Positions 1 to 64,000 of a stretch of DNA of 64,000 nt are shown here, piece by piece. The notes under the pieces were generated by a model. That model searched no databases, was not told the origin of the DNA, and saw nothing but the letters and a program-made list of their open reading frames with translations. The translations under genes and the position numbers were made by a program. Within the stretch, counting starts at the first letter, position 1. Each line of letters starts with the position of its first letter. The stretch is from Quadrisphaera sp. RL12-1S (GTDB taxonomy: Bacteria > Actinomycetota > Actinomycetes > Actinomycetales > Quadrisphaeraceae). Where the stretch lies: the NCBI RefSeq assembly GCF_014270065.1, contig NZ_JACNME010000003.1, positions 1 through 64,000 on the forward strand, in the 5' to 3' direction.

Positions 1-992
1 GACGCCGTCGCCGAGGCCTGGGCCGCGGCGCCCAGCGTGCGCTCGCGCTCGGCGGCCAGCGCCGCCGTGCCGCGCAGGCCCTCGCGCTGGGCCACGAGGT
101 CGTGGCAGGCCTCGGCCGCGGGCGCCAGGCGCGCGGCGGCCGCGCGCTCGGTGAGCTCGGCGGCGGCCAGCTCGGTGCGCGCGGCGGCCAGCCGCTGCTC
201 CAGCTCCTCGCGCAGGGCGACCGCCACGGCCTCGTCGGCGAGGTCGGCCGCGAGTGCGGCCTGCGCCTGGGCGACGTCGTGGGCGAGCAGGAGGGAGCGG
301 GCCTCGCGCACCTCCGCCTGCACGGTCTGGGCGCGGCGGGCGGCGTCCGCCTGGCGGGCCAGGGGGCCGAGCTGGCGGCGCACCTCGGCGGCCAGGTCGG
401 TGAGGCGCACCAGCCCGGCCTGCATGGCGTCGAGCTTGCGGAGGGCCTTCTCCTTGCGCTTGCGGTGCTTGAGGACGCCCGCGGCCTCTTCGACGAAGCC
501 GCGGCGCTCCTCGGGGGTGGCGTGCAGGACGGCGTCGAGCTGGCCCTGGCCCACGATGACGTGCATCTCCCGGCCGATGCCGGTGTCGGACAGCAGCTCG
601 GTGACGTCGAGCAGGCGAGCGGGGGTGCCGTTGATCGCGTACTCGCTGCCGCCGGCGCGGAACATCGTGCGGGTGATGGTCACCTCGGGGGCGGCGAAGG
701 GCAGCGCGCCGTCGGCGTTGTCGATGGTGAGGGAGACCTCGGCGCGTCCCAGCGGAGGGCGGCCGGGGCCGGTGGGCGTGGCGGCGGTGCCGGCGAAGAT
801 GACGTCCTGCATGGAGGCGCCGCGCAGGGACCTGGCGCCCTGCTCCCCCATGACCCAGGCGAGGGCGTCGACGACGTTGGACTTGCCCGACCCGTTGGGG
901 CCGACGACGCACGTGATGCCCGGCTCGAGGTGCAGCGTGGTCGCGGAGGCGAAGGACTTGAAGCCCTTCAGGCTCAGCGTCTTGAGGTGCAC
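1..992 (-). CDS. smc: Chromosome segregation ATPase SMC (N-terminal part, cut by window edge)
   Basis: SMC condensin ATPase, which compacts and segregates the chromosome. About 330 N-terminal codons are visible; the gene leaves the window on the left. The protein opens [14 protein letters not shown], with the Walker A loop GPNGSGKS at residues 31-38 and the Q-loop region VGQGQLD further on. It then passes into an Ala/Arg/Glu-rich coiled coil. The GTG start at 992 fits the conserved N-terminus. TAACTT at 999-1004 ends 6 bases upstream, so the mRNA is probably leaderless. Its position downstream of acyP/mutM/rnc is the classic actinobacterial order, although two plus-strand genes now separate it from them. 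Confidence 0.95.
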
Positions 993-1223
993 CCCTCGAA
1001 GTTAGCGGGCGGGTCGGACGTCCGAGGCGGGTTCGGGCGCCGCCGCGGGACGCCGGCCGCCGTCTGCGCCGAGCCTGAGAGCGCTCCGAGCGGACTCCCA
1101 GAGACCTCCCAGCGCCGTGGGTGCCCGTGGGGGTGGTGCCAGCGGTCGCCGGGGAGCACGATCTTCGCGACCCGGGTGGTGCCCGGGCCGCTGGACGAGA
1201 AGACACCTCGAGAGGCGGGGACG

Positions 1224-1673
1224 ATGAGCTGGAGCCTGGACCGGCGCGCCGAGCAGGACCACCCGGAGCTGCTGGACGTGCGCAACCGGGAGCACCTGTG
1301 GGTGACCGGACGGACCCTCCACCGGATCCTCGACGGGCACCTGCCCGCCGACGAGCAGGTCCACGAGCTGCTGATGGGCGCCGTGGGCGACGCCCGCGCC
1401 GTGCTGGCGGTCACCGACAGCCGCGCGGTGCTCGCGGCGGAGCCGCGCGGCTCCGCACCGGCGCACGTCGCGGACCTGCGGCTGAGCGACGTCACGGCCG
1501 TGGAGTGGACCCGGCACGGCCCCACGGGCTGCCTGGTGCTGCGGACGGCGCACGCCTGCCACGTGCTCAAGCACGTCGAGCTGCGCCACGGCCCCGAGGT
1601 GGCCGAGCGCCTGCGCGAGCGCTGGCTCGCCGCCCGGGCCCGCGCGGTCCAGCCGGAGCCGGCGCACACCTGA
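1224..1673 (+). CDS. Small protein with bacterial PH-like domain
   Basis: 149-residue cytoplasmic protein of unknown role. The middle part, with VLAVTDSRAVLA followed by DLRLSDVTAVEW and a beta-rich stretch, has the pattern of bacterial PH (bPH/YokE-like) domains: a strand reading 'T-D-x-R-v-l', then 'l-x-D-V-t-x-V'. No signal peptide or membrane segment is seen. ATG at 1224 is chosen because a purine-rich ribosome site (GAGGCGGGG) sits just before it. It lies head-to-head with smc, with 231 bases between the two starts. The family call rests on pattern only. Confidence 0.7.
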   Translation: MSWSLDRRAEQDHPELLDVRNREHLWVTGRTLHRILDGHLPADEQVHELLMGAVGDARAVLAVTDSRAVLAAEPRGSAPAHVADLRLSDVTAVEWTRHGPTGCLVLRTAHACHVLKHVELRHGPEVAERLRERWLAARARAVQPEPAHT

Positions 1674-1776
1674 CCGGCACGGAGGCGTCGGCCAGGGACC
1701 GCAGCCGCACGGGCGCGACGCACGTGAGGATCAGCAGCCGGTCCAGGTCGGGTCCCCAGGTGCCGATCACCGTGGG

Positions 1777-2298
1777 GTGAGCAGCCTCTCCGCCCTGCCG
1801 CGGACGTCCCCACCGGCGCAGAGCCCGACCTGGGCCGCGGCCGCTGCCGGAGTGGCCTTACGGCCCACCGCGCAGAGCTCGCGCTCGACCGACCTGCGGG
1901 TGGCGCGGACGCCCGCCGAGGAGGCTCTCCTGGCGGGCCTGCGGACGCCCGGCGGGTCGGTGTCCCTCACGGCACTGTCAGCGCTCAGCGGGTGGACCTT
2001 CCAGCAGGTTCCGGACGTGGTCGCGGTGCGGACCGGACCCGACGTGACACCCCGGTTCGCGGGAGGCGCGAACCAGACCAGCTCGTCGAGCACCGACGGG
2101 TCGGTCGTCACGTACTTCTCCACCGGGACTCCGCCCCACGCCGTCAAGGGGCTGACCGTCACCTACGGGCCGGACCAGACGCCCTCCCAGCGCCGGGCCA
2201 CGCTGGCGAACGCCATGGACTGGCTCGGCGAGCACCTCGACGACCACCAGCTCCCCGGGGGCGACTGGAACCGGTCGCTCTTCGACGCCCGCGCCTGA
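1777..2298 (+). CDS. Hypothetical protein with a TTA codon
   Basis: 173 codons from GTG 1777; no family recognised. The first ~45 residues are Ala/Ser/Pro-rich and poorly protein-like. From about residue 45 the sequence looks like a genuine small globular protein (residues with TFQQVPDVVAVRTGPDV, NAMDWLGEHL, GGDWNRSLF), so the real start may be internal. Codon 28 is TTA, a codon that is very rare in DNA of this GC content. It is convergent with acyP, 38 bases away. It could be a recent acquisition or a decaying gene. Confidence 0.5.
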   Translation: MSSLSALPRTSPPAQSPTWAAAAAGVALRPTAQSSRSTDLRVARTPAEEALLAGLRTPGGSVSLTALSALSGWTFQQVPDVVAVRTGPDVTPRFAGGANQTSSSSTDGSVVTYFSTGTPPHAVKGLTVTYGPDQTPSQRRATLANAMDWLGEHLDDHQLPGGDWNRSLFDARA

Positions 2299-2336
2299 GC
2301 AGTCACCGGGTCCCGGCGTCGGGGGCGGGCCCTCTC

Positions 2337-2576
2337 TCAGGGGCGCGCCACGTCGACGTCGTCCACACGGCCCGGACGACCTGCGGTGCCCTCGCGCAGG
2401 TCGCGCAGCAGCTGCTCCACGGCGTCCGCGTCGCCGGTGGCGCGCACGAGCACCGTGCCGTCGGCCTGGTTCACGCCTCCCCCGTCGAGCCCGAGCTGCT
2501 CGCAGCGGCGCGCGGTCCACCAGCGGAACCCAACCCCCTGGACGACGCCGCTCACCACGGCGCGCAGCTCAGCCAC
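2337..2576 (-). CDS. acyP: Acylphosphatase
   Basis: 79-residue acylphosphatase, which hydrolyses acyl-phosphates such as acetyl-phosphate and carbamoyl-phosphate in the cytoplasm. The signature VQGVGFRWW carries the phosphate-binding Arg18, and Asn36 (GGVNQADG) is the expected catalytic Asn. It is slightly shorter than the usual ~90 residues. The GTG start at 2576 lies inside the end of mutM (8-base overlap), so it should be translationally coupled to the rnc-mutM operon. Confidence 0.92.
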
Positions 2577-3573
2577 GGCCCTTCCCGGACGCGGCCCCGG
2601 CCGAGCGCGGGCGAGGCTGGCACACCGGGCACGAGTGCGAGGAGCGGTTGGCGAAGGCCTCGCGCCGCACCGGGGCCCCGCAGCGCGGGCACGGCCGGCC
2701 CTCGCGGCCGTACACGGCCAGCCCTCTCTCGAAGTAGCCCGAGGCGCCGTTCACGTCCACGTAGAGGCTGTCGAAGCTCGTGCCGCCCTGGGCCAGGGCC
2801 TCGGCCATGACGTCCCGGACGTCGGCGAGCAGCCGCCGCGCCGCCGGACGGGTCAGCCCCGAGGCGGGGCGCTCGCCGTGCAGGCGCGAGCGCCACAGGG
2901 CCTCGTCGGCGTAGATGTTGCCGACGCCGGAGAGCAGGTCCTGGTCGAGCAGGGCCCGCTTCACACCGGTCCGCCGGCTGCGGAGCCTGTCGACCAGGGC
3001 GCGCTCGTCCAGGTGCGGGTCGAAGGGGTCCCGCGCGATGTGCGCCACGCCCTCGGGCACGCGCGGGCTGGAGGGCCTGCCCAGCCGCAGCACCGCGTCG
3101 TCGTCCTGCCCGCTGGTGGCAGCGGCTGCTGGGGCGGGACCACCGGTGCCGCCGGGCAGGCCGTCGGGGGTGGGGAGCAGGTCGACGACGGCGAGGCCGC
3201 CGAACATGCGCTGGTCGACGAAGCGCAGCTCGCGGCCCTCCAGGGCGCCGCCGCTGTCGGCGTCGGACAGGCGCAGCCGCACCCGCAGGTGCTTCTCGTC
3301 GGGGGCCTGCGGCGGCTCGAGCAGCAGCTGGCCGCTCATGCCCAGGTGCGCCAGCAGGGCCTCGCCGGTGTCCAGCTCGAACCAGAGGAACTTGCCCCGG
3401 CGGACCACGTCGTCCACGCGGGACCCCACGAGCCGGGCGACGAGGTCGTCCGGGCCGGCGGTGTGGCGGCGGACCGGGCGGGGGTGGAGCACCTCGACGG
3501 CGTCGACCACGGCGCCGGTGGTCCAGCGGGCGAGGCCGCGCCGGACGACCTCCACCTCGGGCAGCTCGGGCAC
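2569..3573 (-). CDS. mutM: Formamidopyrimidine-DNA glycosylase (Fpg)
   Basis: 334-residue base-excision glycosylase/AP lyase that removes 8-oxoguanine. The start is fixed by chemistry: the mature enzyme must begin with Pro, and GTG 3573 gives V-PELPEVE with catalytic Pro2 and Glu3. The conserved beta-hairpin lysine is in RRGKFLWF. The helix-two-turn-helix motif [12 protein letters not shown] is present. A C-terminal zinc finger has the form CPRCG-x14-18-CPVC. A Gly/Ala/Pro-rich insert around residues 135-170 is unusual. It starts 7 bases after the rnc stop and overlaps acyP. Confidence 0.96.
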
Positions 3574-3580
3574 GGCCGGC

Positions 3581-4366
3581 TCAGGCGCCCTGCGGGAGCG
3601 GCTGGACCGCGGGGGTGGCTCCCCGCTCGGCGTGCAGGGCGCGCCACGCGGACGCGGCGGCCTCCTGCTCGGCCTCCTTCTTGCTGCGCCCCGCACCCCG
3701 GCCGCGCGGCGCCGGCCCGGCGCCGTCAGCGGGCGCCTCGGGGAACGTGGCCTCGGCGGCGAAGGTCTTGGCGTGGTCGGGGCCCTCCTCGGTGACGAGG
3801 TACTCCACCGGCCCCAGACCGTGGGCAGCGCCCAGCTCCTGCAGCGAGGTCTTCCAGTCCAGGCCCGCGCCGAGCTCCGCGGACACCTCGAGCAGCGGGC
3901 CGACGAGGCGCAGCACGAGCTCCCGGGCGGCGTCGGGGCCGCAGGAGAGGTAGGCGGCGCCGATCACGGCCTCGGTGGTGTCCGCGAGGATCGAGTCCTT
4001 GTCGCGACCGCCCGTGGTCTCCTCGCCGCGGCCGAGGCGCACGGCGGCGCCCAGGTCGAGCCTGCGCGCCACGCTGGCGAGGGCGCGCATATTGACCACC
4101 GCCGATCGCAGCTTGGCCAGACGGCCCTCGGGCAGGTCGGGGTGGCGGTGGAACAGCTCGTCGGTGACGACGAGACCCAGGACGGCGTCGCCGAGGAACT
4201 CCAGGCGCTCGTTGGTCGGCACACCGCCGTTCTCGTACGACCACGACCGGTGGACGAGGGCGCGCTCGAGCAGCTCGACCTCGACCTCGAGGCCGAGCTG
4301 CTCCAGCAGGCGCGCGTGGACCTGGTCGCGCGGCGGCTCGACGGGCCGACGGCGACGGGCCGTCAG
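3581..4366 (-). CDS. rnc: Ribonuclease III, apparent CTG start
   Basis: 261-residue double-strand-specific RNase that processes rRNA precursors. The signature [13 protein letters not shown], a second acidic cluster ([11 protein letters not shown]) and a C-terminal dsRNA-binding domain (KTSLQELG ... [10 protein letters not shown]) are all present. No ATG, GTG or TTG exists between the rpmF stop and the conserved catalytic domain. The only well-placed initiator is CTG at 4366-4364, which overlaps the rpmF stop as CTGA, the same geometry as the ATGA/GTGA couplings elsewhere in the window. Alternatives are GTG 4510, deep inside rpmF, or the internal GTG of GGVPTNERL, which would remove the first helices. 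Confidence 0.93.
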
Positions 4367-4566
4367 AGGTCCTTGACCTTGCGGCCCTTGTACTCGAGGT
4401 ACAGGGGGGTGCCGGCCGCGTCGGTGACGACGCGCGCGGTGTGGGGCAGGGAGTACTCGGTGCCGCTGCCGCGGGTGGTGGCGACCAGCGTCAGGGGCGC
4501 CGCCTTCCACTGCGAACGGCGGTGACGGGTGTTGGAACGGGACATCTTGCGCTTGGGGACCGCCAC
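4363..4566 (-). CDS. rpmF: 50S ribosomal protein bL32
   Basis: 67-residue large-subunit ribosomal protein, beginning [17 protein letters not shown] and ending [13 protein letters not shown]. It lacks the CxxC...C zinc ligands of some bL32 versions, so it is the zinc-free type. GTG 4566 follows GAGGAG at 8 bases and is 2 bases after the DUF177 stop. DUF177-rpmF pairing is conserved across bacteria and reflects coupled 23S rRNA/ribosome assembly. Confidence 0.97.
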
Positions 4567-4568
4567 GG

Positions 4569-5159
4569 TCAGCTCCTCGGGTTCTCCGGTCGAGCGGGGC
4601 GCTCGTCGGTCGTTGGGGTGGTGTCGTCCGCGGACGCGGCGAGCTGTCGCAGCGCCGCCCAGCGGGGGTCTGTGTCGTCGTGGCCGTGCAGCGGGTCGTC
4701 CGCGAGGCGCGCCCCGCACTGCGAGCACAGGCCCGGGCAGTCGACGGTGCACACCGGCTGGAACGGCAGCGAGGGCACGACGGCGTCGCGCAGGGCGGGC
4801 TCGAGGTCGAGCAGGTCTCCCTGCAGCTCCAGCACGTCCTCGTCCTCGGCGGAGGACTTGTCCGGGTACGCGAACAGCTCCTGGAGGCGCACGTCGACCG
4901 AGCGCTCGACCGGGTCGAGGCAGCGGACGCACTCGCCGGTCGCCTCGCCGTGCACGGTCCCGGAGACCAGGACGCCCTCCACCACCGACTCCAGCAGCAG
5001 GTCGAGCTGGAGGTCGCTGCCCTCGGCCACGGCGATGACCTCGGTGCCGAGGTCCGCCGGCGCCGGGACGGTGCGGGTGAGGGGGTGCGAGAGCCCGGGT
5101 CGCCGACCCAGCTCACGGGTGTCGACGACGTACGGGGAGCGCACGTCGAGCTGTTCCAT
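4569..5159 (-). CDS. YceD/DUF177 family protein
   Basis: 196-residue DUF177 protein; homologues act in 23S rRNA accumulation and are nearly always next to rpmF. Two CxxC-type clusters are seen, CVRCLDP around residue 77 and [13 protein letters not shown] around residue 137. The rest is acidic, and the C-terminal ~30 residues look disordered. ATG 5159 follows AGAAGGA closely. It is the first gene of the minus-strand operon DUF177-rpmF-rnc-mutM-acyP. Confidence 0.93.
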
Positions 5160-5243
5160 CGTCCTTCTGCCTTCGCTGTACGACCACGGCCGGGTCTGCT
5201 CGCCGCGCTGGGCGCGCGCGAACGACCGACAGACCGAGGGACG

Positions 5244-5273
5244 AGACTACCCGGTGGTGGGCCGTGGCCCCAA
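5244..5273 (-). promoter_or_regulatory. Candidate promoter of the DUF177-rpmF-rnc-mutM-acyP operon
   Basis: On the minus strand TTGGGG (5273-5268) is followed after exactly 18 bases by TAGTCT (5249-5244), a housekeeping-type -35/-10 pair for Actinobacteria. Transcription would begin near 5237, giving a leader of about 80 bases before the DUF177 ATG, so this operon is not leaderless. Sequence pattern only. Confidence 0.45.
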
Positions 5274-5300
5274 CCGGCTCAGCCGGAGACCAGCCGGAGC

Positions 5301-5798
5301 TCAGCGGTCGAGCAGCCGGCGGAGCACCGCGGAGGGCACGTAGGGCGCCACCGAGCCCCCCAGCGCGTGCACCTGCCTGACGAGGGAGCTGGACACGTGG
5401 CCCCAGCGCGGGTCGGCCACGAGCAGCACCGTCTCCACGCCGGCGAGGTCTCGGTTCACCAGCGCCATCGGCTGCTCGTGCTCGACGTCGGTGGCCGACC
5501 GGAGGCCCTTGACGACGGCGGTGGCCCCCACCGAGCGCACGTGGTCGACCAGGAGCCCGCCCTCGACGGCCTCCACGCGCACCCGGGCGGCGGTGTGCGG
5601 GGGCAGCGCCTCGTCCAGGCACTCCCGCAGCGCCTCGACCCGCTGGGCGGCGTCCCAGTGCGGGGTCTTGGACGGGTTGACGTGCACCGCCACGACCACC
5701 TCGTCGAACAGCGCGGCGGCCCGCGTGACGACGTCGACGTGCCCGAGCGTCGGCGGGTCGAAGGAGCCGGGGCAGACGCACCGCGTCGGGGTGTGCAC
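5301..5798 (-). CDS. coaD: Phosphopantetheine adenylyltransferase
   Basis: 165-residue enzyme of coenzyme A synthesis: 4'-phosphopantetheine + ATP to dephospho-CoA. It carries [12 protein letters not shown], with the nucleotidyltransferase TxGH signature, VVKGLR, and the C-terminal SSSLVR. The GTG start at 5798 has TAGGGT ending 6 bases before it (5805-5810), so it is probably leaderless. The TAG of that -10 box is also the stop codon of rsmD. Confidence 0.97.
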
Positions 5799-5807
5799 GC
5801 GGCGACC

Positions 5808-6392
5808 CTACGGCTGGTCGCCACCGGTGGGCTCGGCCCACCACAGCGCCGTCTCGCCGTACTTCTTCTGCCCCAGGCCCAGCACGCCGGCCGGCCACCC
5901 CGGCTCGGGGCTGCGGGTGGAGCGCTCGACCACGAGGTGCGCCAGGGGCGCCAGCCAGCCGTGCTCGACGAGGGCGAGCAGGAGGGCGGCGAGGGCGTCC
6001 TCGGGCAGGTCGTAGGGAGGGTCGACCAGGACGACGTCGGCGCCCCCGGCGAAGCCCGCCGCCGCGGCGCCACCGGCCAGCACCGACAGCGCGGTGGCCG
6101 CGCGCACCTCCACCCCCGGCAGGACCAGGGCCGCAGCGTTGCGGCGGCACGTGGCGGCGGCCGCGGGGGCGGAGTCCACGAGGAGCACGCGGTCGGCGCC
6201 GCGGCTCGCCGCCTCCAGGCCGAGCGCCCCGGAGCCGGCGAACAGGTCCAGCACTGCCGCGCCGGCCAGGTCCCGCTCGTGCTCCAGGCGCGAGAAGAGC
6301 GCCTCGCGCACCCGGTCCGACGTGGGCCGGGTGGCGCCCTTCGGCACCTCCAGGCGGCGTCCGCCCGCGACGCCGGACACGATCCGCGTCAC
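5808..6392 (-). CDS. rsmD: 16S rRNA (guanine966-N2)-methyltransferase
   Basis: 194-residue SAM-dependent methyltransferase modifying G966 of 16S rRNA. It begins VTRIVSGVAGGRRLEVP and has the SAM-binding DLFAGSGALGLEA and the catalytic motif DPPY. GTG 6392 overlaps the stop of the upstream MFS gene as GTGA, so translation is coupled to a transporter, which is an unexpected partner. The usual order is recG-rsmD-coaD. Confidence 0.96.
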   Translation of the reverse strand: MTRIVSGVAGGRRLEVPKGATRPTSDRVREALFSRLEHERDLAGAAVLDLFAGSGALGLEAASRGADRVLLVDSAPAAAATCRRNAAALVLPGVEVRAATALSVLAGGAAAAGFAGGADVVLVDPPYDLPEDALAALLLALVEHGWLAPLAHLVVERSTRSPEPGWPAGVLGLGQKKYGETALWWAEPTGGDQP

Positions 6393-7657
6393 GCCGCACC
6401 CGCCGGGGCGCTGGGGGCACTGGGGGCGATGGGGGCGCGGCCGGTGCGGGCGGCGACCGCTGCGGCGCCGAGCAGGACCAGGGCGGCCACGGCGAGCACG
6501 CCCGTCGCGTGGAGCGCTCCGTGGTGCTCGGCCAGCCAGCCGGCCACCGCCGCCCCGCTGCCCACGCCCACCACGATGCCGCTGCCCACCAGGGTCATGG
6601 CCGTGGCGCCGCTCCCGGCGGGGCTGCGCTCGGCGGCCATCGACGTGATCGTCACCATGGCCGGACCGACGGCGAGGCCGGCCAGCGCCGTGGCCACCGC
6701 GAGCGCGAGCAGGGACGGGGTCAGGGCGAGGGAGGCCGCCATGGTGCCCACGCCCACGAGGAGCACCGCGGCCGCGGCGGCCAGCCGCAGCGCCAGGGAG
6801 ACCCGCGCCGGCACGGCCACCATGGCCAGGGCGGTGAACGCCGACCCGACGCCCATGGCCGCCACGAGCAGGCCGCCGGCCCCGATGCTGCCGGCCTCCC
6901 GGGCGGCGGCCGTCAGCGTGGTCTGCCCACCGCCGAAGAACAGGCCCATGCCCACCGCGGCGACGATGACGACGGCGAGGCGGCGCAGCAGGTCGCCGCT
7001 GGCGCGCGGCGCGCCGTCGTCCTCGTGCTGGTCCGCGCCCGTGGCGGACGAGGGCGCGGTGGCGCTGGGGTGCAGCGCGAAGGCCGGCACGGCGACCGCC
7101 ACGAGCGCGGCGGCCACGAGCAGCGACGTGGCCGGGGAGCCGGCGAGGGCCACGAGGCCCGCGAGCGCCGGGCCGAGCACGTAGGCGACCTCGTCGGCGG
7201 CGCTCTCCCCCGCCATCGCCGTGGGCACCAGCGCCGGGGTGCGGCGCATCCACCGGGCGCGGGAGAAGGAGCCGATGGGCGGCATCGCGAACCCGGCCAC
7301 GAGGGTGGCCAGCAGGAGCAGCGGCACCGGCAGCGCGGCGGCGCCGGTGGCGACCACGAGCAGGGCGAGCACGTTGACGGTGGCGGCGGCCAGGAGCACC
7401 GGGCGCTGCCCGCCGCGGCGGGCGAGCCGGTCGGCGAGCGCGCCGAGCGTGGGGCCGCCGACGGCCTCCCCGACCGACGTGGCGGCCGCGGCGAGGCCCC
7501 CGACGGCCACGGACCCGGTGCCGGCGGTGACCGCGGCGAGCACGGACACGGGCACGAGGGTGATCGGCAGCCGGGCGGCGAAGGTGGTGACGAGGTAGGG
7601 CGTGCCCGCCGCCCGCTGCAGCTCTGCGTAGGGGGCGAAGGAGGCGGTGAGGCTCAC
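6389..7657 (-). CDS. Major facilitator superfamily transporter
   Basis: 422-residue polytopic membrane protein with about 12 hydrophobic helices and a hydrophilic central loop rich in Asp/Glu/Ser around residues 205-225. The TM5-like segment GPALAGLVAL and charged cytoplasmic loops (GALADRLARRGGQRP) fit MFS efflux proteins; the substrate cannot be told. GTG 7657 follows GGAG at about 9 bases. It sits between recG and rsmD, which are normally adjacent, and is coupled to rsmD by a GTGA overlap, so it looks like an insertion into a housekeeping operon. Confidence 0.88.
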   Translation of the reverse strand: MSLTASFAPYAELQRAAGTPYLVTTFAARLPITLVPVSVLAAVTAGTGSVAVGGLAAAATSVGEAVGGPTLGALADRLARRGGQRPVLLAAATVNVLALLVVATGAAALPVPLLLLATLVAGFAMPPIGSFSRARWMRRTPALVPTAMAGESAADEVAYVLGPALAGLVALAGSPATSLLVAAALVAVAVPAFALHPSATAPSSATGADQHEDDGAPRASGDLLRRLAVVIVAAVGMGLFFGGGQTTLTAAAREAGSIGAGGLLVAAMGVGSAFTALAMVAVPARVSLALRLAAAAAVLLVGVGTMAASLALTPSLLALAVATALAGLAVGPAMVTITSMAAERSPAGSGATAMTLVGSGIVVGVGSGAAVAGWLAEHHGALHATGVLAVAALVLLGAAAVAARTGRAPIAPSAPSAPAGAA

Positions 7658-7708
7658 GGGACGTGCTCCAAGGGACGTGTGCGCCTCCCCACCACAGGTC
7701 GCACGGAT

Positions 7709-7732
7709 CCCTGAGCTTCTGTCACGGTCATG
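7709..7732 (-). promoter_or_regulatory. Possible -10 region for the MFS-rsmD unit
   Basis: In the 107 bases between recG and the MFS gene the minus strand carries TACCAT (TANNNT type) around 7727-7732, with only a weak -35. It would give a leader of ~60 bases ending in the GGAG ribosome site. Weak evidence. Confidence 0.25.
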
Positions 7733-7764
7733 GTAGGCGGGACCGGGTGCCGCGGCCAGCAGGT

Positions 7765-10083
7765 TCAGCCCCGCTCGACGAACGCCTCCCGCTCCTCCAG
7801 CCGCTCCAGCGCCTCGCGCACGCGCGGGGCGTCGACCAGCTCGGGGTCGAAGGCCACGAGGTCGCTGGCGTAGCGGCGGGCGCGGGTGATGAGGTCTTCG
7901 TTGCCGAGCACCCTGAGGTAGCGCAGCGAGGAGTTGTTGCGCCCGGACTGGGCGGCGCCCAGCACGTCGCCCTCGCGGCGGGAGGCGAGGTCGAGGTCGG
8001 CCACGGCGAAGCCGTCGGAGGTCTCCGCGAAGCTCTTCAGCCGCCCCAGGCCGGCCTCGTCCTCCTGGGCGCCGGTCATGAGCAGGCACAGGCCCGGCTG
8101 GTCACCGCGCCCGACGCGGCCGCGCAGCTGGTGCAGCTGCGACAGGCCGAACCGCTCGGCGTCGACGACGACCATCACGGTGGCGCCGGGGACGTCGACG
8201 CCGACCTCCACCACGGTGGTGGCCACGAGCACGTCGAGCTCACCGGCGGCGAAGGCGCGCATGGCGGCGTCCTTGTCGTCAGGGCGCATCCGGCCGTGCA
8301 GGGTGCCCAGGCGCAGCCCGGCCAGCTCGGGCCGGGCCCGCAGCTCGGCGAGCACCTCGTACAGGCCGCGCGGAGGACGGCGGCCCTCGCCCTCCCCCTC
8401 GTCCGGGGGGCCGTCGAAGAGCTGGCCCTCCTCGCTCGCGTGGTCGCCGCCGGGACGGGGCCGCCCCGAGCGGGTGGGGCGCTCGCCGGGGTCGGGTGCG
8501 GCCAGGACGCCCTCGCCGTCGTCGTCCTCCCCCTCCTCCCCGATCCGGGGGCAGACCACGTACACCTGGTGGCCGGCGTCGGCGGCCTCCCGGACGCGCT
8601 GCCAGCACCTGTCGACGTAGTTGTCGCGCCAGTCGGGCACCACGGCGGTGGTGATGCCCTGTCGCCCGGCGGGCAGCTCGGTGAGGGTGGACACCTCCAG
8701 GTCTCCGAAGACCGTCATGGCCACGGTGCGCGGGATGGGGGTGGCGGTCATGACGAGCACGTGGGGCGGGACGCCGGACTTGGCCCGCAGCGCGTCGCGC
8801 TGCTCCACCCCGAACCGGTGCTGCTCGTCGACGACGACGAGGCCGAGGTCGTAGAAGTCGACGGCGTCCTGCAGGAGCGCGTGGGTGCCGATGACGATCC
8901 CCGCGTCCCCGCTGGCGACGTCGAGCAGCGCTGCGCGCCGGTCCGCCGTGGACTGCGAGCCGGTGAGCAGGCGCACCTGCACCTGCGGGCCGTCGCTCAC
9001 AGCTCCTCCCAGCAGGCCGTGAGCGGCCAGCGGCCCGAGCATCCGGGTCAGGGACCGCACGTGCTGCTGGGCGAGCACCTCCGTGGGGGCGAGCAGCGCG
9101 CACTGGGCGCCCGCGTCGACCACCTGCAGCATGGCCCGCAGGGCCACCACCGTCTTGCCGGAGCCGACCTCGCCCTGCAGCAGCCGGTTCATCGGGGAGG
9201 TGCGGGACAGGTCGGCCGCCAGGGCACCGCCCACCTCCTGCTGCCCGGCCGTGAGGTCGAAGGGCAGGGAGGCGTCGAAGGCGGCCAGCAGGCCCCCCTC
9301 GCGCGGCGGGTAGGGAGTGGCGGGGAGGACGGCGAGGGCCGCGCGCCGCCTGGCGAGCGCCACCTGCGTGACGTAGGCCTCCTCCAGCTCGAAGTGCCGC
9401 AGGCCGCGGGGCGGCTGCTCGAGGTCGGTGGGGCGGTGCAGGTAGAGGAGGGCGTCGAGCTTGCTGGGCACCTGCTCCAGGTCCCGCACGCCCGAGGGCA
9501 GGACGTCGGGCACGTCCTCGGCGGTGAGGGTGTCCAGCACGGTGGCGACGGCCTTGGCCGTCTTCCAGCTCGGGAGCGCCTTGAAGGCGGGGTAGACCGG
9601 GATCACCTCGTCGGCGCGGGCGCGGAGCACCTCGGCGTCCGTGGCCATGACGGTGTCGAGGTCACCGGGGAGCAGCTCGTACTCGGGGTGCACCAGCTGC
9701 AGGCGGCCGCGGTAGCTCTGCACCTTGCCGGAGAACATCGCCGCGCGGCCCCACTTGAGGCGGCTCTGGTGGTAGCCGACCTGGTTGGTGCGCCCGAAGA
9801 AGGCCAGCGAGAGCTCGTCGCGGCCGTCGGTCACCACCACCTCGACCATCATCCCGCCGCGCTGGCGCAGCGGGCGGGTGCTGGTGCGCACCACCTCGGC
9901 GACGACGGTGGCGTCCTCCCCCTCGACGAGCTGCGCCAGCGGTGTCAGCTCCCCCCGCCGGTAGTAGCGGCGCGGGAGCACGAGGACGAGCTCGCCCGCG
10001 GTGGTGACCCCGTGGGTCTTCTCGAGGACCTGGGCGTTCTTGTCACCCAGCTCCTTCTTCAGCGGCGACGACAGCCGGGACAC
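7765..10083 (-). CDS. recG: ATP-dependent DNA helicase RecG
   Basis: 772-residue branch-migrating helicase for stalled forks and Holliday junctions. It has an N-terminal wedge/OB domain, then Walker A GEVGSGKT, the DEAH-type box [15 protein letters not shown] and motif [11 protein letters not shown]. It is longer than usual because of a Gly/Glu/Pro/Arg-rich insert at about residues 495-555 inside the second helicase lobe. GTG 10083 ([10 protein letters not shown]) is chosen because upstream codons are not protein-like. Divergent from rpmB. Confidence 0.96.
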
Positions 10084-10157
10084 GGGTGCCAGACTGCCAG
10101 CGCCCTCCGACAGCCCGCGCCGGGCGTGGCCGGCGGCACGCGGTCGCGGGTCCGGGG

Positions 10158-10187
10158 TCGAGAGCACCCCGCGGGTTCGGCTACTCT
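10158..10187 (+). promoter_or_regulatory. Candidate rpmB promoter
   Basis: TCGAGA (10158-10163), 18 bases, then TACTCT (10182-10187), on the plus strand in the recG/rpmB divergent gap. Transcription would start near 10194, leaving a ~90-base leader before the bL28 gene. Pattern-based. Confidence 0.4.
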
Positions 10188-10285
10188 TGACCGTCCGCTG
10201 GGCGCGCGCAGCCCTGCCGTCGGTCATCCGGCGCCAGCTGCCCCCCGGCCGAGGAAGACGCCTTCGAGATCACTGGAGTAGAGCT

Positions 10286-10474
10286 GTGGCTGCCACCTGC
10301 GACGTCTGCGGCAAGGGCCCTGGGTTCGGCCACGCCATCTCCCACTCGCACCGCCGCACGAAGCGCCGCTTCGACCCGAACATCCAGCGCGTGCGCACCC
10401 TGGAGAACGGCGTGACCCCCAAGCGCGTCAACGTGTGCACCTCCTGCCTCAAGGCCGGCAAGGTCACCCGCTGA
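10286..10474 (+). CDS. rpmB: 50S ribosomal protein bL28
   Basis: 62-residue ribosomal protein: [15 protein letters not shown], then [13 protein letters not shown], then [12 protein letters not shown]. The two CxxC pairs (CDVC, CTSC) make this the zinc-binding form. GTG 10286 follows GGAG at about 8 bases. A strong GC hairpin follows the stop. rpmB next to recG/thiL is the typical actinobacterial arrangement. Confidence 0.97.
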
Positions 10475-10487
10475 CCCCCTGACGCAC

Positions 10488-10527
10488 CAGCAGCGCCCGC
10501 CCGGCTCCGGCCCGGCGGGCGCTGCTG
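10488..10527 (+). terminator. Hairpin downstream of rpmB
   Basis: CAGCAGCGCCCGCC pairs with GGCGGGCGCTGCTG around a short GC-rich loop, 14 bases after the rpmB stop. There is no U-run after it, as is common for terminators in high-GC actinobacteria. Confidence 0.7.
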
Positions 10528-10601
10528 CGTCCTGGGCCGGAGGCGGCAGCCGCCTGCGGCGATCAAGCGAGTCCTCGCCGAGTGCGCAGCGGTCGGGACC
10601 T

Positions 10602-10661
10602 CGACCGTGGACGCTGTGTCCCGGTGTGGGGCTCCGTACCGGGACACAGCGTCCACGGTCG
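10602..10661. repeat. Perfect 24-bp inverted repeat with 12-base loop
   Basis: Arms 10602-10625 and 10638-10661 are exact reverse complements (core GACCGTGGACGCTGTGTCCC) around the loop 10626-10637. It lies about 75 bases past the rpmB terminator and 96 bases before the nucleotidyltransferase gene, so it is not needed to terminate rpmB. The rest of the 283-base gap, 10475-10757, holds only this element, the terminator and the next gene's -10 box. Confidence 0.9.
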
Positions 10662-10744
10662 CCGGAGGCTGACCTGGCGCAGACCGGGAATGACCGTCAA
10701 GATCGGCGGCGCTCCCGGGGCGCGTCGGCGGGGGGCCGCGCCGC

Positions 10745-10757
10745 TACCGTCGTCGAC
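10745..10757 (+). promoter_or_regulatory. -10 box of a leaderless transcript
   Basis: TACCGT at 10745-10750 followed by 7 bases and the GTG start at 10758, placing the transcription start on or next to the start codon. Confidence 0.45.
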
Positions 10758-11450
10758 GTGGACCCGGTGCCGGCCGCGCTGCGCTTCGTGGAGGAGCGCT
10801 GGCCAGCCACGTCCGACGTCGTGCTCGGCGGGAGCACCGCAGCCGGAACCCGCACGGCGACGAGCGACGTCGACCTGCTCGTCCTCGGTCCGCCGGGGCT
10901 CCTCGGCGAGGGGCGGACCGACGAGGCGTCCACCCATGCGGTGAGCGGTGGCGTCGTCGAGCTCTTCGCCTACACCGAGGAGGGCTTCGAGCACTGGGCA
11001 GCCCTCGAGGTGCGAGCGCACCGTCCTGTCATCATCACGATGCTCCTGGAGGGCCGCCCGCTCAGGAGCAGCCCTCTGCTGTCGGACCTCAGGTCACGGT
11101 GGCGCCCGGTGCTGGAGGCGGGGCCCCGCGCGAGCGCCCGTGAGCTGGACGCCCTCCGCTACGTGGTGACGGACCTCCTCGACGACGTCGGCGACGCCCA
11201 GGACCCCGCCGAGCACCGCTACCTGCAGGGCCTGCTCTTCGAGAGGACGGCCGCCCTCGTGCTCCTGAGCCACGGCCGGTGGCTCGCGTCCGGCAAGCAC
11301 CTGCCGCGAGCGCTGCGGCGGTGGAACGCCGCGCGCGCCGAGGTGCTGGTCGGCGCGTTCCTCAGCGGGGAGCCGGAGCGCCTCGTCGCAGCGGTCGAGG
11401 CCGAGCTGGCACCCCTGGGCGGCCGGCTGCAGGCCGGTCACGTCCGCTGA
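10758..11450 (+). CDS. Nucleotidyltransferase-domain protein
   Basis: 230-residue protein with the polymerase-beta-type nucleotidyltransferase signature GGSTAAGTRTATSDVDLLVL (GGS-x9-DVD), followed by a strand with a third acidic residue (VVELFAY). A helical C-terminal half resembles the accessory domain of aminoglycoside-type or MNT-type nucleotidyltransferases. The substrate is unknown; it could modify a small molecule, tRNA or protein. GTG 10758 has no ribosome site but a -10 box 7 bases upstream. The palindromic repeat at 10602-10661 sits just ahead of it. No HEPN toxin partner is adjacent. Confidence 0.75.
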   Translation: MDPVPAALRFVEERWPATSDVVLGGSTAAGTRTATSDVDLLVLGPPGLLGEGRTDEASTHAVSGGVVELFAYTEEGFEHWAALEVRAHRPVIITMLLEGRPLRSSPLLSDLRSRWRPVLEAGPRASARELDALRYVVTDLLDDVGDAQDPAEHRYLQGLLFERTAALVLLSHGRWLASGKHLPRALRRWNAARAEVLVGAFLSGEPERLVAAVEAELAPLGGRLQAGHVR

Positions 11451-11463
11451 TGGCGGCGGTTGC

Positions 11464-12501
11464 TCAGGCGTAGACGTCCCAGCCGCCGACCACCTCGACG
11501 TCACCGCCCGCGGTGACCGCGGGCCGCCCCTCGCGCGCGGGCAGCACCTCGCCGATGCGCACGAAGGGCTCCGGCAGCCCGCGCTCGGCGACGTCCGGCG
11601 GGAAGGTGGCCAGGAGGGCGTGGTCCTCGCCTCCCCCGCGGACCCAGCTGCGCGCGAGCACGTGGGCATCGAGGTCGTCGTCCCCGCGCGCCAGGCGGCG
11701 GGCCGCGACCAGCAGGTCGACGACGTGCTGCTCCTCCCACGACGGGTCGACGTCCAGGTGGACGCCCGATGCCGCCGCGAGGCGCGCGCCGTCGACGCCC
11801 AGGCCGTCGCTGACGTCGAGCATGGCCGTCGCACCGGCCCTCGCGGCCGCCGGGCCCGCCTCGACGGGCGGCAGCGGGCGGCGGTGGGCCGCCAGCAGCG
11901 CGGGCGCCACCTCCTGCGCCAGCTGCGGCCCCCCAGCCAGCAGCAGCGCCAGCCCGGCTCCCGACCGGCCGACCGCCCCCGCGAGCGCCAGCACGTCTCC
12001 GGGCCGGGCGCCGCTGCGCAGGACGGGGGCGCGCCCCTGGAGGTCACCGAGCGCCGTGATCGACACCAGCAGCTGCGCCGCGCCCGACAGGTCGCCTCCG
12101 ACCACCGCCGTCCCCCACCGCGAGCACGCGACCGCGATGCCGCGCCCCAGGTCCTCCAGCCACGCCACCGGGGTCGCCGGCGGTGCCCCCACCGTCAGCA
12201 GCAGCCCGGTGGGCACCGCGCCCATGGCGGCCAGGTCGGCGAGGTTCTGCGCCGCGGCCTTGGCACCGACGTCGGCGCCGGAGGACCAGTCGGTGCGGAA
12301 GTCGCGGCCCTCGACGAGCAGGTCGGTGGTGGCGACCACCCGGGCGTCCGGGGCGGAGACCACGGCGGCGTCGTCCCCGGGGCCCAGCAGCTGCGCCGGG
12401 GGGCTCGGGACCGCGAGCGCCGCGAGCAGGCGCCCGAGCACCTCGGCCTCACCCGCCGCACCGACCGTTCCGGGTGCGCGGTCCGGTCCCCTGTGCACCA
12501 C
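11464..12501 (-). CDS. thiL: Thiamine-monophosphate kinase
   Basis: 345-residue ATP-dependent kinase making thiamine diphosphate from thiamine monophosphate. It has the family's GPGDDAAVV near residue 40, TTDLLVEGRDF, NLADLAAMGA, GGDLSGA and the C-terminal DVSDGLGVDGARLA. Starts at GTG 12501, or GTG 12498 next to it. TACCGT (12508-12513) lies 6 bases upstream inside a palindrome shared with the divergent RAM-domain gene. Confidence 0.95.
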   Translation of the reverse strand: MVHRGPDRAPGTVGAAGEAEVLGRLLAALAVPSPPAQLLGPGDDAAVVSAPDARVVATTDLLVEGRDFRTDWSSGADVGAKAAAQNLADLAAMGAVPTGLLLTVGAPPATPVAWLEDLGRGIAVACSRWGTAVVGGDLSGAAQLLVSITALGDLQGRAPVLRSGARPGDVLALAGAVGRSGAGLALLLAGGPQLAQEVAPALLAAHRRPLPPVEAGPAAARAGATAMLDVSDGLGVDGARLAAASGVHLDVDPSWEEQHVVDLLVAARRLARGDDDLDAHVLARSWVRGGGEDHALLATFPPDVAERGLPEPFVRIGEVLPAREGRPAVTAGGDVEVVGGWDVYA

Positions 12502-12507
12502 GTGTGG

Positions 12508-12517
12508 ACGGTACCGT
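12508..12517. promoter_or_regulatory. Palindromic bidirectional -10 element (thiL / RAM gene)
   Basis: ACGGTACCGT is a perfect 10-base palindrome that supplies TACCGT to both strands. On the minus strand it ends 6 bases before the thiL start. On the plus strand it ends 9 bases before the RAM-domain start. The two polymerase sites overlap completely and should be mutually exclusive. Confidence 0.5.
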
Positions 12518-12526
12518 GACCGTTCC

Positions 12527-12814
12527 GTGACCACCGCCGGCGAGGGTGCCGGGGGCGCGGGCGTGGGAGGAGCTGCGGTCGTGGTCGAGGCGTACGTCCT
12601 GGTGCAGACCGAGGTCGGCCGGGCCGACCGGGTCGCGTCGGCGCTCGCCCAGCTCGACGGCGTCCTCGCCGCCGACGCCGTGACCGGCCCCTACGACGTG
12701 GTGGTGCACGTCGGGGCGCGCCCCGTCGACGACCTCGGCGCCCTGGTGCTGGGGCAGATCGCCGTGGTCCCGGGGATCGTGAGGACGGTCACGTGCACCG
12801 TCATGCGTGAATGA
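12527..12814 (+). CDS. Stand-alone Lrp/AsnC-type ligand-binding (RAM) domain
   Basis: 95-residue protein consisting only of the RAM/AsnC effector-binding domain (VEAYVLVQTEVGRADRVA, then GPYDVVVHVGA, then VPGIVRTVTCTVM). There is no N-terminal helix-turn-helix; a ~20-residue Gly/Ala-rich stretch precedes the domain. Such solo RAM proteins bind amino acids and oligomerise and may modulate full-length Lrp proteins. The start is GTG 12527, though an internal GTG at VVVEAY is also possible. Overlaps the DUF3515 gene by 8 bases. Confidence 0.88.
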   Translation: MTTAGEGAGGAGVGGAAVVVEAYVLVQTEVGRADRVASALAQLDGVLAADAVTGPYDVVVHVGARPVDDLGALVLGQIAVVPGIVRTVTCTVMRE

Positions 12815-13331
12815 CGGGGTGCGCTCCCGTCTCCGCTCGCTCCGCCTGACCGCCGCGCCCCTCGTCGTCGTCCCGCTCGTGGTGGCGGGGCTGGCGGGCT
12901 GCTCCGGGTCCGTGGGCGTGGAGCCGGCCCCTGACGGTGCCGCGCCGATGTGCGCGCAGGTGTACACGGCGCTGCCGGACAGCGTCGCCGGCCTGCAGCG
13001 CCGTCCGACCACCGCGCAGGGTGCGGCCGCCTGGAGCGGCGTCCCCAGCGGCAGCGCCGACGGGCAGCAGGTCACCGTGGTGCTGCGCTGCGGCGTGGCC
13101 CAGCTCACCGCGCTGGAGACCGCCGGCGGGTGCCAGCAGGTGGAGGGGGACGGCGCGACGGTCGACTGGATCCCGGTGGACGACGGCGACGGGCGCACCA
13201 CCTGGACCACCTACGGCCGGGTGCCCGCCGTGTCGCTGCAGATGCCCGCGGACGCCGACCTCACGAGCGCCGTGCCGCAGTCGGTGGCCAAGGCGGTCTC
13301 GCTGGCGAAGAAGACCGCGGCCTGCTCCTGA
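12807..13331 (+). CDS. DUF3515 family lipoprotein
   Basis: 174-residue probable lipoprotein. The N-terminus has basic residues, a hydrophobic core (APLVVVPLVVAGLAG) and the lipobox LAGC. The mature part has cysteines in MCAQV, LRCGV, GGCQQ and TAACS, probably disulfide-bonded outside the cell. DUF3515 genes usually lie beside the thiL/Lrp region in Actinobacteria; no biochemical role is known. GTG 12807 overlaps the preceding stop, implying coupling. Confidence 0.9.
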   Translation: MNDGVRSRLRSLRLTAAPLVVVPLVVAGLAGCSGSVGVEPAPDGAAPMCAQVYTALPDSVAGLQRRPTTAQGAAAWSGVPSGSADGQQVTVVLRCGVAQLTALETAGGCQQVEGDGATVDWIPVDDGDGRTTWTTYGRVPAVSLQMPADADLTSAVPQSVAKAVSLAKKTAACS

Positions 13332-13359
13332 ACCCCCGGCGGGGGCTCAGCGCGGGGGC

Positions 13360-14523
13360 TCAGCGCAGGCCGGTGGGGCGGGCCAGCGCCAGGCGCAGCA
13401 CCCTGTCGAGCAGCTGCGGGTAGGGCAGCCCGGAGGCGTCCCACAGCCGCGGGAACATCGACGAGGCGGTGAAGCCCGGCATGGTGTTCACCTCGTTGAC
13501 CAGCAGCTCGCCGTCCGCGGTGAGGAAGAGGTCCACCCGGGCCAGGCCCTCGGCGCCCACCGCGGTGAAGACGTCCAGGGCCAGCGCGCGGGCGCGCTCG
13601 GAGACCTCGGCCGGCAGGTCGGCGGGGCTGTCGAGGCGGACGGCGCCGTCGTCGAGGTACTTGGCCTCGAAGTCGTAGAAGTCGCGGCCCTCGCCGACCA
13701 CCACCTCCCCGACCACGGAGGCGCGGGGCACCGCGCGCACCCCGCCGACGGGGGTCTGCACGAGCTCGGCGAGCACGCCGACCTCCACCTCCCGCGGGGA
13801 GGCGACGGCCGCCTCGACCACGACCTTCGGGTCGTGGGAGGTGGCCAGGTCGACGGCGGCGGCGAGGTCCTCGGGGCGGGACACCTTGGAGACGCCCATG
13901 CTCGAGCCGGCCCGGGCGGGCTTGACGAAGACCGGCCAGCCGAGCCCGGCGACGCGCTGCTCGCAGGCGGCGCGGTCGGCCTCCCACTGCCCGGGCAGCA
14001 GCGTCACCCACGGCCCGACGGGCAGGCCCGCGGCAGCGAGCACGGTGCGCGTGAAGCCCTTGTCCATCGACAGCGCGGAGGCGAGCACCCCGGACCCGGC
14101 GTAGCGCACGTCCCCGAGCTCCAGCAGGCCCTGGAGGGTGCCGTCCTCCCCGTAGGGACCGTGCAGGAGCGGGAGCACGACGTCGACGTCGCCCAGCTCG
14201 CGCGGGGGCGCGCCCGGCTCGCTGACGCGCAGCGCGCGGTCGTCCGTGGCCACCGGCACCAGCACGCCCGGGCCGTCCCCGGCGGTCACCTCGGGCAGCG
14301 GAGCGCCCTCGCGGATGGACCAGCGCGCCGGGTCGTCGGCGACGAGCACCCAGTGGCCGCTGGGGGTGACGCCCACGGGGACCACGTCCCACTGGGACCT
14401 GTCGAGCGCCGCGAGCACGCCCGCGGCGGTGGCGCAGCTGATGGCGTGCTCGCTCGACCGCCCCCCGAAGACGACGGCCACCCGGGGACGCTCGCGCTGC
14501 GGCTCGGTCTGCGTCTCGGCCAT
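13360..14523 (-). CDS. ddl: D-alanine--D-alanine ligase
   Basis: 387-residue ATP-grasp ligase joining two D-Ala for peptidoglycan. It has VVFGGRSSEHAIS near residue 20, HGPYGEDGTLQG, SMDKGFTR, VKPARAGSSMGVSK, and the metal/substrate end LARVDLFLTADGELLVNEVNTMPGFT. ATG 14523 has TAGGGT (14532-14537) 8 bases upstream, so a leaderless start is likely. Divergent from the PLP enzyme. Confidence 0.96.
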   Translation of the reverse strand: MAETQTEPQRERPRVAVVFGGRSSEHAISCATAAGVLAALDRSQWDVVPVGVTPSGHWVLVADDPARWSIREGAPLPEVTAGDGPGVLVPVATDDRALRVSEPGAPPRELGDVDVVLPLLHGPYGEDGTLQGLLELGDVRYAGSGVLASALSMDKGFTRTVLAAAGLPVGPWVTLLPGQWEADRAACEQRVAGLGWPVFVKPARAGSSMGVSKVSRPEDLAAAVDLATSHDPKVVVEAAVASPREVEVGVLAELVQTPVGGVRAVPRASVVGEVVVGEGRDFYDFEAKYLDDGAVRLDSPADLPAEVSERARALALDVFTAVGAEGLARVDLFLTADGELLVNEVNTMPGFTASSMFPRLWDASGLPYPQLLDRVLRLALARPTGLR

Positions 14524-14583
14524 GGCCAGCGACCCTAGCCGCCGCCGGCACGGACCCGACCGGCCGCCGCCTAGCCTGGCGCC

Positions 14584-15786
14584 GTGCACGACTCCCCCGC
14601 CGGCTCCGCCTGGTCCCCCGAGACCCTCGCCGTGGCCGCCGGCCGCCCGCAGCGGACCCCCGACGCGCCCGTCAACGCCCCCGTCGAGCTGACGTCCACG
14701 TTCGTGGCCAGCACCGAGCCCGGGGCCCGCGGGTACGCCCGGTTCGCCAACCCCACGTGGGAGGCGCTGGAGGAGGTCCTCGCCCTGCTGGAGGACGCGC
14801 ACCCGGCGGGTGGCGGCGGCGCGCGGGCGTTCGCCTCGGGCATGGCCGCCATCAGCGCGGTGGTCGAGCAGGTTCCGGTGGGCGGGCTGGTCATCGCCCC
14901 GTCGAGCGCCTACAACACGACGCTGGGCCTGCTGGACCACCTGGAGGCCACCGGGCGGCTGCGCCAGCTGCGCGTGCCGGTCGCCGACACCGGCGCCGTC
15001 GTCGCGGCCCTGTCCGGCACCGCCCCCGGTGACCTGCTCTGGCTGGAGTCGCCCACCAACCCGATGCTCGAGGTGGCGGACCTGCCGGCGCTGTGCGCTG
15101 CCGCGCGGGAGGCCGGCGTGCGGACGGCGGTGGACAACACCTTCGCGACGCCCCTGGTGCAGCAGCCGCTCGCGGTGGGCGCCGACGTCGTCGTCCACTC
15201 GGTGACGAAGTACCTGGCCGGCCACTCCGACGTGGTGATGGGCGCGGTGGTCACGCGCGACCCGGAGGTCCTGGCGGCGGTCACCAAGCACCGGACGGTG
15301 GTCGGGGCGATCCCCGGCCCCTTCGAGGCGTGGCTGGCGCTGCGCGGCGTCCGCACGCTGCACCTGCGCGTGGAGCGCTCCCAGGCGAGCGCCGCCGAGC
15401 TGGCGCGCCGGCTCGTCGACCACCCGGCGGTCACGCGGGTGCGGCACCCCTCGCTGCCCACCGACCCCGGGCACGAGCGCGCGAGGTCGCAGATGCGCGG
15501 CTTCGGGTCGGTGCTGAGCATCGAGGTGCGCGGCGGCGCGGCCGCCGCGCAGGCCGTGCAGGAGGCGACCCGGCTGTGGCTGCCCGCCACGAGCCTGGGC
15601 GGGGTGGAGTCGCTCATCGAGCGCCGCCGCCGCCACCCCCTGGAGCCCGTGGTGGTGCCGGAGGAGCTGCTGCGCCTGTCGGTGGGCGTGGAGGACGTCG
15701 AGGACCTGTGGGCGGACCTGCTGCAGGCCCTCGACGCCGTGCCCTCAGCCGCTGCGGCGGGCGAGGACCGGGGCGAGCAGCGCTGA
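14584..15786 (+). CDS. Cystathionine gamma-synthase-type trans-sulfuration enzyme
   Basis: 400-residue PLP-dependent Cys/Met metabolism enzyme. PLP-site features are the lysine in HSVTKYLAGHSD, VDNTFATP, LESPTNPMLEV, and a C-terminal substrate loop with SLGGVESLIE. The family includes cystathionine gamma-synthase, gamma-lyase and O-acylhomoserine sulfhydrylase, which cannot be separated by eye. GTG 14584 has TAGCCT (14572-14577) 6 bases upstream. Its last 42 bases overlap the end of the convergent glycosyltransferase gene. Confidence 0.9.
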   Translation: MHDSPAGSAWSPETLAVAAGRPQRTPDAPVNAPVELTSTFVASTEPGARGYARFANPTWEALEEVLALLEDAHPAGGGGARAFASGMAAISAVVEQVPVGGLVIAPSSAYNTTLGLLDHLEATGRLRQLRVPVADTGAVVAALSGTAPGDLLWLESPTNPMLEVADLPALCAAAREAGVRTAVDNTFATPLVQQPLAVGADVVVHSVTKYLAGHSDVVMGAVVTRDPEVLAAVTKHRTVVGAIPGPFEAWLALRGVRTLHLRVERSQASAAELARRLVDHPAVTRVRHPSLPTDPGHERARSQMRGFGSVLSIEVRGGAAAAQAVQEATRLWLPATSLGGVESLIERRRRHPLEPVVVPEELLRLSVGVEDVEDLWADLLQALDAVPSAAAAGEDRGEQR

Positions 15787-17016
15787 GACCAGCGCGGCGG
15801 TGGCCATGCGCCCCGGGCGCAGCGGCCTGGGCACCCGCGCCGAGCGGCGTCCGGCCCGCGCCGCGGTGAGGTCGACGAGCTCCACCCCGCTGGTGTCGGC
15901 GGGCACGAGCAGCGCGAGCACGGCCTCGGCCGGGTCGCCGAGCTGCGGGACGCGGCGGCCGCGGGCCAGCGCCGAGCGCAGCGCCGGAGCGAGCTCGGCG
16001 TCGGTGCGGGCCCACGGCGCGAGCCGGGCGCCCTCGAGCACGGCGGCGTTGGCCCGCCCGTGACCGGGGATGCACCGGTAGCTCACGGCGGGCAGGCCGG
16101 CCACGAGCGCCTCGGTGTAGGACAGGCCACCGGCGTTCTGCACCAGCACGTCGGCCACGCTCAGCAGCTCGTGCACGTCGCTGCGCCAGCCCAGCGCCAC
16201 CGCACCGGGCACCTGGGCCACGCTGGCGCGCAGCTCCTCGTTGCGACCGCACAGCACCATCGGCACCAGACCGGCCTCGCCCACGCGGGCCGCGCTCTCC
16301 GCGACGTCGCCGAGCCCGAGGGAGCCGGCCACCAGCAGCGCCACCCGGCGCGAGGGGTCGATGCCCAGCTCCTCGCGCAGCTGCGCACCGCGCTCAGCGG
16401 GGACCCGGGTGAACCTCTCGGGCACCAGCGGACCCACCGCGGTCATGGCCACGCCGTAGTCGCGGCGGCCCTGGCGGGCGGTGGCCTCGGTGACGGTCCA
16501 GTGGTGGTCGACGCCGGAGTGGATCCACGAGCGGTGCGCGGCGGGGTCGCACAGGTAGGTGACCACCGGCACGCGCAGGCGGCCGCGCTCGCGCAGGCTG
16601 CCCAGCGCCTGGCTGGCCAGGGGGTAGGTCGAGACGACCAGGGAGTACGGCCGGCGCCGGGACCAGCGCTGCAGGCGCCAGCAGCTGGTGCGGCACAGCA
16701 GCATCAGCAGGAAGCGCCAGAAGCGGGAGTCCTCCAGCACGCCGAACAGCCACTCGAAGAGGGCGGGGACGCGGCCCACGCTCTGCGTGTAGCCCTGGCG
16801 CAGGAACAGCGCCGCGCCCGGCACGAGGGCGCGCAGGTGGTCCTCCACGTCGACGTGCACGCCGAGCGCGCGCAGGCGCTGCGCCAGCTCGTTCGCGGCG
16901 CCGTCGTGGCCCGCTCCGACGCTGCCGGAGACGACGAGGACGCTGGCCCACGGCTCGGGCTCGACCTGCGGGCCGCCCAGGGGCTCGACCGGGGGATCGA
17001 CCGGGGGCTTCAGCAC
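15745..17016 (-). CDS. GT28-type (MGDG synthase-like) glycosyltransferase
   Basis: 423-residue GT-B glycosyltransferase. The N-terminal LVVSGSVGAGHDGAANELA matches MGDG-synthase/MurG-like acceptor domains (GxGH loop). The C-terminal nucleotide-sugar domain has VLCGRNEEL, GWRSDVHELLSVADVLVQNAGGLSYTEAL and ESTL-type switching residues replaced by YTEA. The expected reaction is sugar transfer to a lipid acceptor at the inner leaflet. A short hydrophobic C-terminus (MATAALVSALLAPVLA) could anchor it. It starts 7 bases inside the end of the DMT gene, last in a five-gene coupled operon. Confidence 0.85.
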   Translation of the reverse strand: MLKPPVDPPVEPLGGPQVEPEPWASVLVVSGSVGAGHDGAANELAQRLRALGVHVDVEDHLRALVPGAALFLRQGYTQSVGRVPALFEWLFGVLEDSRFWRFLLMLLCRTSCWRLQRWSRRRPYSLVVSTYPLASQALGSLRERGRLRVPVVTYLCDPAAHRSWIHSGVDHHWTVTEATARQGRRDYGVAMTAVGPLVPERFTRVPAERGAQLREELGIDPSRRVALLVAGSLGLGDVAESAARVGEAGLVPMVLCGRNEELRASVAQVPGAVALGWRSDVHELLSVADVLVQNAGGLSYTEALVAGLPAVSYRCIPGHGRANAAVLEGARLAPWARTDAELAPALRSALARGRRVPQLGDPAEAVLALLVPADTSGVELVDLTAARAGRRSARVPRPLRPGRMATAALVSALLAPVLARRSG

Positions 17017-17918
17017 AGCTCCTCCTCAGGGGAGTGGGGTGTCACTCGGGTGGTCTTCGAAGGGTCGGCCCCGGGGGCCTCCCCGGCCGTGAGGCGCGCC
17101 AGCATGACGACGGCGGAGATCATGACCAGCATGCCGAGCAGCTGCACGACGCGGGCGCCGTCACCCGCGGAGAGCCGCTCGCCGAAGGCGGCGGCTCCCA
17201 CCACGGCGGCGGCGACCGGCTCGGCGATGGTGATGGCCGGCTGGGAGGCGGTGAGCACGCCGACGCGGTAGCTGGACTGGTTGAGGACGACGCCGGTGGC
17301 ACCGGCCAGCACGAGCGCCCACAGCGGCCACGTGCCGAGCACGCTGAGCAGCCCGTCGGCCTCGTAGCGGCCGGTGGCCTCCTTGAGCAGCGCCCCCGCC
17401 AGGCCCAGCGCGGTGCCTCCGCCCAGGCCGAGCAGCAGCGCCCGGTACCGACCGCTGCCGGCGCGGGACAGCGCCGCCGCCACCAGCACCACGCCCGCAC
17501 CGACGACCGCGCAGGTGCGCAGCGCGTCCGGCTGGGCCACCTCGCTGCCCCCGCCGGGCCGCGCGGAGACCAGGAACACGGCCAGGCCGACGACGACCGC
17601 CACGGCCCACAGCCACTCCAGCAGCGGAGGCCGCCGCCCCTCCACCAGCACCGACAGCGGCAGCGCCAGCAGCAGGCCGGTGACCAGCAGCGGCTGCACC
17701 ACCAGCAGCGCCCCCTCGGACAGGGCCACCGTCTGCAGCGCCGCGCCGGCCAGCCCGAAGACCAGCCCGAGCAGCCACAGCGGCTGGCGCAGCAGGGCCA
17801 GCACCAGGCGCACCCCGGTGCCGCTGCCCTCGGGTGCGCTGGAGGCGGCCCGGTGCTGGGTCACCGTGGAGCTGGCGAAGCACGTGGCGGCCGCCAGTGC
17901 GAGGACGACGGGCAGCAC
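17010..17918 (-). CDS. DMT-superfamily (NIPA/EamA-like) transporter 1
   Basis: 302-residue membrane protein with about nine to ten hydrophobic helices. The first helix pair carries CFASSTVTQHRAA, then ALLVVQPLLVTGLLLALPLS and, late in the protein, QPAITIAEPVAAAVVGAAAFGE, the hallmarks of NIPA/EamA-type DMT proteins. The substrate is unknown. The GTG at 17918 abuts the stop of its paralogue (TGAGTG). It is about as long as its neighbour and shares the same motifs, so the pair arose by tandem duplication and may form a heterodimer. Confidence 0.85.
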   Translation of the reverse strand: MLPVVLALAAATCFASSTVTQHRAASSAPEGSGTGVRLVLALLRQPLWLLGLVFGLAGAALQTVALSEGALLVVQPLLVTGLLLALPLSVLVEGRRPPLLEWLWAVAVVVGLAVFLVSARPGGGSEVAQPDALRTCAVVGAGVVLVAAALSRAGSGRYRALLLGLGGGTALGLAGALLKEATGRYEADGLLSVLGTWPLWALVLAGATGVVLNQSSYRVGVLTASQPAITIAEPVAAAVVGAAAFGERLSAGDGARVVQLLGMLVMISAVVMLARLTAGEAPGADPSKTTRVTPHSPEEELC

Positions 17919-18812
17919 TCAGACCGCCCCCCGCTGCGCACCGGAGCGGGTGCGCTCGTCGGGGTGCAGGTCGGGCACCACCGCCGCGATGGCGATGACC
18001 CCGGCCACCATGAGCAGGGCCCCGGCCACCTGACCGGCCAGGGGCAGCGCCCCCACGGCGAGGTGCTCGGCGAACGCGGTGGCGCCGATGGCGGAGGCCA
18101 CCGCGGGCTCGGCGATGGAGTGCGCCGGCTGGGAGGCCGACAGGTGCCCGGCGGCGTACCCGGCCTGCGTGGCGATCAGCCCGGCGACGCCCGTGAGCAC
18201 CACCCCGGCGAAGGCCGGGTCGAGCAGCGCCTCCAGCGGTCCGCGGCCCAGGAGCCCGACAACCTGCTTGAGCAGCGCGCTGGAGACGCCGATGAGGGCC
18301 CCTCCGGACAGGCCGAGCAGCAGCGCCTTGCGCTGGCGCAGCACCGTCTCCCCCAGCAGCGCGGCCAGCAGCGCCAGCGCGGTCCAGCCGCCGGCGGTGA
18401 CGAGGAGGTGCCCCTGGCGCGCCACCGGGACCCCGCGGTCGGGGTCGGCCGCCACGACGAACAGCGTCAGGCCCGCGAGCACGGCCAGCGCCGCCAGCAC
18501 CTCACCGCGGCCGGGCATCCGCCGGGCCAGCGCGTCCGACAGGGGCAGCGCCAGCAGCAGCCCCAGCAGGAGGATCGGCTGGACGACCACCAGCGCGCCG
18601 CGGCTCAGCGCCAGGGCCTGCAGCACCAGCGCGGCGACGGCGGCCACGAGGCCCACCAGCCACAGGGGGCTGCGCGCCAGTCGCACCACCAGCCGCAGCG
18701 GGGAGGTGCCCGCCGCCTCGTCGGAGCTGTCCACCGCGGCGCGGTGCTGGGCGACGGTGGACAGCGCGAAGCACGCCGCCGAGGCCAGGGCCAGCCAGAC
18801 GTCGGCCCTCAC
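17919..18812 (-). CDS. DMT-superfamily (NIPA/EamA-like) transporter 2
   Basis: 297-residue paralogue of the next gene, with [34 protein letters not shown] and QPAHSIAEPAVASAIGATAFAE at equivalent positions, but otherwise considerably diverged. About nine to ten membrane helices. GTG 18812 overlaps the deacetylase stop as GTGA. The pairing of a deacetylase-family enzyme with two DMT proteins recalls ArnD with the ArnE/ArnF flippase of Gram-negative bacteria, though ArnE/F are half this size. Confidence 0.85.
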   Translation of the reverse strand: MRADVWLALASAACFALSTVAQHRAAVDSSDEAAGTSPLRLVVRLARSPLWLVGLVAAVAALVLQALALSRGALVVVQPILLLGLLLALPLSDALARRMPGRGEVLAALAVLAGLTLFVVAADPDRGVPVARQGHLLVTAGGWTALALLAALLGETVLRQRKALLLGLSGGALIGVSSALLKQVVGLLGRGPLEALLDPAFAGVVLTGVAGLIATQAGYAAGHLSASQPAHSIAEPAVASAIGATAFAEHLAVGALPLAGQVAGALLMVAGVIAIAAVVPDLHPDERTRSGAQRGAV

Positions 18813-19618
18813 GGCGCCACCACCGACGCGCGACCCGCCGTCGTCGTCGTGGGGATCCCGAGGTGCTCGGACAGCGGGCGCAGCTCCCAGCCGCGGTCGC
18901 GGACGGCGGCCACGACGCCCGGGAGCGCGGCGACCGCGTCGCGCCAGGAGCCGGGCGCGGAGGTGCAGTCGGAGTCGTGCAGGAGCACCGTGCCGCCGCC
19001 GCCGGCGGGACCGGGGGCGTCGCGGTCCAGGCCGGCCAGCACCGTGGCGGTGACGCGCTCGTGGCCGTGGCCCAGCCAGTCCCGACCCCAGGCCGTCCAC
19101 AGGACCGGGCGCAGGCGCGCCGCGCGCGCCGCGAGCAGGGTGCCGCCCGAGACGGCGCCGTAGGGCGGCCGCGTGAAGCGCAGACCCGCCTCGACGTCCA
19201 CCGCGTCCAGGCCGCTCGCCACCGCGTCGCGGACCACCGCCGCGCGGGCGCCCTCGAGGTCGGCCACGAGGGCGGGTGCGGTGCGGGCCAGGTGGTTGCG
19301 GTGGGCGTGGCCGTGCAGGGCCACCTCGTGCCCGTCGGCCAGGAGCGCCGCGACCGCGCCGGGGTGGCGCTCCACCTGGCTGCCCAGCAGGAAGAACGTG
19401 GCGCGCACGCCGAGCGCGTCCAGGGCCCGCCGCACCGCCGGGGTCCCCTCGGGGTGCGGTCCGTCGTCGAAGGTGAGGGCCACGCCGCCGGGCGCTCCGC
19501 GGCCGAGCAGACCGGGGACCACGCGCTCGCGCCAGCGGCCGCGGCCGAGCACCGAGGGGCCGGCGTGCCCGACCACGGCGGCACCGGCGAGGACGGCGGC
19601 CAGCGCGACGGGCCTCAC
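18809..19618 (-). CDS. Polysaccharide deacetylase-family protein
   Basis: 269-residue NodB-fold hydrolase. An N-terminal hydrophobic stretch (residues 1-25) suggests secretion or anchoring with the enzyme outside the membrane. It has catalytic/metal motifs TFDDGPHP near residue 48, a His-rich second motif HGHAHRNH, RPPYGA and LLHDSD. It presumably removes N- or O-acyl groups from a cell-wall or lipid-linked sugar. It overlaps both neighbours by GTGA, so its dosage is locked to the response regulator and transporters. Confidence 0.9.
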   Translation of the reverse strand: MRPVALAAVLAGAAVVGHAGPSVLGRGRWRERVVPGLLGRGAPGGVALTFDDGPHPEGTPAVRRALDALGVRATFFLLGSQVERHPGAVAALLADGHEVALHGHAHRNHLARTAPALVADLEGARAAVVRDAVASGLDAVDVEAGLRFTRPPYGAVSGGTLLAARAARLRPVLWTAWGRDWLGHGHERVTATVLAGLDRDAPGPAGGGGTVLLHDSDCTSAPGSWRDAVAALPGVVAAVRDRGWELRPLSEHLGIPTTTTAGRASVVAP

Positions 19619-20346
19619 CGGGCGCTCCCGTCGCTGCCCGCGGCGGTGGCGTCACCGGCGGAGTCGGCGTCGGCGGCGTCGTCGACCACGAGGTAGCCGG
19701 CGCCGCGGGAGGTGCGGATGCTCTCCCGGCCGAAGGGCCGGTCGACCTTCTCGCGCAGGCGCCGCACGTGGACCTCCACCACGTTGGACGCGCCGTCGTA
19801 GGCGGAGTCCCACACGTGGTCGATGAGGTGGCTGCGCGACAGCACCTGGCCCGGGTGGCGCATGAGCTCGGCGAGCAGGGCGAACTCCTTGCTGGTCAGC
19901 TCCACCGGCGTCCCGTCGCGCTCGACGCGGCGGCTGCCCGGGTCCAGCTCGAGGTCACCCACGCGCATCACCGCGGGGCGCGGGACGGCGCCGCGGCGCA
20001 CCAGGGCGCGCACGCGGGCGAAGAGCTCGTCCAGGGCGAACGGCTTGGTGAGGTAGTCGTCGGCGCCGCTGTCGAGGCCCCGGACGCGATCGGCGACGTC
20101 GGCCCGGGCGGTCAGCATGAGGATCGGGGCCCACCGGCTGCGCTCGCGCAGCTGCCGGGCCACCTCGAAGCCGTTCGGCGCCGGGATCATCGCGTCCAGC
20201 ACCACGACGTCGTAGTCGTTCTCGGTGGCCGCCCACAGCCCGTCCGGGCCGGTGCCGGCCAGGTCCACCGCGTAGCCCTCCGAGGCGAGGGCCCTGCGCA
20301 GCAGCCTCGCCATCGCCGCGTCATCTTCGACGACGAGGATCCTCAT
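19615..20346 (-). CDS. OmpR-family response regulator
   Basis: 243-residue regulator. The receiver domain has the acidic pocket (VVEDD), phospho-acceptor Asp in VVVLDAMIP (about residue 51), Thr in LTARA and Lys in YLTKPF. The winged-helix DNA-binding domain has ELTSKEFALLAEL, SRSHLIDHVWD and TSRGAGYLV. The acidic tail (DDAADADSAGD) is unusual. ATG 20346 overlaps the stop of a 16-codon reading frame (ATGA). It leads the coupled operon with the deacetylase, DMT pair and glycosyltransferase; its kinase gene is divergent. Confidence 0.95.
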   Translation of the reverse strand: MRILVVEDDAAMARLLRRALASEGYAVDLAGTGPDGLWAATENDYDVVVLDAMIPAPNGFEVARQLRERSRWAPILMLTARADVADRVRGLDSGADDYLTKPFALDELFARVRALVRRGAVPRPAVMRVGDLELDPGSRRVERDGTPVELTSKEFALLAELMRHPGQVLSRSHLIDHVWDSAYDGASNVVEVHVRRLREKVDRPFGRESIRTSRGAGYLVVDDAADADSAGDATAAGSDGSAR

Positions 20347-20393
20347 GACGACAACCCCTGCGGGAGGCGTCGCGCGACGCGGCGGGCGGTCAT
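20343..20393 (-). CDS. Possible 16-residue leader peptide coupled to the response regulator
   Basis: ATG 20393 preceded by a good ribosome site (GAGAGGA, 4-base spacing) opens a 16-codon frame, MTARRVARRLPQGLSS, whose stop overlaps the response-regulator ATG as ATGA. The regulator's own start has no comparable ribosome site, so it may depend on reinitiation after this peptide. The Arg-rich composition (five Arg in 16) could make it a sensor of charged tRNA-Arg or simply a coupling device. Confidence 0.4.
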   Translation of the reverse strand: MTARRVARRLPQGLSS

Positions 20394-20492
20394 GCTGTCC
20401 TCTCGTCGGGCTGGTGCTGGGCGGCGGACGCAGCAGCGCTCTGGGAGCGCGCTGGACGCCACGTCATGCAGGGTCGAGTGAGAGGGTGCCCG

Positions 20493-21944
20493 GTGCAGGA
20501 TGACGGAGCGGTGAACCCGCCCCGGCGCGTCGGCGGCGGCCTGCGCCGCCTGGGCCTGGGCCGGCTGCTGCCGGCGGCGCTGCGGTCCCGGCTGGCGGTG
20601 CTGTTCGCCGCGGCGGTGGCCGTGGTCATCGCCGCCGCGGTGGCGCTGCTGGCCTTCGCCACCGACCGCCAGTTCGACGCCGCCGTCGACACCGGTCTCG
20701 ACACCCGCACGTCGGCGCTGCAGCAGGCCCTGGATCGCGGGGACGTGAGGGTGGTCCGGCAGGACTCTCTCGCCGAGCTGGTGGCGCCCGACGGGTCGCT
20801 GGTGGAGACCTCCCCCGCCGCGGGGGTGCTGGAGTCCCGCGGCGGCCGGGCCAGCGGCGCGTCGTTCCTGCCGGCGAAGGTGCTGGCGGAGGTGCGTGCG
20901 AACGGGGCCGTCAGCGACAGCCTCGAGCTGCCCCGCCAGGGGCGGGTGCGCTTCACGGCGACGCCGGTGTCGGTGCCCGAGGCGGGCTCGGTGCTGGTGG
21001 TGGGCACCCGGATGCGCGAGCTGGACGAGGCCGAGACGCGCCTGGTGCTGCTGTTCCTCGCGGGAGCGCCGCTGCTGGTGGCGAGCCTGGGGCTGGCGGG
21101 CTGGGTGCTGGCCGGCGCGGCCCTGCGCCCCGTCGCCGACCTCACGCGCCGCGCGGCGCGCCTGTCCGCCGCCGAGCTCGACCAGCGCCTCCCCCAGCCG
21201 CCGGGGGCCGACGAGGTGGCGGTGCTGGCGCGGACCCTCAACGGCATGCTCGACCGGCTGGAGCAGGCGGTGCGGCGCGAGCGGGAGTTCGTCGACGACG
21301 CCGCCCACGAGCTGCGCACGCCCATCGCCGTCCTGCGGGGGGAGCTGGAGCTGGCGCTGCGGCTGGGCCGGGACCTGCCCGAGGACGCCGCGGAGTCGCT
21401 GGCGGCGGCGCTCGGCGAGGCGGAGCGGCTCGAGCACCTCGCGCAGGACCTGCTGGTGCTCGCCTCGGCCGAGCGCGGCGCGAGCGCCCGCGCGGCCGTG
21501 GACCTGGCGGCCCTGGCGCAGCGCGAGGCGCCGCGCCTGGCCGCCGCGCACCCGGTGGACGTGCAGGTCAGCGGTCCCGCCGCGGTGGTCGAGGGTGACG
21601 AGCGGGCGCTGGGGCGGCTGCTGGCCAACCTCGTGGCCAACGCCGAGTCCGCGGGCGCCGCCCGGGTGCGGGTGCGCACGGCGCTGGCCGACGGCGACGG
21701 GCCGGTGCAGCTGGTGGTGGCCGACGACGGCCGGGGGTTCCCGCCCGAGCTGGTGGCCACGGCCACCGAGCGGTTCACCCGCGGGGACGCCGCGCGCACC
21801 CGCTCCTCCAGCGGCGCCGGGCTGGGCCTGGCGATCGTGGCGGCGGTGGTCAGCGACCACGGCGGCGAGCTGGAGCTCGGTCACGACGACGAGCTGGGCG
21901 GGGCGGCCGTGGTGGTGCGGCTGCCCCGGGCGCGCCGGGGCTGA
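20493..21944 (+). CDS. Sensor histidine kinase
   Basis: About 483 residues from GTG 20493; in-frame ATG 20466 and GTG 20511 (with GGAG 5 bases before it) are alternatives. One membrane helix lies near the N-terminus (LAVLFAAAVAVVIAAAVALL), followed by an extracytoplasmic sensor of ~115 residues, then a second helix (APLLVASLGLAGWVLAGAAL) and a HAMP segment. The HisKA box is DDAAHELRTP, with the N-box NLVANAESAG, G1 DDGRGFP and G2 GAGLGLAIV. It is divergent from the response regulator and surely its partner. The sensor has no recognisable fold. Confidence 0.93.
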   Translation: MQDDGAVNPPRRVGGGLRRLGLGRLLPAALRSRLAVLFAAAVAVVIAAAVALLAFATDRQFDAAVDTGLDTRTSALQQALDRGDVRVVRQDSLAELVAPDGSLVETSPAAGVLESRGGRASGASFLPAKVLAEVRANGAVSDSLELPRQGRVRFTATPVSVPEAGSVLVVGTRMRELDEAETRLVLLFLAGAPLLVASLGLAGWVLAGAALRPVADLTRRAARLSAAELDQRLPQPPGADEVAVLARTLNGMLDRLEQAVRREREFVDDAAHELRTPIAVLRGELELALRLGRDLPEDAAESLAAALGEAERLEHLAQDLLVLASAERGASARAAVDLAALAQREAPRLAAAHPVDVQVSGPAAVVEGDERALGRLLANLVANAESAGAARVRVRTALADGDGPVQLVVADDGRGFPPELVATATERFTRGDAARTRSSSGAGLGLAIVAAVVSDHGGELELGHDDELGGAAVVVRLPRARRG

Positions 21945-21971
21945 CCCGCCCCCTCGCCGTCCGGCTGACCG

Positions 21972-23012
21972 CTACCGCCAGGGCAGCCGCTCGTCGCGCA
22001 GCGGCTGGGACAGCAGGTGGAGCGCGGCGTCGCGGGGGTCCCGCCCCTCGACGAGCACCGCGGCGACCTGCTCGACCACGCCCATCGCCACCCCGGCGCC
22101 CTCGGCGAGCGCCGTGATGGACCGGGCCGTGCCCACCGCCTCCGCGGTGCCGCCCAGGCCGTCGAGCACCTCCTGCAGCGGGCGGCCCTGTGACAGGCCC
22201 ACCCCGAGGCGGTGGTTGCGCGACAGCGTGGAGGCGCAGGTGGCGAAGGCGTCGCCGGCACCGGCCAGCCCGGCCACGGTCGCGGCGGAGCCGCCCAGGG
22301 CCACCACGAGCCGCGTCACCTCGGCCAGCCCGAGGGCGATCACCGACGCCTTGGCGTTGTCCCCCAGGCCCAGCCCCTCGGCCAGCCCCACGCCCACCGC
22401 GAGGAGGTTCTTCGCGGCCCCGGCCACCTCCACGCCCACCACGTCGCGAGCAGTGAACGGCCGGAAGTAGTCGGTGGCGCACAGCGCCGCGACCCGGTCG
22501 GCCACCTGCTCGTGCGCCGACGCCACCACGGTGGCGCAGGGACGGCGCTCGGCGATCTCCCGGGCGAGGTTGGGCCCGGACACCACCGCGTAGGGCAGGT
22601 CGCCGAGGACCTCCGCCACCAGCTCGCTGACGCGCAGGTGCGTCTCCAGCTCCAGACCCTTGAGCAGGCTCACCACGGCGGGCCGGCCGGCGCCCAGGTG
22701 GGGCGCCGCGGCCCCCAGCACGCCGCGCAGCCGCTGGACCGGCACGGCGAGGACGACGTCGTCGGCGCCCTCGAGCGCCGCGGCGAGGTCGGTGGTGCCG
22801 CTGACCCCGCTGGGCAGGCGCAGCCCGCGCAGGTAGCGCGAGTTGGCGTGCTCGCGGGTGATCTCGTCGGTGACCGCGGCGTCGCGCCCCCACACGACCA
22901 CGCGGGCGCCGGGGTCGGCGTCGGCCACCAGCTGCGCGAACGTCGTCCCCCAGCTGCCGGCCCCGAGGACGACGACGCGGCGGCCGTCCCCGCTGCCGCT
23001 GAGCGCGCTCAT
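21972..23012 (-). CDS. gpsA: Glycerol-3-phosphate dehydrogenase [NAD(P)+]
   Basis: 346-residue enzyme making sn-glycerol-3-phosphate from dihydroxyacetone phosphate, the first committed phospholipid precursor. It has the dinucleotide-binding VVVLGAGSWGTTFAQ, SLLKGLE, SGPNLAREIA, the catalytic lysine in AAKNLLAVGVG and GLAGAGDAFATC. ATG 23012 overlaps the plsC stop (ATGA), so the acyltransferase and dehydrogenase are co-translated. Confidence 0.96.
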   Translation of the reverse strand: MSALSGSGDGRRVVVLGAGSWGTTFAQLVADADPGARVVVWGRDAAVTDEITREHANSRYLRGLRLPSGVSGTTDLAAALEGADDVVLAVPVQRLRGVLGAAAPHLGAGRPAVVSLLKGLELETHLRVSELVAEVLGDLPYAVVSGPNLAREIAERRPCATVVASAHEQVADRVAALCATDYFRPFTARDVVGVEVAGAAKNLLAVGVGLAEGLGLGDNAKASVIALGLAEVTRLVVALGGSAATVAGLAGAGDAFATCASTLSRNHRLGVGLSQGRPLQEVLDGLGGTAEAVGTARSITALAEGAGVAMGVVEQVAAVLVEGRDPRDAALHLLSQPLRDERLPWR

Positions 23013-23779
23013 GCGGGTCCCTCGACCTCGGGGCGCGCGGCGGGCGGGACCGGCCCACCGCCGACGGCCGGCCGCCGGGTGCCGGTGCGCGGGTCCCAGC
23101 GGGGCGGGACGGGCTCGCCGCGCAGCTGCGAGAGCAGCTCGGCGACGGCGTCCACCACCAGCTCGGTGACCTCCCGCAGCACTGCCTGGGTCAGGGGGCG
23201 GCCCTGGTAGGCGGACAGGTCCAGCGGCTCCCCCACGAGCGCCCGCATGGTGGGCCGGGGGAAGAGGCGGGGCCGGCCCTGGCGCGGCAGGAGCTGCTGG
23301 GGCCCCCACTGGGCCAGCGGCACGAGCGGGGCCCCCGTGGTCAGCGCCAGGCGCGCCGCGCCGGTCTTGCCGACCATGGGCCAGCCGTCCGGGTCCTTGG
23401 TGAGGGTCCCGTCGGGGAAGATCACCACCCGGTCACCGCCGCGGACCGCGTCCACGGCGTGCTGCAGGGCCACGGCGGCGTCCCCGGTGCCGCGGCTGAC
23501 CGGGACCCCGCGCATGGTGCGCAGCACCCCGCCCAGCACCGGCACCCCGAAGAGGCTCTCCTTGGCCAGGATCCGCGGCACGGGGCCGGCGGCCACGAGC
23601 ACGTCCGCCAGCGTCACCGGGTCGAGCCAGGAGACGTGGTTGGCAGCGATGACGCAGCCGCCGTCGGGGAGGTTCTCCAGCCCCCGCCACTCGTGGCGCG
23701 AGACGGTGCGCAGCACGCTGCGGACCAGCAGCGCTGCAGCTCCGAGGGGGACGCCCAGGCCGGGCTGCACGAGGGACAC
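23009..23779 (-). CDS. plsC: 1-acyl-sn-glycerol-3-phosphate acyltransferase
   Basis: 256-residue membrane-associated acyltransferase making phosphatidate. It has the motif NHVSWLD (NHx4D) near residue 50 with a hydrophobic N-terminus, FPDGTLTKD (motif III) and PLVPLAQWG. A ~45-residue Pro/Arg-rich tail is likely disordered. GTG 23779 has TAGCCT (23788-23793) 8 bases upstream, so it is probably leaderless. Paired with gpsA. Confidence 0.92.
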   Translation of the reverse strand: MSLVQPGLGVPLGAAALLVRSVLRTVSRHEWRGLENLPDGGCVIAANHVSWLDPVTLADVLVAAGPVPRILAKESLFGVPVLGGVLRTMRGVPVSRGTGDAAVALQHAVDAVRGGDRVVIFPDGTLTKDPDGWPMVGKTGAARLALTTGAPLVPLAQWGPQQLLPRQGRPRLFPRPTMRALVGEPLDLSAYQGRPLTQAVLREVTELVVDAVAELLSQLRGEPVPPRWDPRTGTRRPAVGGGPVPPAARPEVEGPA

Positions 23780-23854
23780 GGCTGCCGAGGCTAGCCGGAG
23801 GCGCCCGCCCCCGGCTGCGCGGGCACCCGCCGCCCGGGCTGGCAGGATCGTCGG

Positions 23855-24598
23855 GTGCTCCAGGACACCTGTCGGGACGGCTCGAGCGGCTCGAGCGGCT
23901 CGAGCGGCCCGGTGTGGCGCCTCCTCATGCCCGTCAAGGGCGGACCGACGGCCAAGAGCCGCCTGGCCGACGTCGTCCGCCGCGTGCCGGGGCTTGCCGA
24001 GGCCGTCGCGCTGGACTCGGTGGAGGCGGCGCTGGCCTGCCCGCGCGTGGCGTCCGTGCACGTGGTCTGCGCCGACGTGGGGCGCGGTGAGCGCCTCGCC
24101 GCGCTCGGCGCCCGGGTGGTGCGCGAGTCCGCCCCGGGCAGCGGCCTGCTCGCGGCCCTCGACGAGGGCCTGGCCGCGCTGCGCGCCGGCGCGCCCGACG
24201 GGCCGGACGGGCCGGGAAGGGACGACGACGCCGTCGCCGTCCTGCTCGCCGACGTGCCGAGCCTGCGCCCGGCCGACCTGGCGGCGGCCCTCGACGAGGC
24301 CCTCGCCGTGGTCGCGGCCGGGGGCACCGCCGCCGTGCCGGACGCCGACGGGACGGGGACGGTGCTGCTCGCCGGGCGCCTGCGCGGCCCGGCGGGCGGT
24401 CTGCTGAGGCCCCGCTTCGGGCCGGGGTCGGCGCTCGCGCACCGCCGCGACGGCGCGGTGCCGGTCGGCCTGGGGCTGGCGCGGCTGCGCCGCGACGTGG
24501 ACACCCCCGCCGAGCTGGACGAGGCGAGGGCCCTCGGGCTCGGGCCCCGCACCGCGCGCGCCCTGGAGGGCTGCCCGCGGCGCGAGGCCTGCGCCTGA
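23855..24598 (+). CDS. cofC: 2-phospho-L-lactate guanylyltransferase (F420 synthesis)
   Basis: 247-residue nucleotidyltransferase of coenzyme F420 biosynthesis, activating 2-phospholactate or phosphoenolpyruvate with GTP. It has LLMPVKGGPTAKSRLA, VRESAPGSGLLAALDEGL, VLLADVPSLRP and FGPGSALAHR. The N-terminus carries a Ser-Ser-Gly triplet tandem repeat encoded by three copies of the 9-mer CTCGAGCGG. An acidic/Gly-rich insert (APDGPDGPGRDDD) is extra. Divergent from plsC; cofC next to gpsA/plsC is usual in Actinobacteria. Confidence 0.92.
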   Translation: MLQDTCRDGSSGSSGSSGPVWRLLMPVKGGPTAKSRLADVVRRVPGLAEAVALDSVEAALACPRVASVHVVCADVGRGERLAALGARVVRESAPGSGLLAALDEGLAALRAGAPDGPDGPGRDDDAVAVLLADVPSLRPADLAAALDEALAVVAAGGTAAVPDADGTGTVLLAGRLRGPAGGLLRPRFGPGSALAHRRDGAVPVGLGLARLRRDVDTPAELDEARALGLGPRTARALEGCPRREACA

Positions 24599-24626
24599 CC
24601 CCTGACGACCGGAGCCCGAGCGGGGC

Positions 24627-25961
24627 TCAGACCCGGGCGGGCTCCTCGTCGCGCACGGCCTGCGCGCCCAGGGCCGCGAGCTTGTCCGCGAAGTGCTCGT
24701 AGCCGCGGTCGATGAGGTCGATGCCGTGCACGCGGGAGGTGCCGTCAGCGGCGAGGGCCGCGATGAGGTGGCTGAACCCGCCGCGCAGGTCCGGCACGGT
24801 GATGTCGGTCCCCTGCAGGCGCGTGGGGCCGGAGACCACGGCGGAGTGGCGGAAGTCCTGCGCGCCGAAGCGGCACGGGGTGGACCCCAGGCACTCGCGG
24901 TACACCTGGATGGTCGCGCCCATCCGCACGAGGGCGTCGGTGAAGCCGAGCCGGTTCTCGTAGACCGTCTCGTGCAGGATCGACAGGCCCTGCGCCTGGG
25001 TGAGGGCGACGACGAGCGGCTGCTGCCAGTCGGTCATGAAGCCGGGGTGCACGTCGGTCTCGAGCGCGATGGAGCGCAGCGGGCCGCCGGGGTGGGTGAA
25101 GCGGATGCCGGAGTCGTCGACGTCGAAGGCGCCGCCGATCTTCCGGAAGGTGTTGAGGAAGGTCATCATGTCGGGCTGGCGCGCGCCCTCCACGTAGACG
25201 TCACCGCCGGTGGCCAGCGCCGCGGAGGCCCAGCTGGCGGCCTCGATGCGGTCGGGCAGGGCGCGGTGCTCGTACCCGGTGAGGGAGTCGACGCCCTCGA
25301 TGCGGATGACGCGGTCGGTGTCGACGCTGATGATCGCGCCCATCTTCTGCAGCACCGCGATGAGGTCGAGCACCTCGGGCTCGACGGCGGCGTTGCGCAG
25401 CTCGGTGACGCCCTCGGCGCGCACGGCCGTCAGCAGCACCTGCTCCGTCGTCCCGACGCTGGGGTAGGGCAGGGCGATGCGCGTGCCGCGCAGGCGGCGC
25501 GGGGCGGACAGCGCGATGCCGGAGGGGCGCTTGTCCACCACGGCGCCGAACTGGCGCAGCACGTCGAGGTGGTAGTTGATGGGGCGGTCCCCGATGCGGC
25601 AGCCGCCGAGGTCGGGGATGAAGGCCTCGCCCAGGCGGTGCACCAGCGGGCCGCAGAAAAGCACCGGGATGCGGCTGGATCCGGCGTGGGCGTCGATGTC
25701 GGCCACGGCCGCCACCTCGACGTCGGCCGGGTCGAGGACGAGCTCGCCGTCCTCGGCGCCCTCGGAGACGCGCACGCCGTGCAGCTCCAGCAGGCCGCGG
25801 ACCACCGCGACGTCGCTGATGTCCGGCACGTTGCGCAGGCGGGAGGTGGTCTCGCCCAGCAGGGAGGCCACCATCGCCTTGGTCACGAAGTTCTTGGCGC
25901 CTCGCACGGCGACGCTGCCCTTCAGGGGCGCGCCACCGGTGACGGTCAGAGTGCTGCTCAT
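24627..25961 (-). CDS. murA: UDP-N-acetylglucosamine 1-carboxyvinyltransferase
   Basis: 444-residue first enzyme of peptidoglycan synthesis (enolpyruvyl transfer to UDP-GlcNAc, fosfomycin target). It has GAKNFVTKAMVAS (nucleotide loop), LGGCRIGDRPINYH containing the active-site Cys, DRIEAASWAS, and TVYENRLGFTDAL. ATG 25961 follows GAGGGG. It begins 179 bases downstream of leuD, from which it is separated by a terminator hairpin. Confidence 0.95.
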   Translation of the reverse strand: MSSTLTVTGGAPLKGSVAVRGAKNFVTKAMVASLLGETTSRLRNVPDISDVAVVRGLLELHGVRVSEGAEDGELVLDPADVEVAAVADIDAHAGSSRIPVLFCGPLVHRLGEAFIPDLGGCRIGDRPINYHLDVLRQFGAVVDKRPSGIALSAPRRLRGTRIALPYPSVGTTEQVLLTAVRAEGVTELRNAAVEPEVLDLIAVLQKMGAIISVDTDRVIRIEGVDSLTGYEHRALPDRIEAASWASAALATGGDVYVEGARQPDMMTFLNTFRKIGGAFDVDDSGIRFTHPGGPLRSIALETDVHPGFMTDWQQPLVVALTQAQGLSILHETVYENRLGFTDALVRMGATIQVYRECLGSTPCRFGAQDFRHSAVVSGPTRLQGTDITVPDLRGGFSHLIAALAADGTSRVHGIDLIDRGYEHFADKLAALGAQAVRDEEPARV

Positions 25962-26055
25962 GGGTCCCCTCGTGTTCGCCCCTCGAGCGCGCGGGACGCG
26001 CGGCCGGCCGCTGGGGCGTCCAACAAGTCTGCACCAGGTCTGCACCGGGGCAGAA

Positions 26056-26098
26056 CGGGCGGTGACCACCCGGTGCGTCACCAGGTGGTCACCGCCCG
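26056..26098 (-). terminator. Terminator hairpin of the leuCD operon
   Basis: A perfect 15-bp stem (CGGGCGGTGACCACC, 26056-26070, with 26084-26098) and a 13-base loop, 43-85 bases after the leuD stop on the minus strand. The remaining gap to murA (25962-26055) holds a direct repeat of GTCTGCACC around 26018-26046 and no gene. Confidence 0.7.
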
Positions 26099-26140
26099 CT
26101 CACGGGCCGACCGGGGTCGACGGCGTCGACCGGGGCGAGG

Positions 26141-26746
26141 TCAGGAGAGCACGGGCAGCGTGGCCGGCTTCCAGCTCGGGCGGGCCGCCTCGAAGGCGTC
26201 GATGTCGGCCTCGTGGCGCAGGGTGAGGCCGATGTCGTCCAGGCCCTCCATGAGGCGCCAGCGGGTGTAGTCGTCCACCTGGAAGGTGAAGACCGAGGTG
26301 CCGCAGGTGGCGGTCTTCTCGGCCAGGTCCACCGTGACCGTGGCGCCGGGGTCGTTGTCCAGCAGCTTCCACAGCTGCTCGACGTCCTCCTGCGTCATCT
26401 GCCCGGCCAGCAGCCCCTGCTTGCCGGAGTTGCCGCGGAAGATGTCGGCGAACCGGGAGCTGAGCACCACGCGGAAGCCGTAGTCCTTGAGGGCCCAGAC
26501 GGCGTGCTCGCGGGAGGAGCCGGTGCCGAAGTCGGGACCGGCGACCAGCACCGACCCGTTCCGGAAGGCGTCCTGGTTGAGCACGAAGGTCGGGTCGTTG
26601 CGCCACGCGGCGAACAGGCCGTCCTCGAAGCCGGTCTTGGTGACCCGCTTGAGGTAGACCGCCGGGATGATCTGGTCGGTGTCGACGTTGCTGCGGCGCA
26701 GCGGCACGCCGACGCCGGTGTGGGTGGTGAAGGGCTCCAGGGCCAT
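26141..26746 (-). CDS. leuD: 3-isopropylmalate dehydratase small subunit
   Basis: 201-residue swivelling domain of isopropylmalate isomerase. It begins [29 protein letters not shown], with [17 protein letters not shown] and [14 protein letters not shown]. The ATG follows GAGGAA; the gene starts 33 bases after leuC. It works as a heterodimer with LeuC in leucine synthesis. Confidence 0.97.
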
Positions 26747-26779
26747 GTCAGTTCCTCGGGCTCGTCAGCGGGGTGGCGC

Positions 26780-28207
26780 TCAGACCAGGGCCGGCTGGGC
26801 GGCCGGGGCGAGGTCGGCGGGGCTGGACAGGGTGCCGCGGACGGCGGTGGCGGCGGCCACGGGGACGGAGACGAGGTGCGTGCGCCCGCCCTTGCCCTGG
26901 CGGCCCTCGAAGTTGCGGTTGGACGTGCTGGCCGCGCGCTCGCCGACGGCGAGCTGGTCGGGGTTCATGCCCAGGCACATGGAGCAGCCCGCGCCGCGCC
27001 ACTCACCGCCGGCGTCGAGGAAGACCTGGTCCAGGCCCTCCTCCATGGCCTGCAGGCGCACCCGCACGGAGCCGGGCACCACCATGAGGCGCACGCCCTC
27101 GGCGACCTTGCGGCCCTTGAGCACGTCGGCGGCGACGCGCAGGTCCTCGATGCGGCCGTTGGTGCAGGAGCCGATGAAGACGGTGTCGACGGCGATCTCG
27201 CGCATCGGCGTGCCCGCGGCCAGGCCCATGTACTCCAGGGAGCGCTCGGCGGCGGCGCGCTGGCCCTCGTCGGTCATCTGCGCGGGGTCGGGGACCGAGC
27301 CGCTCAGCGGCACGCCCTGGCCGGGGTTGGTGCCCCAGGTGACGAACGGCTCCAGGTCGGCCGCGGAGATGACCACCTCGGCGTCGAAGACGGCGTCGTC
27401 GTCGGTGACCAGCTCGCGCCAGCTCTCCACCGCCGCGTCCCAGTCGGCGCCCTTCGGCGCGTGGGGCTTGTCCTGGATGTAGGCGAAGGTCTTCTCGTCC
27501 GGCGCGATCATGCCGGCGCGGGCGCCGGCCTCGATCGACATGTTGCAGATGGTCAGGCGCGACTCCATGGACAGCGCCCGGATGGCCTCGCCGCGGTACT
27601 CGAGCACGTAGCCCTGCCCGCCACCGGTGCCGATCTTGGCGATCACCGCGAGGATGATGTCCTTGCTGGTGGTGCCCTCGGGCAGCTCGCCGTCGACCGT
27701 GATGGCCATGGTCTTGAACGGGGCCAGCGGCAGCGTCTGGGTGGCGAGCACGTGCTCGACCTCGGAGGTGCCGATGCCGAAGGCCAGCGCGCCGAACGCG
27801 CCGTGCGTGGAGGTGTGGGAGTCGCCGCAGACGATGGTCATGCCCGGCTGGGTCAGGCCGGTCTGCGGGCCGACGACGTGGACGATGCCCTGGTCGACGT
27901 CGCCCAGGGAGTGGATGCGGACGCCGAACTCCTTCGCGTTGCGGCGCAGGGTGTCGACCTGGGTGCGGCTGACGAGGTCCGCGATCGGCTTGTCGATGTC
28001 CACCGTGGGGATGTTGTGGTCCTCGGTGGCGATCGTCAGGTCGGGGCGGCGCACGGGGCGGCCGGCCTCGCGCAGGCCGTCGAACGCCTGCGGGCTGGTG
28101 ACCTCGTGGATGAGGTGCAGGTCGATGTAGAGCAGGTCGGGCTCGCCCGCCGCTCCCTTGCGCACCACGTGCGCGTCCCAGACCTTCTCGGCCAGCGTGC
28201 GTCCCAC
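26780..28207 (-). CDS. leuC: 3-isopropylmalate dehydratase large subunit
   Basis: 475-residue [4Fe-4S] aconitase-family subunit. It has [20 protein letters not shown], the cluster cysteine in [11 protein letters not shown] and the pair [11 protein letters not shown], with [15 protein letters not shown] 28207 is chosen over ATG 28222 because GGGAGG lies 5 bases upstream and homologues begin (M)[12 protein letters not shown]. Divergent from the IclR regulator, with an operator-like inverted repeat between them. Confidence 0.97.
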
Positions 28208-28263
28208 TGCGTCCTCCCACATCCGGTGCTGCCCGTCACGGCGTGTCGCCAGCTGGCTTGCGC

Positions 28264-28278
28264 TCTCAGCATTTGAGA
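28264..28278. promoter_or_regulatory. Candidate IclR-type operator between leuC and its regulator
   Basis: TCTCA-N5-TGAGA inverted repeat in the 86-base divergent gap, beside GATACT on the minus strand (a plausible leuC -10). In Streptomyces and Corynebacterium the equivalent divergent IclR proteins (NdgR/LtbR) bind this intergenic region and control leuCD. Confidence 0.45.
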
Positions 28279-28293
28279 CGGGAGTATCGAGCC

Positions 28294-29013
28294 GTGGACA
28301 AGTCTAGCGGAGTCGGCGTCCTGGACAAGGCCGTCGGCGTGCTCACCGCGCTCGAGGCCGGCCCGCTGTCCCTCGCGCAGCTCGTCAGCGCCACGCAGCT
28401 GTCCCGGCCGACCGCCCACCGCCTCGCCGTCGCCCTCGAGCACCACCGCCTCGTGGCGCGGGACCTCCAGGGCCGCTTCGTGCTGGGCGCGCGCCTCGGC
28501 GAGCTCGCCGCGGCCGCCGGGGAGGACCGCCTGCTGGCCAGCGCGGGCCCGGTGCTCGTGGCCCTGCGCGACTCCGCGCACGAGAGCGCGCAGCTCTACC
28601 GGCGCCAGGGCGACGTGCGGGTGTGCGTCGCCGCCGTCGACAGGCCCGGACCGGGCCTGCGCGACTCCGTGCCCGTGGGCGCGTCCCTGTCCATGCACGC
28701 GGGATCGGCCGCGCAGGTGCTGCTCGCCTGGGAGGACCCGGAGCGCCTGCACCGCGGCCTGTCCGGCGCGGCCTTCACGGCCGCCGGGCTCGCGGCGGTG
28801 CGGCGGCGGGGCTGGGCCAGCTCCGCCGCCGAGCGCGAGGACGGCGTGGCGTCCGTCTCGGCGCCGGTGCGCTCCCCCGCCGGGCGGGTGGTGGCCGCGG
28901 TGTCGGTCTCCGGGCCGCTACAGCGCCTGGGTCGCCAGCCGGGCCGCCTGCACGCCGAGGCCGTGCTCGCGGCGGCCTCCCGCCTCTCGGACGCCCTGGC
29001 CCGCTCCGCCTGA
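28294..29013 (+). CDS. IclR-family regulator (NdgR/LtbR-like)
   Basis: 239-residue transcription factor. The N-terminal winged helix ([38 protein letters not shown]) is followed by an IclR effector-binding domain with [17 protein letters not shown] and [21 protein letters not shown]. It is divergent from leuC exactly as ndgR/ltbR are, so control of leuCD and probably other amino-acid genes is inferred. GTG 28294 gives the usual short N-terminus [13 protein letters not shown]. Confidence 0.93.
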
Positions 29014-29024
29014 CCGCGCCTCGC

Positions 29025-29050
29025 GCCGCAGCCGAAAGCCCGGCTGCGGC
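29025..29050 (+). terminator. Terminator hairpin after the IclR gene
   Basis: Perfect 10-bp stem (GCCGCAGCCG with CGGCTGCGGC) around AAAGCC, 11 bases after the stop codon. Confidence 0.65.
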
Positions 29051-29069
29051 AGGCGTGAACACGAAAGAA

Positions 29070-29101
29070 GAGGCCCGGTGCGCATCTGCGCACCGGGCCT
29101 C
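29070..29101 (-). terminator. Intrinsic terminator of the tRNA-Gln/tRNA-Glu operon
   Basis: Perfect 15-bp stem (GAGGCCCGGTGCGCA with its complement) around two bases TC, followed on the minus strand by the T-rich run CTTCTTTCGTGTT. It begins 6 bases beyond the tRNA-Glu 3' end and is the most canonical rho-independent terminator in the window. Confidence 0.85.
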
Positions 29102-29106
29102 AGGTG

Positions 29107-29179
29107 TAGCCCCGACGGGATTCGAACCCGCGCTACCGCCTTGAGAGGGCGGCGTGCTAGGCCACTACACAACGGGGCC
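29107..29179 (-). tRNA. tRNA-Glu (anticodon CTC)
   Basis: 73-base cloverleaf on the minus strand: acceptor GGCCCCG with CGGGGCT (terminal G-U), anticodon stem CCGCC/GGCGG with loop CTCTCAA (anticodon CTC), T arm with TTCGAAT, discriminator A. No CCA is encoded. It lies one base after tRNA-Gln, so both are cut from one transcript. It reads GAG codons and is a substrate of the gltX product encoded just upstream. Confidence 0.96.
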
Positions 29180-29180
29180 G

Positions 29181-29252
29181 CTGGGGTACCAGGACTCGAA
29201 CCTAGACTAAGGGAATCAGAATCCCTTGTGCTGCCAATTACACCATACCCCA
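29181..29252 (-). tRNA. tRNA-Gln (anticodon CTG)
   Basis: 72-base cloverleaf: acceptor TGGGGTA with TACCCCA, anticodon stem GGGAT/ATCCC-type with loop TTCTGAT (anticodon CTG), T arm GTTCGAGTC, discriminator G, no encoded CCA. Its 5' end is only 5 bases after the CPBP stop codon. No glutaminyl-tRNA synthetase is in the window but gatCAB is, so it is probably first charged with Glu by GltX and then amidated. Confidence 0.95.
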
Positions 29253-29257
29253 CCCGG

Positions 29258-30289
29258 TCACCTGGGGTTCTCACCCTCGGTGACCGAAGCACTGGCACTG
29301 CCTCGAAGTCCGGCCTGCAGACCGTCCCGCGTGACCGCGCCGAGGGAAGACTCTACCCGAGGTGGGACCGAGAGCCGAACCAGCCCCCTCCGACGGGCGA
29401 GCCACGCCGTCCCGAGCACGACCAGCACGAAGCCCAGGACGTCCAGGAGCACCAGCTGGGGAGACGCCGACGTGCTCGCCAACGACTCCCCCAGCCCGCC
29501 GGCGAGCACCGTCGGCACGAACACGACGACGTTGTTGACGGCGTGGAAGGCGATGCCCGCCTCGAGCCCACCCGTGCGCCACGCGAGGTACGACGCGGTG
29601 AGGCCGAAGAGGAACCTGTCGGCGTAGAGCCACGGGTCCTGGTCGCCGTGGGCGAAGGCGAACGCCGCCGCGGACACCAGCGCCGCCACCACCGCCCCCA
29701 CCACGGGCCGGCGGAACCACGAGCCGACGGCCTGGCTCATCCACCCGCGGAAGAGGTGCTCCTCCCCCGCCGCCTGCAGCGGCGTGGTGAGGAGGACGAC
29801 GACGACGAGCACGGCCGTCGAGGCGGCGCTGCGCTGGTCGCCCGAGCCGAACGGCTGCTCGCCGGCGGCCAGCGCCAGCATCCCCAGCCCGAGCACGCTG
29901 GTGCCCACCACCGCGGCGGGCACCAGCGCGGACAGCAGCAGCCACCTCCAGCGCGTGCGGCCGACCACGGAGGCCTGCCAGCGCGGCGCGATGCCGTGCC
30001 CGACGCGCACGGCCGCCCAGCTGAGCGGGATGAGCGCCGCCAGGACGAGGTTGTTGGCGAGGAAGGCCACCGGGCTGGAGAGCAGCTCGGACTCAGTGGG
30101 CGGACGCCCCAGCACCGCGCTGGCGACGGTCGCGGCCGCGAGCCCCAGCCCGACGAGCACCACGAGGCCGCCCAGCACCACGGCGGCCCCCACCAGGGGG
30201 CGCCACCAGCGGTGCCGGGGCCCGCGCAGCAGCTGCGGGTAGGGGCGCGGGCCCCAGCGCACCTGCTCGTCGCGCTCGTCGGGGGTCAC
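29258..30289 (-). CDS. CPBP-family intramembrane metalloprotease
   Basis: 343-residue multi-pass membrane protein of the CPBP (CAAX protease / bacteriocin-processing) family. It has the glutamate motif [21 protein letters not shown] and the third-motif HAVNN ([13 protein letters not shown]). The N-terminus is Pro/Arg-rich and cytoplasmic, followed by about eight hydrophobic segments. The role is unknown; possibilities include peptide processing or membrane stress. It overlaps gltX by GTGA and ends 5 bases before tRNA-Gln, so it is trapped inside the gltX-tRNA operon. Confidence 0.88.
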
Positions 30290-31803
30290 CCCAGGGAGGC
30301 CCTCAGCGCGCGCAGGCGCTCCAGGGAGCTCCCACGGCCCAGCAGCTCCATCGACTCGAACAGCGGCGGCGAGACGCGCCGGCCGGTGACGGCCACGCGC
30401 AGCGGCCCGAAGGCGAACTTGGGCTTGACGCCCAGCCCGTCCACGAGCGCCTCGCGCAGCGCGGCCTCCAGCGCGACGGCCGTCCAGGCGTCGTCGTCGA
30501 GCCGCTCCAGGGCCGCGGTGCTCGCGTCGAGCACGTCGGCGGCCTCGGGCCGCAGCGACGCCCGGGCGTCCTCCTCGACCACGAGCGCGTCGTCGTCGAC
30601 GAAGAGGAAGCCGAGCATCGGCGCGGCCTCGCCGAGCAGCACCATGCGCTCCTGCACCAGCGGAGCGGCCGCCGTCAGCACCTCGAGCTGGCGCTGCGAC
30701 GGCTCGGCCGGGAGCACGCCGTCGGACTGCAGCCGGGCGAGCACCCGGTCGCGGAAGTCGTCGGCGGGCAGCAGCCGCATGTGGGCCGCGTTGATGGCCT
30801 CGGCCTTCTTGAGGTCGAACCGCGACGGGCTCGCGACGACGTCGGCGATGTCGAACGCCCCGACCATCTCGGCGGGCGTGAAGACGTCGCGGTCGGGCCC
30901 GATCGACCAGCCCAGCAGCGCGAGGTAGTTGAGCAGCCCCTCGGGAAGGAACCCGCGGTCGCGGTGGACGAAGAGGTTGGACTCCGGGTCCCGCTTGGAC
31001 AGCTTGCGGTTGCCCTCCCCCATGACGTACGGCAGGTGCCCGTACAGGGGCGTGACGTGCGCCGTCCCGATGGCCTTGAGCGCGTCGAAGAGCGCCAGCT
31101 GCCGGGGCGTGGAGGAGAGCAGGTCCTCACCGCGCAGCACGTGGGTGATGCCCATGAGCGCGTCGTCGACGGGGTTGACCAGCGTGTACAGCGGCGTGCC
31201 GTCGGCGCGGGCCACCACGTAGTCGGGCACCGATCCGGCGGGGAAGCGCACCTCGCCGCGCACGAGGTCGTGGAAGGAGTGGTCTCCGTCGGGCATCCGC
31301 AGGCGCCACACGTGCTGGCGACCGGCCGCCCGGAACTGCTCCTTCTCGGCCTCGGTGGTGTCGCGGTCGGCGTTGTCGTAGCCGCGCTGGGGGTCCTCCC
31401 CCGCGGCCCGGCGGCGCTCGGCGGCCTCCTCCGGGGTGGAGAACGACTCGTAGACGTACCCGCCCTCGACGAGCTTGGCGAGGACGTCGGCGTAGAGCGC
31501 GCTGCGCTGGGACTGCCGGTACGGCTCGTGCGGGCCGCCGACCTCCACGCCCTCGTCCCAGTCCAGGCCCAGCCAGCGCAGCGCCTCCACCATCTGGTGG
31601 TAGCTCTCCTCGCTGTGGCGGGCGAGGTCGGTGTCCTCGATGCGCAGGACGAACGTGCCGCCGGTGTGCCGGGCGTAGGCCCAGTTGAACAGGGCCGTGC
31701 GCAGGAAGCCCACGTGGGGCACGCCGGTCGGGGACGGCGCGATGCGCACCCTGACCGGGCCCGCGCCCGCCGTCGTCGTCGGGGTCGTGGGGGTCTCGCT
31801 CAT
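30286..31803 (-). CDS. gltX: Glutamyl-tRNA synthetase
   Basis: 505-residue class I synthetase. It has the HIGH-type motif [25 protein letters not shown] and the KMSKS-type motif RKLSKRDPE, with a helical anticodon-binding C-terminus. With gatCAB in the same window and no glnS seen, it is probably non-discriminating and charges both tRNAs encoded downstream. ATG 31803 overlaps the FAH stop as ATGA. Confidence 0.96.
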
Positions 31804-32585
31804 CGCCGCACCACCGGGTTGCTGAGGGTGCCGATGCCCTCGACCTCGACCTCGACCCGCTGGCCCTCGCGCAGCTGCCCGACGCCGGCGGGGGTGCCGG
31901 TGAGGATGACGTCGCCGGGCAGCAGCGTGAAGGCGCGGCTGGCGGTGGCGACGAGCTCGGCGACGCCGAAGACCATGTCCCCGGTGGTGCCGTCCTGCAC
32001 GGTCCTCCCGTCGAGGCGGGTGGTCAGGCGCAGGTCCTCGACGTCCTCGAGGGTGAGGTCCGGGACGATGTACGGGCCGAGCGGCTTGGAGGAGTCGAAG
32101 CCCTTGGCGCGTGCCCACTGCCCGTCGCCCTTCTGCCAGTCGCGCGCGGTGACGTCGTTGGCGACGGTGTAGCCGAAGACCACCTCGGCCACCCGGTCCT
32201 CGGGGACGTCCTTGCAGACGCGCCCGATGACGACGGCGAGCTCGCCCTCGTAGTCCACGCGCTCCGAGCCCTCCGGCATGACGATCGGGTCTCCGGGGCC
32301 GATGACGGCGGTGTTGGGCACGAGGAACATCAGGGGCTTCTCGGGCAGCTCGTTGCCCATCTCGCGGGCGTGGTCGGCGTAGTTGCGGCCGATGCCCACG
32401 ACCTTGCTGCGCGGGATGACCGGCGCGAGCAGGCGGGCGTCGGCCAGCGGCACGCGCTCGCCGGTCGGCTGCAGCGGGGCGTAGAGCGGGTCGCCGACGA
32501 CGACGTGGATCACCTCCTCACCGGCCTCCCCCTCGACGAGGCCGAACCTCGGGTCGTCTCCGGTGGTGAACCTGGTGATGCGCAC
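31800..32585 (-). CDS. Fumarylacetoacetate hydrolase-family protein
   Basis: 261-residue FAH-fold enzyme. Metal-binding residues are in [12 protein letters not shown], with [28 protein letters not shown] and [11 protein letters not shown]. Such proteins act on 2-keto acids (decarboxylases, hydratases or acylpyruvases) and are conserved upstream of gltX in Actinobacteria; the substrate is unknown. GTG 32585 has TAGGCT (32592-32597) 6 bases upstream, the promoter for FAH-gltX-CPBP-tRNA-Gln-tRNA-Glu. Confidence 0.93.
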
Positions 32586-32669
32586 CCGTCAAGCCTAGAT
32601 CGGACGCGAGTCCGCGCTCCCTCCCCCCGGGCGTGATCACAGGCGTTGGGCATCCGTCGCTCCCTCGGC

Positions 32670-32779
32670 GGGCTCCGGGCTGGGCAGGCTGAGTTCCGGT
32701 GGGCAGGTTGAGTTCCGCTTCCGGGCCTGGAAGCGGAACTCAGCCTGCCCACCGGACGTGAACCTGCCCGGCTCAGCGC
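32670..32779. repeat. Two-unit hairpin element, left copy (flanks DUF559 gene)
   Basis: About 110 bases built as unit, unit', short loop, reverse unit', reverse unit. GGGCAGGCTGAGTTCCG and GGGCAGGTTGAGTTCCG run forward; GGAACTCAGCCTGCCC and GTGAACCTGCCC run back. The inner stem is centred on GGGCCT near 32723-32728. A second copy at 33897-34005 is about 95% identical and in the same orientation. The stop codon of the DUF559 gene lies in the element's edge. The rest of the 32586-32772 gap holds the FAH promoter. Confidence 0.9.
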
Positions 32780-33876
32780 GGCGAACGGGCTGGGGCCCGC
32801 AGCCACAGCCTGGGGGCGCCCCCGCGCCGACCCGGCACGTCGACGACGACCGGCAGCTCCGCGCCCGCCAGCTGCGCCCTCCGGACCGCGGCCACCTCGA
32901 GCACCTCGCGCCGGCACGCCTCCGGCTCACTGGTCAGGCGCCGGTGGGAGAAGCGGACGGTCTGGATGCCGACGCCGGCCACGCGCGCGTCGCGGGTGAT
33001 GTCCCGCTCCCGCTGCCACGGCGAGTCGTGGTAGGCGCGGCCGTCGAGCTCGATGGCGAGCGCTGCTGTCTCGTCGTAGCAGTCGAGGACGGACAGCTGG
33101 CCAGCAGCGAGCACCTCCACCTGGCGGTGCAGGTGCTCGAAGGCGGGTCCGGTGAAGACGTGGTCGTAGCCCCACAGCTCCAGCTCGCTGCGGCAGCCGG
33201 CCACGATCTTCCCCACGAGCTGGCGCAGCTCGCCGGCCCCCGCCACCTGCCGGCGCGCGGTGAGCTCGTCCTCCAGGTCAGCGGCCGTCAGCAGCTGCTT
33301 CCTCACGCCGACCAGCGCCGGTGCCCGCTGGTCGCTGCCGCTCAGCAGCGGCCAGCTCTCCACGACCGCGCGCTGGGCGGAGACCACCTCGAGACCCTCG
33401 CGCACCACGCGGCCGGGCTCGGCCCGGCTGCGGTGGAGCTCCAGCCGCCAGGCGCCTGTTGCGGGGACCGTGCGGCGTCGCGGGTGCGGGACGGTGACGT
33501 GGACCGCAGCCGATGCCACGTCCTCGGGCACGGGCAGCCCGTGCAGCTCGAGCGCGCTGGTGTGGGACAGGGCGCTCGGCGCCCCGGCGAAGATCAGCGC
33601 CGACCGGGCACGGTCTCGTGGCGCGTCCACCCGCTCTGGGAGGGCGAGGACGCCCGGCAGGACCCTGACCACAGCTCCGGACGCCACCGCTCGAGCGACG
33701 GCGCCGGTGCTGCACGCCGCCGCCAGCTGCGCCCACGGTGCTGTGCCGCCGAGGCGCTCGAGCACAGCGGGGACGCGAGATGCGGGCGGCACCGCGCCAG
33801 CGTCTCCGCTGACGTGCTGACCCGGTGATGTCGGCGGGCCACCTGTGGACGACGACGCCACCCGAAGGCGCCACAC
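32773..33876 (-). CDS. DUF559-domain (Vsr-like endonuclease fold) protein with winged-helix N-terminus
   Basis: 367 codons from GTG 33876; GTG 33792 (VPPASRVPAVLERLGG) is an equally likely start, because homologues begin at that helix. The N-terminal third (VLERLGGTAPWAQLAAACSTGAV, VVRVLPGVLALP) resembles the winged helix of AbiEi-type regulators. The C-terminal part (ALAIELDGRAYHDSPWQRERDITRDARVAGVG, IQTVRFSHRRLTSEP) is the DUF559 fold, related to very-short-patch endonucleases, with the acidic E-L-D-G motif. Whether it cuts DNA is unknown. It stands alone between two near-identical repeat elements. Confidence 0.82.
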   Translation of the reverse strand: MWRLRVASSSTGGPPTSPGQHVSGDAGAVPPASRVPAVLERLGGTAPWAQLAAACSTGAVARAVASGAVVRVLPGVLALPERVDAPRDRARSALIFAGAPSALSHTSALELHGLPVPEDVASAAVHVTVPHPRRRTVPATGAWRLELHRSRAEPGRVVREGLEVVSAQRAVVESWPLLSGSDQRAPALVGVRKQLLTAADLEDELTARRQVAGAGELRQLVGKIVAGCRSELELWGYDHVFTGPAFEHLHRQVEVLAAGQLSVLDCYDETAALAIELDGRAYHDSPWQRERDITRDARVAGVGIQTVRFSHRRLTSEPEACRREVLEVAAVRRAQLAGAELPVVVDVPGRRGGAPRLWLRAPARSPR

Positions 33877-33896
33877 CGGAGCTGTGGGCGGCTGAC

Positions 33897-34005
33897 GGGC
33901 TCCGGGCTGGGCAGGCTGAGTTCCGGTGGGCAGGCTGAGTACCGGTTCCGGGCCTGGAAGCGGAACTCAGCCTGCCCACCGGACGTGAGCCTGCCCAGTC
34001 AGCGC
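33897..34005. repeat. Two-unit hairpin element, right copy (flanks DUF559 gene)
   Basis: Second copy of the 32670-32779 element, same orientation. It differs at about five positions and one single-base indel. It begins 20 bases upstream of the DUF559 GTG and ends about 30 bases after the rnhA stop. Copy spacing is 1,227 bases. Confidence 0.9.
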
Positions 34006-34034
34006 CGGCTCGAGGTCCGGGGTCAGCAACCGGG

Positions 34035-34493
34035 TCAGCGGGCGGTGGCGCGGACCTGGTCGACGCCCTTGTTGGCCAGCGCGTCGGCGGCCTCGTTGCC
34101 GGGGTCGCCGGCGTGGCCCTTGACCCAGCGCCACTGCACGTCGTGGCGGGCGACGGCGTCGTCGAGGGCCCGCCACAGCTCGGCGTTCTTCACCGGCTGC
34201 TTGGACGCGGTGCGCCACCCGTTGCGCTTCCACCCGGCGATCCAGCTCTGGATGCCCTGCATGACGTAGGTCGAGTCGACGTGCAGCAGCACCGTCGAGC
34301 GCCGCTTCAGCGCGCCGAGCCCCTCGATGACCGCCGTGAGCTCCATGCGGTTGTTCGTCGTGGCCGCCTCGCCGCCGAAGAGCTCCTTGGTGTGCTCCCC
34401 GGAGCGCATGAGCACGCCCCAGCCGCCCACGCCCGGGTTGCCCTTGCAGGCGCCGTCGGTCCACATCTCGACGACGGGCTGCTCCTCGCTCAC
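34035..34493 (-). CDS. rnhA: Ribonuclease HI
   Basis: 152-residue RNase that degrades RNA in RNA-DNA hybrids. The four acidic residues are in [33 protein letters not shown] and [10 protein letters not shown], and the basic protrusion ([16 protein letters not shown]) is present. GTG 34493 overlaps the cimA stop (GTGA), an unusual pairing of a nuclease with an amino-acid gene. Confidence 0.95.
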
Positions 34494-36139
34494 GCCGGTG
34501 ACGCGGTGGACGTCGCCGGGGAGGCGCCGGGCACCGGGGCGCCGGACTTGAGGAGCCCGTACGTGATGCCGTCCACCAGGGCCTGCCAGGAGGCCTCGAC
34601 GAGGTTGGGCGCCACGCCCACCGTCGTCCAGGTGGCCCGCCCGTCGGTGGTGTCGATGAGCACGCGCGTGGTGGCGTCGGTGCCCGCGTCGGCGTCGAGG
34701 ATGCGCACCCGGAAGTCGGTCAGGTCGAGCCCGGCGATCTGCGGGTAGACGGGGATGAGCGCCTGCCGCAGCGCGGCGTCGAGGGCGTTGACGGGGCCGT
34801 TGCCCTCGCCGGTGGCGACGAGCCGCCGCCCGCCGGCGTGCAGCTTCACGGTGGCCTCCGACGTGGGGCCGGTGCCCTTGCCGTGCTCGATGAACGCGCG
34901 CCAGCTCTCCACCTCGAAGTAGCTGGGGCGGGCACCGTCGCGGACCTCGCGCAGCAGCAGGTCGAAGCTGGCGTCGGCGGCCTCGAAGGTCCACCCGGCC
35001 AGCTCGAGCTCCTTGACCCGGGCGACGGCGCGGGAGAGCACGTCCTGGTCACCGGCGAGGTCGTGGCCGAGCTCGCGGCCCTTCAGCTCGATGGAGGCGC
35101 GCCCGGCCATGTCGGAGACGAGCATCCGCATGTCGTTGCCGACGGCGGTCGGGTCGGTGTGCTGGTAGAGGTCGGGGTCCACGCGGATGGCGCTGGCGTG
35201 CAGGCCCGCCTTGTGCGCGAACGCCGAGGCGCCCACGTACGGCGAGCGCGCGTACATCGCCACGTTGGTGATCTCCGCGACCGCGTGGGCGATCCGGGTC
35301 GCCTCGCGCAGGCACTCCGCGGGCACCACCGGCAGGCCGAGCTTCAGCACCAGGTCGGCCGCGACGACGACGAGGTCGGCGTTGCCCGTCCGCTCGCCGT
35401 ACCCGTTCACGCAGCCCTGGACGTGAGTGGCACCCGCGCGCACGGCGGCCACGGAGTTGGCGACGGCGCAGCCGGAGTCGTTGTGGGCGTGCATCCCGAC
35501 CCGGGTCCCGGCGGGCGAGGCGGCGAGGGTGGCGGCGACGACCTCCTCGACCTCGTGCGGCAGCCGGCCCCCGTTGGTGTCGCAGAGGACGACGGCCTCG
35601 GCGCCCGCCTCCACGGCGGCGCGGACGACGGCGAGGGCGTGGTCGCGGTCGAGCTCGTACCCGTCGAAGTAGTGCTCGGCGTCGAGGAAGACGCGCCGGC
35701 CGTTCGCCACGAGGTGCTCGACGGTGTCGCGCACCATGGCGAGGTTCTCCTCCTCGGTGGTGCGCAGCGCCAGCTTCACGTGCCCGACGTGGCTCTTGGC
35801 GACGACCGTCACCACCGGCGTCTGCGCGTCGAGCAGCGCCTGGACCTGCGGGTCGGTGGCCGCCGACCCGCCGGCGCGGCGGGTGGCCCCGAACGCCGCG
35901 AGCACGGCGTGGCGCAGCTGCAGCTCGGTGCGGGCGCGGGCGAAGAACTCGGTGTCGCGGGGGTTGGCCCCGGGCCAGCCGCCCTCGATGAAGCCGACGC
36001 CCAGCTCGTCGAGGTGCGCGGCGATGGCCAGCTTGTCGGCCACGGAGAGGTTGAGCCCCTCCTGCTGCGCGCCGTCACGCAGGGTCGTGTCGTAGACCTG
36101 GACGGGGTTCGCCGTCGGGCTGGTCGTCGTCGAGCTCAT
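34490..36139 (-). CDS. cimA: Citramalate synthase
   Basis: 549-residue member of the isopropylmalate/homocitrate synthase family: acetyl-CoA + pyruvate to citramalate, an isoleucine route that bypasses threonine deaminase. The N-terminus has [13 protein letters not shown], the metal site [14 protein letters not shown], and GERTGNADL. The C-terminal regulatory domain (about residues 400-520) is typical of LeuA-type enzymes. Reading the call as CimA rather than LeuA rests on the length and the [12 protein letters not shown] region. 11 bases downstream of ilvE. Confidence 0.9.
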
Positions 36140-36150
36140 CGTGGGTCTCC

Positions 36151-37269
36151 TCAGACCAGGCGGTGCATCCAGCCGCGGCGGTCTTCGGCGCGGCCGTACT
36201 GGACGTCGAGCAGGGAGGCGCGGACGGCCTCGGTGACCTTCCCGGCCACCTCCGTGTCAGCGGAGGCGGGCTTGGTGTCCGCGCCGTCCACGAAGCTGCC
36301 GATCGGGGTGACGACGGCGGCGGTGCCGCACGCGAAGGCCTCGGTGACCTCGCCGCTGGCGGCCATGGAGAGCCAGTCGTCCAGGGCGATGCGCTGCTCG
36401 ACGGGCTCCAGGCCCATGTCGCGGGCGAGGTCGAGGATGGAGTCGCGCGTGACGCCCTCGAGGATCGAGCCGGTCAGCTCCGGGGTGAGGAGGCGTCCGT
36501 CGGCGGTGACGAGGAAGACGTTCATGCCGCCCAGCTCCTCCACCCACCGCTGCTCGGTGGCGTCGAGGAAGACCACCTGGTCGCAGCCGGCGGCGTACGC
36601 CTCCTGCTGGGCCAGCAGGCTCGCGGCGTAGTTGCCGCCGCACTTGGCGGCACCGGTACCGCCCGCGGCAGCGCGCGAGTAGGTGCGGCTGACCAGCAGC
36701 TTCACCGGTCGGGGGCCGCTGGTGAAGTACGAGCCGGCCGGGGAGGCGATGACGAGGTAGTCGACCTTCGCAGCGGGGCGCACGCCGAGGAACGCCTCGG
36801 AGGCGAACATGAACGGGCGCAGGTACAGGCTGGTCTCGCCGCCGGTGGGCACCCACGCCTCGTCGGCGGAGACCAGCGCCTCCAGCGAGGCGAGGAAGTC
36901 CTCTTCGGGCAGCTCCGGCAGCGCCAGGCGTCGGGCGGAGCGGGCGAAGCGCGCCGCGTTGGCCCGCGGGCGGAACGTCCACACCGAGCCGTCGGCCCAG
37001 CGGTAGGCCTTCATGCCCTCGAAGACCTCCTGCGCGTAGTGCAGGACGGCGGCGGAGGGGTCCATGAGGAGCGGCCCGTAGGGCTCGACGCGGGCCTGGC
37101 CCCAGCCGCCCTCGGCGGTCCAGACGGCGTGCGCCATGTGGTCGGTGAAGTGCTTGCCGAACCCCGGGGAGGCCAGCACGGCCGCGCGGTCGGCGTCCGA
37201 GACGGGTGCGGGGTGCGGCTGGCGCTCGAAGGACAGCGGCGCGGTGGCCTGCAGGCTGTCAGCGGACAT
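36151..37269 (-). CDS. ilvE: Branched-chain amino acid aminotransferase
   Basis: 372-residue fold-type IV PLP transaminase, the last step of Leu/Ile/Val synthesis. It has HYAQEVFEGMKAYR, SLYLRPFMFAS, the PLP lysine in GAAKCGGNYAAS and the C-terminal ACGTAAVVTPIG. ATG 37269 has TACGCT (37278-37283) 8 bases upstream. The promoter region is itself an inverted repeat also found at ilvD. Operon ilvE-cimA-rnhA. Confidence 0.96.
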   Translation of the reverse strand: MSADSLQATAPLSFERQPHPAPVSDADRAAVLASPGFGKHFTDHMAHAVWTAEGGWGQARVEPYGPLLMDPSAAVLHYAQEVFEGMKAYRWADGSVWTFRPRANAARFARSARRLALPELPEEDFLASLEALVSADEAWVPTGGETSLYLRPFMFASEAFLGVRPAAKVDYLVIASPAGSYFTSGPRPVKLLVSRTYSRAAAGGTGAAKCGGNYAASLLAQQEAYAAGCDQVVFLDATEQRWVEELGGMNVFLVTADGRLLTPELTGSILEGVTRDSILDLARDMGLEPVEQRIALDDWLSMAASGEVTEAFACGTAAVVTPIGSFVDGADTKPASADTEVAGKVTEAVRASLLDVQYGRAEDRRGWMHRLV

Positions 37270-37285
37270 GCTACGGAAGCGTAGC
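37270..37285. promoter_or_regulatory. Inverted repeat GCTACG-N4-CGTAGC at the ilvE promoter
   Basis: A 6-base inverted repeat with 4-base centre overlaps the ilvE -10 box and reaches the start codon. The same core, CTACG-N4-CGTAG, occurs at the ilvD promoter (50909-50924) and was not seen at other genes here, suggesting a shared regulator of branched-chain genes. Confidence 0.4.
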
Positions 37286-37376
37286 CTCCGCGCCGGGCTG
37301 GTCGGAGCGCCTCCGCACGGGCGGGTGCGCCGAGGTGCGGGGGCGGGCTCTCCGGACCCTCCGGACCCGCTGGGCC

Positions 37377-37405
37377 CTCAGGGGCGGACCGCCGCGTGCC
37401 GATGC
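37377..37405 (+). promoter_or_regulatory. Sigma-28 (FliA/WhiG)-like promoter of the GGDEF gene
   Basis: TCAGG, 15 bases, GCCGATGC, resembling the WhiG/FliA pattern (TAAA-N15-GCCGATAA). It ends 7 bases before the GTG start. The GGDEF-EAL gene has the same layout with identical spacing. Confidence 0.45.
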
Positions 37406-37412
37406 AGACGGC

Positions 37413-38864
37413 GTGGTGCGCCCTCGACCCTCCCGGCGCGCGGAGGTCGTGGCCGCGCTGGTGTGCGTCGCCGGCGCGACCACCGTCCCGCTGCTCCCCC
37501 ACCACCCGCTGGCCAGCGCCGCCGCCGTCCTCGCACCGGTGCTCCTGCTCCTGGTCGTGGCCCTGCGGCGCCGCCTGGTCTGGACCGCGGCCGGCGCGGC
37601 CCTCATGGCGGCCGGCGACGTCGTCTTCCGGCTCCTGTGGTGGGCGCAGGGCACACCGGTCGTACCCTCGGTCGCCGACGTCGCCTTCGTGCTGGGGTAC
37701 CTGGCGCTGCTGCGCGCCGCGCACCTGGCCGCGGGCCCAGGGCGCAGTGGTGCGACGCTCGACGCCCTCATCGTCGTCGCCGGCCCCGCGGCGGTGGTCG
37801 CGGCGGCCGTCCACGGGCCGCTGGCGGCGCTCGCCGTCACCGGCACGCCGCTGCAGACCGCCCAGGCGCTGGTCGCGCCGCTGTTCGACCTGGCGCTGCT
37901 GGTCCTGGTGGTGCGCGCCTCGGTGGTGGGGGCGCTCACCCGCCCGCAGGCCGCGGCGCTCCAGACCGCCGTCGTGCTGCTGCTGGTCGGCAACGCCGGC
38001 TACCTGGTGCTGGTCGACCTCGCGCCCGGCCTGCTGCGGCCCTGGCTGGGCGCGCCGTTCGGGCTGGCGTTCTCGCTGGCGGCGCTCGCCGCGAGCGCGC
38101 CCGCTCCCACCCGCCCTGCGCCGCGGACCTCCCCCAGCGGCTCCCGGCTGGTGCTGGCGCTGCTGCCGGCCTCGGCGTGCCTGCCCGCGGCGGTGCTCGT
38201 GCTGCAGGGGGTGGTGGGGGCCGGTGTCGACTGGCAGGTGCTCGGCACGGGCGCCCTGCTGGCGGCCGTGCTGAGCACCCTGCGGCTGCACGGCGCGCTG
38301 CGCGTGGCGGGTGACCAGGCGCGCGAGCTGGAGCGGCTGGCCCACGTCGACGACCTCACGGGCCTGCCCAACCGCCGCGCCTGCAGCGCCGCCGCTGAGC
38401 GCCTGGCCGGCGCGGACGAGACCCCCGTGGCCCTGGCGCTGCTGGACCTCGACAGGTTCAAGGCCGTCAACGACTCCCTCGGCCACGCGGGCGGTGACGC
38501 GCTGCTGCGCGCCGCGGCGCGCGCGTGGTCGGCCGTGCTGCCGGCGGGCGCGGACCTGCACCGGTGGGGCGGGGAGGAGTTCGTGCTGCTGCTCGGCGGG
38601 GCGGCGGCCGAGCGCGCCGAGGTGCTGGTCCAGGACCTGCGGCTGGCCACACCGGCCCCTCACACCGTCTCGGCCGGGCTGGTGGCGCGCCGGCCCGGCG
38701 AGGACGCCGCCTCGCTGCTCGCCCGGGCCGACGCGCTGCTCTACCTCGCCAAGGAGGGTGGGCGCGACCGCGTCTGCACCGACGCGTCCCCGGCCCCGGC
38801 CCCGGCCCCCGCCGACGACGACGCGGGCGCACCCCGGCCGGGTACGCCCGCGTCGTCGTCCTGA
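37413..38864 (+). CDS. Membrane diguanylate cyclase (GGDEF)
   Basis: 483 residues from GTG 37413. The N-terminal ~300 residues form about eight to ten membrane helices with no recognised sensor family. The C-terminal GGDEF domain has DDLTGLPNRR, LDLDRFKAVNDSLGHAGGD and the active-site loop RWGGEEFVLLL, so it should synthesise c-di-GMP. The usual RxxD inhibitory site upstream of GGEEF is not present. A disordered Ala/Pro tail ends the protein. Divergent from ilvE; convergent with leuB, 4 bases apart. Confidence 0.9.
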   Translation: MVRPRPSRRAEVVAALVCVAGATTVPLLPHHPLASAAAVLAPVLLLLVVALRRRLVWTAAGAALMAAGDVVFRLLWWAQGTPVVPSVADVAFVLGYLALLRAAHLAAGPGRSGATLDALIVVAGPAAVVAAAVHGPLAALAVTGTPLQTAQALVAPLFDLALLVLVVRASVVGALTRPQAAALQTAVVLLLVGNAGYLVLVDLAPGLLRPWLGAPFGLAFSLAALAASAPAPTRPAPRTSPSGSRLVLALLPASACLPAAVLVLQGVVGAGVDWQVLGTGALLAAVLSTLRLHGALRVAGDQARELERLAHVDDLTGLPNRRACSAAAERLAGADETPVALALLDLDRFKAVNDSLGHAGGDALLRAAARAWSAVLPAGADLHRWGGEEFVLLLGGAAAERAEVLVQDLRLATPAPHTVSAGLVARRPGEDAASLLARADALLYLAKEGGRDRVCTDASPAPAPAPADDDAGAPRPGTPASSS

Positions 38865-38868
38865 GCGG

Positions 38869-39948
38869 TCAGGACAGGCGCGCCACCAGGGCGTCGCCAA
38901 CCTGCGACGTAGAGCGCTTCGCGGTGCCGCGCTCGAGCAGGTCCGCCGCGACGGCGGCCTCCACGCGGGCGGCCGCGTCGGCGTGGCCGAGGTGCGCCAG
39001 CAGCATGCCGACCGACAGCGCCGTGGCCGTGGGGTCGGCGATCCCCTGCCCGGCGATGTCGGGCGCGGAGCCGTGGACGGGCTCGAACATCGACGGCGCC
39101 GTGCGGTCGGGGTTGATGTTGCCGCTGGCCGCCAGGCCGATGCCGCCGCAGACGGCCGCGGCGAGGTCGGTGACGATGTCGCCGAAGAGGTTGTCGGTGA
39201 CGATGACGTCGAACCGGCTCGGGTCCTGGACGAGGTAGATCATCGCGGCGTCGACGTGGGCGTAGTCGGCGGTGACGTCAGGGAAGTCGGCGTTCACGCG
39301 CTCGACGGTGCGGCGCCACAGGTGCCCCGCGAACGTCAGCACGTTGTGCTTGTGCAGCAGCGTCAGCTTCTTGCGCGGGCGGGCCTGCGCACGGGCGAAG
39401 GCGTCGCGGACCACGCGCTCCACCCCGAAGGCGGTGTTGACGCTGACCTCGGTGGCGATCTCGGCCGGGGTGCCCACGCGCAGCGCACCGCCGTTGCCGG
39501 TGTACGGGCCCTCGGTGCCCTCGCGGACGACGACGAAGTCGACGTCGCCCGGGTCCGCCAGCGGGCCGCGCACGCCCGGGAAGAGCTTGCCGGGGCGCAG
39601 GTTGACGTAGTGGTCCAGCTCGAAGCGCAGCTTGAGGAGCAGACCGCGCTCCAGCACGCCGGAGGGGACGCCGGGGTCGCCGACGGCGCCGAGCAGGATC
39701 GCGTCCGCGCCGCGGACCTCCTCGAGCACGCTGTCGGGCAGCGTCTCGCCGGTGGCGTGCCAGCGCTTGGCGCCCAGGTCGTACTCGGTGGTGTCGACGG
39801 CGGTGCCGGCGGGCACCGCGGCGCGCAGCACCTTGAGGCCCTCGGCCACGACCTCCGGGCCGATGCCGTCACCGGCGATGACGGCGAGCTGGATGCTCGA
39901 GGGCGGCGTCGACGACGCGGTGGAGGGCGCTGCTGCGGTGCTGGTCAT
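38869..39948 (-). CDS. leuB: 3-isopropylmalate dehydrogenase
   Basis: 359-residue NAD-dependent decarboxylating dehydrogenase of leucine synthesis. It has [11 protein letters not shown] near residue 25, [34 protein letters not shown] and [15 protein letters not shown] 39948 has TAGCCT (39957-39962) 8 bases upstream. The promoter abuts the repeat unit at 39994. Confidence 0.96.
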
Positions 39949-39993
39949 GACCGCAGAGGCTACCGACGCCGCGGTGCCCTCCCCGCTCCCCAA

Positions 39994-40049
39994 CCGTGAT
40001 CATGGACCTCCCGTGCACTTTCAGCCGTGATCATGGAGTTCCCGAACAC
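39994..40049 (+). repeat. CCGTGATCATGG double-unit repeat, left flank of the ECF sigma operon
   Basis: Two forward units, each starting CCGTGATCATGGA (39994 and 40025), the second ending TTCCCGAACA. It ends two bases before the anti-sigma stop codon. The reverse complement of the whole block recurs at 41401-41457. The units cannot form a local hairpin beyond the 6-base TGATCA palindrome. Confidence 0.88.
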
Positions 40050-40051
40050 CA

Positions 40052-40744
40052 TCACCCGCCTGAGGGCATCCAGTCGGTCCCGAGCGGGGGCACCCGCACC
40101 GGGGTGCACGCAGCGACCGGGCCGCTCGCGACGTCGAACGCCACGCGCACAGTCACGCCGCTGACGGGGCGGACGTCGTCGTCGGGGTCCTCGTCAGCCG
40201 CCTTCAGCTCCGTCTCGGTGAGCGTCCGCGCGGACGCCATGATGACGAGCGTCGTCCCCCGCGGGACTGACCCAGCGGGCACGCGCGCACCGAAGCTGCG
40301 CTCGCCCGTCGAGACGGTCAGCCCCGACACGTCCACGTCGGCGCTCGTGGAGCGACCGGGCTGGCACCAGGTGCCGTCGGGCAGGAACGTCACGTCGGCG
40401 CTGATCCCTTCTGCCTCGAGCGCCCGTTCGAGGCCGAGCGCGTCGTCGAGGCGGTTGACCTGCACGTCGACGTCGCCCGCGGTGTCGCGGCTCACCGCCC
40501 AGGCCGGCTCTGCCTGGAGCGTCGGGATGACCACGAGCCCGCCGGCCACCACGGCGACGGCCGCTGCCGCCACGAGGAGCGGCCTGCGCGTCCAGCGCCG
40601 CCGGGCGCGCTCCTCCGCAGCGCCCGCGGCCGGGGTCCGACGCTCCTCGACGACCTCGCGCAGCGCGGTGAGCAGACGTGCGTCGTAGGCGTCCATGCGC
40701 TCGTCGCGCTCGGGGTGGTCGCGCTGGTCGGTCTCGGGGTCCAC
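40052..40744 (-). CDS. Probable membrane anti-sigma factor
   Basis: 230-residue protein with a charged N-terminal ~55 residues (RMDAYDARLLTALREVVEE), one membrane helix (LLVAAAAVAVVAGGLVVI, about residues 58-75) and an extracytoplasmic domain with two cysteines (GTWCQPG, AACTPV). It starts one base after the ECF sigma stop, the usual layout of a sigma/anti-sigma pair. No zinc HxxxCxxC motif is visible, so the anti-sigma role is inferred from position and topology. The stop codon touches the flanking repeat. Confidence 0.75.
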   Translation of the reverse strand: MDPETDQRDHPERDERMDAYDARLLTALREVVEERRTPAAGAAEERARRRWTRRPLLVAAAAVAVVAGGLVVIPTLQAEPAWAVSRDTAGDVDVQVNRLDDALGLERALEAEGISADVTFLPDGTWCQPGRSTSADVDVSGLTVSTGERSFGARVPAGSVPRGTTLVIMASARTLTETELKAADEDPDDDVRPVSGVTVRVAFDVASGPVAACTPVRVPPLGTDWMPSGG

Positions 40745-40745
40745 G

Positions 40746-41363
40746 TCAGGCCTCCTGGGAGCGGTCGGTGGGGGCGGGCTGGGCGGGGTCGGCGAGGGGC
40801 GGGACCGCGCGGCGCAGTCGCCCCCGGGCGCGGTGGAGGCGCACGCGCGCGGCACCAGCGCTGATGCCGAGCACCTGGGCCACGTCGACCAGCGGGAGGT
40901 CGTCGACGACGACGAGCTCCAGCACGTCGCGCAGCGGACCGGGCAGGGCGGCCAGCTCGCCGTGCAGCCGCCGGGCGCTCGCGGCGGCGTCGACCTGCTC
41001 GGCGAGCCGCTCGTAGGCGTCGTCGTCGACGAGGGCCCGTGCGTCGACGCGGCGCTCGACGCGCCGGCGGCGCGCGGTGGTCTCGTGGTGGCCGGCCACC
41101 ACGTGGCGGGCGATGCCCAGCAACCACGCGACAGGGCTGGCGCGGGCAGCGTCGTAGCCGCCCGCCGATCCGATCGCGCGCACGAAGACGTCAGCGGTGA
41201 GGTCGGCGACGTCGTGGGGATCGCGCACGCGGCGCGCCACGAACCGCTCGACGTCGCGCACGCACGCGCGGTACACGGCCTCGAGCGCGTCGGGGTCGGC
41301 ACCCATGCGGGCGCAGCGATCCGCCAGCTCGGCGCGGACGCTGGTCGCTGGAGGCGTGCTCAC
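40746..41363 (-). CDS. ECF RNA polymerase sigma factor
   Basis: 205-residue sigma-70-family ECF protein. Region 2 is DVERFVARRVRDPHDVADLTADVFVRAI, followed by WLLGIARHVVAGHHE, and region 4 is LELVVVDDLPLVDVAQVLGISAGAARVRLHRARGRLR. GTG 41363 is preceded by a near-perfect ribosome site AAGGAGGGGT. No target promoter can be named. The pair with the membrane protein downstream is bracketed by inverted repeat elements. Confidence 0.93.
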   Translation of the reverse strand: MSTPPATSVRAELADRCARMGADPDALEAVYRACVRDVERFVARRVRDPHDVADLTADVFVRAIGSAGGYDAARASPVAWLLGIARHVVAGHHETTARRRRVERRVDARALVDDDAYERLAEQVDAAASARRLHGELAALPGPLRDVLELVVVDDLPLVDVAQVLGISAGAARVRLHRARGRLRRAVPPLADPAQPAPTDRSQEA

Positions 41364-41400
41364 ACCCCTCCTTGCTGCCGCACCGCAGAAGCGTTACAGC

Positions 41401-41457
41401 ATGTTCGGGAAGTCCATGATCACGGTGGGAAAGTGCTCGGGAGGCCCATGATCACGG
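41401..41457 (-). repeat. CCGTGATCATGG double-unit repeat, right flank of the ECF sigma operon
   Basis: Reverse-orientation copy of 39994-40049 (about 88% alike): minus-strand CCGTGATCATGGGCCTCCCG then CCGTGATCATGGACTTCCCG. It begins 38 bases upstream of the sigma GTG and overlaps the last codon of the ABC transporter gene, supplying its TGA stop. Confidence 0.88.
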
Positions 41458-43278
41458 ACGGGGGGCGGGGGCGGGAGCGTGCTCGCCGGTCTGCACGGCC
41501 CACAGGCCGGCGTAGGCGCCGCCGAGGGCCACCAGCTCGTCGTGGGTGCCGGACTCCGCGACCCGCCCAGCGGCGAGCACCCAGATGCGGTCCGCGTCGC
41601 GGACCGTCGACAGGCGGTGGGCGACCACGAGCGCCGTCCGCGTGGCCGTGACCCGCGCCAGGGACCGCTGGATGGCGGCCTCGGTCTCGGTGTCGACGGC
41701 GGAGGTCGCCTCGTCGAGCACGAGCAGCGCCGGGTCGCGCAGGAGCGCCCGGGCCAGCGCGAGCCGCTGCCGCTGCCCGCCCGACAGGGTCTGGCCCCGC
41801 TCCCCCACCACGGTGGCGTAGCCGTCGGGCAGCGCGGCCACGAACTCGTGGGCCTCCGCGGCGCGCGCGGCCTCCTCGACCTGGGCGTCGGTCGCGTCGG
41901 GACGGCCGTAGGCGATGTTCTCCCGCACGGTGCCGTGGAAGAGGAAGGCGTCCTGGCTCACGTAGCCGATCGCGCCGCGCAGGGAGTCCCACGTGAGGTC
42001 GCGCACGTCGTGGCCGTCCAGCAGCACCGCGCCCGCGCGCGGGTCCGCGAAGCGCAGCACCAGGCGCAGCAGCGAGGACTTGCCCGCGCCGGTCGTGCCC
42101 ACCACGGCGTGGGTCTGCCCGGCGGGGACCACCAGGTCGAGGTCACCGCCGGGCCCGCCCAGGACGTCGGGCCCGTCGTCGTACCCGAACCGCACACCGC
42201 GCAGCTCCAGTGCGCCGCGCGGCGGGGACGACAGCGCGACGGCGCCCTCCACGGCGGACGGACGCAGCTCGAGCAGCCCGAAGATGCGGCGGGTGGACGC
42301 CATGGCCCGCTGGTAGAGGTCGAGCGTCTGGCCGAGGTCGGTGAGCGGCCAGAGCAGGCGCTGCGTCATGAAGACGAGCACCGTGAACAGGCCCACCTCG
42401 AGGCGGCCCTGGAGCGTGTACCAGCCGCCCAGCAGCAGCGTGGCCGAGAACCCGGCGAGGATGGCCATCCTGATCAGCGGGACGAACGCCGAGCTGGAGC
42501 GGATGGCGCGGGCGTTGGCCAGCCGGTAGTCGCGGGACGCGCGGGCCACCCGGGCGCTCTCGCGCTGCTCGGCCGTGAAGGCGCGGATGGTGGCGACGCC
42601 GCCGAGGTTGCCGGCCACCACCGCCGCCACCTCCCCGGCGGTCGAGCGCACGTCGGCGTACAGAGGCTCCAGGCGGCGCTGGAACCGGATGGAGCCCCAG
42701 GCGATGACCGGGACCGGCAGGAACGCCAGCACCGCCACCTGCCACGAGGTCACCCCGAAGACGATGCCCACGAACACCACGGTGAGGAGGGTGTGGAGCA
42801 CCGTGCGCGCGCCGACGTCGAGGAAGCGCTCCAGCTGGTTGACGTCGTCGGAGAGCACCGACAGCACCTGCCCGGACGGCGTGCGCTCGTGCCACCCGAC
42901 GTCCATGGCCTGCACGGCCGTGTACGCCTCGGTGCGCAGCTCGTCCTGCACCGACTGCGCGAGGCCGCGCCACAACACGGAGGCGGCGTAGTCGGTCAGC
43001 GACTCCACCACCCACACGAGGGCGTTGACGACTGCGACGACGACGAGCTGCTCGAAGCGCCCCTCGACGCCGAGGACCGTGCCCACGAACGAGTCGCTGC
43101 CGCGGACCACGATGTCGATGGCCACACCCAGCAGCAGCTCCGGCGCCACGTCGGCGGCCGTGTTGAGGGTGGTCATGAGCACCGCGAGCGCGAATCGGGG
43201 GCGGTGGCGGCGGTGGTGGCGCCACAGGGCGCGCAGCGGTGGGGTCGCCCCCAGGGGCGCCGTGGCGGCAGCGGTCAC
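41452..43278 (-). CDS. ABC exporter, fused membrane and ATPase domains
   Basis: 608-residue half-transporter with six membrane helices (residues ~25-330) followed by an ATPase domain: Walker A GTTGAGKSS, signature LSGGQRQRLA, Walker B ALLVLDEATS, H-loop VAHRLST. It works as a homodimer or with an unseen partner; the substrate is unknown. GTG 43278 is chosen because TAGGCT (43287-43292) lies 8 bases upstream. An IdeR/DtxR-like site overlaps the promoter, suggesting iron control. The stop codon is contributed by the repeat element. Confidence 0.92.
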   Translation of the reverse strand: MTAAATAPLGATPPLRALWRHHRRHRPRFALAVLMTTLNTAADVAPELLLGVAIDIVVRGSDSFVGTVLGVEGRFEQLVVVAVVNALVWVVESLTDYAASVLWRGLAQSVQDELRTEAYTAVQAMDVGWHERTPSGQVLSVLSDDVNQLERFLDVGARTVLHTLLTVVFVGIVFGVTSWQVAVLAFLPVPVIAWGSIRFQRRLEPLYADVRSTAGEVAAVVAGNLGGVATIRAFTAEQRESARVARASRDYRLANARAIRSSSAFVPLIRMAILAGFSATLLLGGWYTLQGRLEVGLFTVLVFMTQRLLWPLTDLGQTLDLYQRAMASTRRIFGLLELRPSAVEGAVALSSPPRGALELRGVRFGYDDGPDVLGGPGGDLDLVVPAGQTHAVVGTTGAGKSSLLRLVLRFADPRAGAVLLDGHDVRDLTWDSLRGAIGYVSQDAFLFHGTVRENIAYGRPDATDAQVEEAARAAEAHEFVAALPDGYATVVGERGQTLSGGQRQRLALARALLRDPALLVLDEATSAVDTETEAAIQRSLARVTATRTALVVAHRLSTVRDADRIWVLAAGRVAESGTHDELVALGGAYAGLWAVQTGEHAPAPAPRP

Positions 43279-43296
43279 GAAGCCCCAGCCTAGGGG

Positions 43297-43315
43297 GCGG
43301 GTAAGGATCACCTAA
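43297..43315. promoter_or_regulatory. Candidate IdeR/DtxR iron box
   Basis: The 19 bases match 14 of 19 positions of the published IdeR consensus (TWAGGTWAGSCTWACCTWA), with the core GGTAAGG..ACCTAA. It sits between the -35 and -10 positions of the ABC exporter promoter and 22 bases before the divergent DUF2252 start, where a bound repressor would block both. Confidence 0.4.
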
Positions 43316-43336
43316 CTCCGCGAGCGGGACCCCGGG

Positions 43337-44842
43337 GTGCCACGCTGCGCGGTCGTGGGCATCGAGACGGGACACCTCCGCGAGCCGGGCCGGCCGGGCC
43401 ACGTGGTGCTGGCGCAGGCGGACTCCGCCCCGTACGGCTCGCTGCGCTCGCGCCCGCTGCCCCGCGCGGAGCGGTACGCGCTCGGCAGGTCGCTGCGCCA
43501 GGAGGTCCCGCGCTCGGCCCTGGCGGACTGGCGGCCCGCCGCGGACCGCCGCAGCGTGGTCGACCAGATCCGGGAGGCCCACGAGGGCCGGCTGGAGCGC
43601 CTGGTGCCCGTGCGGGTGGGCCGCATGGCCGCGAGCCCCTACGGCTTCCTGCGCGGCACGGCCGGTCTCATGGCCGCCGACCTCGCCACGCTGCCCGCCA
43701 CCGGCATCACCCCGGTGATCTGCGGTGACTCCCACATCGGCAACGTCGGCCTGTACGGCTCGCCGTCGCGGGAGCTGGTGCTGGACCTCAACGACTTCGA
43801 CGAGGCCCACCCGGGCCCGTGGGAGTGGGACCTGCGGCGCCTGGTGGCCAGCGCGTGGGTGGCGGGGCGGCAGGCGGGCCTCGCGGAGGACTCCTGCGAG
43901 CGGGCGGTGCGCTCGGCCGTGCGCGCCTACCGGGAGCACCTGCACGAGCTGGCGGAGCAGCCGCTGCTGGAGCGCAGCTGGACCAGCTTCGGGGTGGACC
44001 GCCTCGCCAGCGCCACCAAGGACCCCGGGCTGCGTCACGAGGTGGAGCGCGCGGCCAAGCGGGCCCGCCACCGCACCAGCGACCGCGCGCTGCCGCGCTT
44101 CACCGAGGTGGTGGCCCGCGAGGACCGCTCCGGAGGCGCCGACGGGTCCGGAGGGGCGGTGTTCGAGCGGCGGATCGTGGTGGAGCCGCCGCTGATCACC
44201 CGTCCCGAGCCGGACGACGCACCGCTGCTGGCCGAGGCGCTGGACGCCTACCTCGGCACGCTGGCACCGCACTGGGCGCGCCTGCTGGGCGGCTACACGC
44301 TGGTGGACATCGCGCACAAGGTGGTGGGCGTCGGCAGCGTCGGGCTGCGGGCGTACGTGGCGCTGCTGGAGGGCTCCGACAGCGACGACGTCGTCTTCCT
44401 GCAGCTCAAGCAGGCCCGCCGCTCCGTCGTCGCCCCGTGGGTGCACGGCGACAACGCCTGGCACAAGCACCAGGGCCAGCGGGTGGTGGAGTACCAGCAG
44501 GCGCTGCAGACCACCTCCGACCCGCTGCTGGGGTGGACGACGGTCGGCGAGCGCCAGTACTACGTGCGCCAGTTCCGGAACATGAAGGGCTCGGTGGTGC
44601 TCGACGGGATCGGCGCCAACGCGCTGCGCGACTACGCGGGCGTGTGCGCCCAGCTGCTCGCCAAGGGGCACGCGCGGACCTCGGGCGCCTCGATGATCGC
44701 CGGCTACCTGGGTTCGTCGGACAAGGCCGACACCGCGCTGGCCACCTTCGCCCGGCGCTACGCCGACCAGACCGAGGCCGACCACGCGGAGCTGGTCGAC
44801 GCGGTCTCCCGCGGGGTCCTGCCGGTCGAGCGCGGCGTCTGA
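43337..44842 (+). CDS. DUF2252 family protein
   Basis: 501-residue cytoplasmic protein of the DUF2252 family. It has YGFLRGTAGLMAADLA, CGDSHIGNVGLYGS, LDLNDFDEAHPGPWEWDLRRLVAS and HKVVGVGSVGL. The GDSH...D-x-N-D-F-D residues resemble the catalytic end of the kinase/phosphotransferase (APH-like) fold, so a small-molecule kinase role is possible but unproven. Start GTG 43337, or GTG 43355. It shares the putative iron box with the ABC exporter. Confidence 0.88.
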   Translation: MPRCAVVGIETGHLREPGRPGHVVLAQADSAPYGSLRSRPLPRAERYALGRSLRQEVPRSALADWRPAADRRSVVDQIREAHEGRLERLVPVRVGRMAASPYGFLRGTAGLMAADLATLPATGITPVICGDSHIGNVGLYGSPSRELVLDLNDFDEAHPGPWEWDLRRLVASAWVAGRQAGLAEDSCERAVRSAVRAYREHLHELAEQPLLERSWTSFGVDRLASATKDPGLRHEVERAAKRARHRTSDRALPRFTEVVAREDRSGGADGSGGAVFERRIVVEPPLITRPEPDDAPLLAEALDAYLGTLAPHWARLLGGYTLVDIAHKVVGVGSVGLRAYVALLEGSDSDDVVFLQLKQARRSVVAPWVHGDNAWHKHQGQRVVEYQQALQTTSDPLLGWTTVGERQYYVRQFRNMKGSVVLDGIGANALRDYAGVCAQLLAKGHARTSGASMIAGYLGSSDKADTALATFARRYADQTEADHAELVDAVSRGVLPVERGV

Positions 44843-44854
44843 GCGCGCGGCCCC

Positions 44855-45283
44855 TCAGCGGGGGCGGCGCACCCGGATCGGGCCCTTGGCCGTGTCGGGG
44901 TCGACGACGGCGCCGCCCTGCGTGATCTGCGCCCGCCCCGCCACCACGAGCCGGCGCGCCGCCGCACGGGCCGGCTCCATGAGGTCTCGCCAGCCCTCCC
45001 CCTCCAGACCCCGCTCGCCCGCGACGGCGCGGGCGGCCTCCGACGGGCAGACCGAGGACGACGGCGCACGGGCGTCCAGGAGGCGCTCCAGCGACGCCTC
45101 GAGCGCGGCGTCGACGTCGTGAGCGGCCCCGGAGCGGGCGCGGCGCCGGCAGGCGTCGGAGCAGTAGCGGACGCCCTCCCAGTCACGCTCCCACTTCTTG
45201 CGCCACGTGATGGTGCGGCCGCACACCGCGCACGGCTTGGTGGGCAGCTCGCTCTTCGCGCTGGTGCGGGACCCTCTGCTCAC
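44855..45283 (-). CDS. DUF2256-DUF3253 fusion protein
   Basis: 142 residues. The N-terminal zinc-ribbon-like DUF2256 ([16 protein letters not shown] then [13 protein letters not shown], two CxxC/CxxxC pairs) is joined to a DUF3253 winged-helix-like domain ([15 protein letters not shown] ... [27 protein letters not shown]). DUF2256 is often a separate ~50-residue protein beside photolyase-type genes; here none is near. Function unknown, perhaps nucleic-acid binding. GTG 45283 gives a short basic N-terminus. Convergent with DUF2252. Confidence 0.85.
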
Positions 45284-45323
45284 ACGTGCTGCAACGCTGG
45301 GGGGCTGCGCACCACTCCCGCTC

Positions 45324-45376
45324 TGGCTCAGGGTGGCCCCGGTCCAGCAGGAACGGACCAGGGCCACCCTGAGCCA
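45324..45376. repeat. 22-bp hairpin element between ilvC and the DUF2256 gene
   Basis: Arms 45324-45345 and 45355-45376 (core GGCTCAGGGTGGCC) pair with one G-U, around a 9-base loop. A further forward copy of the unit (GGGGTGGCCCTGGTGC) lies at 45392-45407, and a degraded reverse unit may lie near 45308. It probably terminates ilvC but has the multi-unit design of the other elements. The gap 45284-45421 holds nothing else. Confidence 0.8.
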
Positions 45377-45421
45377 CTCGGGGAGCGGCGCGGGGTGGCC
45401 CTGGTGCGGGACGCGGGGGCG

Positions 45422-46522
<1,101 letters not shown>

Positions 46523-47065
46523 CTAGGCGCTGCGCAGCGCCCGGTCGGTGATGGAGCGCGAGCCGCGGCCCACGGCCACGACCCCGGACTGCACGATCTC
46601 GCGCACCCCGAACGGCTCGAGCACCTTGAGCAGCGCGGCGTTCTTCTCCGGCGCGCCGATCGCCTCGATGGTCATGGCCTCGGGGGCGACGTCGACGACG
46701 GCGGCCCGGAAGACGTTGACCACGTCCAGCACCTGGCCGCGGGTGGTGGCGTCGGCGCGGACCTTGACCAGGAGCACCTCGCGCTGGACCGAGGTCTCCG
46801 GCTCCAGCTCGACCACCTTGAGGACGTTCACCAGCTTGTTGAGCTGCTTGACGACCTGCTCCAGCGGGGAGTCCTCGACGTCGACCACCACGGTGATGCG
46901 CGACAGCGACGGGTGCTCGGTGGGCCCGACGGCGAGGGAGTGGATGTTGAACGCGCGCCGCGCGAACAGCGAGGCCACGCGCGCCAGGACGGCGGGCTTG
47001 TCCTCGACGAGCACCGACAGGGTGTGGCGGGTGCTCGAGCTGCTGGTGGGGGTGAGCGCGCTCAT
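46523..47065 (-). CDS. ilvN: Acetolactate synthase small (regulatory) subunit
   Basis: 180-residue ACT-domain subunit giving valine feedback to IlvB. The N-terminal ACT domain is [31 protein letters not shown], with the second domain from about residue 85 ([24 protein letters not shown]). ATG 47065 overlaps the ilvB stop (ATGA). Ends in TAG. Confidence 0.96.
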
Positions 47066-48924
47066 CGGGCGGTTCCGTTCATCTCCAGGCCGGTCTCCGG
47101 GTCCTGCTCCTCGCGGTCCCACACGGGCGAGAGGCCGCGGGCGTACTGGATGGCGTCGTTGGAGACGCCGGCGGCGACCATCGGCCAGACCATCGCGTCG
47201 CGGTGCACCACGAAGTCGACGACGACGGGCCGGTCGTTGATGCTCATGGCCTTTTCGATGACGGCGTCCAGGTCCGCCGGGTCCTCGCAGCGCAGGCCCA
47301 CGCACGCGTAGGCCTCGGCCAGCGTGACGAAGTCGGGGATGCGCTGGCCCTTGGCCCGGCCGACCCCGGTGTGCAGGTCGGTGTTGGAGTACCGGCCGTC
47401 GTAGAACAGCGTCTGCCACTGGCGGACCATGCCGAGGCTGGAGTTGTTGATGACGGCCACCTTGATCGGGATGCCCTCGATCGCGCAGGTGGCGAGCTCC
47501 TGGTTGGTCATCTGGAAGCAGCCGTCGCCGTCGATGGCCCACACGGTGGTGTCCGGGCGGCCGACCTTGGCGCCCATGGCGGCGGGCACCGAGTAGCCCA
47601 TGGTGCCCAGGCCGCCGGAGTTGAGCCAGGTGTTCGGCTTCTCGTAGGAGATGAACTGCGCGGCCCACATCTGGTGCTGGCCCACGCCGGAGGTGAAGAC
47701 CGTGTCCGGGCCGCTGATCTGCCCCAGGCGCTGGATGACCTTCTGCGGGCTCAGGGACCCGTCCTGCGGCTCGTCGTAGCCGAGCGGGTAGGTGGTGCGC
47801 AGGTCGTCCAGCTGGCGCCACCAGCCGCCCAGGTCGGCGCGCCGCCCGGCGGCGTGCTCGGCCTCCAGGGCCGGGACCAGGTCGGCGATGACCTCCTTGG
47901 CGTCACCGACGATCGGGACGTCCGCGCGGCGGTTCTTGCCGATCTCCGCGGGGTCGATGTCGGCATGGACGATCGCGGCACCGGGGGCGAAGCTCGAGAG
48001 CAGGCCGGTGACCCGGTCGTCGAAGCGCGCGCCCAGGCTGACGATGAGGTCGGCCCGCTGCAGCGCCGTCACCGCGGCCACGGTGCCGTGCATGCCGGGC
48101 ATGCCGAGGTTGGCCGGGTGGGAGTCGGGCAGGGCGCCGCGGGCCATGAGCGTGGTGACCACGGGCGCGCCTGAGGTGTCGACCAGGCGCCGCAGCTCCG
48201 CGGAGGCGCCGGAGCGGATGACGCCGCCGCCCACGTACAGCACCGGGCGCTTCGCCTCGGCGATCATGCGGGCCGCCTCGCGGACCTGCTTGGCGTGCGG
48301 GCGCGTGGTCGGGTGGTAGCCGGGCAGGTCCAGCTCGGCCAGCGAGGTCGGCCACTGGAACGTGGTCATCGCCTGCTGGGCGTCCTTCGTGACGTCCACG
48401 AGCACCGGGCCGGGGCGGCCGGTCGAGGCCAGGTGGAAGGCCTCGGCGATGACGCGCGGGATGTCCGCGGGATCGGTCACGAGGTAGTTGTGCTTGGTGA
48501 TCGGCTGGGTGATGCCGACGATGTCCGCCTCCTGGAAGGCGTCGGTGCCGATCGCCGTGGAGGAGACCTGCCCGGTGACCGCGACCAGGGGCACCGAGTC
48601 CATGTGGGCGTCGGCGATGGCGGTGACGAGGTTGGTGGCGCCCGGCCCCGACGTCGCCATGCAGACCCCGACGCGGCCGGTGGCGGCGGCGTAGCCCTGC
48701 GCGGCGTGGCCGGCGCCCTGCTCGTGGCGCACGAGCACGTGGCGGAGCTTCGTCGAGTCGAGCAGCGGGTCGTAGGTGGGCAGGATCGCTCCGCCCGGGA
48801 GGCCGAAGACGACCTCGACCCCGGCGCTCTCGAGGGAGCGCACGATGCTCTGCGCTCCCGTCATGCGCTCCGGTGTGCCGCTGGCCGGCTGGGCGGCGGC
48901 GCCCTCGGTGCTGGCGGTGCTCAT
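47062..48924 (-). CDS. ilvB: Acetolactate synthase large (catalytic) subunit
   Basis: 620-residue thiamine-diphosphate enzyme condensing pyruvate for valine/leucine or with 2-oxobutyrate for isoleucine. It has [14 protein letters not shown], the catalytic glutamate in [25 protein letters not shown], and the ThDP motif beginning GDGCFQM and ending in NN. ATG 48924 has AGGAGG at 5 bases. The 5' region carries a leader peptide and an attenuator. Confidence 0.97.
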
Positions 48925-49005
48925 CGGTCCTCCTGCTGCTGTGCTGCTGGTCGCGGGGTCGTGCTGTGCGAGCAGCCCGGCCCCTCGTTCCGCCGGGCAT
49001 GGAAA

Positions 49006-49045
49006 GACCCCCCGGCTCCGGTGTCAGCGGAGTCTGCGGAGGGTC
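49006..49045 (-). terminator. Transcription attenuator upstream of ilvB
   Basis: On the minus strand GACCCTCCG (49045-49037) pairs with CGGGGGGTC (49014-49006), with an inner stem CTCCG/CGGAG. The run TCTTTCC follows. It lies between the leader peptide stop and the ilvB ribosome site, the position of the terminator in ribosome-mediated attenuation. Confidence 0.7.
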
Positions 49046-49072
49046 GCGCGCGGCGGGACGTCGACGACGGCG

Positions 49073-49114
49073 TCAGCTCGCGCGCTGCGCGAGTACGACG
49101 ACGAGGATGCCCAT
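49073..49114 (-). CDS. ilvB leader peptide (13 residues, I/L/V-rich)
   Basis: ATG 49114 opens MGILVVVLAQRAS and stop; six consecutive residues are Ile, Leu, Val, Val, Val, Leu, the products of the pathway. Ribosome stalling at these codons when charged tRNAs are scarce would prevent the attenuator from forming, as described for Corynebacterium ilvBNC. TACTCT (49121-49126) ends 6 bases before the ATG, so the transcript probably begins at the leader's own start codon. Confidence 0.75.
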   Translation of the reverse strand: MGILVVVLAQRAS

Positions 49115-49120
49115 GCCGGG

Positions 49121-49150
49121 AGAGTAGCCCCCTCCGGAGCGCCCTGTCAG
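49121..49150 (-). promoter_or_regulatory. ilvBNC promoter
   Basis: CTGACA (49150-49145), 18 bases, TACTCT (49126-49121), one of the best housekeeping promoters in the window. The -35 touches the long palindrome 49150-49198. Confidence 0.6.
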
Positions 49151-49198
49151 CCACCGGGACGGACCGTCTCACCTGGTGAGACGGTCCGTCCCGGTGGC
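49150..49198. terminator. 49-base perfect palindrome after ilvD
   Basis: 24-base arms (49150-49173, 49175-49198; core CCACCGGGACGGACCGTC) meet around one base. It begins 7 bases past the ilvD stop and ends at the ilvB -35 box, so it probably ends ilvD transcription and insulates the ilvB promoter. Confidence 0.65.
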
Positions 49199-49204
49199 CG
49201 GACG

Positions 49205-50899
49205 TCAGGAGCAGACGGCTCCGCCGCTGGCCGACCCCACGAGCCGGGTGTACTTCGCGAGCACGCCGCGGGTGTAGCGCGGGGGCAACGGCTCCCAGCC
49301 CTCCCGGCGCGCCGCCAGCTCGGACTCCTCCACGAGCACGTCGAGGGTCTTGTTCTTCACGTCCAGGCGGATGCGGTCACCGTCGCGCACGAACGCGACC
49401 GGCCCGCCGTCGACGGCCTCCGGCGCCACGTGGCCCACGCACAGGCCCGTGGTCCCCCCGGAGAAGCGCCCGTCGGTGAGCAGCAGCACGTCCTTGCCGA
49501 GGCCGGCGCCCTTGATGGCGCCGGTGATGGCGAGCATCTCGCGCATGCCGGGTCCGCCCTTGGGCCCCTCGTAGCGGATGACCACCACGTCGCCCGCGGT
49601 GATGGTGCCGTCCTCCAGGGCGTCCATCGCGGCGCGCTCGCGGTCGAAGACCCGGGCGGTGCCCTCGAAGACGTCGGACTCGAAGCCCGCCGACTTCACC
49701 ACGGCGCCGCCCGGGGCGAGCGAGCCGTGCAGGATCGTGATGCCGCCGGTGGGGTGGATCGGGTCCGCCAGGGCCCGCAGCACCTTGCCGTCCGGGTCCG
49801 GCGGGGCGATGTCGGCGAGGTTCTCGGCCATCGTCTTCCCGGTCACGGTCATGACGTCGCCGTGCAGCAGGCCCGCGTCGAGAAGGGCCCGCATCACCAC
49901 CGGCACGCCGCCGATCTTGTCGACGTCGGTCATGACGTGCTGGCCGAACGGCTTGACGTCGGCCAGGTGCGGGACGCGGGAGCCCACCCGGTCGAAGTCG
50001 GCCAGCGTCAGCTCCACCTCGGCCTCGTGGGCGATCGCGAGCAGGTGCAGCACGGCGTTGGTGGAGCCGCCGAAGGCCATGACCACGGAGATGGCGTTCT
50101 CGAACGCCTCCTTGGTCATGATGTCGCGCGCGGTGATGCCGCGGGAGAGCAGGTTGACGACGGCGGCGCCCGAGGCCCGGGCGAACCCGTCGCGGCGGCG
50201 GTCCGTGGCCGGCGGGGCGGCTGAACCGGGCAGGCTCATGCCGAGGGCCTCGGCGGCGCTGGCCATGGTGTTGGCCGTGTACATGCCGCCGCACGCGCCC
50301 TCGCCCGGGCAGATCGCCTTCTCAATGGCCGTGACGTCCTCGCGGCTCATGAGCCCGCGCGCGCAGGCGCCGACGGCCTCGAAGGCGTCGATGATCGTCA
50401 CCTGCTTCTCGGTGCCGTCGGAGAGCTTGGCGAAGCCGGGCAGGATCGAGCCGGCGTAGAGGAACACGCTGGCGAGGTCGAGGCGGGCGGCGGCCATGAG
50501 CATGCCCGGCAGCGACTTGTCGCACCCGGCCAGCAGCACCGAGCCGTCCAGGCGCTCGGCCTGCATGACGGTCTCCACGGAGTCGGCGATGACCTCGCGG
50601 CTCACGAGGGAGAAGTGCATGCCCTCGTGGCCCATGGAGATGCCGTCGGAGACGGAGATGGTGCCGAACTCCAGCGGGTAGCCCTGGGCGGCGTGCACGC
50701 CGTCCTTCACGGACTTGGCCAGCCGGTCGAGCGACAGGTTGCAGGGGGTGATCTCGTTCCACGACGAGGCCACGCCGATCTGCGGCTTGGCGAAGTCGTC
50801 GTCGCCGAGGCCGACGGCACGGAGCATGCCGCGGCTGGCGGTGGCCTCGAGCCCGTCGGTGACCTGGCGGGAGCGGGGCTTCATGTCGGCCTGGGTCAT
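49205..50899 (-). CDS. ilvD: Dihydroxy-acid dehydratase
   Basis: 564-residue Fe-S dehydratase of valine/isoleucine synthesis. Cluster cysteines are expected in [21 protein letters not shown] and [14 protein letters not shown], and the C-terminus has [20 protein letters not shown] 50899 has TAGGAT (50907-50912) 7 bases upstream, overlapping a CTACG-N4-CGTAG inverted repeat. Single-gene unit between long palindrome and dehydrogenase. Confidence 0.96.
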
Positions 50900-50908
50900 G
50901 CCCGCGAT

Positions 50909-50924
50909 CCTACGGCCGCGTAGG
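50909..50924. promoter_or_regulatory. Inverted repeat CCTACG-N4-CGTAGG at the ilvD promoter
   Basis: Overlaps the ilvD -10 box. Shares the CTACG-N4-CGTAG core with the ilvE promoter repeat at 37270-37285. Confidence 0.4.
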
Positions 50925-50965
50925 TTGCGCCCCCACCAGCCCCGGGACCGCTCTCGGCGCGGCCC

Positions 50966-51910
50966 TCAGCCGACGACGACGTTGAGCGGGTCCTGCCCGG
51001 CCGCGAGGCGCTCGACCTGGGCGCGGAGCAGCCGCAGGGCCCGCGGGCGCATGGCCGTGGTGTTGCCGCCGACGTGCGGGGCGATGAGCACGTTCGGAGC
51101 GCCCCACAGCGGGTGGTCCTCGGGGAGCGGCTCCGGGTCGGTCACGTCGAGGGCGGCGTGCAGGCGCTCGGCGCGCAGCTCGGCCAGCAGCGCGCCGGTG
51201 TCGACGATGGGGCCGCGGCCCACGTTGACCACGAGCGCCTGGTCGGGCAGGGCGGCCAGGAACGCCGCGTCGACCAGTCCGCGCGTGCTGTCCGTGAGCG
51301 GCAGGCCGATGAAGACCACCTCGGCGGTCGGCAGCAGCTCCGGCAGCTCGTCGATCCCGTGGACCTGCCCGCGCCCGTCGGTGCGGGCCGTGGTGGCCAC
51401 GCGCACGAGGTCGACCTCGAAGGGCTCCAGGCGGTCGGCGATGGCTCCGCCGATGCCACCGGTGCCGAGCACGAGGACGCGGCGGTCGGCCAGCGCGCGG
51501 CGCTGCACCGGGCGCCAGGCCCCCTCCTCGGCGTCGCGGACGGCGTCGTCGAGGCCGCGCAGCTTGGCCAGCGCCAGCGCCAGCGCCAGCTCGGAGGTGG
51601 AGGCGTCGTGGATGCCCGCGCCGTTCGCCAGGCGCACGCCACCGGGCAGGCGCTCGAGGAGGTCGTCGTACCCGGCCGACGTCGTCTGGACCAGCCGCAG
51701 CGCCGGCAGGGACCCGAGGGACTCCAGCGCGCCAGCGGGGTGCATGTACGGCAGCACGACGTACCCGACCTGCTCGGCGTCCGCGCCGAGCGCCTCCCGC
51801 GGGTCGGAGTCGACGTCCCAGACCAGGCTCCGCACGCCCGGGGGCAGGTGCGGCGCGAGGGCCTCCTGCCAATCGGCGTCGGGCAGGGTGATGGTCAGCA
51901 CGTCGCTCAC
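50966..51910 (-). CDS. D-2-hydroxyacid dehydrogenase family protein
   Basis: 314-residue NAD(P)-dependent dehydrogenase. The Rossmann motif is GTGGIGGAIADRL near residue 150; catalytic residues are expected in VVNVGRGPIVD (Arg), DVTDPEPLP (Glu) and APHVGGNT (His). There is no C-terminal ACT domain, so it is not a standard SerA; glyoxylate/hydroxypyruvate or phosphoglycerate-like substrates are possible. Follows ilvD, 66 bases upstream of that gene's start, same strand. Confidence 0.92.
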   Translation of the reverse strand: MSDVLTITLPDADWQEALAPHLPPGVRSLVWDVDSDPREALGADAEQVGYVVLPYMHPAGALESLGSLPALRLVQTTSAGYDDLLERLPGGVRLANGAGIHDASTSELALALALAKLRGLDDAVRDAEEGAWRPVQRRALADRRVLVLGTGGIGGAIADRLEPFEVDLVRVATTARTDGRGQVHGIDELPELLPTAEVVFIGLPLTDSTRGLVDAAFLAALPDQALVVNVGRGPIVDTGALLAELRAERLHAALDVTDPEPLPEDHPLWGAPNVLIAPHVGGNTTAMRPRALRLLRAQVERLAAGQDPLNVVVG

Positions 51911-51970
51911 GGACGACCACCCTGTCAGGCCCCGACTGGCCGTGCGACCTGCGGCGGGTCAGGCTGGGGG

Positions 51971-53215
51971 ATGGGCCGACCCTCCACCGCCGGACGCGCC
52001 GCACCCGCCTGCCTGCTCGCCGCCGCGCTCGCGCTGACCGCCTGCTCGGGCCAGCAGGCCGCGGCCCCCGCCGCGGTGTCCACCGAGCAGCTGCCCGCGC
52101 CGTCGTCGTCCCCCTCGTCGGCGGCGTCGTCGTCCGCGTCGACAGGGGTCTGGGCCGCGGGGCTGGCCCTGCGCGGGACCCCGCAGCCCGCGCAGGACGT
52201 GGTCACCGGCCTCGACGTCCCGTGGAGCACGGTCGTGCTGCCCGACGGCAGCGCCCTGGTCAGCGAGCGCGACACCGCGCGCGTCCAGCGGGTCTCCTCC
52301 GACGGCGGCGGCTGGTCCGCCCAGCAGGTCACGGCCCCGGGACCTGGCGGCTCCGTGCCCGGCGTCGAGCCGCGCGGGGAGGGTGGGCTGCTGGGCCTGG
52401 CCCTCTCCCCCGCCTTCGCCGAGGACGGGTGGCTCTACGCCTACACGACCACCGCCACCGACGACCGCGTGGTGCGGATGCGCTACACCCCCGGCAGCGG
52501 GGACGGCGCCGGCTCGCTGTCAGCGCCGGAGCCCGTGCTCACGGGCATCACCTCGGCCACCGTCCACCACGGCGGCCGGCTGGCCTTCGGCCCCGACGGC
52601 ATGCTCTACGTGACCACCGGGGACGCCAGCGCGCCGTCCACCGCGCAGGACCGGGACGCGCTCACCGGCAAGGTGCTGCGCCTCACCCCCGAGGGCCGCC
52701 CGGCCCCCGGCAACCCCGTGGAGGGCTCGCCGGTGTGGACGTGGGGCCACCGCAACCCGCAGGGCATCGGCTGGGACTCCGCAGGGCGGATGTTCCAGGC
52801 CGAGTTCGGGCAGGACGCCCAGGACGAGCTCAACCTGCTCGAGCCGGGGCGCGACTACGGGTGGCCGCTGGTGGAGGGGGCGGTGGCCGGGCCGTCGGGC
52901 TCGGCGAGCGGCGTCGACGACCCGGCCTTCACGGCCCCCCTGGTCACCTGGCGGACGTCGGACGCCTCTCCCAGCGGGCTGCTGGTCACCGGGGACGCCG
53001 TGTACGTGGCCGCGCTGCGGGGGCAGGAGCTGTGGCGCGTGCCGCTGGCCGACGGCCGCCTCGGCCAGCCCGAGCGCGTCTTCGACGGCGAGCACGGGCG
53101 GGTGCGCGACGTGGTGGCCGGTCCGGACGGGGCGCTGTGGGTGCTCACCGACAACACCTCCCGCGGGACGCCCCGCGACGGGGACGACAGGCTGCTGCGC
53201 GTGCCGCTGGCCTGA
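51971..53215 (+). CDS. PQQ-type aldose sugar dehydrogenase-like lipoprotein
   Basis: 414-residue secreted beta-propeller. A signal peptide with lipobox LTACSG near residue 25 is followed by a Ser/Ala-rich linker (~35 residues). The propeller has GLDVPWSTVVLPDGSALVSERD, GGLLGLALSPAF, HHGGRLAFGPDGMLYVTTGDA, WGHRNPQGIGWD and EFGQDAQDELNLLEPGRDYGWP, the motifs of soluble glucose dehydrogenases. PQQ or another cofactor would have to be supplied; substrate unknown. Convergent with the GGDEF-EAL gene. Confidence 0.92.
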   Translation: MGRPSTAGRAAPACLLAAALALTACSGQQAAAPAAVSTEQLPAPSSSPSSAASSSASTGVWAAGLALRGTPQPAQDVVTGLDVPWSTVVLPDGSALVSERDTARVQRVSSDGGGWSAQQVTAPGPGGSVPGVEPRGEGGLLGLALSPAFAEDGWLYAYTTTATDDRVVRMRYTPGSGDGAGSLSAPEPVLTGITSATVHHGGRLAFGPDGMLYVTTGDASAPSTAQDRDALTGKVLRLTPEGRPAPGNPVEGSPVWTWGHRNPQGIGWDSAGRMFQAEFGQDAQDELNLLEPGRDYGWPLVEGAVAGPSGSASGVDDPAFTAPLVTWRTSDASPSGLLVTGDAVYVAALRGQELWRVPLADGRLGQPERVFDGEHGRVRDVVAGPDGALWVLTDNTSRGTPRDGDDRLLRVPLA

Positions 53216-53233
53216 CCTGCGCCCCGGGCCGTC

Positions 53234-55120
53234 TCAGGCGAGGGGCTCTCGGTCGGCGGTCAGGGCGCGCGGGGGCGCCGCCAGGTGCGCGGCCAGCTGC
53301 GACGGCTCGAGGGCGCGCGACCACAGCCACCCCTGGCCCAGGCGGACGCCGAGGTCGAGCACCATCCGCGCCTGCGCCTCGTCCTCGATGCCCTCCGCCA
53401 CCACCTCCAGGTCCAGCGAGCGGGAGACGGCCACCACCGCGGCGAGCAGCGCTCGTGAGCGCTCGCTCGCGGCCGCGGCCACCACCAGGGACCGGTCCAC
53501 CTTGACGTACGTGACCGGCAGGCGGTCGAGGTAGCCCAACGAGGAGTAGCCGGTGCCGAAGTCGTCGATGGCGAGGCGGACACCGGCCTCCCGCAGCTCG
53601 CGCAGCGTGGGGGCGGCCGGGTCCTCGCGGGCCAGGAACACCGACTCGGTGACCTCCACGGTGAGCAGGTCGAGCGGCACCCCCGCCTGGGCCGCGGCGG
53701 CGCGCACGCCGTCGGCGTAGCCGTACCGGCGCAGCTCGTGCACGGAGGCGTTGACGGCCACCCGCAGGTGGCGCTCGACACCGCCCGCCGCCACGTGGGC
53801 GGCCAGGCCCTGGCGCAGGACGCTCTCGCCCAGCTGGTGCACCAGCCCGGCCGCCTCGGCCACGGGCACGTACTCCTCGGGCGAGACCACCCCGAGCACC
53901 GGGTCGTCCCAGCGGGAGAGCAGCTCGAAGCCGGTGGTGGTGCCGGTGGCGACGTCGACGACCGGCTGCAGGCCCACGGAGAGCCTGTCGGCCGCGAGCG
54001 CCTCGCGCAGGGCAGCGGTGACCTGGTGCTGGCGCCGGGTGCGCTCGACCAGGGCGGCGTCGTGGACGCCGATGCCACCGTCGCAGCGGGCCTTGGTGGC
54101 GCGCAGGGCGGCCGCGGCGTCGGACAGGACGGCGGCGGGGTCCAGGACGCCGGGGACGGCCTCGGCGACGCCGGCGCTGGCGCTGAGGGGCCGGTCGTCG
54201 GACAGCGAGGCCCGGCGGACGGCGGCGAGGGCCACCTCCGCCCGCGCGCGGCCGTCGGCGGCGGTGCCCGGGCCCCGCAGGAGGAACTGGTCGCCCCCGG
54301 TGCGGTGGACGGTCCAGTCCGCAGGGGTGGTCTCCAGCAGGACGCGGGCCACCGAGCGCAGCGCCGCGTCGCCGCAGGAGGAGCCGAACTGGGCGTTGTA
54401 CTCGTAGAAGGAGTCCAGGCCCAGCTTGACCACCACGGTGCGCTCGGCGGCGCCGTCGCGCTGGAGCACCTCGACGAGGTCGCGGCGGTTGGGCAGCCCG
54501 GTGAGGTCGTCGGTGAGCACCTGCCGGCGCAGGTCGCCCACGAGTCCCGCGCGCTGGCGGCGCAGCTGGGCCTCGCGGAGGGCACCGAGCGCGACCACGA
54601 GGCACACCAGCACGCCGCTCTCGAGGTCCAGGTAGGCGCCGCCCGGACCGGCGCTCAGGGCCACCACGGTGATGACACCGCCCACGAGCACGCCGCTGGT
54701 GAGGGCGCCGGAGCGCGCGGCGCGCTCCTCGGCGGGGCAGCCACCCGTTCCCCGGTGGGGGCGAGCCAGGGCGGTGAGCACGCCCAGGCACGCGAGGGCG
54801 CACAGCGCGAGGAGGGCGAGCGCGCCGAGCGCGGCGACCGCGGTGCTGGTGGTGCTCGCGCGGACCTGGTAGTGGACGAGCCAGGCGACAGCGGCCAGCG
54901 AGGCACCGGTCACGAGGGCGTCCAGCGCGGCGGTGCGGCGCTCGCCGGCCGCGAGCGCGCGCAGGACGCAGGCGCCGGCGAGCGGCGCGGCGAGCACGAC
55001 GACGGCGTCCACGGACGGCTGCGCACCGGGCGGCACGACCCACCAGCGGACCAGGAGGACGACGACGACGGCGACCGCGAGCAGCAGCCCGGACAGCCGC
55101 GGCAGGCGCCGCCAGCTCAC
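53234..55120 (-). CDS. Membrane GGDEF-EAL protein with degenerate GGDEF
   Basis: 628 residues: seven or so hydrophobic helices (residues 1-190), GGDEF domain (about 200-360), EAL domain (about 370-620). The cyclase loop reads TGGDQFLL in place of GGDEF/GGEEF, so cyclase activity is doubtful. The EAL domain retains FELLSRW, VAVNAS, VEVTES, IDDFGTGYSSLGYL, YVKVDRSLV, EVVAEGIED and GQGWLW, so c-di-GMP hydrolysis is likely. GTG 55120; a sigma-28-like promoter lies 29 bases upstream. Confidence 0.92.
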   Translation of the reverse strand: MSWRRLPRLSGLLLAVAVVVVLLVRWWVVPPGAQPSVDAVVVLAAPLAGACVLRALAAGERRTAALDALVTGASLAAVAWLVHYQVRASTTSTAVAALGALALLALCALACLGVLTALARPHRGTGGCPAEERAARSGALTSGVLVGGVITVVALSAGPGGAYLDLESGVLVCLVVALGALREAQLRRQRAGLVGDLRRQVLTDDLTGLPNRRDLVEVLQRDGAAERTVVVKLGLDSFYEYNAQFGSSCGDAALRSVARVLLETTPADWTVHRTGGDQFLLRGPGTAADGRARAEVALAAVRRASLSDDRPLSASAGVAEAVPGVLDPAAVLSDAAAALRATKARCDGGIGVHDAALVERTRRQHQVTAALREALAADRLSVGLQPVVDVATGTTTGFELLSRWDDPVLGVVSPEEYVPVAEAAGLVHQLGESVLRQGLAAHVAAGGVERHLRVAVNASVHELRRYGYADGVRAAAAQAGVPLDLLTVEVTESVFLAREDPAAPTLRELREAGVRLAIDDFGTGYSSLGYLDRLPVTYVKVDRSLVVAAAASERSRALLAAVVAVSRSLDLEVVAEGIEDEAQARMVLDLGVRLGQGWLWSRALEPSQLAAHLAAPPRALTADREPLA

Positions 55121-55149
55121 CGGGTCACCAGCCGCTCGCACCCTCGTGT

Positions 55150-55177
55150 GGTCGGTCCGCCGACGGGGGGACTTGAG
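55150..55177 (-). promoter_or_regulatory. Sigma-28 (FliA/WhiG)-like promoter of the GGDEF-EAL gene
   Basis: Minus strand CTCAAG (55177-55172), 15 bases, ACCGACC (55156-55150). Same elements and identical spacing as the promoter of the other GGDEF gene at 37377-37405. Confidence 0.5.
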
Positions 55178-55248
55178 CGCGCGACGGGCGTCCGGGCGAG
55201 CCCGAGCGGACGGCTCGGGACCCTGGTGGCGCGGCTCCAGCACCGTGC

Positions 55249-56778
55249 TCAGCCCGCGGCGACGCGCTCCAGCACCAGCTCGCGCACGCGGGCGGCGTCG
55301 GCCGACCCGCGGGTCGCCTTCATGACCGCACCGACGATCGCTCCCGCCGCCTGCACCTTCCCGTCGCGGATCTTGCCCGCGACGTCCGGGTTGGCGGCCA
55401 GCGCCTCGTCGACCGCCGCGAGCAGAGCGCCGTCGTCGGAGACCACGGCCAGGCCGCGCGCCTCGACCACCTGCTGCGGGTCGCCCTCGCCGTCGAGCAC
55501 GTGCTCGAGCACCCGGCGGGCCAGCGTGTCGTTGAGCTTGCCGCCGTCCACGAGCGCCTGCAGCTGCGCCACCTGGGCCGGGGTGACGGGAAGCTCCTCC
55601 AGGGCGGTGCCGCGGGTGTTGGCGGCGCGGCTGAGCTCGCCCGTCCACCACTTGCGGGCCGCTGCGGCGGGCGCGCCGTGCGCCACCGTGGCCTCGACGA
55701 GGTCGAGGGCCCCCGCGTTGAGCAGGTCGCGCATGTCGAGGTCGGTCAGGCCCCAGTCGGTCTGCAGGCGGCGGCGGCGCGCGGCGGGCGGCTCGGGCAG
55801 CGACGCGCGCAGCTCCTCCACCCAGGCCGGGTCCGGGGCCACCGGCACCAGGTCGGGCTCGGGGAAGTACCGGTAGTCCTCGGCGTCGGACTTCACGCGC
55901 CCGGAGGTGGTGAGGCCGGTGTCCTCGTGCCAGTGGCGGGTCTCCTGCAGCACCGCGCCGCCCGCGAGGAGCACCGCCGCCTGGCGGCCCACCTCGTAGC
56001 GCACCGCGCGCTCCACCGACCGCAGCGAGTTGACGTTCTTCGTCTCGGTGCGGGTGCCCAGGCGGGCCTCGGCCGAGTCGCGCAGCGAGAGGTTGACGTC
56101 GCAGCGCATGGAGCCCTGCTCCATCTTCACGTCGGAGACGTCCAGGCCGCGCAGCAGGTCGCGCAGGGTGGCGACGTACGCGCGGGCGACCTCCCCCACG
56201 CGCGCGCCGGCGCCGGTGATGGGGCGCGTGACGATCTCGATGAGCGGGATGCCGGCGCGGTTGTAGTCCACCAGCGAGTACTCGGCGCCGTGGATGCGCC
56301 CGGTGGCCCCGCCGACGTGGGAGGACTTGCCCGTGTCCTCCTCCATGTGGGCGCGCTCGATCTCCACCCGGTGCGTGAACGCCGGCAGCGAGCCGTCCTC
56401 GGAGGCGGGCACCTCGACGTCGAGCCAGCCGTCGAACGCGATCGGCTCGTCGTACTGGCTGGTCTGGAAGTTCTTGGGCATGTCCGGGTAGAAGTAGTTC
56501 TTCCGCGCGAACCGGCACTCGCTGGCGATGGAGCAGTTGAGCGCCAGGCCGATGCGGACGGCGGACTCCACCGCCTTGGCGTTGAGCACCGGCATCGAGC
56601 CCGGCAGGCCCAGGGACGTCGGGTCGACCTGGGTGTTCGGCTCCGCGCCGAACTCCGTGGGCGCCCCGCTGAACATCTTCGTGGCGGTGTTCAGCTCGAC
56701 GTGCACCTCGAGGCCCACCACGGGGTCGAAGCGGGCGACGGCGTCGTCGTAGGGGACCAGGTCGGCGCTGGTGCTCAT
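55249..56778 (-). CDS. gatB: Glu-tRNA(Gln) amidotransferase subunit B
   Basis: 509-residue tRNA-binding and Glu-activating subunit. It has [64 protein letters not shown] and a C-terminal YqeY-like helical tail. ATG 56778 overlaps the gatA stop (ATGA). Final gene of gatCAB. Confidence 0.97.
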
Positions 56779-58394
56779 GCGGAGGCTCCGGCGGTCGTCG
56801 CAGCAGGGGTGGCGGGCGTCCAGGCGGGGATGCGGTCGAGCAGCTTCCCGCCCCACGCGGCGTGCAGGCGCGCCTCCAGGGCGGCGCCCACGCGGTACAG
56901 CCGGGCGTCCTCGCGCACGGGGGCCAGCAGCTGCAGGCCGACCGGCAGGCCGTCCTCGGGGGCCAGCCCCACGGGCAGGCTCATGCCGGGGATGCCGGCG
57001 AGGTTGGCGGGGATCGTCGCGACGTCTCCGCGGTACATCGCCAGCGGGTCGTCGAGCTTCTCCCCCAGCCGGAACGCCGTGGTGGGTGCCGTCGGGCTGA
57101 CCAGGACGTCCACCTGGGAGAACGCGGCGGCGAAGTCCCGCTGGACGAGCGTGCGGACCTTCTGCGCGCTGCCGTAGTAGGCGTCGTAGTAGCCGCTGGA
57201 GAGGGCGTAGGTGCCCAGGATGATGCGGCGCTTGGCCTCGGCGCCGAAGCCCTTGGCGCGGGTGGCGGCCATGACCTGCTCCGCGGTGACCTCGGAGGGG
57301 TCCACGCCCTCCGGCAGCACCCGCAGCCCGAAGCGCATCCCGTCGTAGCGGGCCAGGTTGCTGCTCGCCTCGCTCGGGAGGATGAGGTAGTAGGCGCCCA
57401 GCGCGTGCTCGAGGTTGGGGCAGCTCACCTCGACCACGTCGGCGCCCGCGGCGCGCAGCTGGTCGAGCGCCTCGGAGAAGCGCTGGAGCACCCCGGGCTG
57501 GAAGCCCTCCGCGTGTCCCGTGCCGCCCAGCTCGGACACCACGCCCACCCGCACGCCGCGCAGGTCGCCCCGGGCGCCCTCCTGGGCCGCCGCGACGACG
57601 GCGGGGACGGGGTCGGTCAGGGAGGTGGAGTCGCGCGGGTCGTGTCCGCCCATCACCTCGTGCAGCAGCGCCGTGTCGAGCACGGTGCGGGCGCACGGGC
57701 CGCCCTGGTCGAGGCTGCTGGCCAGGGCGATGAGGCCGTAGCGGGAGACGCCGCCGTAGGTCGGCTTCACCCCGACCGTCCCGGTCACGGAGGCCGGCTG
57801 GCGGATGGAGCCGCCGGTGTCCGTGCCGGTGGCCAGCGGCGCCTCGAAGGCCGCCAGCGCGGCGGCGGAGCCGCCGCCGGAGCCACCGGGGATCCGGTCA
57901 GCGGCCCACGGGTTGCGGGTGGGCCCGAAGGCGGAGTGCTCGGTGCTGGACCCCATGGCGAACTCGTCCATGTTGGTCTTGCCGAGCGTGACCAAGCCGG
58001 CGGCTCGCATCTTCTCGACCACGGTCGCGTCGTACGGGGGCACCCAGCCCTCGAGCATGCGGGAGCCCGCGGTGCTCGGCATGCCCCGGGTGACCATGAC
58101 GTCCTTGACGGCCACGGGGACACCGGCCAGCGGGTGCAGCTCGTCGCCGCGGGCGCGGGCGGAGTCCAGCTCCGCGGCGCGGGCCAGCGCACCCTCGCGG
58201 TCCACGTGCAGGAAGGCGTGGACGCCGGACTCGGCGGGCCCGTCGACCTCCGCGATCCGGTCCAGGTGGGCCCGGGTGAGCTCGACGGCGGACACCTCGC
58301 GTGCTGCGAGGGCGGCCGCCATGGCCGAGGCGTCCAGGCGGGTCAGCTCGGACGCGCTGCCGCTCGTGCTGCCGGTGGTGCTGCCGGTGGTCAT
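56775..58394 (-). CDS. gatA: Glu-tRNA(Gln) amidotransferase subunit A
   Basis: 539-residue amidase that releases ammonia from glutamine for Glu-tRNA(Gln) amidation. The Ser-cisSer-Lys triad lies in [22 protein letters not shown] and [11 protein letters not shown]. The N-terminus begins with a Thr/Gly/Ser tandem stretch ([14 protein letters not shown]). ATG 58394 overlaps gatC (ATGA). Confidence 0.97.
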
Positions 58395-58711
58395 GCGTCC
58401 TCCCCGAGGATGCGCGGCACGCGGAACTTGTCGTCCTCGGCCTCCGGCGCCGCGGCGAGGGCGTCGGCGGCGGTCAGCACGCCCGCGACCACGTCGGGCC
58501 GGGTCACGTTGGTCAGCGGCACCGGGTGGCTCGTGGCCGGCACCGGCTCGCCCGTGGCGCGCTCGGCGGCGGCGACAGCACCGGTGACCGAGGCGACCGC
58601 GTCGACGATGGCGGTCAGCTGGTCGCTGAGGTGGTCGAGCTCGGCATCGGGCATGTCGATGCGGGCCAGCCGCGCGAGGTGCGCGACCTCCTCGCGGGGC
58701 AGGGCGGGCAT
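58391..58711 (-). CDS. gatC: Glu-tRNA(Gln) amidotransferase subunit C
   Basis: 106-residue linker subunit: [32 protein letters not shown] and the C-terminal [12 protein letters not shown] 58711 has TAGACT (58720-58725) 8 bases upstream, so gatCAB is a leaderless, fully overlapping operon. The 58712-58847 gap upstream holds this promoter and no other feature. Confidence 0.96.
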
Positions 58712-58847
58712 GGGAGCCGAGTCTAGGAGGGTCGGCCGCGGCTGGTCGTCGGCCCCGGTCGCCAGGTACCGCCCCCCTGCCGCGACGGTCGAGGGAGCCG
58801 CGCACGCGTGGCCGCGCGCAGCGTCCTCGACCGCCGCGGAGCAGCGG

Positions 58848-59768
58848 TCAGGACTGCTGGTCGCTCGCCTGCTCAGCGGGCTGCTCAGCGGGCTGCTCAG
58901 CGGGCTGCTCGGCGGGCTGCTCAGCGGGAGGGGTCGTGACCTGCTCGGGCTGGTCGGCGTCGGGGACGCCCGCGGTGGCGATGCCCTCGGGGGCCTCGGG
59001 GGCGGCGGTCACGTCGGTGGCGGTGACGGAGGTGGCGCGGGGACGGCGCGTGCGAGGGGTGGTGGCGCGCGGCGTTCCGGTGCCGGCGGCCCGGCGGGTC
59101 CTGGTGGTCCGCGGCGGGGTGTCCGCGGCCTCCCCCTCAGGGGTGTCGACGACGACGCCGGGCTCGGCCGCCCCGGTGGAGCCGCTCGCCGACGCGGTGG
59201 TGCGCCGGGTCCGGGTGCCGGTGGCGCGCGGGGCGCGGGGCGTCGTGGTGCGGGTTCGCCGCGCCGGGGCGGGCGCCTCGCTCGCAGCGGCCGGCTCGGC
59301 CGTCGGCTCCGGGGTCGGCTCCGGGGTCGGCTCGGCGGTGGCGGTCTCGGCGGCGGCCTCGGCCGGGGTACCCGCGTCCGCGGCGGTCGCGGCGTCGGCG
59401 GCGCCCTGGCGCCGGGCGGCCTTGCGGGCCAGCTGCTCGTGCTCGCGGCGCGCCTCGTCCGCCGCCACGTCGGCGGAGTGCGCGGCCTTGTCGGCCTTCT
59501 TCGCCTTGCCCCGCAGGTCCTCCAGGGACGCCTTGGCCTTCACCAGCGCCTTCTCGGCGGCGGCGAGGGACGCACGGGCCTCCTTGCGTGCGGTCTTCGC
59601 CGCGGCGACGGCCGCAGCGGCCTCGTCGCGGCGGCGCGCGGTCTCCTCGCGCCGGGTGGCGGACTCGTCCTTGGCGGCGGTGGCGCTGTCCAGGGACGCC
59701 TGCGCTGCGCGCAGCCGGTCCGCCAGGCTCACCGACGGGCTCTTGCCCTTGCTCTTCTTCTTGGCCAT
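58848..59768 (-). CDS. Coiled-coil, Ala/Pro/Thr/Arg-rich protein with PAEQ repeat tail
   Basis: 306 residues, no recognised family. A basic start (MAKKKSKGKS) is followed by an Ala/Glu/Arg/Lys coiled coil (about residues 15-125), a long disordered stretch with TPEP and RTRR(T/A) repeats, and five PAEQ repeats encoded by near-identical 12-mers (58860-58925). Positive patches suggest nucleic-acid or cell-wall polymer contact. 12 bases downstream of the pentapeptide gene, same strand. The DNA repeat could slip. Confidence 0.8.
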   Translation of the reverse strand: MAKKKSKGKSPSVSLADRLRAAQASLDSATAAKDESATRREETARRRDEAAAAVAAAKTARKEARASLAAAEKALVKAKASLEDLRGKAKKADKAAHSADVAADEARREHEQLARKAARRQGAADAATAADAGTPAEAAAETATAEPTPEPTPEPTAEPAAASEAPAPARRTRTTTPRAPRATGTRTRRTTASASGSTGAAEPGVVVDTPEGEAADTPPRTTRTRRAAGTGTPRATTPRTRRPRATSVTATDVTAAPEAPEGIATAGVPDADQPEQVTTPPAEQPAEQPAEQPAEQPAEQASDQQS

Positions 59769-59779
59769 GGACGTACGTC

Positions 59780-63753
<3,974 letters not shown>

Positions 63754-63774
63754 GCCTCCACCCTGCCGGGTGGG

Positions 63775-64000
63775 TCAGGCCTCGGCGAGCACCTCGCCCA
63801 GCGCGTCGGCGGTGGCCCGCAGCCGTCCCAGCGCCGCGGCGGCGGCCGCGGGCGACAGGGCCGCGAGCCCCGTCGACGTCGTCACCACCACCTGGCCCAG
63901 CTGGGCCGCGGGCAGGCCGAGGTGGTCCCAGGGCGTGCGCACCGCGCTGATCAGCGCGGACACCTCCGGCAGGGCGGCACCGCCCGCGAGCGCCGGCACG
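63775..64000 (-). CDS. MetE-like (cobalamin-independent methionine synthase family) protein, C-terminal end
   Basis: The last ~74 codons of a gene entering from the right. The terminal residues (TPWDHLGLPAAQLGQVVVTTSTGLAALSPAAA) fit the end of the single-domain MetE/UROD-fold protein that precedes ligA in Actinobacteria. The metal-binding residues lie outside the window, so the call depends on position and the tail. Confidence 0.65.
   Translation of the reverse strand, partial: VPALAGGAALPEVSALISAVRTPWDHLGLPAAQLGQVVVTTSTGLAALSPAAAAAALGRLRATADALGEVLAEA

Follow-up and report, generated by a model that had tools for sequence, protein, structure and literature searches.

The described system closest to the one reported here is that of repetitive extragenic palindromes (REPs) and RAYT genes, which encode IS200/IS605-type tyrosine transposases. 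A RAYT gene has a REP on either side, coevolves with its REPs and evolves rapidly, and the REPs themselves usually number more than 100 (PMC2817692, sections available). A survey of GTAG- and CGTC-tagged palindromes reported CGTC repeats without an associated transposase gene, and the term "actino" is absent from its main text (PMC3733652). Three further groups of proteins bear on the comparison: the Vsr-like homing endonucleases, such as I-Bth0305I; the antitoxins of AbiE type IV toxin-antitoxin systems, of which AbiEi and Rv2827c bind inverted repeats within their own promoters (PMC7319586, sections available); and the Vsr-REase domain named after MTES_1575, which is set within a large fused protein, flanking palindromes going unmentioned in the available sections of that source (PMC3710099). 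By titles and abstract openings, we found no description of a palindrome-bracketed DUF559/AbiEi-Vsr system in the open-licence literature.

At the locus described here, which lies in a 64,000-nt stretch of the genome of the soil bacterium Quadrisphaera sp. RL12-1S (the window), a gene for a predicted DNA-cutting enzyme stands between two palindromes, as do about half of the related genes surveyed in actinobacteria. The cassette shares with the REP/RAYT system the two palindromes around the gene. It may also share a coevolution of gene and palindrome, the palindromes being specific to gene and genome, the dispersal of cognate palindromes between genes, and a gene that changes faster than its neighbours (in one species pair, the second gene of which is split between frames). 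It differs in its enzyme, an AbiEi-like/Vsr-like nuclease instead of a tyrosine transposase, and is therefore not a RAYT; in the low copy number of its palindromes, at most 16 with exact arms; and in its flanking copies, which may be direct because each copy is itself a palindrome. For the window element moreover no dispersed copy was found at up to 1 mismatch per unit, whereas the palindrome of a sibling gene has four copies beyond the flanking ones. The Vsr-like homing endonucleases resemble the cassette in their catalytic domain and in its use of conserved slots, occupied repeatedly, but the cassette gene lies between two palindromes, its putative target, where a homing endonuclease gene would interrupt its target site, and an AbiEi-like part is added. 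The AbiE antitoxins share the predicted N-terminal fold, but here a nuclease part is attached, a matching repeat is also present downstream and no partner toxin was recognised. Overall, the system looks like selfish repeats built on an enzyme not known for this role.

A sequence-only reading of the window had described two direct copies of a palindromic, multi-unit element, about 95% identical and 1,227 bases apart, around a single gene whose stop codon falls in the edge of the left copy, and each of these features was confirmed (Table 1). The copies are 96% identical over 101 nt (32669-32769 versus 33896-33996, direct, 1227 nt from start to start) and 94.6% identical when aligned over 111 nt, with arms at 32672-32725/32726-32779 in the left palindrome and 33907-33952/33953-33998 in the right one, and it is the inner edge of the left palindrome that contains the stop codon. 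Each combines four GGGCAGGCTGAGTTCCG-like units, two in forward and two in reverse orientation. With up to 3 mismatches allowed, this unit matches the window eight times, every time inside the palindromes, against 3.6 matches expected; 2 of 100 shuffles attained eight. Folded as single-stranded DNA, the palindromes gave z-scores of -10.6 and -11.0, and none of 200 shuffles was as good in either case. Neither a T-tailed terminator nor a sigma-70-like promoter was found when positions 32500-34200 were scanned.

Table 1. Positions of the cassette features in the window.
Feature	Position	Strand	Basis or remark
Left palindrome	32669..32779	.	Four units, two in each orientation; downstream of the gene
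Right palindrome	33896..34006	.	Repeats the left palindrome in direct orientation; upstream of the nuclease gene
Predicted DUF559/Vsr-like nuclease gene with AbiEi-like N-terminal part, 367 aa	32773..33876	-	Pfam, predicted structure, PADLOC
AbiEi-like part, residues 53-212	33241..33720	-	PADLOC AbiEi model, E 1.2e-15; best Foldseek match 6y8q
Pfam DUF559 stretch, residues 263-328	32893..33090	-	Includes D265, E276, D278 and D292; E233 is N-terminal of the stretch

The window protein is predicted to consist of an AbiEi-like DNA-binding part and a nuclease resembling Vsr and homing endonucleases. Pfam DUF559 scored 24.5 bits over approximately residues 263-328 (cut-off 20.6), and Pfam MTES_1575 matched the same stretch below its cut-off (32 against 38.2); no transposase domain was found in the Pfam search and nothing at all in the NCBIfam search. 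The predicted structure (pLDDT 87, pTM 0.83) had the AbiEi antitoxin 6y8q as its top Foldseek match (E 1.3e-5) and only match below 0.001. Weaker matches included Rv2827c, NGO0050, AbaSI, PvuRts1I, I-Bth0305I (PDB 3r3p; E 0.04, to the catalytic domain) and Vsr (E 2.1), in agreement with the earlier suggestion of a Vsr-like nuclease fold. Five acidic residues (E233, D265, E276, D278 and D292) were unchanged in an alignment of 24 divergent proteins. Given that AbiEi and Rv2827c bind inverted repeats, these fold and residue data make a predicted palindrome-binding part joined to a nuclease a fair reading of the window protein. One neighbour of the gene encodes an FAA hydrolase (Pfam); the other we take to be RNase HI-like, the stretch submitted having no Pfam match, and no AbiEii-type toxin gene was recognised in either. 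A tblastn search for relatives in phages, plasmids and viral contigs found none.

The window genome (4.62 Mb in 27 contigs, estimated 100% complete) was then searched for the 16-nt unit. Numerous elements lying apart from DUF559 genes, which the sequence-only reading had named as evidence against a link between element and gene, were not found for the window palindrome: at up to 1 mismatch per unit, six matches lay in the two palindromes and one elsewhere, the reversed control pattern also matched once, and no further copy of the palindrome was found in the genome. This count ruled out the window palindrome as a dispersed repeat of its genome. Across the order, the same search matched at least 96 of 198 genomes, and this count is uninformative because most matches were scattered and single and the reversed control matched many genomes too. 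An insertion sequence was likewise rejected, since near-identical copies are absent (the nearest relative of the gene in its genome is 57% identical) and no target-site duplication was noticed by eye.

Bracketing by matching repeats proved to be a widespread pattern in which the palindrome differs from gene to gene, and is not peculiar to the window locus. A profile search of the window genome gave eight MTES_1575 matches, and seven of these eight DUF559-type genes have matching repeats both upstream and downstream. The repeat sequence is different for each of the seven, with GACGATCA shared between the repeats of L040 and L045, a pair of genes that are 65% identical. The eighth gene, L042, scored 16.0 and has a hairpin upstream only. 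In a first survey of 36 loci (seven from the window genome and 29 from other genomes), 23 had a bracketing score of at least 20, the 99% point among 1260 mismatched flank pairs being 19.1. In a later set none of 72 exceeded the 99% point of the mismatched-flank null, because related loci had entered that null, and dinucleotide shuffles and control ORFs took its place. For this cleaner test 107 loci were entered, of which 99 had flanks of sufficient length; L042 (scored apart), L039 (the window gene itself), L065 and L079 were left out, together with L061-L064 and L066-L068, which we took to be the same records as named loci. A score of at least 20 was reached by 49 of 99 DUF559 genes versus one of 226 other ORFs at the same loci (Fisher p 5e-29, ignoring kinship among loci) and by none of 1980 shuffles, and the single scoring control ORF directly adjoins a cassette. 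This bears out the idea that the palindromes belong with the gene. About half of the surveyed DUF559 genes are without a bracket, including 15 of 16 Micromonospora loci in one set. The upstream repeat frequently abuts the start codon.

The form of the repeats also varies. The bracket of L045 consists of 32-nt tandem repeats without hairpins (1287-1414 and 2411-2530), in opposite orientation on the two sides. Near the start codons of L072, L074, L075, L078 and L089 we saw by eye repeats with small hairpins, with loops such as GATAGA/CTAGA and with stems that vary between the genes of this subgroup.

Comparison within the genus gave a view of how the cassette changes. In Quadrisphaera granulorum (L111) the block with the nuclease gene is collinear with the window, and in this one species pair the gene has 79% nucleotide identity versus 91.5-92.5% for three neighbours. 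The Q. granulorum gene (approximately 4001-5007 of L111) aligns with the window protein in two separate frames, one covering residues 29-153 and the other residues 154-365, and may be broken or misread, so the fast divergence may partly be decay. The palindromes are 94.6% alike within the window as against 73-79% between species, so that the two appear to change together, and this agrees with the earlier view of their near-identity as a sign of recent duplication or gene conversion. The pair in Q. granulorum is just 77.5% alike, and such concerted change is thus not constant. No clean empty site for the window locus was found among five same-genus genomes, and the fetched stretches of these five have no DUF559 gene beside the FAA gene, the neighbourhood being rearranged; in Q. 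granulorum, itself among the five, it is located some 4 kb further along.

Several side observations were made in these comparisons. In a comparison of window 32598-32682 with L111 5109-8840, other genes spanning about 3.7 kb separate the palindrome from the FAA gene in Q. granulorum, and the similarity between the two sequences breaks off at the outer boundary of the left palindrome. The putative RNase HI-like gene beside the cassette, at approximately 34035-34494, is inverted relative to L050 and L051, which lack a DUF559 gene there, and Q. granulorum shares the orientation of the window. Two records are probably mislabelled, judging by their sequences: L113 (G577), titled Streptomyces sp. 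NP160, agrees with the window genome at 100% identity in ClpX and at 97% in the FAA hydrolase, and L127, titled Bacillus sp. AZ43, was placed among Geodermatophilaceae on the protein tree.

Many DUF559 genes occupy a few conserved places beside core genes, which we take from their sequences to be yebC, ruvC, clpX, cimA and a threonine aldolase gene. The window slot, from the FAA hydrolase gene to cimA, is common to L084, L131 and L138, with genes just 31-42% identical to the window gene. In family f32, yebC was found in 11 of 12 genomes, one region ending early; in the remaining 10, a DUF559 gene follows yebC in seven and none does in three. At every filled yebC site but L108 the gene is flanked on either side by a repeat of its own; in one of these sites (G355) the contig stretch stops before ruvC, and in another (G337) the gene is reversed while both flanks are collinear with the others. 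The place after clpX links 24 of 108 compared loci, with the gene in either orientation, and on a tree of 109 proteins the clpX-slot label required nine changes, eight of them forced by well-supported branches, indicating that this slot was re-occupied by different lineages.

A set of 21 genomes compared at the place after clpX had a DUF559 gene there in 19, in the direction of clpX in seven and reversed in 12, and flanks were inspected for 11 of these 19 filled sites. Six same-direction genes have a palindrome that we call type A (GTGTGCGC..GCGCACAC or close) on both sides, and four of five reversed genes have another, type B (GCGTTGTCC..GGACAACGC or close), on both sides; the type-B copies are degenerate in L203, and L201 has one on one side only. 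The two sites without a gene were read by eye. L199 carries a single type-A palindrome, after which the sequence continues as in the filled sites L194 and L209; in L200 a whole palindrome, a short inner remnant and a half-palindrome are present, an arrangement that reads as a deletion remnant. One and the same slot in Geodermatophilaceae is thus found as palindrome-gene-palindrome in most genomes and as a single palindrome without the gene in another. For the loss of the cassette by recombination between copies, which had been proposed for strain comparison, the expected product was therefore present in a relative, namely a single palindrome without the gene; the direction of the change is our reading of these states.

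The threonine-aldolase slot, compared in 19 genomes, holds a type-A gene in three (one of them without the left palindrome), a different DUF559 gene between two copies of another palindrome in one, a solo type-A palindrome in one and a solo type-B palindrome in two; in the other 12 none of these genes or palindromes was seen. The right-hand neighbour differs in several of the genomes. Neither a clean insertion into a palindrome-free site nor a target-site duplication was seen among the slots compared. A GTGTGCGC..GCGCACAC palindrome was also observed beside a DUF559 gene that resembles L041 and belongs to a different subfamily (L250, 1501-1551). An extra stretch in Geodermatophilus (L147) was set aside, as it proved to be a different repeat, AAGGACC..CCTGCAGGG..GGCC; this intergenic repeat lies behind one gene in L147 (approximately 1473-1537), and L164 lacks it in the same gap and carries a copy elsewhere (approximately 3838-3898).

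Some gene-specific palindromes are dispersed in the manner of REPs. Type A, with exact 8-nt arms, gave 57 matches in 13 of 23 genomes, with a maximum of 16 (G573) and one match for the reversed control; one match of 52 nt within a called ORF (G101) is probably due to chance, and 49 distinct matches measure 51 nt. For 15 of the 17 type-A loci retrieved, the 3 kb covered (about 1.5 kb either way) gave no DUF559 match, and one genome with type-A palindromes (G578) has only a B-type gene identified. The inner arms are more alike within genomes (22.0 of 35 positions) than between them (17.8 of 35; permutation p <=0.0002, ignoring kinship), and only 14 of 29 solo copies from five genomes are most similar to the copy that flanks the gene in the same genome. 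Pairing at inner pairs 12 and 14-17 (five of 14), maintained through C-G/G-C swaps, exceeded that of all 500 shuffles; at the other nine tested it did not. Type B, with exact arms, gave five matches in three of 23 genomes and none for the control. Three of the five adjoin the gene after clpX and the other two are both in G579, which is thus the only genome with exact-arm type-B copies elsewhere; the B-type gene follows clpX in 11 genomes, eight of which lack an exact-arm match. The case for a cassette is carried by the type-A and Quadrisphaera lines, and the type-B facts weaken one line of it.

In Quadrisphaera itself, the arm of the palindrome of sibling gene L043 (TGATCATGCAGAAGACCCGCAC, up to 3 mismatches) occurs 5-24 times per genome in six same-genus genomes, with no match for the reversed control. 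Twelve of the 14 arms in the window genome form six palindromes of 57 nt, two beside L043 and four elsewhere; in the copies inspected the arms are conserved and the inner stems variable, mostly still pairing. Identical palindromes in tandem, as in clustered REPs, were seen in G572 (C5:86340 and 86484, 144 nt apart) and in G573 (C12:439086 and 439147, 61 nt apart). Dispersed solo copies often lie directly after stop codons in some lineages. By rough gene calls, six of 29 solo palindromes of three kinds lie inside a called ORF, and 11 are flanked on either side by a called gene no more than 200 nt away; these neighbours are convergent in eight cases (two in one gap), tandem in three and divergent in none.

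The orientation of these neighbours bears on autoregulation and termination, the alternative that survives best, although we regard it as unlikely. The upstream palindrome would then serve the AbiEi-like part as its operator, the downstream one would act either as a terminator or as another operator, and the dispersed copies would be ordinary terminators or a small regulon. The frequent position of the upstream repeat against the start codon fits an operator, as does the binding of AbiEi and Rv2827c to their own promoters, but the absence of divergent neighbours among the 11 solo palindromes does not fit operators (on rough gene calls), a downstream copy of the same gene-specific sequence would be superfluous, and invariant nuclease residues are not accounted for. 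Less likely still is a passenger role for the DUF559 genes: host terminators, or repeats that owe their spread to a different agent, would have come to enclose these genes in pairs, and the genes would move by homologous recombination alone. Recombination and gene conversion would indeed suffice for the loss of a gene that leaves a solo palindrome and for the concerted change of the copies, but seven DUF559 genes of one genome have seven different repeats (apart from the sequence shared by L040 and L045), and the near-absence of bracketing among other ORFs, with the one exception directly adjoining a cassette, argues against such passengers. A fused AbiEi and nuclease serving anti-phage defence or as a toxin-antitoxin system, with the palindromes as regulatory hairpins, is very improbable: the PADLOC AbiEi match and the Foldseek matches to AbaSI and PvuRts1I, 5-hydroxymethylcytosine-specific restriction enzymes, are in its favour, but no partner toxin was recognised among the neighbours, and the lack of tblastn matches in phages, plasmids and viral contigs says little either way.

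We therefore favour, as the probable though far from certain explanation, a palindrome-nuclease cassette that works like the REP/RAYT system with an unrelated enzyme, one that recognises and spreads its palindrome and re-enters solo copies by recombination. The AbiEi-like part would bind the gene's own palindrome and the Vsr-like part would nick or cut it, whereupon repair from another copy would spread or homogenise the palindrome. A solo palindrome, once cut, could be repaired from a palindrome-gene-palindrome copy, with the palindromes as homology arms, and the gene would thereby home in; recombination between direct copies would remove the gene and leave a solo palindrome. Palindromes after stop codons may persist because they are harmless there or are used as terminators.

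More tentatively, at somewhat less than even confidence, a second kind of REP system may have arisen independently in actinobacteria. It would consist of families of selfish palindromes, each maintained and propagated by an AbiEi-Vsr (DUF559) nuclease of its own that homes into solo copies; the palindromes would be tolerated or used as terminators between convergent genes, and one genome would house several such systems with different palindromes. As many genes carry their apparent target alongside, pairs of enzyme and target could be read directly from genomes and tested singly. If this is true, DUF559, a domain of unknown function, would gain a function and a target, palindromic repeats of actinobacteria would be assigned an enzyme, and nuclease-maintained palindromes would have arisen more than once, with different chemistry.
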